Shown: piece by piece, positions 1 to 64,000 of the stretch
Layout of the letters: each line of letters starts with the position of its first letter
Position numbering within the stretch: position 1 is the stretch's first letter
Source: Mayamaea pseudoterrestris
Taxonomy: Eukaryota; Bacillariophyta; Bacillariophyceae; Sellaphorales; Sellaphoraceae
Assembly (NCBI GenBank): GCA_027923505.1
Contig: BROI01000008.1
Coordinates: forward strand, 248,001-312,000
Length of the DNA: 64,000 nt
Reading direction: 5' to 3'
Notes under the pieces: model-generated
Told to the model about the DNA's origin: nothing
The model's input: only the letters and a program-made list of their open reading frames with translations
Databases searched by the model: none
Program-made: the position numbers and the translations under genes

Positions 1-424
1 CTGGACTGTCAAGAGAGTCGTAGGTTCGAAACTTGTCTCTGAGCGATCGAACAAATTGATTAATGCCTCGTTGCAATTCACCTTCCTCTCGTATGCAATC
101 ATTGCGGCAACAATCTTGTCTCGAGTTATCATCATTGTCAACTATCAGCTCCGCTGTTGCATCGTCCTCAGCTGAACGTGCCGCAGCGACCTGGTATGTG
201 GAAATGGAACGCTCCATGCGAGTCGAAGAAAGTACTCCTCGCCCTGTAGGTATGGTGCGATCTTCTTCGGCCTCTTTGTCACGATTACAGTCGCAGCAGA
301 GACGAAAGCACATCATAACAGCTTTCTCGAGTGAACAAGCTACTGCAGACTGCTTGGCGTTTACGAGTGATAATGCCAAGTCGCTTCCGTCGTCGCGAAA
401 GAACATGGTTGACGTCATGGTCAT
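1..424 (-). CDS. Partial unknown acidic protein, 3' end beyond the left edge
   Basis: An uninterrupted reading frame of 141 codons starts at the ATG at 424-422 (a second ATG lies two codons later) and is still open at base 1. In-frame stops lie just upstream of the start. The protein opens with MTMTSTMFFRDDGSDLALSL, has a Cys-rich stretch (RLCCDCNRDK), then an acidic middle and a basic helix-like end (INQFVRSLRDKFR). Codon use is rich in GAN codons, as expected for a real gene here; the overlapping plus-strand frame (63-548) is Ser-rich, the usual look of an antisense shadow. I recognise no family. It is divergently oriented to the next gene, so 425-643 probably holds both promoters. A longin-like or other trafficking fold was considered, but nothing supports it. 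Confidence 0.55.
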   Translation of the reverse strand, partial: MTMTSTMFFRDDGSDLALSLVNAKQSAVACSLEKAVMMCFRLCCDCNRDKEAEEDRTIPTGRGVLSSTRMERSISTYQVAAARSAEDDATAELIVDNDDNSRQDCCRNDCIREEGELQRGINQFVRSLRDKFRTYDSLDSP

Positions 425-643
425 GAGCGTGGGGGTAGCGGTGCGACAAGCCTATCAAATTAGGGATGAAGATTCGCACGACATTGTGGACGACTTGTCC
501 TTGCTTCTCCAAGAAGGAAGCTGTGCATCGAGCCCCTGTTTTTGCTAATTGGTCGACTTGCAGTACAATTACAAGATTATTTAGAGGCCCTGTGTTGCTC
601 TGGATCAGAATACTTGAATTTTAGAATTTGCTTTGTCTAGCAG

Positions 644-3073
644 GTGAAGCAAATCCTGCGCGAGTCACCGGCCATCACTATGGCACGAACGAGTCGCAAC
701 CCCGTGGCAAGCAGCATGGACGCGCTCGACAATATCGATCTTGATGACATGTTTGCCGATGAGGGAGACGCTCTTTTCGATGGCCTAGACATTGATCTCG
801 GCAATATGGACGATATTACCGGAGCTGCGAGTGTCAACGATGACAACGACCTACCGATGACAGCGCCACTGCACGAGCAACAAACTCCGTCACAGGATGA
901 CAATACTCGCCGACGCATAAACAAGCGAAAAATAAAGTCTCCTTCATGTTTTGACGATGACGAGGAAGAACTTAATGGCTCTATCAAGAAGAAAACGCCC
1001 AAGAAGCGCCAGACAAAGGCAGCTAATTCTTCAAAAAAGGGAAAAGCCAATGGTCCTACCGCCGCAGTTCAAACAGCTGTCGCCCCTCCTATCATCATTC
1101 CTGACCCGATTTCTGTAAAAAGCAAGAAGACAAAGTCTACTATGTCAACGACCTTGCCGCATCCGTCGCAGAGGGGCATTGTTGCTGCTGCCGGACAATT
1201 CGGTGGTAGAAACAAACGAGGATCGTATGTACTTCCAAAAGCAGCTCCTGTCACGCAGAAAATGAAGCCAATAGCAGGCCCTCCGACGCTAGCTAGAGCC
1301 TCTTCAATGGAAGGAGTAATTAAGATCCAGCCGCAGCACCCATTGTCTCGGGCTGACATTATGGCGCGGATATACGCGACGCATCCTGGTTTGCAACAAG
1401 GCAATTTCTGCGGATTACTCCCGAGCAACACTATCTTTTATCCATTCATGCCTACACTTCCAAACGAACCCTCGCTTAAACAACGCAAGCTCTTTCCCGT
1501 AATTGACCGCATCCACACATCGTTTTTGGCGTCTGTTGGAAGCTCATCCGTTTCTGCAGTTGACAAAACGACATCACCAACATCTAGTGATACGCATCAA
1601 ATACATCCTATCGTCGCCTTGATGCAAGATTGCTACAAGGATGAAAAAACACCTGCTATGGGCGCCGATTCAATAGAGGTCAATCAGCAGTCGGAAAGAG
1701 CAACCGTGCTCGTTGCGGCGGCGAACGAAACTAGACGGACTGTGTCGCTTTTCGACAAGCATCAGCTTGCAGGTGATCTCATGGCAGTTTGCTCATTGCT
1801 TAAGCGTCAGCATGATTTTTTAAGGCAAAACAAGTCAAATATGGAGCAGTGGTGCAAGAGTCATTTTACCGAGGAAGACTATGCGTGCGTCTTTTTGCCA
1901 ATAAAGCCAAAGATCAAGCGAAAAGCTGGTGACATGACAGGTGGCAGCGTATTGGCGTCCTTTACCAAGAACCAGATTAAGGTCAAGATAATATGCAGCA
2001 ACTTCGACAAAATCTCGTCAGGCCCCCTATATGCGACGCTTCGCTTCGGCGTCAAAGCATCGGACAAGGATGTTGCTCCGCCCAAATCCAAAAAGGCGAA
2101 GCTAAACCCATCCAGTGTGAAGGGCGGTGTCACCGCCAGAACCAGCTTTGCGGCTTCCATCAAAAATATATCTAAATCGCTGGTGCCCTATGCGGATATG
2201 AAGCCGTCTCATCGTCGTAAAACAATCGTCGATCTCATAAACAAGTGTGCGCGAGATCTCGAGGCCACGGCTGGCCAGCAAATGGAGGACCAGCGTCAAA
2301 TAATTTGTCGTCAGCAAACTGAGCTGCAAAAGGTTGTTGATGATGATAAGGTACAAATGATACATTCAACGTGCATGTGGCGCTGGCTTGAAAAGTCGGG
2401 GCACTTTGCGAAGATGAAGGATGCAGATTGTCAGTGGCGACTGGAAGGTCTTGCGGCGACGAAACTTGGCGATATTGAATGCGGCCACGCTTGCATGCAG
2501 CAAACTACGTTGCCTTTTGGCAACAGAAAGGCAGGAAGCTACATTCATCGACTGCAGTCGTTGCTTGTGGTTGATGACGACGATGAGACCAGCGACGACG
2601 AATCCGACAATCACTTTGATGACATGCCTTGTGCATGTCCAGCAGCTGATCTCTCGAAACTGACAATGCATGAGCGGAGCTTTTTACACTTGCGTTCGTT
2701 TGATTTAGTTCAGAAGGCAGATCATATATTTGCCGTCGAGGATCATATGACCACAGATATTTCTCAAACTGTTCGCTTCGACAATGCCCAAGATATTGCA
2801 GACTTGGAACCGAAGGACGAAGTCGATGGCGTTGTTAATGCGATGATTTGTGACTTGCTTCAAGTGGACGAATGCAACAGCATGAGAGCAAAGCTTCTCA
2901 AATCAGTCGTTCATTCGCAGCGCGTAGCTGAGAGCGATCTGAAGGCGAAGAACGCGGAAACCAGCGTGATCTCAAGATATTATCAGCTAATGAAAAAGAA
3001 TAAGCAAGAAAGGGGGAGAAATGAAGGTAAGCCCAGGGTGGCAAAAAATGACGAGTACGCATTGCCCTGGTGA
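644..3073 (+). CDS. Nuclear protein with possible Ada3/Ngg1-like C-terminus
   Basis: The frame encodes 809 aa. The first ATG is at 644; a second at 680 (MARTSRNPV) is an equally good start and would give 797 aa. The N-terminus is acidic (DALDNIDLDDMFADEGD), followed by several basic clusters that look like nuclear localisation signals (RRRINKRKIK, KKKTPKKRQTK). The middle is low-complexity with one Cys/His-containing patch (GHACMQQTTLPFGNRK) and an Asp-rich acidic run. The last ~70 residues (from DEVDGVVNAMICDLLQ through ISRYYQLMKKNKQERG) have the spacing of the Ada3/Ngg1 C-terminal domain of SAGA-type acetyltransferase complexes: a helical pair of segments ending in Y-x-x-L-K-K-K. This match is by eye and weak, so the safe reading is a nuclear protein of unknown function. 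No intron is needed. Confidence 0.7.
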   Translation: MKQILRESPAITMARTSRNPVASSMDALDNIDLDDMFADEGDALFDGLDIDLGNMDDITGAASVNDDNDLPMTAPLHEQQTPSQDDNTRRRINKRKIKSPSCFDDDEEELNGSIKKKTPKKRQTKAANSSKKGKANGPTAAVQTAVAPPIIIPDPISVKSKKTKSTMSTTLPHPSQRGIVAAAGQFGGRNKRGSYVLPKAAPVTQKMKPIAGPPTLARASSMEGVIKIQPQHPLSRADIMARIYATHPGLQQGNFCGLLPSNTIFYPFMPTLPNEPSLKQRKLFPVIDRIHTSFLASVGSSSVSAVDKTTSPTSSDTHQIHPIVALMQDCYKDEKTPAMGADSIEVNQQSERATVLVAAANETRRTVSLFDKHQLAGDLMAVCSLLKRQHDFLRQNKSNMEQWCKSHFTEEDYACVFLPIKPKIKRKAGDMTGGSVLASFTKNQIKVKIICSNFDKISSGPLYATLRFGVKASDKDVAPPKSKKAKLNPSSVKGGVTARTSFAASIKNISKSLVPYADMKPSHRRKTIVDLINKCARDLEATAGQQMEDQRQIICRQQTELQKVVDDDKVQMIHSTCMWRWLEKSGHFAKMKDADCQWRLEGLAATKLGDIECGHACMQQTTLPFGNRKAGSYIHRLQSLLVVDDDDETSDDESDNHFDDMPCACPAADLSKLTMHERSFLHLRSFDLVQKADHIFAVEDHMTTDISQTVRFDNAQDIADLEPKDEVDGVVNAMICDLLQVDECNSMRAKLLKSVVHSQRVAESDLKAKNAETSVISRYYQLMKKNKQERGRNEGKPRVAKNDEYALPW

Positions 3074-3157
3074 GACAACAGCAATTAGACTACTGCAAAA
3101 TTAAACATTGAAATAGAAATGGTTCATACTATATTGTCTAGTATTGTGGATAATAAG

Positions 3158-6100
3158 CTAGTTAAACTGCGACGGAAAAACACCGCCGTGACTCCCTGAA
3201 TGAGTAGACGATGATTTATTTCCATTGATTCCCATCAAGCTGATTGCTTCAATATCTACATCAGACCCTATGCCATTGCTTTGAAAGAGACCCATGTCAA
3301 GACTGTTCAGCATTCCAGAGACGAGGTCAACGTCGTTCGTCTGGTCCTCATCAACATCATCGACCAAATCAAACAATCGACCGCGGCGAGGTGCACGTGC
3401 AGTTAACTCACTTGCCGGCGGAAATGACGTCGATCCCATGGAACGTCCGCCAACGAAGCCATTAAAGCCAGCGCGAAGGGGCTCCGGCGAGACAGCTGAA
3501 ATGCCTTCGAAGTAGGAATTGGATGGAGGGTGCGGAGATTCCCGAGCATGTCCGGAAAAATCACCAGAGAAACCGATCGGCGAGACCATGCGATTGTCAA
3601 TGCGAGGAAGGGGAGGCGTCATCGTCGAAAAAGAACTTATAGTTCGAGACAGCACAGCGCGACTGCATCCAAAACGTACTTTTCCAGCGGGATTTTGTAA
3701 AAGAACTAGTAGAGAATTGGTCGGGGAGACGTAATGAGCACCGGTGCCTGTAAGGCGGTAAAAGTGCTGGCCTGCGCGTAAACATTCCACGTGCTGGACG
3801 AACAATTGACCAGCAGGCTCACCAAGCCTAGGGTCAAGCAAGTTAAGATCACTTAACGAAGGACCGCAGTGGTTGGAAGGGAAGCATTCAGCAGGCAAGA
3901 TCACAAGAAATGAAAGCGGGACGTTCGTCGAGCTAGAGGATGTCATCAGATCAAACATGACTTTGACGTATTGCGAAGCTATCATGCTGTCCAGAGGTGG
4001 GACGACAGACAGTGCGCCGCCCCGCAAAGCGAGAATATGCTCCGATTCACTCCCTTGCTTCCCAAAAGGTTCATGACCGCCAAAAATTCGATCAACGTCA
4101 ATCAACTTCCCCCAAAATGAGCTGCCATCTACAATCGACAAAGGCTCTGACCACAGCTGCGCCGAAATAAAGGCCTCGGCGCACAATACCTTTTGCGACG
4201 TTGTTGTCAATCCAATGTCTAGGGATGTGCCGTCTGCAATAAAACCGAGCGTCTCATACCAAATTTTGGTCACATATGCAGCTGTTAAGAACCTTGTTTT
4301 CCGTCCGACATGACGAATTCGGAGAGCGTGTAACACGTTTGACGATACCTTCACTGAAGAACGCTTGGCCCAAGTGAGAGAAACAAATGTTTCGCGATCT
4401 TGAACGTATTCTTCTGCCGTCATACCGATATCTGCATCAGACCAACCCACCGACAGATTGCGGGAGACTTGCTGCTGGAGTCGCTGGACGTCCTCGGCCA
4501 ATCTGACACAAAGAGATGCAACAGCAGCCCCAGCATCTTTTAAAGCCTCCATGTTGGCTGATGATCCAGTCCGCCGTGTTTCAGAAATAAATTGACGCTG
4601 AAAGTTTCCAACAAGACTGTCGAAATCTTTCCAGCTCGGAACTAGAGGGTCAACATACGGTGACGAGTCATGGGCCGCTCTGATGATCCAACGATACATG
4701 ACTCGCTTCACAATGTGCTCACCAACCACGCTTGCCAACGACTTGCACCGATGAAGCATTTCGGCAACCTTTTCACGTCGAAACAAAGCAACTGCAGGAT
4801 GCTCTACGTGGTCAACAGGTAGTTTGGGAGTCTCTGTTGCTATATTTCCTGCTGTTGCAATGGTGTTCTTGTCCGAAATATTGATTTTGCCTGACGATGA
4901 AGCAGGCGGCGCTGGTGGCGACGCTGAAGTAGCAACCGAGGCATTATCGGCTGCAATTGATTGAGGCAGAGCGGGTGTTAACTGCTCTTTGAAGTTGCTT
5001 GTAGGTTGAACAGGGTTGGTCTCCCATCGTCGGCCGACAGGTGCAATATCCTTTGAAATCAAACTCGTTGCTCTTTTAAGCTCGGTTACAGGTTTCTTAA
5101 TGCTGTTATTAAGCGCTATCCCATTCTGCATCGCTTTCGGCGACTTGCTTCGTCTATCGGACAGATCCGGACTGGTGCTGGGTGATGTGGAAGCATCGCT
5201 TTTTTTCTGTTTCGTCAGCTCTCTCTCGCGACGTTCTCGTTCCTCTCGTTTCGCTAGCTGTACTCTCTCTCGTTCTATTGCTTCCTTCATTTCGCGCTCG
5301 CGTTGTTCCTTCAACTTTATCGCTTGCTCACGTCGCTGCTGCTCTTCCTTTTCTTTACGGACACGCTCGCGCTCGCGTGCTTGGATCTCTTCTTGCTCCC
5401 GACGCTCCTTTTCTTCTTTCAGTTTCTGTAAACGCTCTTTTTCCCTCTTCTTACGTTTCTTGTCGCGTTTTGAATTGGCTTCCTTCTCGTCCTTCTTGGC
5501 TTGCAGTTCTTCAAGTTCAAGTTCCTTCAACAAAGCTTCCTCGGCGACGCGCGCTTTCTCTTCCGCCGCTTGTTTAGACTCCCCGCGACTATTCTTCTTT
5601 TTGTTTTTAGTTATAATTACAGCTTTGTCTCCGTCGGCGTCATGTTGAGGAGTTAACGATGGATTTTCTTCCTCGTCCGTTTCGTCGTCGTCGCTTCGTT
5701 CCGAAAACTTCCGACCATCCTTCTCCATCTGTTTAATGCGCAGATTAATGAGTAGACGCGCCCGTTGACGTTTTTTCCCGTCACGGGAGCATCGCGGTAT
5801 GCTAGCATTGTAAATTGTTACCATCTCGACAGCAGCATCAATAAGGTTCTGTTCCACAAGAATCGAGAGAGCCGTGTCACCCTTCTTTGTCGTCACATTA
5901 TGATCGGCACCATGTTCCAAGAGTAATTCAACTGTATCAGGTAAACCCTTCGTTGCCGCCTGGAGCAACGCGCTGAGCGTCGGATCGTCTTCTTCTGTGG
6001 GCGCGTTCGCGTTCAAAAGTAAGCGTACGACATCATCATGGCCTTTGTAGGCAGCAATGCTCAATGGAGACCAGCCAGTATCAGTACATTTGCAAGGGTC

Positions 6101-7612
6101 CGCACCAGCCTTTAAAAGCGCATCGACAGCACCCGACTGTCCGTGGTTCGCTGCTGTCAAAAGTGGTGTTTCTCTCCACTTGTTCAAAGCATGTACGTCA
6201 GCATCATTGTCAAGAAGTAGCTTCACAGCCGCCAGGTGTCCAGGTTTTGATCCGGCACAAGCTTTGTGTAAAGGCGTGCTATTATCTTCGGTTACTCGCG
6301 TATTGACTGGCGCATCAGCTTTTAAAAGCAGCGCAACGATGTCATCGTAACCCTACCAAGCAAAGAAGCGCGTGAGTCGACGCGTCGAAGCAGACATTAC
6401 ATGCGCTACGCTTGTATCTGTACAAACCTTGTGTGCCGCAAACGTCAGCGCGCTCCAACCAGCTTCGCTACACAAGCTTGGATCGGCCTTGTGTGCAAGC
6501 AGTGCATCTACCGCATCCAAATGACCATTATTCGCAGCAATGAGCAAGGGTGTTTCGCGCCACTTATTGCAGGCATTGCCGTCTGCACCCTGCTGCAATA
6601 ACAAAAGCAATACCTTCATAGATCCTTTTTTGTTCGTCGCATTCGAAGAACAAGCGGTATGAAGCGGTGTATACAAGTCGTCCTTGAACTGGCAATTAAC
6701 CGACGCCCCCTGATCAAGGCAAAGTTTGACAGCAGCCGCATCGCCATCCTCAACAGCGCACTTCAAATAAAGCTCAGCATCCTCCTCGTCGATGCTCACC
6801 GATGATGACTTCACCGTCACCGACGCTCGTACAGTTAATGAATCATTACTCACAAATCCTTCCTGCTGAATCCGATCCGACGTTATAAACTGCGACCATC
6901 CCCAGTCGATCGCCTTGGGACAAAGTTTAAACGTTTTATCTGGATTGCGCTTTGCGTAACTTAGCGCTGCATTTTCCGGATGCTCTAAAGTAAGTACGTA
7001 GCTGACAGCCTTTTTCCACCCAAATGGCAGAGCTTCCGCATCTGCAACTTGTAGAAAGAGACTCAAATGATGATTGGAGGCTCGTCCGTTGCCATTGACG
7101 TAAATGATCAGCCGCCACTTATTGCCGTGTTCGTCCGTCGTTGTTTCCGAGTATTCCGCCTTTTTACAGCCAGACTCTCGTTTGCTGGCATAGTCTTTAA
7201 TGTAATGAGTGAATTCGCAAGTTGTTTGCATATTTTGTGGTTTCCAAGTGACAGTATCGGGTGCTGCTTCAATGGCATGATCCGTTCCGTCATCGTCCAA
7301 ATGTTGCGGCGTCTTCTGTGCAGAGTTCGTCTCGTCCACATCAGTCTTTTTGCTACTATTGCCGGCAATATCAGTGATCGTTTTACTGCCACTGGTAGCA
7401 TTTTCATTGCTCGTCGTCACAACATCTTCCAATCTTTCATGATGACGCGGAAAGTGCGGATTTTTGCTGGAAGTGTTGGTTTCATCATCTCCGGGAAGGA
7501 TATAATTAGTCGATGTCGAGTCCGGCTCATCATCATCCGCATCCTGCGATGATCGCTGACGAAGAATAGAGTCTTGGTCGTTGTTGTTACTCGTGGTACG
7601 CCACGACATCAT
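3158..7612 (-). CDS. MATH domain-ankyrin repeat-coiled coil protein (two exons)
   Basis: Two exons, 7612-6428 and 6352-3158, give 1459 aa. The 75-nt intron (6427-6353, GTTTGT...TAG) splits an ankyrin repeat exactly (FAAHK/GYDDIVALLLKADA), which is strong evidence for it. Order: disordered acidic N-terminus; a MATH/TRAF-like domain at about 130-270 (KWRLIIYVNGNG, LSLFLQVADAEALPFGW, DWGWSQFI); about nine ankyrin repeats at 280-540; a long Lys/Glu/Arg-rich coiled coil; and a C-terminal region of about 500 aa that I do not recognise. MATH and ankyrin domains both bind proteins, so a scaffold or ubiquitin-pathway adaptor role is inferred. A three-repeat ankyrin block is duplicated in tandem (NKWRETPLL occurs twice). 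The open frame reaches 7660 without another ATG, and TTTTTACAG just upstream could be a 3' splice site, so an extra 5' exon is possible. Confidence 0.85.
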
Positions 7613-8285
7613 GCTGTTGGGCGTCGGCGTGTCTTCAGGAGTCGTTGCTGTAAAAAGCAATTTTGTTTCGAGTGAGAAACTACGCTAGCAACCAGGAGCA
7701 AGGGCCATCCATGGTACATTCGCGAACGCTTAACTTTCAACTACTCAAGTAAGCGTCCATTATATAGGATCAAACAGTTGCGAGACGTGTCATTCCAATG
7801 GGTGGCGCCCACATGCAGCAGAACCAATCGGTTTTCGGACAAACCTTCTCAATTCAAGCAAAAGTACTCTTTCCTCGTTCCTTCCACTTACGTTGATTTC
7901 TTATCTTTCCTCCTCGCGACTAGGTAGTAGACTACTTATAGACTTGTGTTTCCCGTTGAATGTTCAGTGACTCGGTCGCTCACCCCGAGACCATTAAACG
8001 GCTTGCGTGTCCAGCCAAGGAAAAACGAACTTCATCGCAAGGTCATCCTCGCATCATCGTCACCGATCGTGGAAAGTTAAGGTTACTGGGTCGTGGTACG
8101 ACACTGTAGACTCCCGCTATGACACAGAAACGGTTACGTTATTGAGTCGTGTTTGGAACGGAGCGACCATCAACTTTGTCGACCTTCACCCATCAGCAGT
8201 CACACGTTGCACCACACATATCTTTCCTGTTTCCCTTTACTGTTAATCGTCAACCCGAGCATCAGACACATAGGTACTCGCCACG
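7613..8285. promoter_or_regulatory. Divergent intergenic region
   Basis: This 673-base stretch separates the divergent MATH-ankyrin and EGF genes. It holds a TATATA-like run near 7760 (about 150 bases upstream of the minus-strand start) and a CCAAT motif near 7825. A short open frame at 8007-8246 starts with GTG and looks spurious. An unseen 5' exon for the EGF gene could lie here, because an in-frame TAG directly precedes its ATG and is preceded by a plausible acceptor context. Confidence 0.35.
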
Positions 8286-8936
8286 ATGAATACAACAGCA
8301 GCACTGAGTCATGACGCCTGTATCACTAATGGTCAGTGCTTGAACGGCGGCACTTGTGCATCGGCCGACGAACACTCAGCCTATCGACACTGCGAATGTC
8401 CCGATGGTTTCACAGGTCTTCGATGTCAAGACTTTTGTCCGTTAGATTGTCAAAATAATGGAGTCTGCCAATCAACGAGTACGTCGAATAGGATTGAGGA
8501 TTATATTCACGACAGCAACAAGCGAAGCAGCAGCATCAACAATTTCACATGCAAATGCAAGGGATACTTTACCGGCAAGCTTTGCCAGACGCGATACGTC
8601 AATTGCGGGGGACATCAATGTTTCAATGGGGCAAAGTGTGCGGCAATTGAGTCTGCTGGAGTTGGAAAATGGTGCGAGTGCGCCGACGGATACAGTGGCG
8701 ACCTATGTCAGTCTCGCGCAGCATTTGATGAGTCTATTAAGAAAAAGGCGAACGCGAGTGGAGCCGTAATGGGTGTGGTCATAGTTACAACCATTTTTGT
8801 CATTATATGCTGGAGGAGAAGGACGCGGCAGGACAAGCGCCTTTGTTCACAGCACACCTTTGAGGAACGCCAAAATTTGCACGTTTCTGTTCCGCGTGAG
8901 GAACGAGACGACTGGGAATGTAGAAACATTGTATAG
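8286..8936 (+). CDS. Small membrane protein with three EGF-like modules
   Basis: The 216-aa protein has three EGF-like modules defined by Cys spacing: CITNGQCLNGGTC...CECPDGFTGLRC, CPLDCQNNGVC...CKCKGYFTGKLC and CGGHQCFNGAKC...CECADGYSGDLC. One membrane segment follows at about 159-177 (GAVMGVVIVTTIFVIICW), then a short basic tail (RRRTRQDKR) and an acidic end. Topology fits an extracellular EGF region with a cytoplasmic tail, as in adhesion or receptor-like proteins. Odd point: no signal peptide is seen at the N-terminus, so either the membrane segment acts as a reverse signal anchor or a 5' exon encoding a signal peptide is missed. Its 3' end lies 26 bases from the convergent TGS1 gene. Confidence 0.8.
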   Translation: MNTTAALSHDACITNGQCLNGGTCASADEHSAYRHCECPDGFTGLRCQDFCPLDCQNNGVCQSTSTSNRIEDYIHDSNKRSSSINNFTCKCKGYFTGKLCQTRYVNCGGHQCFNGAKCAAIESAGVGKWCECADGYSGDLCQSRAAFDESIKKKANASGAVMGVVIVTTIFVIICWRRRTRQDKRLCSQHTFEERQNLHVSVPREERDDWECRNIV

Positions 8937-8962
8937 ATCACCAAATTAACGCTATTGTTTCA

Positions 8963-10399
8963 TTAATTGGATTCGGATTGACTGTAAATGAGAGACTTCC
9001 AATCACTTCCGAAAAAAGCCGTGACAGTCTTGAGTTGACGATTCAAATAATGCTCCTCGAGCTTGCAGTTTCCTCGATAGCCTGCTGTCAAGGCTGCCAT
9101 GCCCAATGATTCTCGGTTGATGTTGCGTGGCAAGTCGTAAATAACGATATGAGTATCAGTGGCTGCGGCCGCTAGCTTCAAAAGCTCCGCTCCATTGACG
9201 CTGTTCGAAATATCCATGGCACAATTAAACTGAGCCTTACGCTCCGCCTTGGTGCGCGGGGTGTTCGTAAATGTGTCGAAAAAGCCGTCATCCAATGTAC
9301 CCTCTGGTTTAGTTTCCGCTGATGGCGCGTATCGCTCTATCCACATGTTCTTGCCCAAGTCATACCCATTTTTGCCCAAAACATTGTAGTCCACGCCGCC
9401 CCATGGCGGATCCATGTACACAGCGTGTACCATCCGCGGCAGTACGTCGATTCCTCCAAGCTGGTAGCCACCGATGCAGATTTCCGTCTCAACTGGAGGT
9501 GGCATGGCAGCCATGAGCGCCAGGGCAGCCTCTGGTGTGGTTAAGGGCTGATCCAACACAAACTGGCCGTCCTTGTAGCAGTGTTCCAAGACAAAAAGAG
9601 CATTGCATTCACAAAATACAATTCTGTCACTGGGAATTCCGTAGATATTAGCATTCATGGCCGCCATTTTAAGCTTGGATCGATTCACTTCCACTGCAAC
9701 AACGAGTGCATTAGGAATGAGCTTGGCAAACGCTATCAGATTGCCGCCGCATCCGCCGAACGCGTCCAGAATGACGAACGGTTGTTTCGACTGCTGATTG
9801 CTTGTTGATGTATGCTGGTAATGTTGATTAACTAACTCTCGCACTTGGATTGCAGTATGGTCGGCAATCTGCTCGGGAGTGACTGAAAACCAGCCAGATT
9901 CGTCAAGCTGAATGCCTTGATCAAAGTGTCGAAAGAGGCGTCGCCTCTGCGTCCAATACTTTGCCAGTTCTTGTCCGTACGGACATCGAACTGACTTGTC
10001 AAGGACGGAAATATTCATCCATGGATTGCTGGGATCGGGTGCCGCGGATTTATGAGGAACTCGAACAACAGCAATGGTTCCGTGATGCGCATTTTCTGTT
10101 GACTGCGAAGAAGCTGGAGGCTCGTAGCGAAATGAATCAATTGCCGGACATGTCGCAGAGTATTGCCTATTCGTCTCATCGTCGGTCCAATGACTATCGT
10201 TGTTATTCGTCGTAAATGAGCCCTGATCAAATAGGTCAACGCGATTCACCAACACCGTAATGGCTGCGGGCGTTCGAGGGTTCTCGCGCTTCGCTGGAGG
10301 CGTGCACGGACTGTAGGCTGGTCGCTGACGGCGTTTGCCAGCTTGATCTGGTGTTTCTGCCATTGTTTCGTCTCCGTGATGGACATCGGACGAGAACAT
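8963..10399 (-). CDS. TGS1: Trimethylguanosine synthase (cap hypermethylase)
   Basis: TGS1 converts the m7G cap of snRNA, snoRNA and telomerase-type RNAs to 2,2,7-trimethylguanosine using S-adenosylmethionine, in nucleus or cytoplasm. The catalytic half is clear: KYWTQRRRLFRHFDQG and LDESGWFSVTPEQIADH (about 147-181) are the family signature, DAFGGCGGN (212-220) is SAM-binding motif I, and DPPWGGVDY (330-338) is the catalytic motif IV with the Trp that stacks on guanosine. The first ~130 residues are low-complexity. The ATG at 10399 gives 478 aa (MFSSDVHHGD); the frame stays open further upstream without an ATG. Convergent with the EGF gene and divergent from the SulP transporter. No key residue is missing in the motifs I can see. 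Confidence 0.95.
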   Translation of the reverse strand: MFSSDVHHGDETMAETPDQAGKRRQRPAYSPCTPPAKRENPRTPAAITVLVNRVDLFDQGSFTTNNNDSHWTDDETNRQYSATCPAIDSFRYEPPASSQSTENAHHGTIAVVRVPHKSAAPDPSNPWMNISVLDKSVRCPYGQELAKYWTQRRRLFRHFDQGIQLDESGWFSVTPEQIADHTAIQVRELVNQHYQHTSTSNQQSKQPFVILDAFGGCGGNLIAFAKLIPNALVVAVEVNRSKLKMAAMNANIYGIPSDRIVFCECNALFVLEHCYKDGQFVLDQPLTTPEAALALMAAMPPPVETEICIGGYQLGGIDVLPRMVHAVYMDPPWGGVDYNVLGKNGYDLGKNMWIERYAPSAETKPEGTLDDGFFDTFTNTPRTKAERKAQFNCAMDISNSVNGAELLKLAAAATDTHIVIYDLPRNINRESLGMAALTAGYRGNCKLEEHYLNRQLKTVTAFFGSDWKSLIYSQSESN

Positions 10400-10832
10400 G
10401 CTGCTTGGATCGGATGTATCTGGCAAAAGCGATAGTTTTAAATAGATTTCGAGCTGCACACGAGCAGAGTAGTCGTTATAATACACCGCTAATGAAATGT
10501 AAACAAAGTATCATTAAGGTATAGAATCGCTAGCTTGTGGGACCCATGTTATGTGGCATGCACCGTATCATAGAGTAACACTAACATTGTGCGGTCCTTG
10601 GCGCCCACATAAGTCAAAGCGTGAATGAAAAGACGAAAAGAATGTCGCACAAAAGTCCGTTTTCTTTCATGGTCACACATCGAATTTCCTTCGAGCGTCC
10701 CAGAGTCGTAGAAAGCCATAGCAGTATAGATAGTGGTCTAGAGGTACCGTGTTGGGCAAAAGTTGCCGAGCGAAAAAGTCGATATCGGATACAACATTCT
10801 CTGCACACGATAGTGGTCAGACTGAAGAAAAC
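10400..10832. promoter_or_regulatory. Divergent intergenic region
   Basis: This 433-base gap lies between the divergent TGS1 and SulP-transporter starts and presumably carries both promoters. Overlapping short frames on both strands (10614-10836) have no recognisable product. I see no repeat or defined site. Confidence 0.3.
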
Positions 10833-12668
10833 ATGAGACTACATAACAATAACGAACGAATGTCTTCCAATACTGATGCGGCGGACAATGATGAAGCTTC
10901 TCTTGCACCTCTAGGGACGCTTAATCGTACCAATGCCATAGACCAACTGGCGCGAGCGGCGGCTGCAGTGTCAACAGAGTCTCCTGTTTCTTGTTGGGCA
11001 ACCAATGGAGCTACTCCCATGACCTCTCGACCACATATTCTCACCACTTTAGACAATCAACATTATCAACTGTCGCCACTTCTTGTGGAAGATATACTGC
11101 ATGCTCGACGAGAGTCTCCCGAAAAGCTTTCACTGATATCCAGGCCAAGATCGAAATCTCTTGGGACGGAGCATGAACAGCGTCTGAGAATGGGCACTAT
11201 TCCGGTGCTTTCTTCGCTAATCGACAATCCGCAACATGACCAGTTATCATCGGATGTAACACAACCATCAGTTGCATTTCCTGGAAAGTCATCAGTAATA
11301 GAAGCAATAACCGAATTACACAAGGAGAAATCGCAACAATCAGTTTGGATATCGGCCACGTACGGAGTGGTAAATGCCTTAATTGTACTCCCGGTCCTTA
11401 TCTCCTTTGCATCCATCATATATAGAGATACATTCTTTTCGCCATATATGCCAGTTTTGGTCAAGCTTACGCTTGTTTCTGGCATTGTCCACCAACTTTG
11501 CTTTTGCGCCTTTTCCTCCTTGCCATTTGCCATTGGGCAAGTGCAGGATGCTGGACTCATTTTTCTATCAAACATGGCATCCGATATGGTCAAAGCTGGT
11601 ATGGAGCAGGACGATAGCGCCGATCGCATTTTGGCAACCGTAACGGTGAGCCTCAGCCTATGCACTGTCGTGCTTGGCGTTGGACTTGTTGTCATTGGAC
11701 GACTGCGTCTCGCGCAGTACGTGCGCATGCTTCCCACCTGTGTGATTGGAGGCTATCTAGCCTTCATTGGCTGGTTCTGCGGCATTGCCGGAATTGGTCT
11801 CATGGCGAATGTTTCACAGGCGACTCTGACGCCGACACTCGTGTTACGTCATTCCGATAAAGTTGCGCCGGGCATCGCAGGTGGAATGGTCATTTATGCG
11901 CTCGTTCGCAGGTATCGACATATGGCGGTTTTGCCGGCATGCATTGTCGTTATGCTTGGCATTTTTTACATGACTATGTGGCTTTTTGGCGCTACTTTTG
12001 ACGACGTCACTCGCGACGGATGGATACGTACCACGGATGAGCCGCCTCAACTACGACGTACTTGGGATTATCTGAGATTGGATCTTGTAAACTGGTCTGG
12101 GCTTCCTCGCCTTGTTACTTCTGAGCTTGGGATGATTTTTATTGTTGCGCTGTCGAGTTCTTTGGACGTTGCCGCCATTGAGTTGGAGTTGAACGATCAA
12201 CTCGACTACAACCATGAGTTGGTCACCGTAGGCGTGTCGAATATTGTTTCCGGCTTGACGGGCGGCTATACTGGAAGCTACATCTTTAGCCAGAGTATCT
12301 TTTCACTACGAGCAGGTATTCGATCTCGCGTGGCTGGCCTGGTGTTAGCTATCTGCCAAATCGTCGTTTTGATTCTACCATTTTCGCTGCTACAATACGT
12401 TCCCAATTTTTTCTTCGGCGCCTTGCTGTCGATGATTTGCATCGACTTGATGTACGAATGGTTGTGGGATGTGCGGACAACAATCACGCAGGCCGAGCAC
12501 ATGATAAGCTTGTCGACCTTTTTACTGATCCAACTGTTTAACGTGGAATGGGGCATTCTTTTAGGTGTCTGCCTGTATGCCATTTGTTGGAAGACTGGCA
12601 TTGACGTGGGAGATCTTAAAATCAGCCGACAGCAAAGGGACAATGAAGTAAAATATGGCGCCACATAA
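10833..12668 (+). CDS. SulP/SLC26-family anion transporter without STAS domain
   Basis: The ATG at 10833 gives 611 aa (MRLHNNNERM); another ATG nine codons later is possible. About 180 cytosolic residues are followed by roughly 10-12 membrane segments, starting near VWISATYGVVNALIVLPVLI. Family-like stretches are the QVQDAGLIFLSNMA loop, the YVRMLPTCVIGGYLAFIGWF segment (SulP proteins carry a P-x-x-V-x-x-G-x-L-x-x-I-G pattern) and GLTGGYTGSYIFSQSIFSLR, which matches the conserved substrate-site region after TM8. SulP proteins carry sulfate, molybdate, bicarbonate or other anions. The protein ends shortly after the last membrane segment, so the cytosolic STAS domain of SLC26 and plant SULTR proteins is absent; this layout resembles the YPR003C/YbaR-like subset. 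Substrate cannot be told from sequence. No introns. Confidence 0.85.
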   Translation: MRLHNNNERMSSNTDAADNDEASLAPLGTLNRTNAIDQLARAAAAVSTESPVSCWATNGATPMTSRPHILTTLDNQHYQLSPLLVEDILHARRESPEKLSLISRPRSKSLGTEHEQRLRMGTIPVLSSLIDNPQHDQLSSDVTQPSVAFPGKSSVIEAITELHKEKSQQSVWISATYGVVNALIVLPVLISFASIIYRDTFFSPYMPVLVKLTLVSGIVHQLCFCAFSSLPFAIGQVQDAGLIFLSNMASDMVKAGMEQDDSADRILATVTVSLSLCTVVLGVGLVVIGRLRLAQYVRMLPTCVIGGYLAFIGWFCGIAGIGLMANVSQATLTPTLVLRHSDKVAPGIAGGMVIYALVRRYRHMAVLPACIVVMLGIFYMTMWLFGATFDDVTRDGWIRTTDEPPQLRRTWDYLRLDLVNWSGLPRLVTSELGMIFIVALSSSLDVAAIELELNDQLDYNHELVTVGVSNIVSGLTGGYTGSYIFSQSIFSLRAGIRSRVAGLVLAICQIVVLILPFSLLQYVPNFFFGALLSMICIDLMYEWLWDVRTTITQAEHMISLSTFLLIQLFNVEWGILLGVCLYAICWKTGIDVGDLKISRQQRDNEVKYGAT

Positions 12669-12733
12669 TAATAGACGATTAAATAAACAAAGATATACGC
12701 ACAGGGGTTACAACAGACAGCTCACTACATCCG

Positions 12734-13753
12734 CTAACTGTCGCTACAAGAAGTATGGAATGAGATTAGGTCGCCAATGTCTTGCCACTCAGTGTCGAGC
12801 TGCTCGCCGTTTCTACCATGCAAGCAAACGCAAGCGCATCCTTGAATGCCAACGGCATCTTTTAAGCATCGAGACAGAGGCACGAAGTAAAAAGTAGTCT
12901 GCTCATTTCTGACTACATTGTCTTGCATTACCACCCGGCCCTGCAGTCGAATATATCGATTCTTATTGCTTTCCAACATTGTAGCAATCGCCATCCATAT
13001 ACCAGCACCTACTGAAGAACCTACAGATTCTTCGAAAGTGACATGAAATGTTCCAAAATTTAACCCAAGGCCAATGCCGAGTGATTTTGTGTAAGCTTCC
13101 TTGATGGCCCAAGTTATATAGAATTCGCGGAGTGCCTCATCTTCGCTTCGACTCTCCTGCACTGTCTCGATGTTTTTCAACTCGATCGAGGTCAGAGAGT
13201 CTCGAAAGCAATCGATATATTCTTGGAGACTTGCGTACAAGTGTCGTTGATGTGGATCAAAGACGACGATATCCAAGCCAACTGATGCTGCGAGTTTTGA
13301 GCCTCCACGCCAATGAGCAATGCCAACGAATGGATACTGGTGGGAAACGTTCACATCTTGATGCGGCTGCCCCGGGATGTATGGTTTTCCGTGCACTGTG
13401 CGAGGCAGTTGTCGGATTGGTCGCAGGGCAGACTCGACAACCTGTGGTTTCAAATCAAAAGCAGCGGCAGTGTAAAACGATCGACTTTTGAGCAGAGTTG
13501 AAACTAGAGTTAAATATTGATCGGATCGTTTCAAAAATGAGGCAATGTATCTCTCAATCACAGCAGCAGCGTCATCAGCATCGTCTGTTGGCGTTGCTCG
13601 TACAGTAAAGCATCCAACACGCGACAAAATATCACGCCAAAGTCTCAATAACTTTTCGCCGCTTTCATCGTTCTCCACTAGATCCGATACGTCCACCAAA
13701 GTTAACGTGAGTGCAGATTTATGGGGCACTTCGGTGGAGGCGTGAGCACCCAT
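12734..13753 (-). CDS. 4'-phosphopantetheinyl transferase, Sfp/AASDHPPT type
   Basis: This enzyme moves 4'-phosphopantetheine from coenzyme A to a serine of acyl- or peptidyl-carrier proteins (fatty acid, polyketide or lysine pathways). The 339-aa protein carries the family signatures: HGKPYIPG followed by DVNVSHQYPFVGIA (about 121-146), the Mg-binding VGLDIVVFDP (Asp161), and the second motif WAIKEAYTKSLGIGLGL (Trp215 and KEA at 218-220). Length is near the 280-340 usual for the Sfp/AASDHPPT group. The ATG at 13753 is the only reasonable start. It is convergent with the SulP gene (65 bases apart) and divergent from FHA-WDR70 with a 249-base shared upstream region. The protein partner is not predictable. 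Confidence 0.92.
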   Translation of the reverse strand: MGAHASTEVPHKSALTLTLVDVSDLVENDESGEKLLRLWRDILSRVGCFTVRATPTDDADDAAAVIERYIASFLKRSDQYLTLVSTLLKSRSFYTAAAFDLKPQVVESALRPIRQLPRTVHGKPYIPGQPHQDVNVSHQYPFVGIAHWRGGSKLAASVGLDIVVFDPHQRHLYASLQEYIDCFRDSLTSIELKNIETVQESRSEDEALREFYITWAIKEAYTKSLGIGLGLNFGTFHVTFEESVGSSVGAGIWMAIATMLESNKNRYIRLQGRVVMQDNVVRNEQTTFYFVPLSRCLKDAVGIQGCACVCLHGRNGEQLDTEWQDIGDLISFHTSCSDS

Positions 13754-14002
13754 GATTTTGTGATGTTGTGTTGGCGTTCGGTTTTGCGGATGGAGGCGCG
13801 AGTCTTCCGAACGAGTAAGCGAGAGTGAAAAGAAGCCGAAAGAATGTCAAATCAGAAACGTCCACGTTAAATGACTCATTCATGATACTTAAGCCGCGGC
13901 TCGAGCGTCCGCAACCATGAGGATTCATTGCGCCGTCCCAGTCTTTTCGTTCCGGTAGATTTGCACACCTATACAGAGTGGGCTCTTTTTATTACTTAAA
14001 AC

Positions 14003-16102
14003 ATGCAAGAGAGCTCTACGGATGAGCCGTTTGGTATACCAGCGAATGCGACGACCGAACCAGAGTCGATTCATGCTCACCTCGAAGAAGGCGGCGCAGC
14101 AGCAGCAACCTCCAGACGATTTCCATTAATTAGAGCAACTACCAGCGAGGAACCCTCTCGCAGCTATTTTTTGGTTGGTCGACAAGCGGCTTCCGTAGAC
14201 ATTCATATTGGTCATCCCAGTATTAGCCGCCAGCACGCCGCTATTTATTTTCTCACTACCGGTAGCTGTCTCTTCATTGTCGACTTTGGAGGCAAGTACG
14301 GCACCAATGTTAACGGCACGAAGATTCCCAGTAAGTTACCGCACGAGCTCAAGCATGGTGATATAATAGTGTTTGGAAATGTACGGGAACGACAATTTAC
14401 TGTCACTATTGTTGATGACGCGACGACTGTGGCTGCCAATGGATCATCAACTGCCGAACCCGGACAAGGATTGGAGGGACGAGCGAAGCGAGAGGCCGAG
14501 ATTGCGGCAATGATTGGCACTCTGGATCAAGATCCAGTCTATCAGCCACAGCACGTGCCTGAACCATCTAAAGCAGTGCCGCAGTCCTTGAACGACCACG
14601 ACGAAGCACCATGTGCAAAGGCATCCTTGGCGGCCATTGCAGAAAGATATCAAATTCCCTTTCATCAAGTCGAAATTGAATCCGAATCGTCACGGCGGAG
14701 CCTCGTGACATGCATCTCCATTGACCCAGCCGGATCGCGCTTTGTGGTGGGAACGACGGACGCACACTTGCGATTCTACGATTTTGGCGGCATGACACGC
14801 AACCGTGCGCAAAGCTTTCAAACAATCGTGCCTCAAGAAGGGCAACCCTTGGTTGGCTGTGCCTACAGCAACTCTGGGGATCGTATTCTAGTCGGAACGA
14901 CTGGTGTGCAACCAATTGTGCTGGATCGGGATGGGACTCAAGTCGTCAAATTTATGCGCGGTGACATGTACGTAACTGACCAATCCAAGACGGTTGGGCA
15001 CACGTTTGGTGTTACGGCTGTTGACTGGCACCCTCTTGAAAAAGACTTGGTGCTTACATCGTCTCAGGATGGTAGTGTTCGAATGTGGAACATCCTAGGC
15101 AAGACTCAGTTCGACATGCTTGTTTGCGATAAGGTCTTTCAAGCAAAGGATGCGCGAGGTCTTCGTATTGCTGTCACGTGCGTGTGCTTTCATCCATCTG
15201 GCAGAGAGTTCGCGATGGGAACGGCTTGTGGTAGCATACAGATTTGGAGCCATGCAAGAGTGTCTAATCGGCCGGAGCGAGTCACGTTCGATGCGCATGG
15301 AGCCAAGAAGGCTGTGACTAGCCTTGTGTATAACACGGACGGAGCCCTGATTGGAAGTCGAAGTATTGAAGATGATAGCGCAAAAATATGGGACAATAGA
15401 CGCTTAAGTCGATCATCAAAGCCAGAGATAATTTGTAAAGGATTGGAGAGCTTCCACGAACCAGCAAATTTAGCGTTCAGTCCGGATGGAAAGATTGTCT
15501 GTGCTGGTGCAGCAAAGGTAGTGAGCAAGGGAAATGAACTTGGTCGACTAAACTTTTACGATATCAGCAAAGAGGCTAAAGGGAGCGTACAACCCGTTTT
15601 CTCGATCAATTTGGATCAAGGAATAAGTCCTGTTGTTGTCAAGTGGCACACGAAAATCAAGCAAATATTCGTGGGATGTTCGGACGGCAGAGTAATCATA
15701 TTTTACGATCCTGTTCGCAGCAAAAACGGCGCTCTCTTGATATCTGCTAAGATGGGAAGCCAGAGCGATAGTCTGTCATCGATTCTGCAAATGAGGGCCG
15801 AAACATCGGGTGGTATTTCGGGGCAAGTTGTGACACCATTCTCCCTGCCAATGTACCGTGAAGACCATACTAGTGAGAAGAAACGGAAGAGGCAAGAGCG
15901 AAAAGATCCAGTAAAGAGCAAAGAGCCAGAAAGGCCGGCAAGTGGGAAGCATAAGGCTGGCGGGCAGGAAGGGAGCAATGTTACATTTCAGCAATTTGTT
16001 GCTGACGGTCGTGTTGCGAAGTCGAAAGAGATTGCCGGAACTGATCCACGGAAAGCTTTACTTCGTTTTGAAAGCGACGCGAACGAGTCTGGAGAAGATT
16101 AA
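14003..16102 (+). CDS. WDR70: WDR70 homologue with N-terminal FHA domain
   Basis: 699 aa without introns. Residues ~50-140 form an FHA domain (YFLVGRQAASVDIHIGHPSI, SRQHAAIYF, DFGGKYGTNVNG, LKHGDIIVFG), with the G-R, S-R-x-H and N-G residues used to bind phosphothreonine. From ~215 to 600 it is a WD40 protein with the WDR70 pattern: ISIDPAGSRFVVGTTD, RFYDFGGM, GDMYVTDQSKTVGHT and DWHPLEKDLVLTSSQDGSVR. The tail is diagnostic of WDR70: TPFSLPMYRED, then DPVKSKEPERPASG and GTDPRKALLRF. Human WDR70 works with CUL4-DDB1 in histone H2B monoubiquitylation at DNA breaks. The FHA domain is, as far as I know, not part of the animal protein; it would link the ligase to phosphorylated damage-response partners (inference). 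It contains one CTACCGGTAG palindrome at 14256. Confidence 0.92.
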   Translation: MQESSTDEPFGIPANATTEPESIHAHLEEGGAAAATSRRFPLIRATTSEEPSRSYFLVGRQAASVDIHIGHPSISRQHAAIYFLTTGSCLFIVDFGGKYGTNVNGTKIPSKLPHELKHGDIIVFGNVRERQFTVTIVDDATTVAANGSSTAEPGQGLEGRAKREAEIAAMIGTLDQDPVYQPQHVPEPSKAVPQSLNDHDEAPCAKASLAAIAERYQIPFHQVEIESESSRRSLVTCISIDPAGSRFVVGTTDAHLRFYDFGGMTRNRAQSFQTIVPQEGQPLVGCAYSNSGDRILVGTTGVQPIVLDRDGTQVVKFMRGDMYVTDQSKTVGHTFGVTAVDWHPLEKDLVLTSSQDGSVRMWNILGKTQFDMLVCDKVFQAKDARGLRIAVTCVCFHPSGREFAMGTACGSIQIWSHARVSNRPERVTFDAHGAKKAVTSLVYNTDGALIGSRSIEDDSAKIWDNRRLSRSSKPEIICKGLESFHEPANLAFSPDGKIVCAGAAKVVSKGNELGRLNFYDISKEAKGSVQPVFSINLDQGISPVVVKWHTKIKQIFVGCSDGRVIIFYDPVRSKNGALLISAKMGSQSDSLSSILQMRAETSGGISGQVVTPFSLPMYREDHTSEKKRKRQERKDPVKSKEPERPASGKHKAGGQEGSNVTFQQFVADGRVAKSKEIAGTDPRKALLRFESDANESGED

Positions 16103-16212
16103 GAAGCAAGTGTTACAGTAGTTGTATTTTACCAATTTGGCATCGCTGATGCTGTGTACACATACTAAACTTTGATATTATGTTTATCATCTGGACACTT
16201 CTGAAAGTGTTG

Positions 16213-18705
16213 CTATGTACTGCAACGGTGCTCATGCCGGACTTCGCCATTATTTGAGAAAGCAAGATTGCCGCTCATCCATTCAATATCCAACATATTG
16301 ATTGGATACTCCATTGCGGCATGTTCGACCGGTGTCAAGTCATTGGAATGGCGTGTACCTTGATCGACGGTCTTTTTGCGGACCCGAATTGTCCAAGTGA
16401 AGCCAAGCTTATTTAAAAGGTCAATTCGTTCCTGGGTAAGAGGGCAATTTTGCTGTGGTTTCTGGGGGTCCTTGGCCGCCGCTTGCAAAATCTTGTACTT
16501 TTGACGCAGAGATGAAACCCATATTCCAAGTCGACGATTCTTTGCATATCGAGCAGGAACGTTTGTATTTCCATACGTACGCTTGTATTCAACAAGTTCC
16601 TCGAAGTGTTTGTTCCAGTCGTCTCGGAGCGACCATACAAAACAGAGCTCATTCAAACGACGTATTCGTTCTTCAGTAAGACGGCTCATGCCTGGTTTTT
16701 GTCGATGCAGGACTCTTTGCGTACCGACCCATGTTCCAAGCTTTGGGTCGTCTGATCATTGCAAATATGAGCTTTAATGCCGCATGACCACCAAAAATTA
16801 TCAATGTCGCTTACCTTTGTATCGTTTTGGGACCATCGTATGGCCGTAAATGTCATAATACGCTTTCAGTCGCGTAAACATCCCTATCCATCAAGTGCAA
16901 AAAGTTTAGTAAGGGAGCGCCCTTTAATCAGCCAGCAGCAAGTACACATTTGCCTTACCATCCCACTGTTCATCGTATGAATTACGAGCAGCTCGACCTT
17001 CATCCCCTGTCGAGTCGCCCTCTCGAGCACTCCAAACAAATCCTATTTCCTCTAGACGCCGCCGCCTTTCATCAGTCAATCGAAACGACATGTCCTCGTC
17101 AGTAGAGCGCTTGTTCAAATCGTCGGCACTGTCGGAGCTCGCGCCATCCACTTTGCCGACTTGTTTCTTCCATTGAATCCTCTGAGTGTGCATCCACGTC
17201 CCCAGCTTCGTATCAGGAGGATAACGCTTGGGGACGCAAGTGTGACCTGTCTGCTTTTTGAAAAGTAACAAACGATCAAACATTACATCCCATTGCCGCT
17301 GGTAGTAGCGCTTCATTTTCTGCTTGACGCGCCATTCAAACCCCACAGACTCTAGACGTCGGATGCGTTCTTCAGTGAGACGAGGTGTGCTTGCCTTAAA
17401 AGTTACACCGCCGTCGGTTCCTTCAGTAATTTCGGCCGACGAGCGTTGTAACTTTGTATGCTCATAGCGCTGAGTCTCAATCCATTTGCCAAGCTTAGGA
17501 TTTTTTTCCCAGCGCGACGGCACAAGGCAATCACCGTACATTTGCCTATAGTCGAGGAGCTATATTATGGAAACCCCCGGTGAGATAAGTCTGGCGACGA
17601 GCGGTGACGAAAGTTCAGCGCTTATTAACCAACATACCTGTTGAAACATTGTCTCCCAGTGATCATCGACACGCTTACTGCGAAGCGACCATACGAATCC
17701 AAGAGCGTCTAATTTAGCCTTCTTCTCGCTGCTTAGTGTCTTGTCGACGCACGTAAAAGCCGATGTTTTGTCGTTTATTATCTTTGGCGAATCATGCTCT
17801 GAGCTAATCGCACCTAGATATATCTCTACATCCCCAACAGCTCCTAGATGGTTGGTCGAATCAAAGGCAAGAGGTGGCGTAGCGAATTTTTCAGGAGAGA
17901 AGTCTGAGACTTGATTCAGCGCAGCAGAAGCAGAGGCTGATTTGGTGAGCGTCGCCACAGCTCGTCGCTGCTGCTCCACCCAGGCAGCGAGTCGAGGACA
18001 GGCATCGTATTTGCGAGGAACGAGGCAATGACCGTACGTTTGCTTGTACTCCACTAGTAAATCAAACAGTTCATACCATTGCGACTCATCGTTTGCCTTG
18101 CATGAGACGCCAGTAAAACTACCGGTGGGTCGTTTAGTCATGCCTGTGACTGCGCTCGGCGAACGTCCATTGCCTTCATTCATTGCATCAGCAACTCGCT
18201 TACGAACCACATTCTTGGCCGTCCAAGCAAAGTCAATTGCTTGCAATTTCTCTAAACGTTCCGCCGAAAGACGTGTACTAGGTATGGCAATTTCTTTTCC
18301 AGTCTGTTGGTCAATAACTCGGGATAGATGGCGGTACTGGACTCGCTGCGTCTCAACCCATGTTCCAAGCTTCGGGTCCTGCGCGAACCGTTTTGGAACC
18401 AATGTGTCTCCATACATCTGTTTGAAATTGACAAGGCGATCGTACATGACGCTCCAGCTCTCTGTAGCAGCTTCCTTTTTCTGTCGCTTGTTGCACTTGT
18501 GACGTACGCCGGCTGGCAAGCCTTCGACACTTTCATCAGTCTTCCGCTTCAACAATGATAGTTTGTCTATATCAAGTCGCTCTTTTGAGCAGTCGACGAG
18601 GGCAGCGCTTGCGTCAATCGATGCTCCATTACATCCGCCAATCGCTCCATTAGTCGCGTGCTCCTGCTGTGTTCCAAACAGTGATAATCCGCTTGGATCG
18701 TCCAT
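16213..18705 (-). CDS. Six-repeat helicase-associated (HA) domain protein, four exons
   Basis: Exons 18705-17638, 17559-16959, 16883-16815 and 16751-16213 give 758 aa. Introns are 78 nt (GTATGT..ATATAG), 75 nt (GTAAGG..GATAG) and 63 nt (GTAAGC..GATCAG), and each removes an interruption inside a repeat, so every join restores the repeat pattern. Six HA domains are seen, each of the form W-x-x-M/L-F/Y-x-x-L-x-x-(Y/F)-K-x-x-(Y/T)-G-(D/H)-x-x-V-P-x-(R/K)-(Y/F) ... (K/R)-L-G-x-W-x-x-(T/Q)-Q-R, closing with L-(T/S)-x-E-R-x-x-x-L-x-x-(I/L)-x-F-x-W. HA domains are thought to bind nucleic acid, but no helicase motor is present here. Proteins made only of HA repeats are common in diatoms and their role is unknown. 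The start at 18705 is an ATG in an open context. Confidence 0.9.
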
Positions 18706-19116
18706 TAAGACGCTTTATGTGAACGCCGTCCGTCTGTATACACCCGTATATACAGTGCTTAACAGTTAGTAGTCATCAACAACCAACGTTCAACAGAATC
18801 GCAATTGCAGTTTCTCGCTGTGGTCGGGAAGTGTGTTCGACTCCGGGCAGTGTGACGACAAAGTGAAGCGTGCACCGGTCATTGATTGACGTTTTCAAGT
18901 ACATTCTCCTGTATAGACAGAAACAGCTGGAACGTAATCGCAGTGGTTTTGGAGTTGCGATTGGCGCGCCGCGGACCAACGCATCATCGATGGGCATGCG
19001 AGATGATCGCATCTTCGCACTGCGTATCTGCTGATTGCGCCAAACTCTGCCACATTACTGTCGACTTTCAAAGTAGATGCCCTGTTCCATCGCTCTAGTA
19101 AAACGCAAATCCTATC
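18706..19116. promoter_or_regulatory. Divergent intergenic region
   Basis: 411 bases between the divergent HA-repeat and DHHC-type genes. A TATA-like GTATATACAG lies near 18745, about 40 bases upstream of the minus-strand ATG. Short frames on both strands have no recognisable product. Confidence 0.3.
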
Positions 19117-20280
19117 ATGGTTACAAACGCATTTCTAGCGCTTGCGCTCTTTCTGTACCTCGCTGTCTTTGCCGTCTTTCTTTACGTTTGTCTCATTGCC
19201 GACCCCGAAACATCAAGGATGGCTCGGCTATTCAATGAGGAAATTCCGACTGGTATATGGAACTGGCTTGGAAATAGATTGAGTCGCAATACAGTCAACT
19301 TTCTCGTTTATTTTTCTGATCGCTTTCTGCTACTGATTTACTGCACCGTCGTTTACGGAGCTTGGTCGCTAATCTTTTGGCTCGTCTATCCATGGATCAC
19401 TCGGTCGCATACTGTTTCCAGCATACATAAACATATTGGCTATTTGTTCTTTATCGCTTGCATTTCAAGTTGGAGACTTGCCACAAAATCGAGTCCCGGA
19501 ATTATCACGGCCAAAACCCTTCATCGATACGATCACTTTCCTCATGACAATATACTTTTTGAAGCCAAGTGCACCTGTCGAACAACGGGTATTCCCAAAG
19601 TTGCTCGCTCAATGTTTGATCGACACAAGTACAATGCCAATGTGCCAAGGTTTGATCACTTTTGTGGCTGGGTACACAATACGATTGGCGAAGAAAATTA
19701 CCGATGGTTCTTGCTATTCCTGTTGATTCATTTTGCAATGTGTGCGTACGGAAGTTTAGTTGTTTGGTGGCTCTTTGTCGGAGAGGTAAAGGAGAAGGAG
19801 TTACTCCAAGTTACCTACGTCGATCGATTCACTGGCGAGCTGATTCCGTCGTCCAAAATTATTGTGGCGCAGTACTTATTTAATCGATATCTATGGGAGG
19901 CGGGGATCTTCATGCTCATGTCAGTAATGGCGGTGGCACTGGTGGGGTTCTTGATTTATCATGTATATCTTACCTCATACGGAATGACTACGAACGAATC
20001 CTACAAATGGAGCTACATCAGGACGTGGTACAAGAGAGAGCTCAAGGAGTACGAGCAGGCTGTCAAGACTAGATCCGCGGCACCCGAACAAAAAAGTGCG
20101 ACAAAGGTTACCAAGGTAAAGCAAGATCAGAGTCGACAAGACTTTGCTCGAGATCCTGGTCTGCCACCGGTAAATATTTATGATAGAGGTTTCATGGAGA
20201 ATTGGCGAGAAGTGATGTTCCCAATATCATTGCGCGAAGATCGATCCTATAATGGCTCTGCACGACCCAAATATGAATAA
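19117..20280 (+). CDS. DHHC-type S-acyltransferase with degenerate Cys-rich domain
   Basis: 387 aa with membrane segments at about 3-28, 64-92, 196-221 and 251-275, and the core between the second and third. The core retains the DHHC-family skeleton: FPHDNILFEAKCTC, IPKVARS, VPRFDHFCGWVHNTIGEENYRWF and, after the last segment, the TTxE motif (MTTNESYKWSY). The closest layout I know is plant PAT17-like. DHHC enzymes palmitoylate cysteines of membrane proteins. Odd points: the catalytic tetrapeptide reads D-H-F-C (180-183), and the usual H-C-x2-C and neighbouring zinc cysteines are replaced (RSMFDRHKYNANV), leaving only C-T-C and the catalytic Cys. The zinc sites therefore look lost while the acylating Cys is kept. 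Yeast Akr1 works with DHYC, so a substituted third position need not be fatal. Confidence 0.85.
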   Translation: MVTNAFLALALFLYLAVFAVFLYVCLIADPETSRMARLFNEEIPTGIWNWLGNRLSRNTVNFLVYFSDRFLLLIYCTVVYGAWSLIFWLVYPWITRSHTVSSIHKHIGYLFFIACISSWRLATKSSPGIITAKTLHRYDHFPHDNILFEAKCTCRTTGIPKVARSMFDRHKYNANVPRFDHFCGWVHNTIGEENYRWFLLFLLIHFAMCAYGSLVVWWLFVGEVKEKELLQVTYVDRFTGELIPSSKIIVAQYLFNRYLWEAGIFMLMSVMAVALVGFLIYHVYLTSYGMTTNESYKWSYIRTWYKRELKEYEQAVKTRSAAPEQKSATKVTKVKQDQSRQDFARDPGLPPVNIYDRGFMENWREVMFPISLREDRSYNGSARPKYE

Positions 20281-20309
20281 ATTTATTGTAGTGTTAATAT
20301 ATCGGCGCG

Positions 20310-22124
20310 TTAATTAATTGCATTGCGGAACAGTTGCAGCTCTATGACTGTCCCACTATACGTCGAATGAGGACGTAGTTCACTGTTGGGCACTACTCTT
20401 ACAATTCCATTCATTCTACGCACAAGCGACCGAACAATGTCTAAGCCAATACCCGACCCTCTTATTAGATGTTTCGTACGCGAACCACGGAAGCAGCGTT
20501 CAAACACCGCTTCGTACTCGGAAGGAGGTATGCCAGGACCATTGTCCTCCACAAGGACTGTGACTCCAGCTGGTGCGGGCGGTAAATTGGCCGAGAATCC
20601 TAATCTTACTCGCGGATGCGAATTCACTTTCGATGAAGAGCCCACCTTTGGGACTGTGGCATACTTAAAAGCATTATCAAGGAGGTTGCTCACGACTTCT
20701 TGGAGAGCAACAGGATTAGACATGACGCCTGGTAGCTCGTCCGGTAAAATGACAGCAAATTCAATGCCTTGTTCAGTGGCCATTGCTCGAAAGGCAGATA
20801 TGGTCTCGCTCAACATGTCATCCAAGAAACCCATTTCAAGCTGAATATTCTCCACCACTGCCAGCGACCCTCCATCACTTTCAACGGCCTCGTACATATC
20901 CCCAGCTTGCAGACTTGACGCCGTGCCAACATTTGCCACAGTCTCCCAGGCAGCATTAGGCGACCAAGGTACAATCGAAGCAACTCTAGCCGGACCAAGT
21001 GCATACATTGGGCGCGACTGCCCCAGCGCTTCAACGATCGAGTCTACAGGCCCAAGTCGATCTGCTACCCGATCGCTTTGTACCATCAAATGATTGACCA
21101 GTTCTAAAAGCTGTACCGATCCTCGTCCGCTTCTAGTGTCCTCTGAATCGGCAATGCGCTGCTGCAAAAGCTTACCATATGTCCGAAGCGCCTGAATCGG
21201 GTTCTTGAGTTGGTGGATGCTGTCGGATAAAGCTTCCTGTATTAGTCTGTTCTTCTGGGCAAGCTGGTTTCGTTCAGTGTCCATAGATAAAGCTAGTGAT
21301 AGACTTTGCGCAGCCTTTGCCACCTTTCGGTAATCGGAATTTGTCCAAAAAGAAAGCGATTCTCTAACGTATCGATCATCTGGTGATACAAGTAGGACAC
21401 CAACGGTTGCCGCGCCCGCAAAGAGAGGAACAGACAGAGCTGCCGTGCTGTTCTGGAATCGGACGTCACAAAAAACTTCTTCTACAGCACCAATACCAGC
21501 ATTGGTCGAACCAGATACCATGGGGTAGTTGGGAATGAGCGTCGAAGCATGCGCAAAACCTGGAAGCTTATTCAACACGTTCGGAAGAGTTAACCCTCGT
21601 GAATCGGATTCAGGCGCAATAAAGATTCGATCGCTATCCGGATGTGGATAGAGGACAGCAGGTATGAACTGCAGCTGCCCAGTCTCTTGGTTCTCTTGTG
21701 GTAGATAGAGTGCCATTGACCTCACTTTTGTTTTCATGCTTCGTGTTTGCCGATCCGATGCCAGTAAAGACGTCGCCAATAATTCGAGTTGTGACTGAGC
21801 GAGTTCCCTGAACAAAGGTGACGGCATCACCGGAATCGGTCTCTGTCGGTAGTTTTGTTTCTGCAGTTCGTCGAGACCATCCTCGTCGTAGATTGTCCAT
21901 CTGGTCCTTGTTGTCGCCATACCCAATTTTGCACGAGCAGATGCGTCCATTAACTTTGGAGTCGAACTTGTCTCAAACGACGAAACCAAGTAGCCCTGGA
22001 ATGCGAAATACATTAACACTATCGGTGGTAGCCATACCAGTGGGATTACATGTTCCAACTTCGAGCAGCCCAGTTTCAGCTTGCGTCGTGTGCGGAGCCG
22101 ACAGTGGTAGCTTGTTTGTGCCAT
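20310..22124 (-). CDS. CSK: Chloroplast sensor kinase-like histidine kinase
   Basis: 604 aa. Residues ~100-260 are GAF-like. The dimerisation/H-box is SDSIHQLKNPIQALRTYGKL with the phospho-acceptor His304. The ATPase domain follows (~480-600): EVVSNLLDNAFKYA (N box), VEDNGPGIP (G1), GSGIGLDIV (G2). No receiver domain follows. H-box wording and architecture match CSK, the cyanobacterial Hik2-derived kinase that senses plastoquinone redox state and tunes plastid transcription; plant CSK often lacks the His, which is kept here. The N-terminus is basic, then hydrophobic (VIPLVWLPPIVLMYFAF, ~26-42), but no clean signal-plus-transit peptide is seen. A 54-nt in-frame piece encoding that hydrophobic run is bounded by GT and AG and could be an intron; I left it in. 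An in-frame stop precedes the ATG at 22124. Confidence 0.85.
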   Translation of the reverse strand: MAQTSYHCRLRTRRKLKLGCSKLEHVIPLVWLPPIVLMYFAFQGYLVSSFETSSTPKLMDASARAKLGMATTRTRWTIYDEDGLDELQKQNYRQRPIPVMPSPLFRELAQSQLELLATSLLASDRQTRSMKTKVRSMALYLPQENQETGQLQFIPAVLYPHPDSDRIFIAPESDSRGLTLPNVLNKLPGFAHASTLIPNYPMVSGSTNAGIGAVEEVFCDVRFQNSTAALSVPLFAGAATVGVLLVSPDDRYVRESLSFWTNSDYRKVAKAAQSLSLALSMDTERNQLAQKNRLIQEALSDSIHQLKNPIQALRTYGKLLQQRIADSEDTRSGRGSVQLLELVNHLMVQSDRVADRLGPVDSIVEALGQSRPMYALGPARVASIVPWSPNAAWETVANVGTASSLQAGDMYEAVESDGGSLAVVENIQLEMGFLDDMLSETISAFRAMATEQGIEFAVILPDELPGVMSNPVALQEVVSNLLDNAFKYATVPKVGSSSKVNSHPRVRLGFSANLPPAPAGVTVLVEDNGPGIPPSEYEAVFERCFRGSRTKHLIRGSGIGLDIVRSLVRRMNGIVRVVPNSELRPHSTYSGTVIELQLFRNAIN

Positions 22125-22476
22125 TCAAATTTGATGCTGTACCGGTGTAGTAGTGCTCAAGGCGACGATCTTGGTGACAAAATCTCGGTCGCGAAGAGGC
22201 GAATTTGATTTTTGTTACCGCTGCGATACGGTGCGGTGCGTACCGAGAGAATTGCAAAGCATAATCAAGCATGTCATTCTATTGTTAGCATACAAGGTTC
22301 TATTGATATAGTGCGAGAGTGATAAGCAAACGCTTTATGACAGACGAGAGAGAGTAGATACTCGTAAGCGACAATGATGGATCATGGAGCAGGATAGCAT
22401 GATACGGCTAAGCCAACGCACGGATTCATGAAACGATGACGTTTCGATTACGCTAACTCCTCTGCGCAGCTTGCGG
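22125..22476. other. Intergenic region
   Basis: 352 bases between two minus-strand genes; it must contain the promoter of the CSK-like gene and the 3' end of the small membrane protein gene. An alternative minus-strand frame starting at 22272 overlaps the CSK start and could be a leader exon, but nothing decides this. No repeat seen. Confidence 0.3.
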
Positions 22477-22968
22477 TTAACTTGAAGATGAGTCAGCCAC
22501 AACTCCCGCAACCGCTCTTCTTGCCCTTGCCAGCACCGGGCAACCCTCGCCTTCGCATCGACGGCCATTTGCATTATCGAAAGCTTTCGCCAACCCATGT
22601 TGCTCGACTATCTCGAGATAACTCTTCATTTGCTGTCTTTGTTCGGCTGTCAGCTGAGGTAACCTCGACTCCCTGTCATTCTTGCTCCATTTCGCAAATT
22701 GGCGAGCCTCTTGCAGCCGTTCCAGACCTTCTCTCTGCTGTCGATCGCTGTCATTGACAATCAATTTCCGGGAAAAATTGAAATACCAAACCTAGATGTA
22801 TTGAATATAAACAAAGAGTTGAGTAATGACTGTCAACATGTCATCATGCTTTACATTGCGCAAACTTCGGGCAAATACCTTGAATAGAGAGCCTCCGATA
22901 ATCGCTCCTGCGACGGCTGCGTAGACTCGCTTCTGCTCCGGCTGAAGCGCTTTCCATGTTCTCCACAT
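22477..22968 (-). CDS. Small single-pass membrane protein of unknown function (two exons)
   Basis: Exon 1 (22968-22879) encodes MWRTWKALQPEQKRVYAAVA and on to the end of a 30-residue piece. An 87-nt intron (22878-22792, GTATTT...CTAG) follows. Exon 2 (22791-22477) continues in the same phase, giving 134 aa. A hydrophobic segment crosses the junction (VYAAVAGAIIGGSLFK then VWYF). The rest is hydrophilic and helical (DRQQREGLERLQEARQFAKW, LTAEQRQQMKSYLEIVEQHG) and ends in a Cys/Arg patch and a Ser run. A short N-terminus, one membrane helix and a charged tail would suit an organelle or ER membrane subunit, but I do not recognise the family. Splicing joins an otherwise ATG-less exon 2 to a good start, which supports the model. 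Confidence 0.65.
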
Positions 22969-23314
22969 GTTATACTAGCAGTGTATGCCTTACTACCGGT
23001 AGACTCAGTTCACACTCGGCATAAGTTGCATCGCTGACGGGGAAGTGACAATGCAAGAAGTGTTGTGTTGTGCGTCGACGGAATTCGATGAGTCAGTTTG
23101 AAAAGACGTTTATATTCATTACCGCTCTCTCTGTCAAGGTGCGCAATGCGATCGACCATCCGCATCTTCATTATATGCATATACTGTCGAACAACATACC
23201 TCACTATGATTGTAAATCAACGCGAGACAAATGATTGATTCATCCGGGACCTGGAGGTACAAATACTGAACTACAAACATATGAACTACCGGGAAGGTTG
23301 TTTTTTAGCTGAGA
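22969..23314. other. Intergenic region with one CTACCGGTAG palindrome
   Basis: 346 bases between two minus-strand genes. It holds the promoter of the small membrane protein gene and the 3' flank of PEX16. One exact CTACCGGTAG lies at 22993-23002, 25 bases upstream of the small gene's ATG. A 64-codon frame on the minus strand (23010-23204) has no recognisable product. Confidence 0.35.
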
Positions 23315-24643
23315 CTAACCTTCTTCCGCGCGGTAAAGCCGCCAATAGTGCAACCACTCCCAAAGATAGTTTGAACAAGGCCTACCAATCAGAGGTACCA
23401 TCTCGATCACCCGTGTCACTTTGCCAACAAATAATCGAGTTATACGATCCCAAATAGGCTTGCGCAACATATACAGTAACAACCGTAGTCGTCTTCGATT
23501 CCATTCAATTTGTGTTGCATGGTTCCCGCGAGCGACTGACGGTTGTAGGCTCCACAACGAGGTTATGTCCATTGTCAAACATTTTAGCCATGATGCAAAT
23601 GGTTGTGACGATTCTGTGCCATCACCACGTAATTCCGTTTCAGCTTGGTACAAAGGCCGTATGATGTACAACAATTCACCAATAATCACTTTTGCTGCGG
23701 CATTATTGGGCCAAGTGTCTGGTGATGTTGTCATCCCGGTTTGACGATTATATAAAGCAGCTGGCTGCTGAGGTTGCTGTCTCCCTTGCAATCGCCAACC
23801 TGAGCGGCGTCCAACGTATTGTTCTCGTTCGATGCGAGTGCGTTCCTGCTGTATCGTTGGAGTAATTGCATTGGAAGGAAACAACCCACCTTCTCTCAGC
23901 AAGCCAATTGGAGTGCTCGCCAATCTTTCGGTATCCTTGAGAAAACGTGTTTCTTTCCAGATGTTCCGCCAGTAGTGAATCAAAAGATAGCCGCGTAGGA
24001 GAAACCGTATGCGCTCAATCATAGCTCTGGCATGTGACTGTCGACGCCTGATGGTAACTTGGTCTGTAGTAAATGTGCACGCCACCTCCTGCAACATAGG
24101 TCCAAGACTCTGCAAAACAGTTAATGCTATCCTGACACTTATCGCGGGTGTCTTGACATTCTGAACTGCGACAGTGGTGCCATAGTGGTTTGCATCAATG
24201 GTCAAGCATCTCCTTTGTCGAAGGGCAATGTCAAGCGTCAAGCGATGCAGCTGCAGTAACCCCCACACAACCTCGCGCCATCGAGGCCTTCCTTTCTCAT
24301 TTGACGCCATGGGCGAGAAGAAGAGTAATCTGCTAATGGCGTCATCGGTTAATTCAAACAGGAAATGATAGCGATCCACGAGTTGGCTGTAGATTTGCCA
24401 CATTGTGCTTCTCTGATGGCGCTCTACATCTACATTGCTGTCGTTTGAGATTTGATTATAGAGGTCTTTATCAAGGTTTGACTCTTCGAGTTGTGCCATA
24501 CAGAAATGCGCATCACAGGACCTGGACAGCTTTACTTCCTCTGATGGACGGCGGCAACAACGACGACGACGAGAGGCGTTTGGATTTTTAAAAATGTCAC
24601 ACCGCCAACACGACGGTGTCGATCCGTTTCTTGATCCATTCAT
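23315..24643 (-). CDS. PEX16: Peroxisomal membrane biogenesis protein PEX16
   Basis: PEX16 is an integral peroxisome/ER membrane protein that recruits PEX3 and peroxisomal membrane proteins. The 442-aa frame matches the family along most of its length: DRYHFLFELTDDAISRLLFF near the N-terminus, WREVVWGLLQLHRLTLDIA, the YVGRRSG signature in the middle, KVIIGELLYIIRPLYQAE, WLKCLTMDITSLWSL, and the RRLRLLLYMLRKPIWDR segment, then a hydrophobic end (VPLIGRPCSNYLWEWLHYW). Human PEX16 is 336 aa. The extra length lies in the N-terminal ~75 residues, which are basic and Cys-rich (CWRCDIFKNPNASRRRR), and a loop near 240-270. The ATG at 24643 is the first; MAQLEESNLDKD about 50 codons later could be the true start. 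No introns. Confidence 0.93.
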   Translation of the reverse strand: MNGSRNGSTPSCWRCDIFKNPNASRRRRCCRRPSEEVKLSRSCDAHFCMAQLEESNLDKDLYNQISNDSNVDVERHQRSTMWQIYSQLVDRYHFLFELTDDAISRLLFFSPMASNEKGRPRWREVVWGLLQLHRLTLDIALRQRRCLTIDANHYGTTVAVQNVKTPAISVRIALTVLQSLGPMLQEVACTFTTDQVTIRRRQSHARAMIERIRFLLRGYLLIHYWRNIWKETRFLKDTERLASTPIGLLREGGLFPSNAITPTIQQERTRIEREQYVGRRSGWRLQGRQQPQQPAALYNRQTGMTTSPDTWPNNAAAKVIIGELLYIIRPLYQAETELRGDGTESSQPFASWLKCLTMDITSLWSLQPSVARGNHATQIEWNRRRLRLLLYMLRKPIWDRITRLFVGKVTRVIEMVPLIGRPCSNYLWEWLHYWRLYRAEEG

Positions 24644-24834
24644 GCCGGTAAGCTAATCGACCTCGGCACTACAAGTATAAAACAATAGACATCGAATAAG
24701 TTATAAAAGCGATGACTCTCTCACTACAAAACCATTCCAATGTTGCAAAACTACTTCCCAGCCACCATCATCCATCGCCAACTCAAAATCATGAGAGAAC
24801 AATATCCACTGTATAAGTGCGTGTGATCGATTCG

Positions 24835-25341
24835 TTACAGCACCACTCTCCCAATACCGTCTCCTCCAGAAACTTGTAAATCGGGTCCATCAGTCTCTTC
24901 CTTGATAACTTTCGCCTTGGTCTTCTTCTTTTTTGGAGGTGGCGAGGGCGACGATAGAACCTTGAGTTTCCCTTTACGCTTCAAACAAATGTTGTATACC
25001 TTTTCCGCCTCATCCACAGACAACACTCCGTAGTCCACACACCTGTAAAGGAAGAAGAAAAGGTGTAGTCAGGGAATGTGAGTCTTGAAAACGAGTACTC
25101 TATACAGTATGCAACGAGCAAGCAAAAACAGCAACGCTGCTGGTTGCTGGCAGGCGGAAACGAATGGAATGAAAGGATTGATTGATACTCGACAAAAGCA
25201 TCCATAATACCAATGACTGCATACGTACCATTGCTGGGCCATGGCGCTGTCTGGACGCTGGCGGAGAAGTGTCTCGTAAAAGACTCGATCCCCAAAGCCT
25301 GGAGTCGGAGTTGGATGTTTCTGGCCAGGTAGTAGTGACAT
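24835..25341 (-). CDS. Small conserved-looking basic protein (two exons)
   Basis: Exon 1 (25341-25229) and exon 2 (25042-24835) join across a 186-nt intron (25228-25043, GTACGT...TTTACAG) to give 106 aa. The join restores MAQQW/CVDYGVLSVDEAEKVY in a single helical segment, which supports it. The N-terminus reads GFGDRVFYETLLRQRPDSAM, and the C-terminal half is a Lys-rich tail (PPPKKKKTKAKVIKEE) that could be a nuclear signal. The wording of the N-terminal half looks like a conserved eukaryotic domain, but I cannot name it. The intron is longer than most here; a cryptic further exon inside it is possible but not needed. Confidence 0.65.
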
Positions 25342-25657
25342 GAGGTCGAGTTTATCGATGGTGTGCCGTATCTCCTACTCAGTCCCTTGCAAGACTATGA
25401 GATGGTGGTTTGAAGTACAGTCTAAAGTTAACACAGTAATCGCGATCCTCGTGCACACTCCATCATCGCGCTGGCTCTCGTCGTTCGTCCACCAGCGTAG
25501 ATGTCGGTCCGGTTCTCGAGCAGTAACAGAGCGACATTGCATTTTTGCATTGGCCCGCCGTCGATCATGACAAAAAAAAATAACCATCAATCGCTCAGTA
25601 TGGACGTTCATCATCCGCTCAGACTTGTCACAGGGCCAGATTTACTGTGAAAATCAT
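25342..25657. promoter_or_regulatory. Divergent intergenic region
   Basis: 316 bases between the divergent small basic protein gene and TOP3A; presumably the shared promoter region. No defined site or repeat is seen apart from a poly-A run at 25571-25580. Confidence 0.3.
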
Positions 25658-28600
25658 ATGATGCCACCAAACTACAATCATAGACCACCAATATGCTTGA
25701 ATGTTGCGGAGAAACCGTCAGTTGCACGAGCTTTGGCAGGTGTCTTTGCTCGACTCGATGGATCGCAGGATCGAGGCATGAGATCCGACGCACACCAAGT
25801 ATTTACGCACGAGAATGTCTGCTTTCCGAGTGTTTATCAACAAGGACACGGGCAAACAATCAATGGACCAGGTGATTCTATAATAATGCTGCAAAGATTA
25901 CTTGCTGCCATGCCGAACGTCCTTCACCCTCACTCACTCACTATATTCTCATTCACATGAATCATAAACCTTTCAGTAACACCGCATACAATGATAACCA
26001 CGTCGGTTCGCGGTCACTTAGCGAACCAAGATTTTCCTCAGAATTTTGGTTGGGGCAAGGTAGATCCGATTGAACTCTTTTCGGCTCCGATCGAAACAAA
26101 TTACAGGGACGATTTGAAGCCACTGGAACGAATGCTTGCCAACTTGGCGAGAAATGCACAAGTACTTATACTATGGCTGGATTGCGATCGAGAAGGAGAA
26201 GCCATTGGTGATGAAGTTAGACTCGTTTGCATACAAAGCAATCCACAGCTCAACGTATTCCGAGCACGGTTTTCGACCGTCATGGCTGGCGAAATTAAGC
26301 GCGCATTGCAAACACTCGGTCGCTTGAATGAACACTTGGTGCATGCCGTCCAGGCGAGGAGTGAATGTGATTTGAGGGTGGGATCTGCATTCACCAGGTT
26401 TCAGACGCTTCGACTACAGCGCAAATTTGACGGATTTGCTGATGGCGGCGTGGTCAGCTACGGCCCGTGCCAGTTTCCTACGCTGGGTTTTGTTGTTGAG
26501 CGTTGGGCCCGCATTCAAACATTTATTCCTGAAAACTTTTGGTACTTGGAACTTTCAATTACGGTAGAGCCCGATGCAATTGCAAGCGAAGGAGCTGGAC
26601 CAGTCCATGCGATAAACAATAATCTTGGACGTCCCATCGTTTTTACTTGGAAACGAGGACGTATGTACGAGCAAGCCATGTGTCTTTGTTTTTATGAATC
26701 CTGTTTGGAAGCTGGAGAAGCGGTAGTAACCGAATTGTCTGGTCGACCAAAGAATAAGTGGCGTCCAGTGCCTCTGGCAACTGTCGAGCTCCAGAAAAGA
26801 GCGTCGAAATACTTGCGGATTGGGTCCGAGACTCTAATGGGCGCTGCTGAAGAACTATACAATCAAGGATACATTAGCTACCCACGAACGGAAACGGAAA
26901 AGTTTCGTCCTGAGTTTGAGCACCGTCCACTCATACAGCAACTCGCAAATGTCGGCGGCGAAATTGGAGCGTATGCCACTCGCCTATTAACAAACAACAA
27001 TTTCCAAGTGCCTCGCGCTGGACAAAACGACGACCAAGCGCACCCTCCCATTACCCCTTGCAAGGCTGTTGACCCATCTACAATCGATAATCCGACTCAT
27101 CGCAGCGTATATTCACTGGTAGTGAAGCATTATCTTGCTTGCTGCTCACGAGATGCGATAGGCCGTGAATCCCAAATCACCGTGGAAATTGGGACAGAGG
27201 AGTTCACAGCGAAAGGCCTCATGGTAATTGAACGGAACTGGCTTGATATATATCATCCTTTTGAGCGTTGGTCGACTGGCCAGGGCGAGCTTCCGCCTCT
27301 CCAAGAGGGGAGTCGCATTGTCCCGACAAGTCTTAGCCTGAAAGACGGAACGACAACCGCACCAAACCTCATATCTGAGGTTGAGCTTATTTCAGTCATG
27401 GACAGAAACAAAATTGGAACGGACGCAACCATTGCTCAGCACATTACAACCATTCAGGAGCGAGAGTATGCGACGAAGGATGTCAATCAACGATTTTCGC
27501 CGACGCAACTTGGGATTGCGTTGGTTGAAGGCTACAATTCAATGGGATATCAACTCAACAAGCCGGATCTTCGACGAGAAACAGAGTCGGAATGTAACCT
27601 CATTGCTGCCGGCCAGAAGACAAAGGACGAGGTGGTACAGCATGTCCTCACGAAGATGAGAGCATGCTTTGTGGAAGTTTCGCAAAATGCAGAGAAACTC
27701 GATCAGGCTATCGCGCGTCATTTCTCACGACTTGGGTCAAGCAATACAACATCCCAAACGTTGACCGCAAATTTTAGCAAGTGTGGAGTCTGCCAAAATA
27801 TGATGTCTTTAAAGCAGGAGCGCGGTAATGGAAGGAATGGCGTGGGTCGTAAAATCCTATACTGTGGTACCTGCTCGACCGGTTGGACGTTACCTCGAGG
27901 CAACCATCGGCCAAAGACGGACGGCGAGAATAGTCAAGGAGCATTGACGATATGCCCAATTTGTGACTACCAAGTCATTTTTAATGGGAAAGGCGATGGG
28001 TATGACGGGAGTGGCTATAATATATGTCCTAAATGCTATAATGATCCACCAGTTAATTTTGGCGGCGCAAGTGGAGGAGGGGCATTTCGGTGTTTCAACT
28101 GTCATCATCCTAGATGCTCACTTGCAACCGGAACGCCTGGTGGGGACGTAGCAGCATTCCCATGCCCCTACTGCCCCCGTACTAGCAACCAGGCCCGCGA
28201 GGTGATGCTCAGAAAAAGCGCTCGCGGATTCATCCTGTCATGCAACAAATTTATCCCCGGTCAAGATCGCTGCGCATATAAAATATGGCTGCCAAAGGAG
28301 TGTGAGCGGGCTTCAGTTCTCGTGGGAAATGAAAATCATCATGAGATCTGCACGCAGTGTTCTCGGGCTAATCTTCTCGTCCGAAAACTTCATTTCGTCT
28401 GGAAGTCAGGGAGTGTCCCTCCTCACATGGGCCGCGAATGCAGCATTTGTATTCTATGCGATCATGACTTTCGATCAGAAATGCGTATAAATCTTCCGAA
28501 CCCCAACCAAGTAACACCGCGTCCAACACATAATGCGCGACATGGCCGGGGTCACGGGCTTGGCCATGTAGACATTGGCTCAGGCCGGGGACGAGGCAAT

Positions 28601-28684
28601 GCACGTGGCCGAAGCAATGCAACCAATGCTTGTTACTATTGCGGAACTTCTGGACATTTCGCCAACAACTGCCCGAATAATTGA
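25658..28684 (+). CDS. TOP3A: DNA topoisomerase III alpha (two exons)
   Basis: Exon 1 (25658-25871) and exon 2 (25977-28684), separated by a 105-nt intron (GTGATT...TTTCAG), give 973 aa. The join restores the Toprim domain: NVAEKPSVARALAG in exon 1 and MITTSVRGHLANQDFP then LWLDCDREGEAIGDE (the D-x-D-x-E metal site) in exon 2. The catalytic Tyr is Tyr373 in GYISYPRTET. Type IA topoisomerases cut one strand through this Tyr; with BLM/Sgs1 and RMI1, TOP3A dissolves double Holliday junctions. The C-terminus has four Cys-rich parts: CGVCQNMM...CGTC, CPICDYQ...CPKC, CFNCHHPRC...CPYC with a GRF-like ARGFILSCNKF block, then a GRGRGNARGR box and a CCHC knuckle (CYYCGTSGHFANNC). The knuckle is a plant/protist-style addition. 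The first ATG pair (25658, 25661) is used. Confidence 0.95.
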
Positions 28685-28712
28685 ATATGCCATCGGTAAT
28701 TATCCAGTAAAG

Positions 28713-31215
28713 TTATAGCTGTGAAGCGATCTCGATTCGAAATTTGCGCAGATACGTTTGCAATTGGTTGAATGCTCGCGCACGATGCGATAAAGCATCT
28801 TTCTCTTCAGACTTCATTTCAGCATAAGTCTTGCCCCCGCCCTCGCTTGGTTCAAATATCGAGTCCAAGCCAAAACCATTTTCACCTCGAGGCGCCACGA
28901 TGGAGCCAATCGTTCTCCCGTCAAAGAAGACACATTCGTTACCAGGACCTGGACAGAAGCATACAACAGCACGCACATAGGCTGCCTTATCATCAAAAGC
29001 AAAAAGCATCTTCGCCAATCCCTCGATACCGCATGTGTCAAGAAACGCTTGTGTGTAAGTTCCAGGCAATTCATTAAGCGGACCAAAGCACAATCCTGTT
29101 ATTTCAATGATGGCGGCGCACCCAGCAATTTCGACAGCAGCAGCGCATTGATTTCTGGCAGACGCAATAAAGTCTCCATTTGCCGCCGGCAATTCTATAT
29201 CCCTCTTCTCAAGCTGATACTCCAGGCGTGGAGAGTTGTCGCTCTGGTCAGATTGGAGCAGCCTACTTGCTTCAGCAAAATGATCCGGATCCATATTCGC
29301 AAGAATTATTATCGGTAACAGTCCGTCTCCTTTGGTTCTTTGTCGCTTTTCATCCGGCTCCGAAATGGTTTCAATGCTCGCAACTCTCACAGACGCCAGC
29401 AAATCAGCGACGCTTGGGTCAGGAATAACCAGATCATAGCACGTGACAATCTTCTCCCGCGAATCGCTGTATAGGCAGGCTTGGTCAAACAACCTCCTTG
29501 CTGCATCAGCTAGTCTGTCACGACTCACTGGGTCGTATCCCCAAATCATTTCTAGAGACTTCCACGCCGGCTCTGCATGCAAAAGAAGGTACTTGTTGGT
29601 TGGGTGCATGTGGAAAGCATAAGCGCCGAGCGTCACCGAGCACGCCAGTCGACATGCCATGAGTAGCGGCAAATGCTCCCGCTCAAGTTCCGTCAATTGG
29701 TACACGGAGTTGTAGCCGCGCAGGAAACCAGCGGCAGCCGACAGGGACCGGTTCTGTTTGCCATACGATGACAACATTGCATAAGCCATGGCAATGGCCA
29801 CATCCAAAACTCGCCAACCTAGAATAACATTAACGATATACGACACGAACGAGTGAGAATGTTACAATGTATGGATGCTTTCGTCATGAACACATCAATC
29901 AAAAAATAAGGGCCATGATAGCGATAGCAGCCCGGTGCTTTAAGCCGAGGTTCGCTCTAGCACGTCGACATGATAATTCACGCATGGGGACGGGCGTGCG
30001 ACCTCCGACGACATTTTTGCCATCGGGCGATTGCAAAATTCCCGCAAAAGCATGTGTCACTAGTTAGACATGCACACACAGACTCCAATCAACCAATTTA
30101 TACGTACTCATGACGGAATCTCCAAAATCAATGGCTCCACAAACCATCATCTGTGCCTCGTCCATGATGACATTGGCGTCATTAAAATCCCCATGTATGA
30201 CACCGCGTCTGTAGCCATCGCCAACGCCGGTTCGAAAAAGTCTCTCTTCGAAAGCGTTAATCACAGACTCGATCATGTCTCTTCTCTTCAAGTCCGTGAT
30301 ATATTCAAGGTACTTGCGTAGATCAGATGTATTTTTGGTATCCCATTGATGGTAGCGATTCGCTGAAACGAGCAACGATACATCCAACACGGCACCCTCC
30401 CGTTCCTCCATGCCAAGATTGGCACGAACGCGGTCGAGCGACTTGCTACGCTTGCGGGAAGCCGTCGCCACTGCCGCAAGAAAACTGTCATGTCTGGGAG
30501 CATGGGATGGATTATTGACCATGACAAAGCTTGTGCTGCGTTGCCCTAAAAGCGCGGCTGATGAACCAACGTGCCGCAATGCTCCATTAAGAGCTGATGT
30601 GTTGATATTATCAAGAATTCGATCCATTTTGCCAAGGTATCGTCCAGCATCCGCTAAGGCTTCCAATGGCAAGTGCACGACACTCGACATGGGAGTTCCT
30701 GGCACCCACGTCAAGAGCCGGACAACCAAATCTCGAGGGCTGTGAACCGATGATAAAACAGGAAGCTTTGCTATGCAGACTGGGAATGCTTTTGGCCTCC
30801 GCCTTTCCTCGTCATAAGCTGTCTCTGTCTTGACTAAAATTGGCCGCGAGGTACAAAGGCCATGTTCGTAGCAGAGCTCCATAATGGCATTTTGCAGATG
30901 AATTGCCGAGTTCATTCTTCCCGGCGCATAAAAGTCGTCGCTTTCTTGCATAACTCCAATAAACTCTTGACTTTCGACGCCATTGTGAATCTTTAGCAAG
31001 TAATTGGTTCCATCGTCAGTTTGCAGCATGTAGTTGGCGTCGTCATAGCTGTCAAGCCGTCGAGCGACCTTAACAGTCGGTAAGTCATAATGCTCTTTAA
31101 TTATTGAAAGCAACTGCTCGTCTGATGCAGGGTTGGGGACTAGTAGCTTTCTCATTTCCTCGTCCGAAAGCATTGTAGGGGCGTTCTTCATGATGTCAGA
31201 GTCGTCGCCCGGCAT
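28713..31215 (-). CDS. Hydroxylysine kinase-like protein fused to ITPase/HAM1 domain (two exons)
   Basis: Exons 31215-30108 and 29818-28713 (289-nt intron, GTACGT...TTCTAG) give 737 aa. Residues 1-~480 are an aminoglycoside phosphotransferase-fold kinase of the hydroxylysine kinase type (HYKK/AGPHD1): NYLLKIHNG, VRLLTWVPGTPM, HGDFNDANVI (341-350, catalytic loop), AIDFGD (362-366), then WRVLDVAIAMAYAML and NKYLLLHAEPAWKSLEMIW. Residues ~538-737 are an inosine triphosphatase/HAM1 (RdgB) domain: LCFGPLNELPG, GLAKMLFAFDDKAAYVRAV, FFDGRTIGSIVAPRG, KTYAEMKSEEKDALSHRARA. The fusion lies inside exon 2, so it does not depend on the intron. Odd points: the T-G-N nucleotide-binding start reads L-A-N-M, and the catalytic acidic pair (VEDT in human ITPA) reads IEIT, so NTPase activity is doubtful. 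The kinase part contains an insert of roughly 80 aa (about 205-290). Confidence 0.9.
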
Positions 31216-31491
31216 GATAAGTAATCGAAATTCTGACCTTCAAAATAGAATTGGGTGTACATTCAATCAGATTTAGATGTTAGTGATTATCACCGACGGA
31301 TACTTGTTGCAACTCAGTGTTTAACAGCAGCTACTGAACTGTCAGCAGCAAGTGTCTGCCCAAAACGCGCACAACGAGAGGCGGAGCGTTATTTGCACAA
31401 CGTACGTCATTCAACCGAAAAAGCTACCTTAACAAAATAAGAGTACCGGTAAGATGCCTAGCAATGCAGGTGACGTATATTACATCAAAAT

Positions 31492-31583
31492 GGAGGCAAC
31501 ATCCTTTTTAGCCTGCTCTACAAGATAGAATGCCTGGCTAGTGTCTCATGATGCTCTATAAACGTTGGTGACAACTTCTCCTC
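31492..31583 (+). repeat. Direct repeat copy 1 of 2
   Basis: This ~92-base segment and the one at 31659-31753 share blocks such as GGCAACAT, CTACAAGAT, TGCCTGGCT, CTCATGATGCT and AACTTCTC in the same order, roughly 75-80% alike by eye. The period is ~167 bases. No coding sense is apparent. Confidence 0.7.
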
Positions 31584-31658
31584 ACCAGGCCCAGCCAGCA
31601 GCCATGCCTTTTAGCCGCCCATTCTCAGAGTCATTTCCATGACCTTGAGACAAGAGGT

Positions 31659-31753
31659 AGTGGCAACATTCTTATTTAGGCTGTTCTACAAGATGGAGTG
31701 CCTGGCTGATGCCTCATGATGCTGCAAAATGCCATTGATGAGAACTTCTCTCC
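31659..31753 (+). repeat. Direct repeat copy 2 of 2
   Basis: Second copy of the segment at 31492-31583, in the same orientation. It ends next to a GTACCGGTAC palindrome; the first copy is preceded ~40 bases upstream by GTACCGGTAA. Either an old tandem duplication or two related short insertions. Confidence 0.7.
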
Positions 31754-31866
31754 TGTACCGGTACGACTATCTTTTTACATAGTCGCAGCTGCCGTTTACA
31801 CCGAGTACGTTCCATATCTGATCTTTTCTACTCAACCTTGAAGCAAACTTGTACCCTACTGTTGAC

Positions 31867-32344
31867 ATGTCCGAAGTCCGCGCATCTCATTTGCTCATCA
31901 AGCACGATGGAAGTCGCAATCCAGGTGAGAAGATAAATTGTATTTCCTTCCGGCCTCTCTAATCTGTTGTTGACGACCCTGGCATGACAACGTAGCCTCT
32001 TCAAGCTTTTACTAACGTTTTATCTTAATTACATTGCAGTATCTCGTCGAACTGGGCAGCAAGTCTTTCTTTCGTACGATAGTGCCATGGAGGAGCTCAA
32101 AAAGTATCAGCAAAAGATCATCAGTCAAGTCACCGCTGGCCAGCCACTCGACGCGGTTTTTTCGCTCCATGCAACAGAGCGTTCCGACTGTTCGTCCTTC
32201 AAAAGTGGAGGCGATTTGGGCTTTTTTGCACGAGGGCAGATGCAGAAGCCGTTCGAAGACGCAGCATTTGCTTTAAGACCAAACGAAATGAGTGACGTTG
32301 TCTCAACGGACTCTGGACTTCATTTAATCTACAGGATTGCCTAG
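31867..32344 (+). CDS. PIN1: Parvulin-type prolyl isomerase Pin1 without WW domain (two exons)
   Basis: Exon 1 (31867-31924) encodes MSEVRASHLLIKHDGSRNP; a 115-nt intron (31925-32039, GTGAGA...TTGCAG, with a TACTAAC branch-point-like motif) follows; exon 2 (32040-32344) continues VSRRTGQQVFLSYDSAMEEL. The total is 120 aa, the size of plant Pin1At. The parvulin fold is complete: the HLLIKH start, SRR phosphate-binding basic patch, CSSFKSGGDLGFFARGQMQK, FEDAAFALRPNEMSDVV and TDSGLHLIYRI. The enzyme flips the peptide bond of pSer/pThr-Pro. The WW domain of animal and yeast Pin1 is missing, as in plants. Convergent with the coiled-coil gene 110 bases downstream. Confidence 0.95.
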
Positions 32345-32453
32345 TCGACCAAAGATGTACTTTATTGATTATACTATATGGCAGACATATATATACATAT
32401 AAACATTTATAAGTGGTTCCATATAAGCACATATGACGGTACACTACTGTAAA

Positions 32454-34577
32454 CTATTTGCTCAACATATCCATCACTATGGCTTCCGTGTCAGCCAGCG
32501 CCTGGTCCAGATTTGAGGACGAAATTGCCAGAAGAGAAGGTTTAGACATCAGAGATGGACCGTTTGTCATAGGCCGGAATACATTCTGGTCTCCGAAGGA
32601 GCGTCGGCCATTCTGGTCAAACGTAGACGCATTTATAGGGGAGCTCCACATGGTTACTGGATCATTCACCGACACCGGCGATGAGATCGCAGCAGGATAA
32701 TGATTAGCCGTTGAAAACTTGCTGCCATGCGCCAGTAGCTCGCCATTTGTCTGTTTCGCCAAATGTTCTTCCAGGACTGTATTGCAGGCGGTGCGAATGC
32801 GTTCCATCAAATTCGCCGTCTCGGTCTGCCAATCTTCTTTGACCAATGCCATCTCCGCGATGTGTAGCTCTTCTTTCCGCGCCAGATCTGTACTCGATAG
32901 TTTCTTCTCTAGCTCATTCGCTCGAAAATGTTCAGCTTCAAATTGTTGCGCCGCTGTTTCAACTTCGGCCATGGCCGCCATAACTGTTTCGTCCGAGACG
33001 CGAATAGTTCGTTCGACCTCCTCTTTTGCCTCATCAAGTTCGGCTTGGTGGCGCTTTTCGAGCGCGTCAAGTTTGGAATCGAATTCGTTTTTTAATAGCT
33101 CCTTGTGCTTTTGAGTCTTGGACCGCAACTCAGCCTTGGCGTCCTGGATAACTCTGCGCATGGCAGCGTCATGTTGCTGCTCGAGCGTGTGCAGCTGTGT
33201 TTCATGCTCAGTCTTGAGGCGCGACACTTCCCGGCGTACCTCTTCTATAATGGTCGCTCGCTCGGCAGCGTCACGAATTCTTCCAAGTCGCTCCGCATAG
33301 CCAGTCGTATCATTGGCAGATGCGAAGCTTCTGCTAGTTCGAATCCATTGAGTTGCATTGTTTATGGTGACAGGAGCAGTTTGAACGCCAGCATCCTCGC
33401 ATTCTATAATGGTCTGGCTCGCAGCCTCAACTCGACTTTGGCCATTTTCCACAACTGCTTCTCGTAAAGTATCCAGTTCTGCTTCCAAAGCCTTCTTTGT
33501 GATTGCGCTCTGGTCGAATGTTTTGCTCATCGCAGCAAGTTTTTGTTGCAACTCCGACGCGGCAAGAGTTGCCTGAGACGACTCAGCTGCGTGCTTCGAC
33601 TCAATGTCGCATAGCGAGGACTTCAAGAATCCATTCTCTTGTTGGATCTCAAAATACAGCAACTCGTTGTCCCGTACTTGCGCTTGCAATTGCTCGATGG
33701 CCTTCTGGAGATCCTGCACTTGGCTCATAGTCAGCATACATTGCGACTCTGCTGCGTTGGCCCGCTCCGTTGCCTCCTCGAGTTGCACAACTAATTTCTC
33801 CTTTTCAGATAATAGCGATTCGATAGCGGTCGAGGTTTGTTTTAGATCAGAAGTCGTTGCGTCTAGCTTTCGTTGGATCTTGGCTCTCTCTTTTGCAACG
33901 GCAGCCAACTGGTCCTTGCTGTATCGCAGCGCCTTGATTTCGTCTTGCAATGTTGCTCGTTCATTTTCCAAAGCTTTCTTCTCAGTTTCAAGGATTGATA
34001 TCGCTGCCGACCATTGCTCCTCCTTATCAATCATAACTGTTTCTTGTTGCTTAGCGGTGAGTCGCATGTCGTGCAACTGCGCTTCATACTTTGCATTCTC
34101 AGATGTCAAAGCCTTTATCTCTTCATTAAGCACATAAATAGATTTATGTGATTCCTCCAAATTAGACTTGATATGGCATATTGCTGGTACGATGAAGCTG
34201 GTATCCGCTTGCTGACTTTGAGCTGGCGTGGTGACAGCCACTGTGGAGGAATTTGACGGTCGCGACAATTGATAAGGAGTTGCAGAAGACATTTGCAAAC
34301 GGACATCTTCATCAATATGGATTCCTTGAAAATGTGTTCCATGTTTTTGGGAACTATTGGAGGCAACCGAGTCTTCCTCTTCGCTACTATAGGGTGCAGG
34401 CGAGTATCGACATGGGCGCCCAGCCAGAATTGACATTTCTGAGTCTCGGCTATCGTTCTTCTGACTCTCATGCATGGCGTCTAGCGAACAATTTTGTTTT
34501 TGAATTATAGAAGGTTCTGGCGGGCACGTAGATAGCGGTACAGGAGTACGCTCCGACTCATCGTCGAGCTGCTGCAT
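32454..34577 (-). CDS. Long coiled-coil protein of unknown function
   Basis: 707 aa from an ATG at 34577, no introns. The first ~170 residues are Ser/Pro-rich and polar. From about 170 to 620 it is nearly continuous coiled coil rich in Glu, Lys, Gln and Leu (for example KALENERATLQDEIKAL, EEATERANAAESQ, LDALEKRHQAELDEAKEEVE), with a short break near 395-440 (AGVQTAPVTINNATQWIRTS). The C-terminal ~80 residues are again Ser/Asn-rich, ending DTEAIVMDMLSK. Such layouts occur in centrosomal, Golgi and cytoskeletal tethering proteins; nothing here selects one. The 277-base upstream gap has two TACCGGTA palindromes (34720, 34804). Confidence 0.8.
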   Translation of the reverse strand: MQQLDDESERTPVPLSTCPPEPSIIQKQNCSLDAMHESQKNDSRDSEMSILAGRPCRYSPAPYSSEEEDSVASNSSQKHGTHFQGIHIDEDVRLQMSSATPYQLSRPSNSSTVAVTTPAQSQQADTSFIVPAICHIKSNLEESHKSIYVLNEEIKALTSENAKYEAQLHDMRLTAKQQETVMIDKEEQWSAAISILETEKKALENERATLQDEIKALRYSKDQLAAVAKERAKIQRKLDATTSDLKQTSTAIESLLSEKEKLVVQLEEATERANAAESQCMLTMSQVQDLQKAIEQLQAQVRDNELLYFEIQQENGFLKSSLCDIESKHAAESSQATLAASELQQKLAAMSKTFDQSAITKKALEAELDTLREAVVENGQSRVEAASQTIIECEDAGVQTAPVTINNATQWIRTSRSFASANDTTGYAERLGRIRDAAERATIIEEVRREVSRLKTEHETQLHTLEQQHDAAMRRVIQDAKAELRSKTQKHKELLKNEFDSKLDALEKRHQAELDEAKEEVERTIRVSDETVMAAMAEVETAAQQFEAEHFRANELEKKLSSTDLARKEELHIAEMALVKEDWQTETANLMERIRTACNTVLEEHLAKQTNGELLAHGSKFSTANHYPAAISSPVSVNDPVTMWSSPINASTFDQNGRRSFGDQNVFRPMTNGPSLMSKPSLLAISSSNLDQALADTEAIVMDMLSK

Positions 34578-34854
34578 CTCGGCGGTGATGCGCGTTCAAA
34601 TTTTGTGCGCGCGACGACGAGGAACGCCTCATTAGCAGATAATTGCCGGTACGACACGATTTCTCACAGACGATACTGACTTAAACCTCGGTTCTCTTAG
34701 CAACATCTTAGCAACAGTATACCGGTAGTTCCAGTCTATAACTATACCTTAAACACCCAATTGTGCTATTATGGAATGGATCTGATTGTGCTTCCACATT
34801 TCACTACCGGTAGCTGTGCCACACCATTCCATTTGGAACATTCACAATTGTTGA

Positions 34855-36255
34855 TCAACGAGGAACCATGCAGTATCTAAATATCAACCGACGGGTGATA
34901 CTCTCAATAATCTGGTCGTTTAGAACTAGTGGAGTCTTTTTGAGATCTGGTACTGTCTCAAGCGTTGCAAGTATACCGCTCCTTGGCGCGAGCAACGTAG
35001 CAGCACCTGATGATCCTTTGGCAACCGCCAAATGAGATTCTAGGCATTCAAGCACATCGTCCCAGCGACATAGAAGCGTCTCATCCGTTGTCGCGTCCTT
35101 TTGCTGCACCTGCTTCTTGACAATTAAATGGGAAGCGGCCGTTACCAAAAGAAAGTGGAGTAGGTTGTTGCATTGATTCGTTAATTCCTTCAGTAACGTC
35201 TCCTCGATGACCTCCTGCTGCCTTTTTCGAATTAAAGTCCAGGAGCAGCCCAGCAATTTGTCGTCCCTTGACCCATAGAAATGAGCATCGACTTGGTGCG
35301 CCGTTGCCATATGTAGTTGGCACGAGGGACAATCGAAAGTAGGCGAACTGAAAGCGGCATCGGCAAATGGTTTAAGTCCAACTCCGAGACGCTTACTCAA
35401 TTCTATTGCGCCTTGACGAGTAGCAACAGCAGCAATGCCTCTCGTTGCAATACCACTGTCAATGTTACTTGAATTATTCGCAAGAGAGGCATCAGCAGTC
35501 CCAGCTATTGAGTCACCTGCAACGCACACAAGGTTTGTAGTCGAAGCTGCGTGCACAGCTCGCTCCCAGCATCGCAGCAACATGGCACGAGGAACGTTAT
35601 TCCGCTCGATCAACTTGTATTCGGGCGATCCAATTACAAGTGTAGAGCTTGCAACTGCAGCACCATCGTCGTCAGTTCTGGGCCCACCATCAATGAGCGC
35701 AAGTCGATGCTTGGCGAACTCTATAGCGTCAATGTTATCGCCAACCTCTATATTCCAAGCTGTATCGTCACAAATAAAAAGTCCTCCTTCTTCTTCGGCT
35801 GCTGACTTTGTCCGCTTGGGCCATGGCTGCGGCTCGTTTCGGCCATTCGTTCCATATATTCGTATGCTTTGCGGGTGGAGTGTCGGTGGTGGCGGTGGAG
35901 GTTTCGTACCATCCTTCTTCGGACGTCCGCGCTTTCTTGGTACATTAGGGACTATTCGTCGACGATTCCATTCCTGAACTCGCATTTGCTCGTGCCGATG
36001 ATGGTTTCCAGCGACCAGCAAGTGTTCTAAAACATCCATCAACTCTCCTCGCTCCGTTTCGAAATGACGCCGTTGCGCTGCTTTCGACATCTTCTTCTCA
36101 TTTGACAACTCCATACTAGATTTCGAAGTCAATGGGCGAGCAGCTTTCTGGATGCAGGCAACATAAACAAAAGAATCAAAACAAGTGAACTTCGAAACGA
36201 GAAACGTGTTTGCCCGCGGCGACAAATTTTTGTGACGCTGCGACATAAAACGCAT
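34855..36255 (-). CDS. AT-hook and zinc-finger-like nuclear protein
   Basis: 466 aa, ATG at 36255. An AT-hook (PRKRGRPKKDG) lies near 110 and is followed by a Pro run. Near 310 there is a Cys/His cluster (FDCPSCQLHMATAHQVDAHF then LLGC) that resembles a C2H2-type finger. The remainder is helical without recognisable domains. An AT-hook binds the minor groove of AT-rich DNA, so a chromatin or transcription role is inferred. The first ~47 residues (MRFMSQRHKN...) differ in style from the rest, and MELSNEKKMSKAAQRRH at about residue 48 could be the true start. It shares orientation with its neighbours on both sides. Confidence 0.7.
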   Translation of the reverse strand: MRFMSQRHKNLSPRANTFLVSKFTCFDSFVYVACIQKAARPLTSKSSMELSNEKKMSKAAQRRHFETERGELMDVLEHLLVAGNHHRHEQMRVQEWNRRRIVPNVPRKRGRPKKDGTKPPPPPPTLHPQSIRIYGTNGRNEPQPWPKRTKSAAEEEGGLFICDDTAWNIEVGDNIDAIEFAKHRLALIDGGPRTDDDGAAVASSTLVIGSPEYKLIERNNVPRAMLLRCWERAVHAASTTNLVCVAGDSIAGTADASLANNSSNIDSGIATRGIAAVATRQGAIELSKRLGVGLKPFADAAFSSPTFDCPSCQLHMATAHQVDAHFYGSRDDKLLGCSWTLIRKRQQEVIEETLLKELTNQCNNLLHFLLVTAASHLIVKKQVQQKDATTDETLLCRWDDVLECLESHLAVAKGSSGAATLLAPRSGILATLETVPDLKKTPLVLNDQIIESITRRLIFRYCMVPR

Positions 36256-36465
36256 TTAATTGCCAGGAGGTTTTACGATGTTCTACCGGTAGTCGTACAT
36301 TGTATCATAATATACGAGAATTGTGATGGTAATTCCAGAATAATGATTTCCTAGTTATACAGTAGCATGATCATAAACTGCGAGTGATACGCAAGTGAGA
36401 CGTGGAGCAAGACAGCACATCCGTAAACGAGTTTCCATCTTTTGTGATGCGCCGGGTAAGTTAGG

Positions 36466-39400
36466 TCACTTTTTAAAGCTGCTGTCAGTGCTTAGTGACA
36501 AACGCTGCAATAACTTTTTTGTGACTCGTTGTCCACGCTCTGCCTTGGCCGCGAAAATCTGGCTGGAAAGAATTTTTAGCGCAAGATCTGCGACCTTCTG
36601 ATCTTCAAACCAGACGTCCAAAGAGCTAGAAAACGGCGTAGATCTTTTGAATGGACCACAAAGCTCGTCTTCTGGAATATTATCGAAGTGGAACAGCAAT
36701 GGGGGTGTCTTCTCAAACCAGGAACAAGAAAGCACCATTCGCCGCGCTGGCGAATCGTTTTCGAAAGAACAAGCATCAGCCTTTACGGACAAACGTTCAA
36801 GCTCGCACACAGAAACGATGACACCTCGTGCAGCGTTAGATTCATCTGGTCGTGGATGCACAATAATAAGGCATCCTTCCGTGAACCCAAGGTAGAGCGA
36901 CTGCCATGTAACTCCTTCAGCGACCACGCCTCCATCGCCCGCTGCAAACAAGCCAGCAAACGCGTCTGCAATTTCAGACACGCACGTGACAAACGGAATT
37001 GTGCCGAGAATGACAGTTGATCCTTCTTCCGGCAACTTGAACTCCGTATTCTGATAAAGAAGTGATCCGATCGGACCAGACAGGGGACCGCAAATGCATT
37101 TGTTCGAATTACCAAGCGGAACTGTGACATTCATCAAGCTGCTATCGGATGATAACGCCACATTGGCCGACGGGTTGAAATCAGTAATTATACACTCAGA
37201 TGCTTGTATATTTCTCATGCAATTCAAAAGCGCATTTCCCTTAAGCAGCACTTCTAACCCAGTACGTGCGAGTAATACCTCTTCCCTTATGGAAAATATT
37301 TCTCTATCCGCAGACAATCGATCTACCACATGACGTCCAATGCGAGTGTAAAACAGGTGGAAGTCGCTATCGCAGGCAATTGGAAGACAATGAACAGGTT
37401 CATCATTCATTGTTGAATAGCAAAGCAAGCCGTGCGCTACTGGCGCTGTATCCTCGCCATCTATAGCATCGTACAGTACTAGGTTCCTCATTGCTCCAGT
37501 TATGAGATCTTCATAATCAGGTAAATTGATGGAGGGCATTCCAGCCATCCGTATTTCAGATCCACCCATAGGACTGTTAGATTCAAATGTAAACGACGCC
37601 ATCAACGCAGCGGCTTGCGCGATCAGACGTTCCAAAGTATCACAAGCGGCAGAAAGGCTAAAGTGACTAGTCCGATAACAGCACAAAAGCGCATGGGCTG
37701 CTACCTCATCATACCTCAACTTCCATCCGTTTCGGCTCTGTGGCATTTTCGTAGCGGCAATGGTCGACCGAATTAGTATATTTACAACGGTGGTGTGATC
37801 GTCCACTTCCTGTCCAAAACCGAAAAGGGTTTCTGATATAAGCCTGCTGTCGATAGCGGAAAGAGCGGCATCCAAGACACCGAGCGCTAATTCTCTTACT
37901 TCGGCAAGCGGGTCCGAAACATGTAAGAACGCAAATAGAGCCAAGCGATACGGGTTAAAGTCGGAGACAGCATGTGTGCATGTAGTCTCGCTGTTAAGCT
38001 CCAAAACGTCAGCTAAAGCAGGTGCCAAGACGAAAACAGATGCATCGACATCTTTGACGTCCCGTGGATCCAATGCCTGCCTTTTATCATCACCCGGCTT
38101 TTCGCGACCAAAGGCGTAAGAAGACTTATCACTTGGCTCTCCAACTGCTCGAATATCCAATCGTATAGCATTCTTCCCGTTCTCAAGTGTCGACCTTTCC
38201 AATCGGCTTCGTATAGTTGGCAATGTTGACGTGTCCGGTGACAGCGGATGCAGCAAGGCCGTGAACACAAGCTTCAGAAAAGGCATGTTGGTAATCGTAT
38301 GAAACAAAGCACCAAGTGTCATTAACGCCGTTATTGCTGGTCCGGCGAGTTTTGTTGTATCGGTCGGCGACTTAACAGTATCTGCTTCTCGCCCATCGAT
38401 CGGATAGATAATCAGAATGTTCTCAAAAGCATCTTGCTTGATACTACTTAAGCGCTGCGCATATAGATGGAGAGGTTGTAACAACAATGGATAAACAAAC
38501 GTGGCTAACAGCATCTCGATGAGCTGCTCATTGAGAATAGTCAAGCCCACGGAAAAGACGTCGTTAAGCAAGTGAAGTTCGTCGAGTAGATCAGCAGCTC
38601 GTTGCTTCAGTGTGCGAGTCAACCTTTCGACATTGGCAATCTCATGTGCTCGTCTCATCTCGGTATTCGCCCTTGCGGCACTGAGTGCTTCGTCATCAAC
38701 ATTATAATTAAAACTTTTGCAGTATACATCGAACTCACGAACTTGCTCATCCAGTGCAGCCCACTTTTCGGCAAGCTTGCTACAAATTGGCGACATAAGC
38801 AACTCAACCCGACTTGGTAAGCACGTAAAGAGCGCGATTGCGAGGCGTTCTCGGAGAGGGAGCGGTTTGCTGTCGTGGAGAACACCACTAGGTGATTTCG
38901 TATCTTGATCAAATTCATTATTGTCGCTATCGTCTACAGAGGCGACGGATGCGAGCCGTAGCGTGTTAAGACATATGTTTAACGCCGTCGTCCGAACAAA
39001 GGACTCCTGGCTAGCATCACAAAACTCGAGCGCCCGCTCGTACAGTAAAAACTCAACACACACTGACCCCTTCACATTGTTTCCGTCATCCGGCGTGATC
39101 GCATCTTCATTTTGCAGATTGTCGTGTCCAGACTGCTCCTCTGATAAATACGGCGGTGGGTACTTTAAAAAGAATTGTAACGTCTCTGCGTTCATACGCA
39201 TTGCCAGTGATTTGAGGAAAGTAACAAAATGCGTTACAAGCTCCGCCAGCTCTGAATTCGTCTCAGCAGAAACTTCAACGCCAAGTTCATGACCTTGTGA
39301 GACCGTGTATGCATCCAATGGCAAGTCAATCAAGTCATTGATGCGATTGTTGGACAAAATGATGAACAGAGACGTAGCTCGCGAAACATTTTGTATCAAA

Positions 39401-40662
39401 ATCGAAACAGACTGCAAACCTTGCCTTGCAATTTCGATAGGCGGAAGCATGAGAGGTTCGTCCACTAGCTCAACACCAGTGTTTGCTTGACGCTGGGGAT
39501 TCTGAATCGCCGGCAAGCTCGGCTTGCGAATCGTACCATTCTCTGCTTGCTCTGTGTCGTCGACGATAAAGTTAATTTTTACCGTCGTCACAGCGTCCTT
39601 TGTGTCAGGGGTGGCTAGCTTACTGTGTTCAGTCGCTTCTGTTCTATGTACCTCCGACGACTCTTCTTCGTTGTCTATTGCCATTGGTTGATCACCGTCA
39701 ACATTATGTATTGTGCTCTGAATTGTCTTTTCGTCCAATTGCATCGGATCGCCTTCCGTTGGCACTACTCCAATACTTGCTTCGGATGCCATTTCTACAT
39801 CATCCATACAAACTTTAACACGCTCGTCTTTGTCAATGATCTTGTCATGTGCCTTGTTGTCTTCATTTTCCGCCGACTCTTGTGGCTCGTCGACATGTAT
39901 TTTACTAGCTCGCTCCTTAGCTTCGTCTAGCGTCAGTTCAAAAGCTGCACCGGTCAGTAGGCTAATTATGGTATCAAGTACTTGTCTCTCAAAGAACAAA
40001 TCAAACAATTGCATATAATCCTTTGTCTTTGGATCATTTCGAATAATATCCAAGTCTTTGTCTTCGGCGTCGTCGTTCTCCTCACCCATCAAATCGTCCA
40101 GCACATCTCGATTCTTCCACTTGTCTCGAAAGCGCTCCAACTTGGCGCGCTCCTTATTTTGAAGACTTGTCATGTAATTTTCGCCTGTGACGACGAGTTC
40201 AGCAATGCGACGGAGATGTTCAACAACTGGATCAATGGGTAATGGCATAAATTCAGCCCGTCGAGTCTGCTTGAATCTACTCGTTCGGCGAGGACTGGAT
40301 GCGCTGGATGCGTGAGATGTTGGTATCTTCACTCTCGTTGTCGAAGCATTTGTTTGGTCGTCTTGTTGCTCAATTGCAGCATTGATTGTGTTATCAGTCG
40401 GCTGGTCGGAATGGTCATACTGCTGCTTGTCGTTCCTTTTGAGAGGAATCCGTCGCGAGAAGAAGTTCCGCAAGCTCGCTCTCGGTGAAGTATCAAGTTG
40501 TCGCGGAGTCATCATCCTTTGCACATGCTCCCTTCTCGCGTCGAATATGATGTGTTCTAGCTCGTCGACGAGGTAATGGAACTCGTCAATGGGTGAATCG
40601 AACGTCGTCGGTGGGATTCTGTTTGTGTTTCTCTTGGGTGGGTTGGAGCGAAAGCGAGCCAT
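36466..40662 (-). CDS. CLEC16A/TT9 (FPL domain) homologue
   Basis: 1398 aa in one exon from an ATG at 40662. The family (human CLEC16A, fly Ema, Arabidopsis TT9/GFS9) acts in endosome/Golgi traffic and autophagy. The N-terminal FPL-type helical region is recognisable: FDSPIDEFHYLVDELEHIIF, DYMQLFDLFFERQVLDTIIS, ATSLFIILSNNRINDLID, VTFLKSLAMRMNAETLQFFL, ASQESFVRTTALNICLNTLR, then ADLLDELHLLNDVFSVGL and FVYPLLLQPLHLYAQR. Human CLEC16A is 1053 aa. Extra length comes from a Ser/Arg-rich insert (~55-140), an acidic insert (~255-400) and a C-terminal ~500 aa with a plausible PH/GRAM-like strand pattern near the end (FTEGCLIIVHPRPDE, GVIVSVCELERLSVKA). The acidic insert separates the first FPL helix block from the rest. 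Confidence 0.85.
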   Translation of the reverse strand: MARFRSNPPKRNTNRIPPTTFDSPIDEFHYLVDELEHIIFDARREHVQRMMTPRQLDTSPRASLRNFFSRRIPLKRNDKQQYDHSDQPTDNTINAAIEQQDDQTNASTTRVKIPTSHASSASSPRRTSRFKQTRRAEFMPLPIDPVVEHLRRIAELVVTGENYMTSLQNKERAKLERFRDKWKNRDVLDDLMGEENDDAEDKDLDIIRNDPKTKDYMQLFDLFFERQVLDTIISLLTGAAFELTLDEAKERASKIHVDEPQESAENEDNKAHDKIIDKDERVKVCMDDVEMASEASIGVVPTEGDPMQLDEKTIQSTIHNVDGDQPMAIDNEEESSEVHRTEATEHSKLATPDTKDAVTTVKINFIVDDTEQAENGTIRKPSLPAIQNPQRQANTGVELVDEPLMLPPIEIARQGLQSVSILIQNVSRATSLFIILSNNRINDLIDLPLDAYTVSQGHELGVEVSAETNSELAELVTHFVTFLKSLAMRMNAETLQFFLKYPPPYLSEEQSGHDNLQNEDAITPDDGNNVKGSVCVEFLLYERALEFCDASQESFVRTTALNICLNTLRLASVASVDDSDNNEFDQDTKSPSGVLHDSKPLPLRERLAIALFTCLPSRVELLMSPICSKLAEKWAALDEQVREFDVYCKSFNYNVDDEALSAARANTEMRRAHEIANVERLTRTLKQRAADLLDELHLLNDVFSVGLTILNEQLIEMLLATFVYPLLLQPLHLYAQRLSSIKQDAFENILIIYPIDGREADTVKSPTDTTKLAGPAITALMTLGALFHTITNMPFLKLVFTALLHPLSPDTSTLPTIRSRLERSTLENGKNAIRLDIRAVGEPSDKSSYAFGREKPGDDKRQALDPRDVKDVDASVFVLAPALADVLELNSETTCTHAVSDFNPYRLALFAFLHVSDPLAEVRELALGVLDAALSAIDSRLISETLFGFGQEVDDHTTVVNILIRSTIAATKMPQSRNGWKLRYDEVAAHALLCCYRTSHFSLSAACDTLERLIAQAAALMASFTFESNSPMGGSEIRMAGMPSINLPDYEDLITGAMRNLVLYDAIDGEDTAPVAHGLLCYSTMNDEPVHCLPIACDSDFHLFYTRIGRHVVDRLSADREIFSIREEVLLARTGLEVLLKGNALLNCMRNIQASECIITDFNPSANVALSSDSSLMNVTVPLGNSNKCICGPLSGPIGSLLYQNTEFKLPEEGSTVILGTIPFVTCVSEIADAFAGLFAAGDGGVVAEGVTWQSLYLGFTEGCLIIVHPRPDESNAARGVIVSVCELERLSVKADACSFENDSPARRMVLSCSWFEKTPPLLFHFDNIPEDELCGPFKRSTPFSSSLDVWFEDQKVADLALKILSSQIFAAKAERGQRVTKKLLQRLSLSTDSSFKK

Positions 40663-40956
40663 GGTAACTTCTTACACCTCTTATGTACTATTACTATACG
40701 TATATCAATCAATGATTCGTCTCACTATCAGTATCGTAAGACGGTTACTTGCTAGTCATGTTTTGCTCGCGATTCGCCGTCGCGTTGCATCTGTGAATAA
40801 CCAGTGCGACAGAAGATGAAAAGTCTATACCGATAAGACATGTATATTGGTTTTGACGCGATCGAGGCCATCGTCTTCGTCCAAGGAATCCAAGAAATGA
40901 ACCTGCAAACAGCCTTTTGACTGAAATAGAGAAATGCCGCCGTTTCAAGACCAATA

Positions 40957-42921
40957 ATGAAGATCAGAGGCAGATTTCTGGTCAAAGGCGACAAGCGCAA
41001 CGCAGAAGCAAATAACGAAGCCTCATCATTATTTCGCATTCTCGCATCAGACACATCCCTGTCCTTCTGGGGAGGTATTGATCCAGTGACTGCCATTATT
41101 GTCGATCAGACACATCCATTGGTCGGTGAATGTGTCACAGACACCATATTATGCCTTCCATCAGGTAGAGGATCATGCACAGCCTCACAAGTCCTGCTTG
41201 AGCTCATTCTAAACGACTTGGCACCACGAGCAATTGTCCTTCGAGACGTTGATGGATTGGCTTGCGTCGGAGCACTCATTGCGCAGGAAATATTCAATAA
41301 ACGAAACATGGATATAATTGTTATTGGTGTGCAAGGCTATGAGCTGCTGCTGCAGAGCGGAGCTGCTATTGGAGGCATTCTATCTAATGGAACTTTATCG
41401 TTGGGTGGAAATGAGGCAGCGGAGCACTCTAAGGAAACGTTAACGGAGGATGTGCCGATTCATCAAGATGTATATGGCAGCATTAATGTAAAATACAATA
41501 AACAGGAGACACAATTACTACAACGCTGCCATAATGATGCCGAACGAATGGCTCTCAGAGTCATATTTCAATACGCGCATCTTCTAAATTCTGGCAGTGA
41601 CCAGAGACAACAACTAGTCTCATACTTGAACATTGAAAACGCCCATATTGATGGATGTACCTACATTGGACCCGGAGGGCTCGAGTTCGTCCGTCGACTG
41701 GTGCAAGCTGGTGGAAAGGTGTGTGTTCCAACGACACTCAACGCTGTATCGACCGATCGTCGTCGTTGGCAGGCACTTCAAGTCCCAGCAGAACGAGCCA
41801 TGGCGTCCATTGCCCTAGGCGATGCCTATTTGGAGCTTGGATGTCAGCCAAGCTTTACCTGCGCGCCATATTTGCTGCCAAATACACCGACATTGGGTCA
41901 ACACATTGCGTGGGGCGAGAGCAACGCTGTTGTGTACGCCAACTCAGTGCTGGGAGCGCGCACAGAGAAACTGGCCGATTATCTGGACATTTGTTGCGCC
42001 ATTGCTGGAATTGTTCCAGCGGTTGGAGTCCACCTACCTAAAAATCGTCGACCGCAGGTCTTGCTGGATGCAAGGCAGGTATTGGCCAAGTTGGTCGGAG
42101 ATGGTCACGTCCAAAACTTTGATTTGCTGTTTCCGATCCTCGGTCATTTATGCGGATCGCTATCTGACGGCAAGGTTCCACTTTTGACGGGACTCGAACC
42201 TTTAAAAGACCGTGTAACTGTGGATCACATGAAAGCGTTATGTGCAGCCTATGGTACCACTGGCTCATCACCGCTCATTCATGTCGCTGGCGTGACACCT
42301 GAAGCGTGCGACCCTGCAACAATCGATGAGCTAAAAAATGCGTGTACCATATTTTATACGGTCACCGAACGAGATGTATTCAATACGTTTCAAACACTTG
42401 ACTCGCATACCGGAATAGATGAGGACATTCAACTAATTGCATTAGGCAATCCGCACCTTTCTATTGCGGAATGTGCGACACTTGCCAATCTCATTAGCGC
42501 GCATGGCGACACGAAACACTCTAGCGTTCGCGTCGTTGCATGCCTATCGCGGTCAGTGTATGAGCAAGCACAAGTTATGGGGTATGTATCTGTCATGGCG
42601 ACTTTTGGTGTCGAATTCATTAATGATACTTGCTGGTGCATGTTATTGGACGCGCCGCTGATACCAGCGGATACAAACGCCAAAATCCTCTGCAATAGCG
42701 GTAAGTATGCTCACTATGGACCGGGCTTGACCAACAGGGCCTTTCGATTTGGAAGCATGAGTGACTGCATTCAAACAGCAAGAAGTGGATCGTACGTTAA
42801 GCATTCGCTTCGCACACGGAATGCTACAAACGTAGGGTTAACGTTGTTCCCAAGAGTACAAAAACGAAGCGTCGTGTCGCGCGCCTTTCCGTACCTGAAC
42901 AGGTTTCTTTTACGGAGATAA
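40957..42921 (+). CDS. Aconitase X, small and large domains fused
   Basis: 654 aa without introns. The N-terminal ~150 residues equal the AcnX small (swivel) subunit: LSFWGGIDPVTAIIVDQTHP and LPSGRGSCTASQVLLELI, including the flexible Gly-Ser loop. A linker precedes the large AcnX domain (formerly DUF521), from about 180: CHNDAERMALRVIFQYAHLL, GGKVCVPTTLNAVS, ELGCQPSFTCAPYLL, GQHIAWGESNAVVYANSVLG, IPAVGVHLPK-like stretch and, near the end, CNSGKYAHYGPGLT. AcnX enzymes dehydrate cis-3-hydroxy-L-proline, trans-3-hydroxy-L-proline-type substrates or, in some archaea, mevalonate 5-phosphate. The fused arrangement is known in eukaryotes; prokaryotes often keep two genes. Cys residues suited to an Fe-S cluster are present. 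The substrate here cannot be read from sequence. Confidence 0.9.
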   Translation: MKIRGRFLVKGDKRNAEANNEASSLFRILASDTSLSFWGGIDPVTAIIVDQTHPLVGECVTDTILCLPSGRGSCTASQVLLELILNDLAPRAIVLRDVDGLACVGALIAQEIFNKRNMDIIVIGVQGYELLLQSGAAIGGILSNGTLSLGGNEAAEHSKETLTEDVPIHQDVYGSINVKYNKQETQLLQRCHNDAERMALRVIFQYAHLLNSGSDQRQQLVSYLNIENAHIDGCTYIGPGGLEFVRRLVQAGGKVCVPTTLNAVSTDRRRWQALQVPAERAMASIALGDAYLELGCQPSFTCAPYLLPNTPTLGQHIAWGESNAVVYANSVLGARTEKLADYLDICCAIAGIVPAVGVHLPKNRRPQVLLDARQVLAKLVGDGHVQNFDLLFPILGHLCGSLSDGKVPLLTGLEPLKDRVTVDHMKALCAAYGTTGSSPLIHVAGVTPEACDPATIDELKNACTIFYTVTERDVFNTFQTLDSHTGIDEDIQLIALGNPHLSIAECATLANLISAHGDTKHSSVRVVACLSRSVYEQAQVMGYVSVMATFGVEFINDTCWCMLLDAPLIPADTNAKILCNSGKYAHYGPGLTNRAFRFGSMSDCIQTARSGSYVKHSLRTRNATNVGLTLFPRVQKRSVVSRAFPYLNRFLLRR

Positions 42922-43068
42922 CATTTACTAAGCTCAAACGCTTATCAAGTTATTAGGTAACATTATCTATACTAATTCATCCCCCTGCACCCAATACCTT
43001 CAGGCCTCATTGCTGTTTCTTGTCGAAATGCTTTGCATGCAACATCCAAAAAATATAACAGAGCATTA

Positions 43069-44463
43069 TTAAGATGCCCAAGGAGCCGACAGTTCTCGCT
43101 GCATCTTTCCGTCTCGTCCTGCGATAAGGACCTTGTCTCCCACGACGCGAGCATCCGGGATGCGGAACGTCCACAATCGTCTAACTCTTTCATCCTTGTC
43201 CAGGGCGAACGCCGATAGCTTGTTGTTGATCCAATCCCAGTGCATCCGCGAGCGAGTCCTATCACCACACAGAGCAAACCATTCTTGCTTCTTGCCCTCT
43301 GGTGCCCACCAAGGAGCATCAAACGTGAAGGAGTTGCCCGGCATGGTAAACCCATTCGGTACTGGCCCGCAAAAATTATCGCGCCCAGTCTCAACTGCAT
43401 TCTCCATTAAGACCGTGGCATGCGCCACAAATCGATCGCGAATTTCATAAGGCTTGACATGGCCAGTGGCCACGCCACCCGCCAGCGTGGCAAGGCAAAT
43501 TGAAACAAACGTTCCCTTCCTATATTTTCGAATGGTCGAATCGTACTGTACTTCCATTTCTTCCAGAGCATCCTTTAACTTTTGACCACTGTAGAGCTCC
43601 GTGTTGTAGGACTCGCGAAGAGTCTGGAGCTGCGCCATGTATTTGGCGACTTGGGCGTCCATCTTGGCTTTTTGCGCCAGTTTAAAAACTTCATGCTCTT
43701 TCTTAGCAGTCTCGCATTCTGCTCTGGCCTTCTCCTCTGCCTTTTTAATCTCGGCCAAAGTCTCGGAAGTCTTTTTCAATGAACAGTTTAGCTGCAAAAT
43801 TAAAGTTGAGAAGTGTAAATGTGAGAGACAGAGACATGGCAATTCTTGGTTACAGCAGCAGATCTTCGAAAAACTTACATCGCGAATCTGATTGTCCTTC
43901 ATTTCGCCCTCCTTGACGCGTTTGCAAAGCTCTTTAGCTAGCTTTTCCAATGTCTTTTCCTTTTTGCGACGGATGAATCTTTCGCCTGTAACGTCAATGA
44001 GAGACTTCGCCAAACGTTCGCGCATCTGTTCCAAAAGCACCAACAATTCGTCATTTGACAGCTTCTGTAGCTCATCCTTGGGTGGAAGCAAATCATCTCT
44101 TTTAACACCCATATTGACGAATTGAACCGGCTTTCCTCCTTCCCCGCACATCGAATTGTCCGACGAATCGTCGTCGTCTTGCTCTTCTGTAGCACCTCCA
44201 CGTTTCGTCGCATCACGATGATCACGATCCTCTTGTTCACTGCTCACATCCGACACTGGAGCACCGACCGAATGCTCGTCATTGTTTTCGAACGACGACT
44301 CGTTCACGACAGTTGAAGTTTCCGTATCGTAGGTTTCATCGTCGCCGTGCTTCTTTTCCATTTTAAAATCAGGCCCAAGTTCCTCCAAGCGACGAAGCAT
44401 GGCATCAACATCTTGCGCACATCGAGCCTCAAACCAGGTTGATGATGTTGACTCGACGATCAT
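43069..44463 (-). CDS. Coiled-coil protein of unknown function (two exons)
   Basis: Exons 44463-43879 and 43791-43069 give 435 aa. The 87-nt intron (43878-43792, GTAAGT...TTTTGCAG) has canonical ends, a multiple-of-three length and no in-frame stop; reading through it adds 29 Cys/Leu/Ser-rich residues that break the coiled coil, so splicing is favoured (KDNQIRD/LNCSLKKTSETL). Order: acidic low-complexity N-terminus, helical middle (DELLVLLEQMRERLAKSL, EKTLEKLAKELCKRVKEG), coiled coil to ~280, and a C-terminal ~150-aa globular part with FCGPVPNGFTMPG, APWWAPEGKKQEWFALC and RVRRLWTFRIPDARVVG. The family is unknown to me. The ATG at 44463 is used; an upstream in-frame GTG at 44496 is not an ATG. 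Confidence 0.75.
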   Translation of the reverse strand: MIVESTSSTWFEARCAQDVDAMLRRLEELGPDFKMEKKHGDDETYDTETSTVVNESSFENNDEHSVGAPVSDVSSEQEDRDHRDATKRGGATEEQDDDDSSDNSMCGEGGKPVQFVNMGVKRDDLLPPKDELQKLSNDELLVLLEQMRERLAKSLIDVTGERFIRRKKEKTLEKLAKELCKRVKEGEMKDNQIRDVSFSKICCCNQELPCLCLSHLHFSTLILQLNCSLKKTSETLAEIKKAEEKARAECETAKKEHEVFKLAQKAKMDAQVAKYMAQLQTLRESYNTELYSGQKLKDALEEMEVQYDSTIRKYRKGTFVSICLATLAGGVATGHVKPYEIRDRFVAHATVLMENAVETGRDNFCGPVPNGFTMPGNSFTFDAPWWAPEGKKQEWFALCGDRTRSRMHWDWINNKLSAFALDKDERVRRLWTFRIPDARVVGDKVLIAGRDGKMQRELSAPWAS

Positions 44464-44824
44464 AGTTGTGTCTTTTGGCAATGTAGGTATAGACACGCCG
44501 GCGCACTAACAAGACAATCTGTTTTGCGAGGGAGGGAGACTCGCGCTGTCGGCGGTGATGGTGTGTTCGCCAAGCGGGGAGCAGAAGAAGCGAGGCTCTT
44601 TCGCGTGCCTCCTATTGCCACTTTTCATGATAATTGTGAGTCATTCGCTGCAACGTCAGTCAATTGATACGGATGACGTCATGAACAGGGTGACGTTCGC
44701 TGACAGGCATTAACCTGCAAAACCACTGCGATATGCGACAAGTTCCTGCCGACCACCGAGCTTCGCAGATTTATTTGGATCTCGTCCACTCGAGCTCCGC
44801 CGTACATACCAAGCAACTATCGTA
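44464..44824. promoter_or_regulatory. Divergent promoter region with TGACGT cluster
   Basis: 361 bases between divergent genes. It carries a perfect CRE palindrome TGACGTCA at 44674-44681 plus two half sites, ACGTCA at 44653 and TGACGT at 44691, within 45 bases. This is the classic bZIP recognition core; in Phaeodactylum tricornutum TGACGT-type elements mediate CO2/cAMP response of carbonic anhydrase genes. Whether these sites are used here is inference. Confidence 0.45.
44653..44696. promoter_or_regulatory. Cluster of three TGACGT/ACGTCA bZIP-type cores
   Basis: One full TGACGTCA (44674-44681) is flanked on the left by ACGTCA (from 44653) and on the right by TGACGT (from 44691). It lies about 150 bases upstream of the plus-strand methyltransferase start and 210 upstream of the minus-strand ATG. 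Confidence 0.45.
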
Positions 44825-46039
44825 ATGCCTCCAGCCAAGAGACAAATCCAAGTCGAAAATGAGGCGACACAAGACAAGAGAAGCAAGCCTCCACAGTACG
44901 GGCAGCAGGAATACTGGAACGTAAGATATCAAGCCGTCCTCCTCGATACAACAAAGAACAATTCGCCTCCTGACAACACCGAGGCTGTTGATGCACCCTT
45001 GCCGTACCACGAATGGTATTTTACATACGATGAGTTGAGACCCATTTTGTTACCACTTCTGTTTGGCGCTCAAAGTCATCTCCTTTTGGGCGATGGGAAC
45101 GAGGATGATGTAGAGCAAAAGGTATCAGGAACAGATGCTGCGTCGGAGTCGGAGAATATGGAGACTGAGAGGGATGGGCGTCAAACGACGGCTGGACCAG
45201 ACAATTTAACAAAGACAAGTGGAGTGGAAGAAGAATACAAAGAAGAAGGATTAGAGGATGAAGACAGCGATGCTTATTATGACGATTATGATGACGACGA
45301 AGATGAAGAGGAGTCAGCGACACGACCTGGGCTGGTTGGCAAAAGCCCAATTACCATTCTGGAGGTCGGTTGCGGCGACCGTCCGCTTGGAGCCGCTCTT
45401 GCGAATGAGCTTAAGACTCACCTACATGGCGAAAAATCTGACTTGCCGGTTTCGGCTGCTTCTTTTAAAAGTATTATCTGCTCCGACTACAGTCCAATTG
45501 TCATTGATGTGATGAGGAAGGAGCACATAACATCCTTTACAAACAGCAGCGTTCAAAGTAGAGACGAGAGTAAAACTATTTCTGTCGGCGGCATTCCTTT
45601 GCAATTTGAAGTTTTGGATGCAGCGGCACTTCCATATCCGTCCAACAGCATCAATCTGGTGCTCGAAAAGGGAACAATCGATGCTGTCTTGTCGGATGAA
45701 ACGAATGGCGAGAAGAACGCGATTCAAATCATGTCGGAATGCGCCAGGGTCGTTATGAAAGGAGGTTACATTCTTCTCGCTTCCCATCTTAACGCACATT
45801 TTCCTTCCGGTCTTTCGTGGCTCGAAACAATCATCTTTACCGGACTCAAGCAAGGAGATTCTTTATGCGAGTGGTCGATTGAAGTGCATGGCAAGGAAGA
45901 TGTTAATGGAGCGGACAATGTGAGCGACGATGGTGTTTCTATTGAAGCAACAGGGCCGGCTGTATATATTATTTCCAAGCATGCTTCCGCTGATGGGCCA
46001 CAGAAAGAAACCGTTCCTGTGCAATTTTTTGGTTACTAG
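44825..46039 (+). CDS. EEF1AKMT4/METTL13-like class I methyltransferase
   Basis: 404 aa, no introns. Family features: a YWNVRY start (about 30-35) and EWYFTYDELRPILLPLL, SAM motif I ILEVGCGDRPLGAAL (~176), the D-Y-S pocket residue segment IICSDYSPIVIDVMRKEH, a DAAALPYPSNSINLVLEKGTI block, DAVLSDE, and ARVVMKGGYILLASH. This wording matches the EEF1AKMT4/METTL13 group, which methylates lysines or the N-terminus of elongation factor eEF1A. An insert of about 75 acidic residues (roughly 90-165, rich in Glu/Asp/Ser) separates the start from motif I; human EEF1AKMT4 is ~255 aa and lacks it. The exact target is inferred from the family only. Confidence 0.85.
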   Translation: MPPAKRQIQVENEATQDKRSKPPQYGQQEYWNVRYQAVLLDTTKNNSPPDNTEAVDAPLPYHEWYFTYDELRPILLPLLFGAQSHLLLGDGNEDDVEQKVSGTDAASESENMETERDGRQTTAGPDNLTKTSGVEEEYKEEGLEDEDSDAYYDDYDDDEDEEESATRPGLVGKSPITILEVGCGDRPLGAALANELKTHLHGEKSDLPVSAASFKSIICSDYSPIVIDVMRKEHITSFTNSSVQSRDESKTISVGGIPLQFEVLDAAALPYPSNSINLVLEKGTIDAVLSDETNGEKNAIQIMSECARVVMKGGYILLASHLNAHFPSGLSWLETIIFTGLKQGDSLCEWSIEVHGKEDVNGADNVSDDGVSIEATGPAVYIISKHASADGPQKETVPVQFFGY

Positions 46040-46171
46040 AAGCAAACGTAACGATTACTCTTAATTTCGAATCACGCTTTTTATTGCTACTGAATCATAT
46101 CGATATTTATCGAAAAAGCAGCACTTGTTCTGTGCGGAGAATAGCGCGGCCTCAGCAAACACCACAAAGAT

Positions 46172-48373
46172 TCACCAATCCCTCTTCAGTTCGATCGTCT
46201 TGCCAAGTCTCCCAGGTCGCAGCAATGCTGGGTCGATCAACGAAGAATCGTGCGTGATGCCAATGACAGCGATGCCACCATCAAATCTAGGACCAAACTG
46301 TTCCACGCCATCGAGCTCGACTAATAATGTCGAAAGAATCCGGTCTAGTGTTCCCTCTGTAGTTGTGTCATGACCTCGCACCGCCGCAATATTTTCAATC
46401 GCATCCATGATTAAAATGCACGGAGCCGCCTTGCGGGCGCAATCAAACAGCTTGCGAACGGCGTGCTCTGACCCTCCGACTTCTTTGTGAATGAGCGAAG
46501 TGCAAGAAACGTCCAATACCTTGATCGAGGACTTCAGTAGGGCAGCGTATCGGCAGCATTGGTACGCAACAAAGGTCTTGCCGCTCATGGGCGCACCAGT
46601 CAACAGCACTCCTCCGCATGTAAATTTTCGAGATGAATTTGTACCCGAACAGTCCATTAACTCACGAAACTCTCTGGATCTGCAAAGCGGAACAACAATT
46701 GATCCCTCCAGTTCATTCCAAGCGCGTCTTGCCGTATCGCCTTTTAGCTCGTTTTCAAACCGACTTGAATCATTATGGGTATGTGGCGCAATGGGAGAAA
46801 GCAAGTCTACAGAAGTCAAGAAACGCACGTCCATGATATCGTCCAACAGGCTGCTTTTCAAAGAAGCTGGAACCGCAGCGGACAGCTTTTTGTGAAGTAA
46901 CTGCAGCTTCACGAACGCGGCCGATGAGTGACAGGGCTGCTTTGCCGATGATATCACGACTTGTCGACAAAGTTGAGTAATTTCGGCGTAAGATTTACCA
47001 ACCGTTGCTTCGACCAGTGAATTCAATAGGACTTGTACCTCACTCTTGCATCCGCCTTCGACCGCGGAGACAACAAAGAGCTCACTTAACAAGTGTCTTC
47101 GCTCGTCTTCGCTGGGTGTATCAATACGAAGGACGCAATCGCATCGACTCGTCATTGCCTCGGAACGCACAGTAGAGAAAGAAACTACCAAAATGGTTGA
47201 ATTGACGCCTGTCAGATGCCTGATTGCATCCAAGAAAACGAGTAAAACTGATTGCAGTCGGGCGCTAGCATGATTCTCGTTGTCATCCCGACGAAGCAAG
47301 TGTTCCACGTCGTCGAGCAAAATAGCTTTCCGACCTCGACGGTCGCAGACAGCCCCAAAAAGTGAGAGAAGATTGTTCTCTGCATCACCGACCGACCTTC
47401 CAAGTATATCGAGGGGCAATCGCGGTCTCACCACTAAACAAGAAAACGCGTCAGACGCCGGCAAGTAAATGTTCTTAAGCAAACCACTTTAATGAGACTT
47501 ACCAAAAACACCAGCTTTACCAAACTTCTGCTCCAAATATTCGCAAAGAAAAGTCTTTCCAGAGCCCGCTTCGCCAACAATGAGTACACTAGCAAACATG
47601 GGTGCGTCAACCTTGAGGAAGGTGTCGGCAATCTCATATATTGAAGTGGCATTCGCAATGTTCAGGTCACTTGATGTATAGTGGCACGTATCATCACTGC
47701 CTGTACTTTTAACCGAGATTGTGCTATGATTCGGAGACTGTTGGCCTTGAGCAGCAGAAGAAATGAATCGATCCTTGTCAATGAGAACTTTCGATGTGTG
47801 CCCCTGAACCAATGTCGCCTGTAAATCGAGTTGTTCAATGACTTGGCGACGAGACATAACTTGTATGAATAAAGCAATTTGCTCTATGGCATGTTTTGAA
47901 TTATGATTCGTCAAGTAGATGGCGTCGAGACTGCCTTGCAGAGCCTTCAGTATCCGTGATTCGCGCTGCAGTTGTTGCAACACCATCCCAATTAATGACA
48001 TGGCCAAAAGTACTTGATCGCGATGGCTGGCCAAATCGACCTCATCCGCTGATTGCAACTCAGTTTGTAATGCCAAAACATCTGAAATCTCTTTTTGATG
48101 ATTACGTCCAAGAATGAGTAGATGGCTTCGAAGGTCCGTCAAATCTTCTTCCAGGGTAGCGAGTCTGTTGGAATCAGTAGGATCATTTGCTGACGTTTCT
48201 ATTGCGAGAAGTCTGGTGTCCTGCATCTGTATGTTGACACGTTTCGCAGTTGAAATGATGGCTTTTCGACTGGAAGTGTCGCTGTCCTCATCGGCCCAAT
48301 GCAATAGCACATCGAGTATTGAGTCGATTAGTGCCGAGAATCCGTCGTGATCCATCGATTCTTGCTGCTGCAT
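46172..48373 (-). CDS. Divergent two-module AAA ATPase (two exons)
   Basis: Exons 48373-47503 and 47433-46172 join across a 69-nt intron (GTAAGT...TTTAG) to give 710 aa. The N-terminal ~240 residues are helical and unrecognised. Module D1 has Walker A GEAGSGKT (~266) and, in exon 2, a Walker B-like AILLDDVEHLL. Module D2 has Walker A GAPMSGKT, Walker B-like CILIMDAIENI, and an SRH-like end DPALLRPGRLGKTIEL of the CDC48/SPATA5/NVL style. Odd points: the catalytic Glu normally following the Walker B Asp is Asp in D1 and Ala in D2, and the protein stops at KRDW right after D2, so the helical lid is missing. It may therefore bind ATP with little hydrolysis. NSF, PEX1/6 and CDC48 were considered; none fits whole. 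132 bases separate it from the convergent methyltransferase gene. Confidence 0.8.
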
Positions 48374-48619
48374 TGTCTATATAAGTCTTTTGGAAGGCGT
48401 GTGATATAATAGAGGTACGAGTACACGTAATTGTGGTGCGCAACATGAAAAATGAGCGCATGATGATGGCGTCGCTGAATGCTTTGAACCGGTGAGACAT
48501 CTATGCCGCGACAGCGCGGATGAACCGTGCGCCGTTGCGCCAAGGCACAGAGGCAGATTATATTATGCTCGATTCATTCCAACCTTTGCAAATTCTTACA
48601 GTTGACCTAACAGCATCTC

Positions 48620-50449
48620 ATGTCGGAACGAGCAGTAGATGAAGTGTTCACCAAAAAACATCCCGCGATGGACGACTGCCAAGAAGAACAGGAAGATTCT
48701 CAGCAAAGAAAACGCGCCCATTTGGACGTTGAAGCGACAGCTAGCGTTGGAGACGTGACGGTCAACTATTGCTGGCTCGATGCCGGTCTTATTGACGTTG
48801 AATCGGGACGCAACTACCATGAGGCTATTCGATTGACGGTGGGTAGTGGTCTTGTTGTTGACTCCTTTAATGTTCATCGAGGTGACGTTGTGAGATTGAA
48901 TGCCGAGCAAGGAGCGGCGGAGGACGGAAGTGACGTTTGGATGTGTAAAGTAATCAAGCTATGGGATGATGGGGATACTGTTGCGTTCCGTGGATTGTGG
49001 TTGTTCAGTAGAGACGAAATCAATCAATATACTGGACCTTGGGGCGGGATTTTGTCCAAGTCGGGGCTCGTTAAGAAAATGCGATCCAAGGAATGCGTCT
49101 TGAGCGATCGCGGCGACGATAATGACATCGGATCCATTCTAAGCGTTGTCAAGCCTGTGCATCAAATCCCAGGATATGGGATCGATGTCCCTCGTGGCTC
49201 GGTTCTGTGCCGTTATAGAATTGAGACGATGGACTCGCCTTGGATGCTTTTTGAATATCGAGGCGAGTCGGTCGACCGCGCGGATGACCATAATACTGAT
49301 GAACCGACACTGACGAACGATACCTTGGATGACGACCACTCTTCTGCGTCTTCCTCAGGCGAACGTTCAACTTTTAGTGATCAAGTGCGAATTGAAGGAG
49401 AAGGCAGTAACCTGCGTGGGTACGTTGAGTATAGTCTTCCCGTTGTCGAGCAAGCAAAAGTCCTCTCACTCCTCATTACTTCGTGGTCCAGTGACATTCA
49501 AATTGGTCCAAAATTCCAGGTTGATGTTCCGCCGTTTAGTCCTGGTGCTCCATACAATCCGACATCGGGCCGAAAACCGCAGCTCGTCTGGAGAGCCGAC
49601 TCAATTTCGGACGATGCTCTGCATTCATTCCTTAAACAGCTGTCAATGGTTCTTAATGATTATCTGGAAAAACATGGCCTGACCACTCTAGATGGCCCTC
49701 CTTATACTCCGTTGCCTATCGACAAGGCTGAAGCCTTCATGGCAGAGTTGAACGTCGACAGGCTATATCCCTCGCATATGAGTAGTGCGTCGAGTTTGAC
49801 GCTGAAACAAAGCGGATTGCTCAAGGAATGTGACATTGACGCCGCTCTACAATTCCTACACGAGCATGGTTATAACATTGAAAAAGCGCTTGACGCAATT
49901 AAGACTGACCTATCCAAGGTCACTAATGGTTGGACTAGGACGGAAAAGAACATCTTTAACGACGGTTATCGGCAGGAGCAGGGCGTCATTCGCAACATTG
50001 CAAAGCTCTTTCAACCAATGAAGACGCACAAGGATGTGATAGACTACTGGTATCGATTTAAGATATCGGACCAATTTCGCTTGTACCAGGAGCGGAAACG
50101 CGAACAAGCCATTCGAATGATTGAGTGCATCGAGACTCGTCGATTCCACGAGTTCACGCTTAGCGCACCGCGTGTCGAACAGAGTAGTGGACACCAAGCG
50201 AAGGATGCGCATTGGTCGGAAACGAGTACAGCCGAAATTGCCTCGGCTTCGGACGAGCGCCGTCAAGTGGCTAAAACATTGCTGTTGGATATCACTGAAC
50301 GAATGGGCAGCTCAATCATGGCGGAAATTGCTGCTGTACTCCGCGAGCTGCATGAGAGCTACGACGTCAAGTTGAAGAAGCACTTATTTACTTTGCTGGT
50401 TGGTCAACCTGAGTTGCAGCAACGCATTCTTGAGTTTGTGCCAAAGTAG
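48620..50449 (+). CDS. BAH-ELM2-SANT chromatin protein
   Basis: 609 aa, single exon, ATG at 48620. A BAH-like domain at about 45-200 (VTVNYCWLDAG, VHRGDVVRLNAEQG, VWMCKVIKLWDDG, AFRGLWLFSRDEI, SVLCRYRIE) is followed by an ELM2 signature at about 255-306 (GYVEYSLPV, IQIGPKFQVDVPPF) and a SANT/Myb-like domain at about 433-482 (GWTRTEKNIFNDGYRQEQG, IAKLFQPMKTHKDVIDYWYRF). BAH-ELM2-SANT is the order of MTA-type subunits of histone deacetylase complexes, where ELM2-SANT recruits HDAC and BAH binds nucleosomes. The GATA finger of animal MTA proteins is not seen. The first 45 residues are acidic with a basic nuclear signal (QQRKRAH). A transcriptional co-repressor role is inferred. Confidence 0.88.
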   Translation: MSERAVDEVFTKKHPAMDDCQEEQEDSQQRKRAHLDVEATASVGDVTVNYCWLDAGLIDVESGRNYHEAIRLTVGSGLVVDSFNVHRGDVVRLNAEQGAAEDGSDVWMCKVIKLWDDGDTVAFRGLWLFSRDEINQYTGPWGGILSKSGLVKKMRSKECVLSDRGDDNDIGSILSVVKPVHQIPGYGIDVPRGSVLCRYRIETMDSPWMLFEYRGESVDRADDHNTDEPTLTNDTLDDDHSSASSSGERSTFSDQVRIEGEGSNLRGYVEYSLPVVEQAKVLSLLITSWSSDIQIGPKFQVDVPPFSPGAPYNPTSGRKPQLVWRADSISDDALHSFLKQLSMVLNDYLEKHGLTTLDGPPYTPLPIDKAEAFMAELNVDRLYPSHMSSASSLTLKQSGLLKECDIDAALQFLHEHGYNIEKALDAIKTDLSKVTNGWTRTEKNIFNDGYRQEQGVIRNIAKLFQPMKTHKDVIDYWYRFKISDQFRLYQERKREQAIRMIECIETRRFHEFTLSAPRVEQSSGHQAKDAHWSETSTAEIASASDERRQVAKTLLLDITERMGSSIMAEIAAVLRELHESYDVKLKKHLFTLLVGQPELQQRILEFVPK

Positions 50450-50990
50450 TTGGATGACAGCAATAAAGCTTATTGATATTACAATGTTTATTCTTTGATA
50501 GCTGACGAAAGTAGTTTTGGTCATATTAACAGTAAGTTTGATTTCAGCTCAGCGTTCTCCAAAGCCGGTCATAGAACTCTCGTTTGCCGCCTTCGGCAAA
50601 AGCCACTATTGTTGGCTTTGCAATTGTACATCAGACGGCGTGAGTGGGCAGCGGCAAATATGGTTGTACAAGTCGACAATTATAATCGGAAGGTTTCGAT
50701 GGCTTGCAAAAAAGAGGTGATAACCCCCGATCTTCCCTGGCAACAGCGATGGATACGTCCAATTTGGAAGTTACGTCTGTTTCCCATGCTCCATTTCCTT
50801 TAGACTTCAATCTGGGTTCGCACAGAACACGCCGGATAGATGTTGCAATCATTAGTGACCTCGGAGTGGGCAGCCGAATGAACTAATTATCGGCAATGGC
50901 TTGGCTCGGAGCAATGCCGAAAAGAGTTCTCCCAATTCCATTCTTGCGAGCTTTCCTTGTCACAACGATCCGAATTGTGAATAAATTATA
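50450..50990. other. Gene-poor flank
   Basis: About 540 bases downstream of the BAH-ELM2-SANT gene and before the copia fossil. A 103-codon plus-strand frame (50495-50803, non-ATG start) and a minus-strand frame (50631-50852) have no recognisable product. Nothing else is seen. Confidence 0.3.
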
Positions 50991-51560
50991 TAGCTGAGTT
51001 ATTTCGATGACGTTAAAAATCGGACACTCCTTGGCCAGGTTTCTCCCTGAGGATGCGAAATCGTTGTCGTAAACCCACTGGCAACCCTAACTTCAATTGG
51101 TCGTTCTCGGTCTTGATGGCGTCCGCCCAGAGCGTATTGCCGTTGGCGGAGTCAAGACGCTGGGCGTCCTTGCAGTTCCTGGGGATTTGCACAACGAACT
51201 TGAATGCGGGCAGCCTTGAGCATCCGGTCGAACTTGTTCTTGCGGCGCGTATACTTCTCCAACCGTTTCCAACCAGGCTTGGAAAGCATGGCCTGTCCAT
51301 AAGCAGCGAGCGTGACTGGATATACTTAATCATCATGGCGAGAGGCTCCCACGTGCGCTGGCCACTCGTCCATTGCACGACATAGTAACTAGACCCCTTG
51401 TAGTCGGCATAGCATGCCCTTCAATCGAATCGTGGGGATAGTACATGTCTTGGTCGCCACGCAACTCGGCATCACACTACGCTCGACCAAGTCAGAAATC
51501 TCATTGTAGGTAATGATTTCATTCACAGTGCTATCTGGAATAAACAATAGCAAGACATCG
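50990..51560 (-). mobile_element. Fossil Ty1/copia-type LTR element fragment
   Basis: A partial and broken copia-type pol fragment in minus orientation. It holds the chromodomain-like and linker region that precedes the reverse transcriptase in diatom-style copia elements (WTSGQRTWEPLAMM type wording, then the N-terminal edge of the RT region with NGNTLWADAI). LTRs, the RT core, RNase H and capsid are not seen. It carries several breaks and is too degraded to be anything but an old relic. Limits are approximate. Confidence 0.65.
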
Positions 51561-51608
51561 CCTACAGCGACTAACCTGTCAATTTTGCATGATCCAAAGA
51601 CGTGGTTT

Positions 51609-51981
51609 CACTGGCTCTCGATTCGTACTATTGCCTTGTGACGCAGTTTTCACTGGCACTCGTTTCGCACTACAGCCTTGTGACGCAGTTTACACTGGCA
51701 CTCGTTTCGTACTATTGCCTTGAGTAGCCGTTTTCACTGGCACTTGTTTTATACTATTGCCGTGTGACGCTGTTTTCACTGGCACTCGTTTCGTACTATT
51801 GCCTTGTGACGTAGTTTAACTGGCAATCGTTTCAAAATGCCTCGTGACGCAGTTTTCACTGGCACTCGTTTCGCAATATTGCCATCTGACGCTGTTTTCA
51901 CTGGCACTCGTTTCTCAATATTGCCTTGAGGCTTCCTTTCACTGGCACTTGTTTTATACTATTGCCTCATGACGTTGTTTG
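51609..51981 (+). repeat. Tandem repeat, nine copies of a 42-bp unit
   Basis: Nine head-to-tail units begin at about 51609, 51651, 51693, 51735, 51777, 51818, 51857, 51899 and 51940, so the period is 42 bases with two or three slightly shorter units. Each starts CACTGGCACTCGTTTCGTAC (or a close variant) and ends TGACGCAGTTTT. Units differ by a few bases each, so the array is not freshly amplified. 42 is divisible by three, but no frame gives a sensible repeat protein. Confidence 0.92.
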
Positions 51982-52231
51982 ACTATTGCATTTTAAACGA
52001 AACTATTCGGTCTGACTCACCAAGAGTCAGAACGGTCCCTTCCCCCTGTGGAAAAACGAAATTGCCGGCGCGCAGAACACGTTTTCAGTACTCGCCCTGT
52101 AGAAATCACTCGTGCGGGTGTCCGTTGCCACAATCGTGTAACGCCTATTTTTAACGGTCGATGGCAATCAGTGTCCTAGCGTCACTAAGCATAAACTAGA
52201 CCCACTCGAGCATCCAGGCACAGCACAACCA

Positions 52232-53020
52232 GTGCCACACACTCACATTGGGTTTGGACATGCAGGCTGCTTGTCATCCTCTATGGCTCCTAGTCTGTCT
52301 CCCAGCACTCATCTAAGCAGCTTGCCATCAAGTGTGCCATCAAGTGATCCAAGCGCCAAGCCAAGTGCATCATCTAGTGCAGGACCCAGTCTCCTCCCAA
52401 GTGCAGCACCAAGCTTGTTACCCTCTGTAACTCCCAGTTAGCAATAGCCCCAGCAGCTTGCCATCAAGTAGTGTGCCGTAAGTGATCCAAGTGCCCATTA
52501 AAGTGCATCATCTAGCACAAGACCCAGTCTTCGTCCCAGTGCCGCACCAAGCTTGTCACCCACTATAACTCCCAGTTGTCTCCCAGCACTAGGCCCCGGC
52601 AGCTTGCCATCAAGTGTGCCATCAAGTGATCCAAGCGCCAAGCCAAGAGCATCAACTACCGCAAGACCCAGTCCTCTTCCCAGCGCAGCACCAAGCTTGT
52701 CACCCTCTGTTACTTCCAGTTGTCTCCCAGCACAAGCCCCAGCAGCTTGCCATCAACTGTGCCAAGTAAACCCAATTGCCAAGCCAATTGCAGCATCTAG
52801 CGCAGGATCCAGTCTTCCTCCCGGTGCAGCACCAAGCTTGTCACCCTCCGTGGCTCCCAGTGTGTCTTTCAGCACTTGGCAAGTGTGCCATCAAGTAACC
52901 CAAGCGCCAAGCCATGTGCATCACCTAGCGCAGGACCTACCGGTAGTCTCCAAGAGTCAACACCAAGCTTGTCTCCCTCTGTGGCTCCTAGCTTGTCTCG
53001 AAACACTCAGCAAGTGTGCT
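52232..53020 (+). pseudogene. Relic of a PSxxPS Ser/Pro-rich repeat protein gene
   Basis: Plus-strand frames 52232-52441, 52553-53047 and part of 52876-53148 encode Ser/Pro/Ala repeats such as LPSSVPSSDPSAKPSASS and GPSLLPSAAPSLLPSVTPS. The DNA repeats with a period of about 135-145 bases; copies begin near 52316, 52452, 52597, 52740 and 52875, each with the core AGCTTGCCATCAAGTGTGCC. The reading frame changes between copies, and there is an in-frame stop after the first copy, no ATG at the front and no anchor or signal sequence, so it is a broken gene or repeat remnant. PSxxPS-rich mucin-like proteins are abundant in diatoms, often secreted or wall-associated. Two CTACCGGTAG palindromes (52937, 53051) lie in or beside the last copy. 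Confidence 0.7.
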
Positions 53021-54303
53021 ATCGAGATCATCCTGTTGTTGACCTGAGAGCTACCGGTAGTGCTACCCCCGTAACATGCCAGGTGTACTGTTTGTTCCAC
53101 TCGAACTGCCACGCAGTCAGGTCAGACCCCGGTCGCTCGGTGCAATGAAGAAGAGTGTAACTCACATAAATGGTTGCGCAGAATCGTGGCTTTGATGCTT
53201 GATCGAGTTGACGAAGCGTTGAGGGAAGTAGTGATGAGCCGAGAATCAAGATGCGCTAGCGGTAAGTGGCAAATGACAGCAAAATCGTCAGCAAAGCCCA
53301 GCTTGTTGGTACTTTATGGTGGGACTGCGTACGTTGCCGTCGTTGTGGCTCGCCGAAAGACTTCATTGAATTGTGACCAAACGAAGGAGTGAAACTCAGA
53401 AAGCAAAGCCCATTATGTCTTCGTCGATCTCAACGGAAGTTCTCGCTGTATGGTGCAACTTGTCCTTCATCGCATCGGGGAAGCACTAATGGCTAGTAAA
53501 GTGTGGTAATTGCTGGTGTGGGATGTGCATGCACGTGTATTTTTTTGTTGCGCATTCAAATTGGGTTGGGCCGTTGAGACTCACATTGGCCGGAGCATCG
53601 CGAAAATCCAATGGGTTGTGACTGCCTAGAAACCCCAAGTAGCGTTGCTGGCTGCTTTGAAATTTAAAATCTCGCCAGTTTATTATATGTTGGCACTTCC
53701 ACATGTTGCGGCTGTTGACATTGAAACTGTGGACCGCGACGTCTCTCGCCGGCCGTCTGTTTGGCCAGCTCCGGTATCGTCGAATGTTGCTGCCGATAGT
53801 GGTAATGTTGATGAAGGTGTTGCTGTGGTAACAGTGCACAGTGAGAAATGGGTTGTTTGCGAAAGAGCTGATCAGCTCAGCCTGCCTCTGTCGCTACAAG
53901 AACGTAAATAACTTGCTCTGATTGATACTGCTTGAATTGTCTGCATCTCGCGCTGTAAGACGCGGACGACGCAGCCACTTAAAGTTTGGTAACAAATATG
54001 TATGTGGTCACCAGCTTTGCTACGCTTTTAATGGCTGCCAATGTATAGATTATATGATACAGCCAAGTTTCTTCATCACTTGTGTCAATCAAACTCATTC
54101 CGTTACCAAATTATGTATGATGTCACATTAAATCATCGTCAGGGCCCTTGCATCGCGCCATACCTTGATAAATTTGTTTTCTGCACTTCCCTTGGACGCA
54201 GCTGTAAGACATAAAGACGATATCTAACTTTTACGAGAGTAGCCATGAACGAGGGCAAAGAACTGTTCAAACCATATACTGAGTAAGCCATTTCTAGTTA
54301 ACC
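53021..54303. other. Gene-poor region
   Basis: About 1.3 kb without a recognisable gene. Frames of 60-120 codons occur on both strands (for example 53174-53392, 53486-53839, 53645-53911) but use non-ATG starts or have no family resemblance. The frame at 53645-53911 is the most protein-like (VAAVDIETVDRDVSRRPSVW) and might be a remnant exon. Confidence 0.35.
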
Positions 54304-55421
54304 TTATTTCGTGATTGACCAACGGATGTAAAACTCAGCAATATCAAACGGCCAGAGAATCAAGTTCAAGGGAAATGGAAGGTTGAAGCCACTTTTGAAT
54401 TGAAAGTAAAAGCCAAGAGCGGCAAAAGTGTAGGCGAAAATTTCGTCAATGTAGGTGTCCTCGTGCTTCTCAGGAATAAAGCCACCTAGCCTTACTCTGT
54501 GTGCCAAGCAAAAGGCATAGAGCGCGCGCGCCATCATGAGGCCTCCATCCAATGCTGACGCTGCGGCGGAAATCGCCGACTGAATGGTCCATGCCAAGCT
54601 TAACGCAATCCACTTGCAGACCCAACACAACACAACAGGGACCCACTTGTGGAAGTCCTTGGGGACTGCGAGTCTGGCGGCTGGTGCAATAAAACGCTGG
54701 CATGGCATTTCCAAAAAATTGGCAATGGTCAAGGACAGGGAGACGGTTCGAGCAAATTGGATGGATAGCACTGCAGCGACGGCGAGCCAAACTTTGTAAA
54801 TGGCTCCAAGACTGTCATTGACTCTCTGGGGGTTCATTTTCTTGAGAACGAGTAAAGTCTTTCGCTGCAGAATTTCCTGTCCATTGACCTGCTTGATGTC
54901 AATCTTTCCATCATTGTCTTCGTCTGCTACGTCGTCCTTTTTGCTAGCCTCGATAATGACCAAGGCTTCCTCAGACAAGGCCGTTAGTGCTTCCGCGACA
55001 GACTTGCGTCCACCAAACTCCGCCGCCTTGAGAGCTGCAAATAGAGTAGGAAAAGTCCCTCCAAAAAAGCAAATGATGGTACCATACAGAAAGTAGAGCG
55101 CATTCTGCGGCAACCTGCTCAAGAGTGCGCGGATCTTGGAAACAAATACGATCACCAACGGAATCACAATGGTGGCCAGATTTACTAAAGGACGTCCGAT
55201 TGTCTCCAATATCTGACTAGAGTGTCCTCGTTTCGTCGTGGTGTGTCTCGTGTTGTGTCTCGTGACTCATATCCAGAAAAGCCGGGCGTCATCACGCCAC
55301 GTGGCGAAACCATGTTGTGCATTAAGGTTAAGGTTGGCAACACGAGAGGCGTTTTGTGTCGCGTCCAAAAAAGTGGACGCGACACGAACAGCTTCCATGT
55401 TGCCTTCATTGCATCCACCAT
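54304..55421 (-). CDS. Multispan membrane protein with EF-hand-like loop (two-exon model)
   Basis: The main frame, 55212-54304, encodes about 302 residues but has no ATG near its front. A short upstream frame beginning with an ATG at 55421 (MVDAMKATWKLFVSRPLFWT) can be joined by a putative 83-nt intron (55295-55213, GTGATG...GTCAG) to give 344 aa; the join is in phase but unproven. The protein has about five hydrophobic segments: LVNLATIVIPLVIVFV, NALYFLYGTIICFFGGTF, VWLAVAAVLSIQF, VPVVLCWVCKWIALSLAW, FAYTFAALGFYFQF. Between the second and third lies DVADEDNDGKIDIKQV, which fits an EF-hand calcium loop (D-x-D-N-D-G-x-I-D). The family is unknown to me. The left 46-bp inverted-repeat arm (55219-55264) falls within the proposed intron. 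Confidence 0.7.
55219..55264. repeat. Left arm of a perfect 46-bp inverted repeat
   Basis: It begins AGAGTGTCCTCG and ends GTGTCTCGTG. Its exact reverse complement is at 56249-56294 (46 of 46 bases). Outside the left arm lies ACT (55216-55218); the same ACT follows the right arm (56295-56297), like a 3-bp target-site duplication. Confidence 0.9.
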
Positions 55422-56403
55422 TACTCAACTAATATAGGTCCCGCGGCTATACTACTATATTCGCTAGAAAGCCAAGCGTATCCGCTACATGTTGGGCTAA
55501 TCAGATTTTAATTTGGTCCCGTTTACACCTTTTTTGTGGAGAGTCAAACTTTGACCATTTTCGTGTCGTGATCGCTCGAATTTGCCACGATGTCATCGCG
55601 CGAACCCCTCCAGTCGCTCGTCGTCATGAAGGCTCTTTCACCACATCAACTGCCATCTCCTTCACCAAAAGCCTTTATATGCAGTCAATTGTTCTATGCT
55701 AGAATTTGATTACATCATGATTGGGCAATTTTTGTTTGCTGGTCATGATCCCGGTGGAACTGGATGCGGCAGGCTTGTCGTCGTCAACTTGTTGTCATGT
55801 GACATGCCATGGTTTGATCGGTAGCAGTACGAATGCAATTTCCTTCTACACAATATGATACAATAGTATTCTAATTAACAGTGTCTCGCTATTATATATT
55901 TTATTGTAAAATGGTAGATAGTCCGATTGTGCTCGTTCAAAGGTGACGAGTGACGAGGCATGAGCACATCATGATCATCTGGCATCAAATCCTTTAGCAT
56001 GGCTGGCAATATATGGCGCAAATATGTCATATCAACAGCCCAATTCTACCACTGGTGCCATGCAACTAGCTTGCAGCCTCATTCGCTCTCGTCATGGGAC
56101 GCATCGTCCTGCATGACAAGCCACAACAAGCATCGATCGAGCGATTTTCAACCAGCAAGTTGGCGCGGGCGCCGCGCAGCTTGACTGTAAATGGCTCTTG
56201 TGCTTTAAATGACTCATTTGCGAATGCTACGTGGCAAAAGTTCGGGCGCACGAGACACAACACGAGACACACCACGACGAAACGAGGACACTCTACTGAG
56301 TCCTTCGGTCGGCATTTTTGCATCGGATGCGATTGCAACCTTGCCTTTGGTCGTGCTTGCCATGGTTGTTTTTTTGGATCTTTGTGCGAATGAACGAAAA
56401 TCC
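55422..56403. other. Intergenic region between membrane protein gene and TERT
   Basis: About 980 bases between divergent genes, AT-richer than the surroundings around 55840-55920. The right inverted-repeat arm lies near its end. Short frames (55999-56184, 56066-56440) have no recognisable product. Both promoters are presumably here. Confidence 0.4.
56249..56294. repeat. Right arm of a perfect 46-bp inverted repeat
   Basis: Exact reverse complement of 55219-55264. The span between outer ends is 1076 bases. The interior carries no transposase frame, so a non-autonomous foldback/MITE-type DNA element is one reading; a duplicated regulatory stretch is another. Confidence 0.9.
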
Positions 56404-59400
56404 ATGGAGCAATATCGTCACCTTTGTCGTCCAGTACCACTACGACGTGTAGTAACGTTGCGACATTTTAACTTTTGCTGCCCGTCCAGCTTCGACATGG
56501 TGATGATGACATGTCAGCATTTAGGCAGTACTGCCGCCGCTGTAATGGGCGCTTCTCAACTTGTGCGCAATGACGGTTCGATCAGTCATGATGAGAATAC
56601 ATGGAGTTCAAGAATTAATACTGTGAAAGTGATTCTTGGTGCAGATGCCAAGGTGATGTGCATGTCCCTGTTTTTGGACGAGTACTTCGCGTCCTCCCAA
56701 ATTGACCTTACTGTTCCCAACAATCTACCGGTACATGAACAAATAGCTGCTTTTGTAGTTGCTCCATATTCTACGTTAGCGCCAGTCAAATCAGTGGATC
56801 CATCTTGTCGACAGTCACTTGCTAGTCTCGTCGATGATGCAGTGTGGGTCCTCCTTCAGCGACCTACACGGTATCACGAAGGTCAAAACATTCTTTGCAA
56901 AGGATATTTAATTCATCAATTCTATAATGATAGCGCTTGTCCAAGCATGCATGCTGCAGCAGTCATGACACAAATTAACAATAACGTACTTTTCTGGAAA
57001 ACCAACCTTGCCTGTCGACTGCTGCACGAGCTGGTAGGCGACCAAGTCATGCGAACCATTCTCGTAAACACCTCGGTTTTTGTTCCAATACTGCAAAAGA
57101 ATGAACCAGCACATTCTGACGGTAATTATATGCAAGTATGTGGGCCGAGCTGTAAGCCTGGTCTTATGCAGCAGCCGAGTCTCAAAATTGAACAAAAACG
57201 CAGGAAACGTAACCGTCAACTTTCAACGAGCCAGCAACCGCAGAATCTTCTTCCACAAGCGCATATTCCAAACAAGGGTCTTCTTTACTCGAGCACTTAC
57301 GTTCCGAAAATTGGCCTGCCAACAAACCATTTTTTGAATGGACCCTGCGAGCCAGAAACATTATTGAAGGCCATGATTGGCGGACAGTACTCTTGCGAAA
57401 GATCTAGCCGGCAACAGAGGAAACGATGGCGGAATCTTTGCGCCAAAGGATTTCCTCTATGCAATAGTATGTTCCACAAACATCGTTCCTTCGACTATCA
57501 TCGGCTTTTAAATCGATTCTGTCCTTTACCAAAACTTGTGACGCAACACGAAATTGATATTGCCGATGCTTCCGCTGCGCACTCTTCTGTCGACGGGGTC
57601 ATCAAGTTCGTATCGGCAGTTCTAAGGAATGTCATTCCGTTAGAGATGATGGGCTCCTCAAAGAATTTGGAGCTTCTTGTTCGCCACGCCGAAACGTTTG
57701 TCAAGCTCCGACGGCAAGAGACCCTCGCTAACAAGGTTGCCATGAACGGCATGAAGATTACTCATGCCTCATGGCTGCTAATGGCGTCCGAAAAGAGTAA
57801 GGTGCGGCGAACAGACCACCAGCTTGCCCATTTTCTGTTGCTGCGCGTCGTCCGCTGGATCTTCGGACATTTTCTTGTTCCGTTGCTGGCATCCACGTTT
57901 CACGTTACAGAAAGTGAGATGAGCGGCAAACATATCTTATATTATCGCAAGCCGGTCTGGTCCATCTTTCGATCTTTGTCCATGGCGAAGCTTCTCAAAC
58001 AGCAATACACGGAAATTTCGCCGAAGGAAGCAATGCAGCGATTATCACTACAGCAAATGGGACTGAGTAGGCTTCGATTGTTACCGAAAGCTACCGGCGT
58101 ACGCCCTATCGCGACGCTTTGTAAGCAGGAGCACTTCCGGCGAGCTGCTCCATCTTTAGGTGTAGAGCTTTTAAAATATGGGGCGGATGATGACGAAGAA
58201 ACTCATACTCATCATTTCAAAGCGCGAAAGAGGACAATGCGTCCACGGAATGCATCATCTGCATGCTCGACTAACCAAATCCTGAGCAACGTATTCTCTG
58301 TGCTTCGGGACGAGTATAATCGACGACAAAATCTGTTTGGCGCTGGGGTTGATGGGTTGCACTACTTTTACCCTCGATACCGCGCATTCATTAACACACT
58401 TCGGTCCGGCATGTCATGTATTACACCGATCTATTTTGTGAGCGTCGATATTCGACAAGCATACGACAGTATCGACCAAAATCATCTACTTTCCATCGTT
58501 GACAAAGTGTTGAGTCAACGGGAATATTGTATCCAGCGATACGACGTCTTCCACCCATTTCCCAGCCTCGGTCGAGTCATCAAGCGTTCGCAAAGAAAGG
58601 TCGGGACTTCATCGTCCGTTGACCCGCTCATCTCCCGCTCTTTCACAAAAGGCTTTCGTCAAAGCGTTCTCATTGATTCTGTCAATACTTGTGTGGCTCA
58701 AAAGGAGCATCTTTCGAAACAGTTGTTTGAGCATTTGCGAAGCCATCTTGTGACTATTCAAGGCCGATACGGGGACCGTTACTTGGTACAGTCAATTGGT
58801 ATACCTCAAGGCAGCATCTTGTCGACAATCCTCTGCAACTTTTTCTATGGTTCTTACGAACAAAAGACATTGCCGGACTTCTTAACTAGCTCGTCGGTGG
58901 GCGAGAGCGCAACCCTGCTAATCCGAATGGTGGACGACTTCATGTTGGCGACGCCCAATCGCCCCCTGGCAGCAAATTTTTTGAAAGCGATGGAGACGGG
59001 AGATGAAGAGCTTGGCGTATCAATCAACAAATCGAAGACGAAAGTCAGTGCTACGATGGAAATGGACGGGATTGTTCATTCGGACGCTGCAATCGCGAGA
59101 CGATTTTTTCCTTGGTGTGGTATGCTTTTCGACCTCAAATCATACGCAGTCCGTATCGATTACGCCCGCCTCGTTGCTGATGACATAAGCTCGGGTCTCA
59201 CTGTGGAACAAAGTAGCCATCAGGGAATCCGATTCAGAGCTGCCCTTCGAACGTTTATTCGTCCTAGATGCATCCCCATTCTGTTTGACTGCGCTATAAA
59301 CGATACGCGGACGCAAACAATTAATTTCTATCAGCTTTACATCTTTTCTGCAGCGAAAATGTTGGCGTACTTGAAGTCCACTGACATGATGCACAAGATA

Positions 59401-59715
59401 AAGCACAATCTCAAGTTCATAATTGATGCAATCGTCTCTAGCGTCAAATATGGACACAGCTTGATTCGAAATCGTCTAAAGCAATCTCATGTTGGGTTGG
59501 AACTTGGATTTTCTCGTCGTGTGGCGCTTTGGATTGGGTATACAGCGTTTCACGATGTGTTGATTCGCTCTCAAGCATTTCTTGCCTTGGCCGAAGCGCT
59601 GCATGGGAAAATCGTCCTCTTGCGCATCCGTTCTAAGCCAGTATACTTCAAACATGCGATATTTGAAGCGATGCAAAGCTCTGGAATTAAAGATATATTA
59701 GCAAAGTCGCCATAG
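56404..59715 (+). CDS. TERT: Telomerase reverse transcriptase
   Basis: 1103 aa from the ATG at 56404 (MEQYRHLCRPVPLRR); the frame is open to an ATG at 56209, but that extra part includes the right inverted-repeat arm and looks spurious. Telomerase-specific features: a QFP-like block (FCPLPKLVTQHE, FVKLRRQETLANKV), the T motif near 490 (LASTFHVTESEMSGKHILYY), then RT motifs 1 (LRLLPKATGVRPIATL, ~555), 3-like (VFSVLRDEYNRRQ), A (YFVSVDIRQAYDSID, ~680, first Asp), B' (YLVQSIGIPQGSILSTILCN), C (LIRMVDDFMLATP, ~841, Asp pair), D (LGVSINKSKTKVS) and E (FFPWCGMLFDL, ~901), then a ~190-aa C-terminal extension. The three catalytic Asp residues are all present. It adds telomere repeats using an RNA template. 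No introns, unusual for many eukaryotic TERT genes; length is close to human (1132). Confidence 0.95.
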   Translation: MEQYRHLCRPVPLRRVVTLRHFNFCCPSSFDMVMMTCQHLGSTAAAVMGASQLVRNDGSISHDENTWSSRINTVKVILGADAKVMCMSLFLDEYFASSQIDLTVPNNLPVHEQIAAFVVAPYSTLAPVKSVDPSCRQSLASLVDDAVWVLLQRPTRYHEGQNILCKGYLIHQFYNDSACPSMHAAAVMTQINNNVLFWKTNLACRLLHELVGDQVMRTILVNTSVFVPILQKNEPAHSDGNYMQVCGPSCKPGLMQQPSLKIEQKRRKRNRQLSTSQQPQNLLPQAHIPNKGLLYSSTYVPKIGLPTNHFLNGPCEPETLLKAMIGGQYSCERSSRQQRKRWRNLCAKGFPLCNSMFHKHRSFDYHRLLNRFCPLPKLVTQHEIDIADASAAHSSVDGVIKFVSAVLRNVIPLEMMGSSKNLELLVRHAETFVKLRRQETLANKVAMNGMKITHASWLLMASEKSKVRRTDHQLAHFLLLRVVRWIFGHFLVPLLASTFHVTESEMSGKHILYYRKPVWSIFRSLSMAKLLKQQYTEISPKEAMQRLSLQQMGLSRLRLLPKATGVRPIATLCKQEHFRRAAPSLGVELLKYGADDDEETHTHHFKARKRTMRPRNASSACSTNQILSNVFSVLRDEYNRRQNLFGAGVDGLHYFYPRYRAFINTLRSGMSCITPIYFVSVDIRQAYDSIDQNHLLSIVDKVLSQREYCIQRYDVFHPFPSLGRVIKRSQRKVGTSSSVDPLISRSFTKGFRQSVLIDSVNTCVAQKEHLSKQLFEHLRSHLVTIQGRYGDRYLVQSIGIPQGSILSTILCNFFYGSYEQKTLPDFLTSSSVGESATLLIRMVDDFMLATPNRPLAANFLKAMETGDEELGVSINKSKTKVSATMEMDGIVHSDAAIARRFFPWCGMLFDLKSYAVRIDYARLVADDISSGLTVEQSSHQGIRFRAALRTFIRPRCIPILFDCAINDTRTQTINFYQLYIFSAAKMLAYLKSTDMMHKIKHNLKFIIDAIVSSVKYGHSLIRNRLKQSHVGLELGFSRRVALWIGYTAFHDVLIRSQAFLALAEALHGKIVLLRIRSKPVYFKHAIFEAMQSSGIKDILAKSP

Positions 59716-59760
59716 TAATCATTAATCGTAGCAGACTACTGTTGTCGTACGTGTTTACGT

Positions 59761-60552
59761 TTAGCCTCTAAATGTTTCGTCTATTCGCCTCTCGAACGCT
59801 AGCGCCATTCTCTCATCATGACCTACGGCCTCAATCAAACGCATGCAATCACTTTCCATATCCTCCAATCCAACATGATCAGTCACTAAAATGCCTCGGT
59901 CGTGGTCGAGCTCATGTTGTGCGCAGCGAGCAGCCTCTCCGCTTAAACGTATACGCATCCACATTCCATCAATATTTTGATACTCAATCTCTACATTGGC
60001 GTCTCTTAGGACATTGGCGACAAATGTTGGTGGAAGTACAAGACAATGCTCCGCCCAAATCTTCATTTCTACCTCGGCTGATCGTCGTACGATGCGAGGA
60101 TTAATCATCACAATGGAAAACGGAGGTGACAGTGGTAGAAGTCGTATCTCATCTAAAAATACAATTCGAGCATTGATTCCGCATTGTTGCGCCGCCATAC
60201 CGATGGCTTTTTCCCGACGAGCCGTGTCTTTTAGTGAAGAGCACACGATTCTGAGCATTTCTGTCGAAAACATGTCATTTGGTACGGGGTCTGCTGGTCG
60301 ACGAAGGATCGGATCCGGCCATCGTGCCATTGTCCATTCATTTAAAGTTGCAGCTTGTGCTACAATCAATAGAGGAAGCGACGTTCCTTTCCAATCGCTT
60401 CGATACGGAAAGTTAGGAAGCTGGTGATCAAACGCAAAAGTCGGTGGTGGCGATGATTGGAGCGCGACAGAGCCAATGATCAAACGGATGAATGATTGAG
60501 CTAAAATCTGTCGTCGATCAATTGTATCGGGCGAAGAAATATGTATGAGCAT
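59761..60552 (-). CDS. Peptide deformylase, probably organellar
   Basis: PDF removes formyl groups from new N-terminal Met in plastids and mitochondria. In this 263-aa protein motif 1 is GMAAQQ (118-123), motif 2 is EHCLVLP (168-174) and motif 3 is QHELDH (212-217); Cys170, His213 and His217 are the expected metal ligands and Glu214 the catalytic base. The usual motif 2 is E-G-C-L-S, so His at the Gly position and Val-Leu-Pro after Leu are unusual. The N-terminus (IDRRQILAQS...VALQSSPPPTFAF, 11-41) has twin Arg, a hydrophobic stretch and a TFA/F end, resembling a Tat-type or plastid presequence seen in diatom plastid proteins; no preceding signal peptide is visible. The ATG at 60552 is preceded by an in-frame stop. 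It is divergent from the next gene with ~215 bases between starts. Confidence 0.88.
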   Translation of the reverse strand: MLIHISSPDTIDRRQILAQSFIRLIIGSVALQSSPPPTFAFDHQLPNFPYRSDWKGTSLPLLIVAQAATLNEWTMARWPDPILRRPADPVPNDMFSTEMLRIVCSSLKDTARREKAIGMAAQQCGINARIVFLDEIRLLPLSPPFSIVMINPRIVRRSAEVEMKIWAEHCLVLPPTFVANVLRDANVEIEYQNIDGMWMRIRLSGEAARCAQHELDHDRGILVTDHVGLEDMESDCMRLIEAVGHDERMALAFERRIDETFRG

Positions 60553-60766
60553 GCCGAATATGGCGAATCGGACTCGTTATCCCGATGTTCACTCGTCCGA
60601 ATGGATTGCTGCTCGCAAGTTCCGCCCCACAGAAAAGCCTTGCAAGATCTGTCTTACATCGTACCGGTACTCCCTAGTACCAGTACGATTCATGTGTGAC
60701 TCGGGCGTGGACCGCGAGAAGAAACATCATCATGCTGTTTGGTACTTGGCACACCATACTCTCGCC

Positions 60767-63700
60767 ATGGCGAGTAAAAGAATTGACGAACAAGATGGGA
60801 TGTATCAACCCGGAGACGTTGTGCTCACAACATATGGTGCGGGTGTTATCGTAGAGATAAAAGAAAACTTCTATACAGTGCGATTATGGCGTCAAATCGG
60901 CAAGAGCATTTCGTCGGCAGCTTCGGCTCGTCTCAATCAAACATCGGTACGCTTTATTATTTTGAATAAAGCAAGTGATGTTTCTGCATATATATATGTT
61001 CTCACTTTTAGACATCTATGTAAAGATTATCAGAAAGATTCCTGCTGCCCCGGGTATGACGACGTCGATTGTGGCAGGTTCACCGAATAAACAAAACGTC
61101 CTCGTCGTAGCATTTTTGCAGCAGAATGCTCGTACGCATCAAGACAGTTTCTTGGTCTCGTACGTCGCCGATGAGGCAGTCATAGGAAATGCACGCCAAT
61201 CCTGCATTGGAGAGATTTGGGGGTACGATCATAACCAGCTTGTCAGCGTCGAATCAACGAATTTAAATGGAGCTCCCTCGGCCAAATTTTACCCTTTGCT
61301 TGAGACACTTATACAACGCGCCGACGATACATATCATGCAGCAACTGGCGTTTTGAAAAATGAACGGACGAAAGCTATTGTCATGCAAACTGGGAAGGTT
61401 TTGCAGACAAAGATCAATGGCGCCTCTGAGACGCTGGCGGATCATCGAGGCATTGGCAACAGGCCATCGTCAGTGGCCGCTTCTATAGAAGCCGCCATGA
61501 CCTCCGCAACGGTCGGCGAGACAACGAAAGAAGTGGTTCAACTTGTGAAGAACGAAGATTTCATCGACTTACTCGCAACTTGCCGTAGTCGACTTTCTGA
61601 AATGACGAACGCACAAGGCATTAGCGCACTCTCACAACAAACCCTCTCAAAATCAGCGATTTACTTTAATGCCGAGTCATTACCGTCTTCCTTCATGGCT
61701 GCAGTGGATATATCGCGTAAAGCAGCGTTGACATCGTTGGAAGAATTGCTTCATGAGTTAGAAATAGAATCGAATGACTTGGAAGCTTTTCAGACCGCAA
61801 TTTCATCTCGCTTTGAGCAAGCTTTTGATTCCTTGTCATCCGCTGCCAAGTCAGATGATTCGTTGAATTCACTTTTTACGAAAGTACAGGAAAAGACAAG
61901 GGATTGGCAGGACGTGACTGGGCGGCTCAAGGGTACCCGGTCGGCCGGACTATTTGCTGAAGGAGCTGGTCGGTTGCACCAACGCGCGGCTGCTATTCTG
62001 GGCCCAGGAAACTTACAGTGGGCCGGAGGGGTAGGCGCAACGCTGACAAAGTCTCTTACGGAAGGCGACGCTGCCTTGGCTAGACTTAAGTCGATCGAAC
62101 TCGCTGATGCGGTTGCTGAACGCTTGGGCAAGGCCATAGAAGTCAGAAGTGAAGTAGTTGGCGGTCTTGACGGTATCATTGCGAGTGCACTAAGCCAATT
62201 AAGAGAAGGCACGATCTATCCGAACAGCACAATTCAAAGAGTGTTGAGCAGCTTGCAACACGGAGCATCGTCAGCAGCAGTTGAATCGCACGAGACTCTA
62301 CTTTCGCTCCTTTCCTCACAGAGTGCATATCGCGACGGGGCTCTGCTGCAGATCGAACGGGTCTTGTGCGGTTTGAGTGATCAGTTTGGCGAAAGTTTGT
62401 CGCCCAATGACATTTCCAAGATTGCACGCGGCGATGGAGGTACTGCCAAGCTCTTCGAGCCTATCTGTAAGCAGGCATTGTTGCAAATTGATACACAACT
62501 AAATTTAGCAGAGTCCAGCATCAGCGATGCGACCGCACTTGGCGTGCTACGTAAAGTGAGGAAAATTACTAGTGGCGACTTGTCGTTGTCATCAATATTG
62601 GATGATCTAGTGAACGTCTTAAACGACAAAAGCTTTGTGCAAGCGAGCGAGACGTTCGTCCAACGAAGGTAATTACTATTGCAACGTTAGAAGAGTTTGG
62701 TACAGTAGTTTACTCACGTCCCAAAAAAATTTTAATGCGATTTCCAGCGAACAAGTGTTAGATTTTATTGAAGGCGTCTCGGCAAATCAAGCACTTGATG
62801 ATGCACTCAAGTTGGCGGAGCGCGCCGGCATTACGAAAACTTCGGTCATAGAGGAGCTTGAAAATGTAGACATAAATGATCTTCTATCCACCGCAGGAAA
62901 TGCCGTAACGGATGAAAGTGCCCGTCACAATCTCCTGTCGACGGCCACTGATACTGCACTCGACTTTGTGTTGCGTATCCTGCCGTCCATAAAGTTTCCT
63001 CCATTTGAAGGAGTAAACGATGGTCTTATATACCACATCTCGAATTTGTCCATGAAAGGTTTTAAAGTGAAAAAGGAAGATATACACATTGAGCTTGCTG
63101 GAATGAATGCGACGCGAATACGACGAACGAATAGCGCTAACTTATCTTCCCCAAACAAGAATGGCAAGGTGGAGAGCCACGGTCGAGTCAAGTCCACAGA
63201 AGTCCTTATAATTGATATTCAAAATATATCGGCTGTTCTCGAGGATGCCCAATGGAACTTCGAACAAACTTACATGCCGTATTTGAAGGCGCATGGGTTA
63301 GCGAATATTCGGTTTCATGGAGGCGCCATACGACTGCAATTTGAGCTTCGGCGGCAGCGTACTGAAAGCAATCCGCCAATATGGGAACCGGTTCTTTGCC
63401 TTCATGATCGGCAGTGCACGATCTCGGAGGTGGACCTCACGCTTCAAGGAGAAAGTCGCCTCGCCTGGATCCTCAACAAGGCTGCATCTGTTTTTAAGGG
63501 TCCACTGCGCGACTATATAGTCCGCACAGTCTCCTATATGCTCGTCAGCCAGAGTGGATGGATATTGCAACGCATGAATAGCTTATTAAGTGCGCACTGG
63601 GGCTTGATTCTGCAAACTGCTGGTTTGAAAATGAGTGACTTGGTCGCGGCAGACGAGCGTGTCGTGTCAAAAGAAAGCTTGCAAAAGGAGCAAACGTACT

Positions 63701-64000
63701 TTGAGCTTGTATGGAGGGATCATTTACCGCTTGGTATCAACCTGTTGTTAAATGACGAGTCTGGATTCTTGAAAGTGGTGGACTTTCCTCGTGGAAGCCA
63801 AGCAAGGGTCGTCTGCGAAAGAAAAAGACTCGATCCTGACACATTCAAGGGATCTCGCATTGTAGCTGTAAACGGATCTCAACATGGCGGCGATCTCGAA
63901 GATTTGTTTGCAGCTTTAAAAGAACCGGGGCGCCCGAAAACGATTCGCTTCGAAGTGGCCAATCAACAAGAGGCTCAACGGGTCAGAACTTTCGTTTTAG
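60767..64000 (+). CDS. Large multi-domain protein with TULIP/BPI-like and PDZ-like parts, partial (three exons seen)
   Basis: Exon 1 (60767-60946) encodes MASKRIDEQDGMYQPGDVVL and a KOW/SH3-like TYGAGVIVEIKENFYTVRLW. Exon 2 is ~61026-62668 and exon 3 runs from 62748 to the window end, still open. The 79-nt intron before exon 3 (62669-62747, GTAATT...TTCCAG) keeps phase (QRS/EQVLDFIEGV). The first acceptor is less sure: TTTTAG at 61011 is the better site but gives the wrong phase; GTAAAG at 61025 keeps it. Exon 2 is a long helical region. Exon 3 has SIKFPPFEGVNDGLIYHIS and FKVKKEDIHIEL, like the start of BPI/TULIP or DUF4449-type lipid-binding domains, then a PDZ-like end (LGINLLLNDESG, FKGSRIVAVNG, LEDLFAALKEPG). 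About 1025 codons are visible. A membrane-contact or lipid-transfer role is inference. Confidence 0.72.

What the first reader, a model, noticed from the sequence alone, without database searches (positions are those of the whole stretch)
28713..31215. Hydroxylysine kinase-type enzyme fused to an ITPase/HAM1 domain
One open frame (28713-29818) carries the C-terminal half of a HYKK/AGPHD1-type kinase and, after a linker, a full-length ITPase/HAM1 domain (LPGTYTQAFLDTCG, GRTIGSIVAPRG, TYAEMKSEEKDALSHR). I know of no described protein joining these two activities. The ITPase part has lost the T-G-N start and the second residue of the catalytic E-D pair (IEIT), so it may have become a binding or regulatory module for nucleotide supply to the kinase (which in animals uses GTP).
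Basis: partly seen in the sequence, partly recalled or inferred. Interest (0 to 1): 0.78.

Follow-up and report, generated by a model that had tools for sequence, protein, structure and literature searches.

The report
Kinase fused to a dead ITPase
In an unnamed photosynthetic eukaryote's genome, a hydroxylysine-kinase-type enzyme with intact motifs carries at its tail a whole nucleotide-cleaning (ITPase) domain that keeps its predicted fold but lacks the residues that hold and cut the triphosphate, so it more likely regulates or supports the kinase than cleans nucleotides.

Summary
A two-exon minus-strand gene (exon 1 31215-30108, exon 2 29818-28713) reads as one 737-residue protein: an APH/hydroxylysine-kinase-type kinase with its catalytic motifs (Pfam E 2.1e-17), then a full Ham1/ITPase domain (E 1.9e-33; modelled mostly at pLDDT 90-98; best fold match human ITPA). 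The frame scores as coding through the linker. By sequence the ITPase half is a pseudoenzyme: of 33 columns conserved in 59 prokaryotic Ham1 proteins it keeps 23, its two genome paralogues 29 each. It has lost seven of eight triphosphate/metal/catalytic positions and Trp151, but keeps SHR, F149, D152 and K172. Its nearest paralogue is an intact-looking ITPase fused to a ribokinase, so two of the three Ham1 genes found here sit behind a small-molecule kinase. Two phospholyase-type genes of the kinase's likely pathway are present. Best reading: a working kinase with a retained non-catalytic ITPase module, regulatory or structural; nucleotide supply is unlikely. Sensing, as in bacterial KomB (a Ham1 relative that binds dITP and switches on a partner), is open but untested. 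No eukaryotic relatives could be searched, so conservation and novelty of the fusion are unresolved.

The parts
30108..31215 (-). Exon 1: N-lobe and catalytic loop of the APH/HYKK-type kinase (by my count K75, H341-G-D343, N348, D363-F-G-D366), with a ~75-residue insert at about residues 218-292
   Evidence: ORF, splice model, Pfam APH, alignment with three bacterial kinases
29819..30107 (-). Intron, 289 bases, GTACGT...TTCTAG, phase 1
   Evidence: in-frame join continues the kinase homology without a gap
29330..29818 (-). Exon 2, first part: kinase C-lobe (to about residue 485) and about 50-residue linker
   Evidence: frame scores as coding through the linker; this part was modelled poorly (blocks of pLDDT 34-67)
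28713..29324 (-). Exon 2, second part: Ham1/ITPase domain (residues 535-737), predicted fold kept, triphosphate/metal/catalytic residues lost
   Evidence: Pfam E 1.9e-33; Foldseek to human ITPA 4f95 E 2.5e-20 and ITP complex 2j4e_H E 3.1e-20; residue tables

Best explanation
The gene makes one protein: a working small-molecule kinase of the hydroxylysine-kinase (HYKK) type followed by a catalytically dead ITPase domain (a pseudo-ITPase). Shown by sequence: the open fused frame, the intact kinase motifs, the Ham1 match with a confident predicted fold, and the joint loss of the triphosphate, metal and general-base residues. Inferred: the domain was captured from an ITPA-type gene, perhaps related to the ribokinase-ITPase of the same genome, and is kept because it binds something or holds the kinase in shape. 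The likely roles are a regulatory module that still recognises a purine base (SHR, F149, D152, K172 kept), or a dimerising scaffold, since ITPases are homodimers. The kinase would phosphorylate hydroxylysine or a similar amino alcohol, feeding the two phospholyase-type genes in the genome.
For: One continuous frame and splice model; coding bias through the linker; Pfam. Kinase motifs align with Shinella, Rahnella and Rhizobium homologues; in the two annotated records the kinase is fused to (Shinella) or beside (Rahnella) a class-III aminotransferase gene; the Rhizobium record has no annotation. Two of the seven own-genome class-III aminotransferase pieces scanned (of eight loci) best match the lyase part of the NCBIfam model PRK06148 (L025, L026). 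Ham1: own keeps 23 of 33 conserved columns, C5 29, C3 29; eight of the ten lost are T14, N16, K19, E44, Q46, K56, D72, W151 (human numbering; the first three numbers recalled), the other two F542L and V607I. Own-C5 identity is 27 of 82 up to residue 626 but 56 of 100 after it, whereas C5-C3 is 43 of 84 and 32 of 99. Branch length 1.41 for own against 0.33 for C5 and 1.25 for C3. Domain modelled mostly at pLDDT 90-98, one block at 76. No stop in the domain: chance under neutral drift 0.077, 0.016 or 2.8e-6 depending on the number of changes assumed.
Against: No transcript, protein or relative with the same fusion was seen. AlphaFold confidence does not detect inactivating or destabilising substitutions. 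W151, K89 and W90 are also lost, which weakens the case for a working base pocket. The absence-of-stops test is weak at its most cautious setting (0.077). The intact-looking paralogue C3 also has a long branch (1.25), so branch length alone does not mark loss of function. The ligand and any effect on the kinase are untested.
Confidence: 0.62

Rival explanations
1. Pure scaffold: the pseudo-ITPase only dimerises or stabilises the kinase and binds no nucleotide.
For: 20 of 21 conserved columns after residue 609 kept; known ITPases are homodimers (PMC7865087, passage); triphosphate residues and W151, K89, W90 lost.
Against: SHR, F149, D152 and K172 are kept; SHR is called the substrate-specificity motif (PMC7865087, passage) and R178 is thought, from modelling, to contact the nucleobase (PMC8833965, passage). 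Some of these may also be structural.
Confidence: 0.3
2. Decaying passenger: a captured or obsolete ITPase domain losing function with no present role.
For: Long branch (1.41); N-terminal third diverged; no relatives to show constraint.
Against: No stop or frameshift over about 190 codons (P 0.077 to 2.8e-6 under neutrality); 9 of the 10 losses lie among the 12 conserved columns up to residue 609, while 20 of 21 after it are kept (some of the later columns lie in the patterns used to find the comparison set).
Confidence: 0.2
3. Still an active enzyme with altered substrate or chemistry.
For: Confident Ham1 fold prediction; E71 and SHR retained.
Against: T14, N16, K19, E44, K56 and D72 all replaced; none of the 57 or 58 prokaryotic rows filled at those columns or at Q46 carries the window's residue there.
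Confidence: 0.06
4. Gene-model artefact: two genes, or a misread intron or assembly join, rather than one fused protein.
For: No cDNA available; an in-frame methionine lies near the Ham1 start (residue 545).
Against: No stop between domains; coding bias through the linker; no in-frame GT..AG pair of the one consensus tried that would remove the linker; no N.
Confidence: 0.05

Closest known systems
Hydroxylysine kinase HYKK/AGPHD1 and the bacterial PRK06148-type kinase-phospholyase proteins
   Same: APH domain, HGD..N and DFGD motifs; best NCBIfam match PRK06148 (best stretch on its positions 125-326 of 1015, E 5.4e-41, 140.5 bits, far below its whole-protein cut-off of 1128); lyase-type genes of that model present in the genome
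   Different: In the two annotated bacterial examples the kinase is beside or fused to a class-III aminotransferase; this one is fused to an ITPase domain. Substrate and GTP use not tested; no eukaryotic HYKK sequence compared; no close solved structure (best E 0.0086, APH(2'')-Id)
ITPase / RdgB / HAM1 (human ITPA, PDB 2j4e)
   Same: Whole domain and predicted fold, SHR motif, F, G and D of FGWD, K172
   Different: Lacks T14, N16, K19, E44, Q46, K56, D72, K89, W90, W151; TIGR00042 113 vs cut-off 145.35 bits
Ribokinase-ITPase fusion of the same genome (L001, contig C5)
   Same: Ham1 domain at the C-terminus of a small-molecule kinase; nearest paralogue, 43% over the domain
   Different: Ribokinase (PfkB) rather than APH kinase; its ITPase has the catalytic residues checked
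KomB of the Kongming anti-phage system (PDB 8zsg, 9xvc)
   Same: Ham1 relative matched by sequence (E 6.3e-13) and fold (9xvc_A E 2.8e-14); binds dITP and activates KomC (PMC12948488 passage)
   Different: Separate bacterial protein partnered with an NADase; whether KomB is catalytically dead was not checked here
ASMTL (human; Maf domain fused to a methyltransferase-like domain)
   Same: A house-cleaning NTP pyrophosphatase-type domain fused to another enzyme; its Maf domain 2p5x is a weak fold match (E 5.9e-3)
   Different: Maf not Ham1; methyltransferase not kinase; fusion architecture recalled

Membership tests
Ham1/ITPase family (PF01725), as a fold family | Score above Pfam gathering cut-off over the whole domain | tested here: met
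   116.4 bits vs 22.5, positions 6-185 of 186; fold match
Active ITPase (XTP/dITP diphosphatase) | Triphosphate-, metal- and base-catalysis residues (T14, N16, K19, E44, K56, D72; roles partly recalled) | tested here: not met
   all six replaced
Active ITPase (XTP/dITP diphosphatase) | SHR substrate-specificity motif and F149, W151, D152, K172 | tested here: inconclusive
   S713 H714 R715, F685, D688 and K709 kept; W151 is L687
Active ITPase (XTP/dITP diphosphatase) | NCBIfam TIGR00042 equivalog cut-off | tested here: not met
   113 vs 145.35 bits; but paralogue C3 also falls short (128.4) and C5 only just passes (146)
APH / HYKK-type kinase | APH domain with N-lobe Lys, HGD..N and DFGD motifs | tested here: met
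Hydroxylysine kinase (HYKK) proper | GTP-dependent phosphorylation of 5-hydroxylysine | not testable with these tools
   needs an assay; no eukaryotic HYKK sequence was compared
Hydroxylysine kinase (HYKK) proper | Companion PHYKPL/ETNPPL-type lyase in the genome (pathway context) | tested here: met
   L025 and L026 best match PRK06148 positions 607-1003, E 4.7e-146 and 1.2e-142 (488 and 477 bits; whole-protein cut-off 1128 not reached); their substrate is unknown
Nucleotide-sensing Ham1 regulators (KomB-like) | Nucleotide binding that changes partner activity | not testable with these tools
   sequence and fold relation only

The most novel reading that the evidence does not exclude
The dead ITPase is an allosteric purine-nucleotide sensor fused to a metabolic kinase. 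It keeps base recognition, has given up triphosphate cleavage, and tunes amino-alcohol phosphorylation to the purine or deaminated-purine pool: a eukaryotic, metabolic counterpart of the dITP-sensing KomB of bacterial immunity.
Probability: 0.2. Interest if true: 0.75.

Novelty: new variant of a known kind. Interest (0 to 1): 0.5.

Why it matters
If the fusion is conserved, it would be a eukaryotic pseudo-ITPase serving as a regulatory or structural part of a metabolic kinase, and would extend to a non-immune enzyme the idea (from KomB) that Ham1 folds can read nucleotides rather than destroy them. The occurrence of two kinase-ITPase fusions in one genome, one with an intact-looking and one with a dead ITPase, gives a ready-made pair for comparing what the domain does with and without catalysis.

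Tried and rejected
Fusion in prokaryotes: of 59 prokaryotic Ham1 proteins recovered (60 loci returned; L041 was not recovered by my script), two lay in frames over 500 aa, and Pfam found no second domain in either; the other 57 frames were at most 259 aa, too short for a kinase, and were not scanned. The sample was selected by two motif patterns. Viral contigs: 4 stretches matched a pattern, none encoded a relative of exon 2. A second kinase of this type in the genome: the whole-protein search gave only this gene and the two other Ham1 genes, although the genome has 15 APH matches. The possibility that the ~75-residue kinase insert or the linker is an unrecognised in-frame intron: no pair of the one narrow consensus tried. 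Organism identity: 18S motif and rbcL not found; one own light-harvesting protein had a single solved match at E up to 1e-40, LHCI-11 of 9vfj, so the lineage stays open. Papers: one search listed one paper, on a kelp, whose only passage names hydroxylysine kinase in a transcript list; two searches listed none; two searches listed 12 and 3, none on this fusion by title or start of abstract. The Fisher test (P 2e-4) for concentration of losses in the catalytic group used a grouping chosen after seeing the data and partly recalled, so it is descriptive. The own/C5 sister pairing has weak support (90/38). The scan for PF01205 was an irrelevant probe; the PfkB scan found 12 matches in the genome and was not taken further.

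Full report
What is there. On the minus strand an ATG-initiated frame (31215 to 30108) is joined by a 289-base intron (GTACGT...TTCTAG, phase 1) to an exon from 29818 to the stop ending at 28713, giving 737 residues. Pfam finds two domains at E up to 0.01: APH (53-406, E 2.1e-17) and Ham1p_like (545-724, E 1.9e-33). The splice join falls just after the DFGD motif, and alignment with three bacterial kinases continues across it without a gap. Codon scores trained on 23 other long stop-free frames of the window favour the stated frame over both other forward frames in 20 of 20 blocks, including the linker blocks 29456-29217; in 2 of 20 blocks a reverse frame scored higher. The neighbouring topoisomerase gene (25991-28684, +) ends 28 bases from this gene's stop, tail to tail.

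The kinase half. By my count residues K75, H341-G-D343, N348 and D363-F-G-D366 match the corresponding motifs of the bacterial homologues. The best NCBIfam match is PRK06148, a 1015-residue model (E 5.4e-41, 140.5 bits, far below its whole-protein cut-off). Relatives lie in 292 of 72,556 plasmid records, none covering 80% of the query, all under 60% identical. Of three fetched, the two annotated ones are fused to (Shinella) or directly beside (Rahnella) a class-III aminotransferase gene; the third (Rhizobium) has no annotation. The window's genome (30.6 Mb, 41 contigs) holds two genes, L025 and L026, whose best match is the lyase part of that same model, among seven class-III aminotransferase pieces scanned (eight loci). 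This agrees with the pathway of hydroxylysine kinase and the phospholyases acting on phosphohydroxylysine and phosphoethanolamine (Veiga-da-Cunha et al. 2012, seen only as a reference title in PMC8154272; its text is not held). The use of GTP in animals is recalled. The substrate is inferred, not shown. The whole-protein search found no second kinase of this type.

The ITPase half. The AlphaFold model of exon 2 has blocks of pLDDT 90-98 over the domain, with one at 76 near its N-terminal end, and 34-67 over the kinase part and linker. Foldseek places it on human ITPA (4f95, E 2.5e-20; ITP complex 2j4e_H, E 3.1e-20). Fifty-nine of 60 prokaryotic Ham1 loci from one scan were aligned. This set was found by patterns covering the PGPY and FGWD motifs, so conservation there is partly by selection. 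At 33 columns conserved in at least 85% of the filled rows, the window domain keeps 23, the C5 paralogue 29 and the C3 paralogue 29; 56 of the 59 rows are filled at all 33 columns and keep 26 to 33. The ten losses are F542L, T14N, N16D, K19H, E44A, Q46N, K56Q, V607I, D72I and W151L (F542 and V607 by window numbering, the others human; T14, N16, K19 numbers recalled, the rest by alignment). P86, I88, K89 and W90 are also changed. E44, D72, F149 and R178 are named as crucial for human ITPA in PMC9016069 (passage); R178 of SHR is thought from modelling to contact the nucleobase (PMC8833965, passage). The other role assignments are recalled. Thus E71, F149, D152, K172 and SHR remain while the triphosphate, metal and general-base residues are gone: a pseudo-ITPase by sequence.

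Decay or retained module? The divergence is uneven. Own-C5 identity is 17 of 62 at residues 538-606, 10 of 20 at 607-626 and 56 of 100 from 627 to 726; for the two intact-looking paralogues C5-C3 the same segments give 27 of 64, 16 of 20 and 32 of 99. So, set against the C5-C3 pair, the window domain is less like C5 in the part holding the triphosphate and metal residues and more like it in the part holding SHR and the FGWD motif. Its branch is 1.41 changes per column against 0.33 for C5, but C3, which looks intact, has 1.25. A neutral domain with that many changes would be expected to pick up stops: the chance of none is 0.077 if half the observed differences from C5 fell on this branch, 0.016 if 81% did, and 2.8e-6 with the branch-length estimate. 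This leans towards retention but does not prove it; without relatives no dN/dS could be computed.

Origin. Three Ham1 matches were found in the genome: this one, a stand-alone copy with an N-terminal extension (L002), and one fused to the C-terminus of a ribokinase (L001: PfkB E 2.2e-46, Ham1 E 3e-51). The window domain groups with human ITPA and the C5 domain (95/80), and with C5 within that (90/38, weak). A simple inference is capture of an ITPA-type domain, perhaps from the ribokinase fusion, behind the kinase, then loss of catalysis. The direction is not shown.

Mechanism. Most likely the protein works as a kinase whose tail is a non-catalytic ITPase fold, either regulatory or structural. 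A supply role for nucleotides is unlikely, because ITPases consume nucleotides and this one lacks the cleaving site. A sensing role has a bacterial precedent: KomB, a Ham1 relative found here by sequence and fold, binds dITP and activates KomC (PMC12948488 passage; PMC12774641 passage). Whether the window domain binds any ligand is unknown, and the loss of W151, K89 and W90 counts against it.

Limits. No eukaryotic relatives could be searched, so spread and conservation of the fusion are unknown. Full-text searches listed no paper describing it by title or start of abstract, within an open-licence library only. The organism is not identified: 53 light-harvesting matches, some of them exons of one gene, indicate a photosynthetic eukaryote, and neither the 18S motif nor rbcL was found.

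Noticed in passing
L001 280-2076 (own genome contig C5:643884-647423): A ribokinase (PfkB) fused at its C-terminus to an intact-looking ITPase domain in one 598-codon frame; a second kinase-ITPase fusion in the same genome.
   Followed up: partly
L002 1261-2166: Stand-alone Ham1 protein with a partly hydrophobic N-terminal extension (by eye) that may be a targeting leader.
   Followed up: no
window 31867-32346 (+): Parvulin-type (PIN1-like) gene with one intron (31925-32039), divergent from the fusion gene; family named from recall, spliced frame checked.
   Followed up: partly
window 31502-31555 and 31670-31723: 54-base direct repeat, 83% identical, spacing 168, in the intergenic region between the fusion gene and the parvulin-type gene.
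   Followed up: partly
window 30340-30564 (-), residues about 218-292: About 75-residue insert in the kinase, with a basic stretch, absent from the three bacterial homologues.
   Followed up: partly
window 25991-28684 (+): Topoisomerase gene (Topoisom_bac, Toprim, CCHC zinc knuckle) ending 28 bases from the fusion gene's stop, tail to tail.
   Followed up: no
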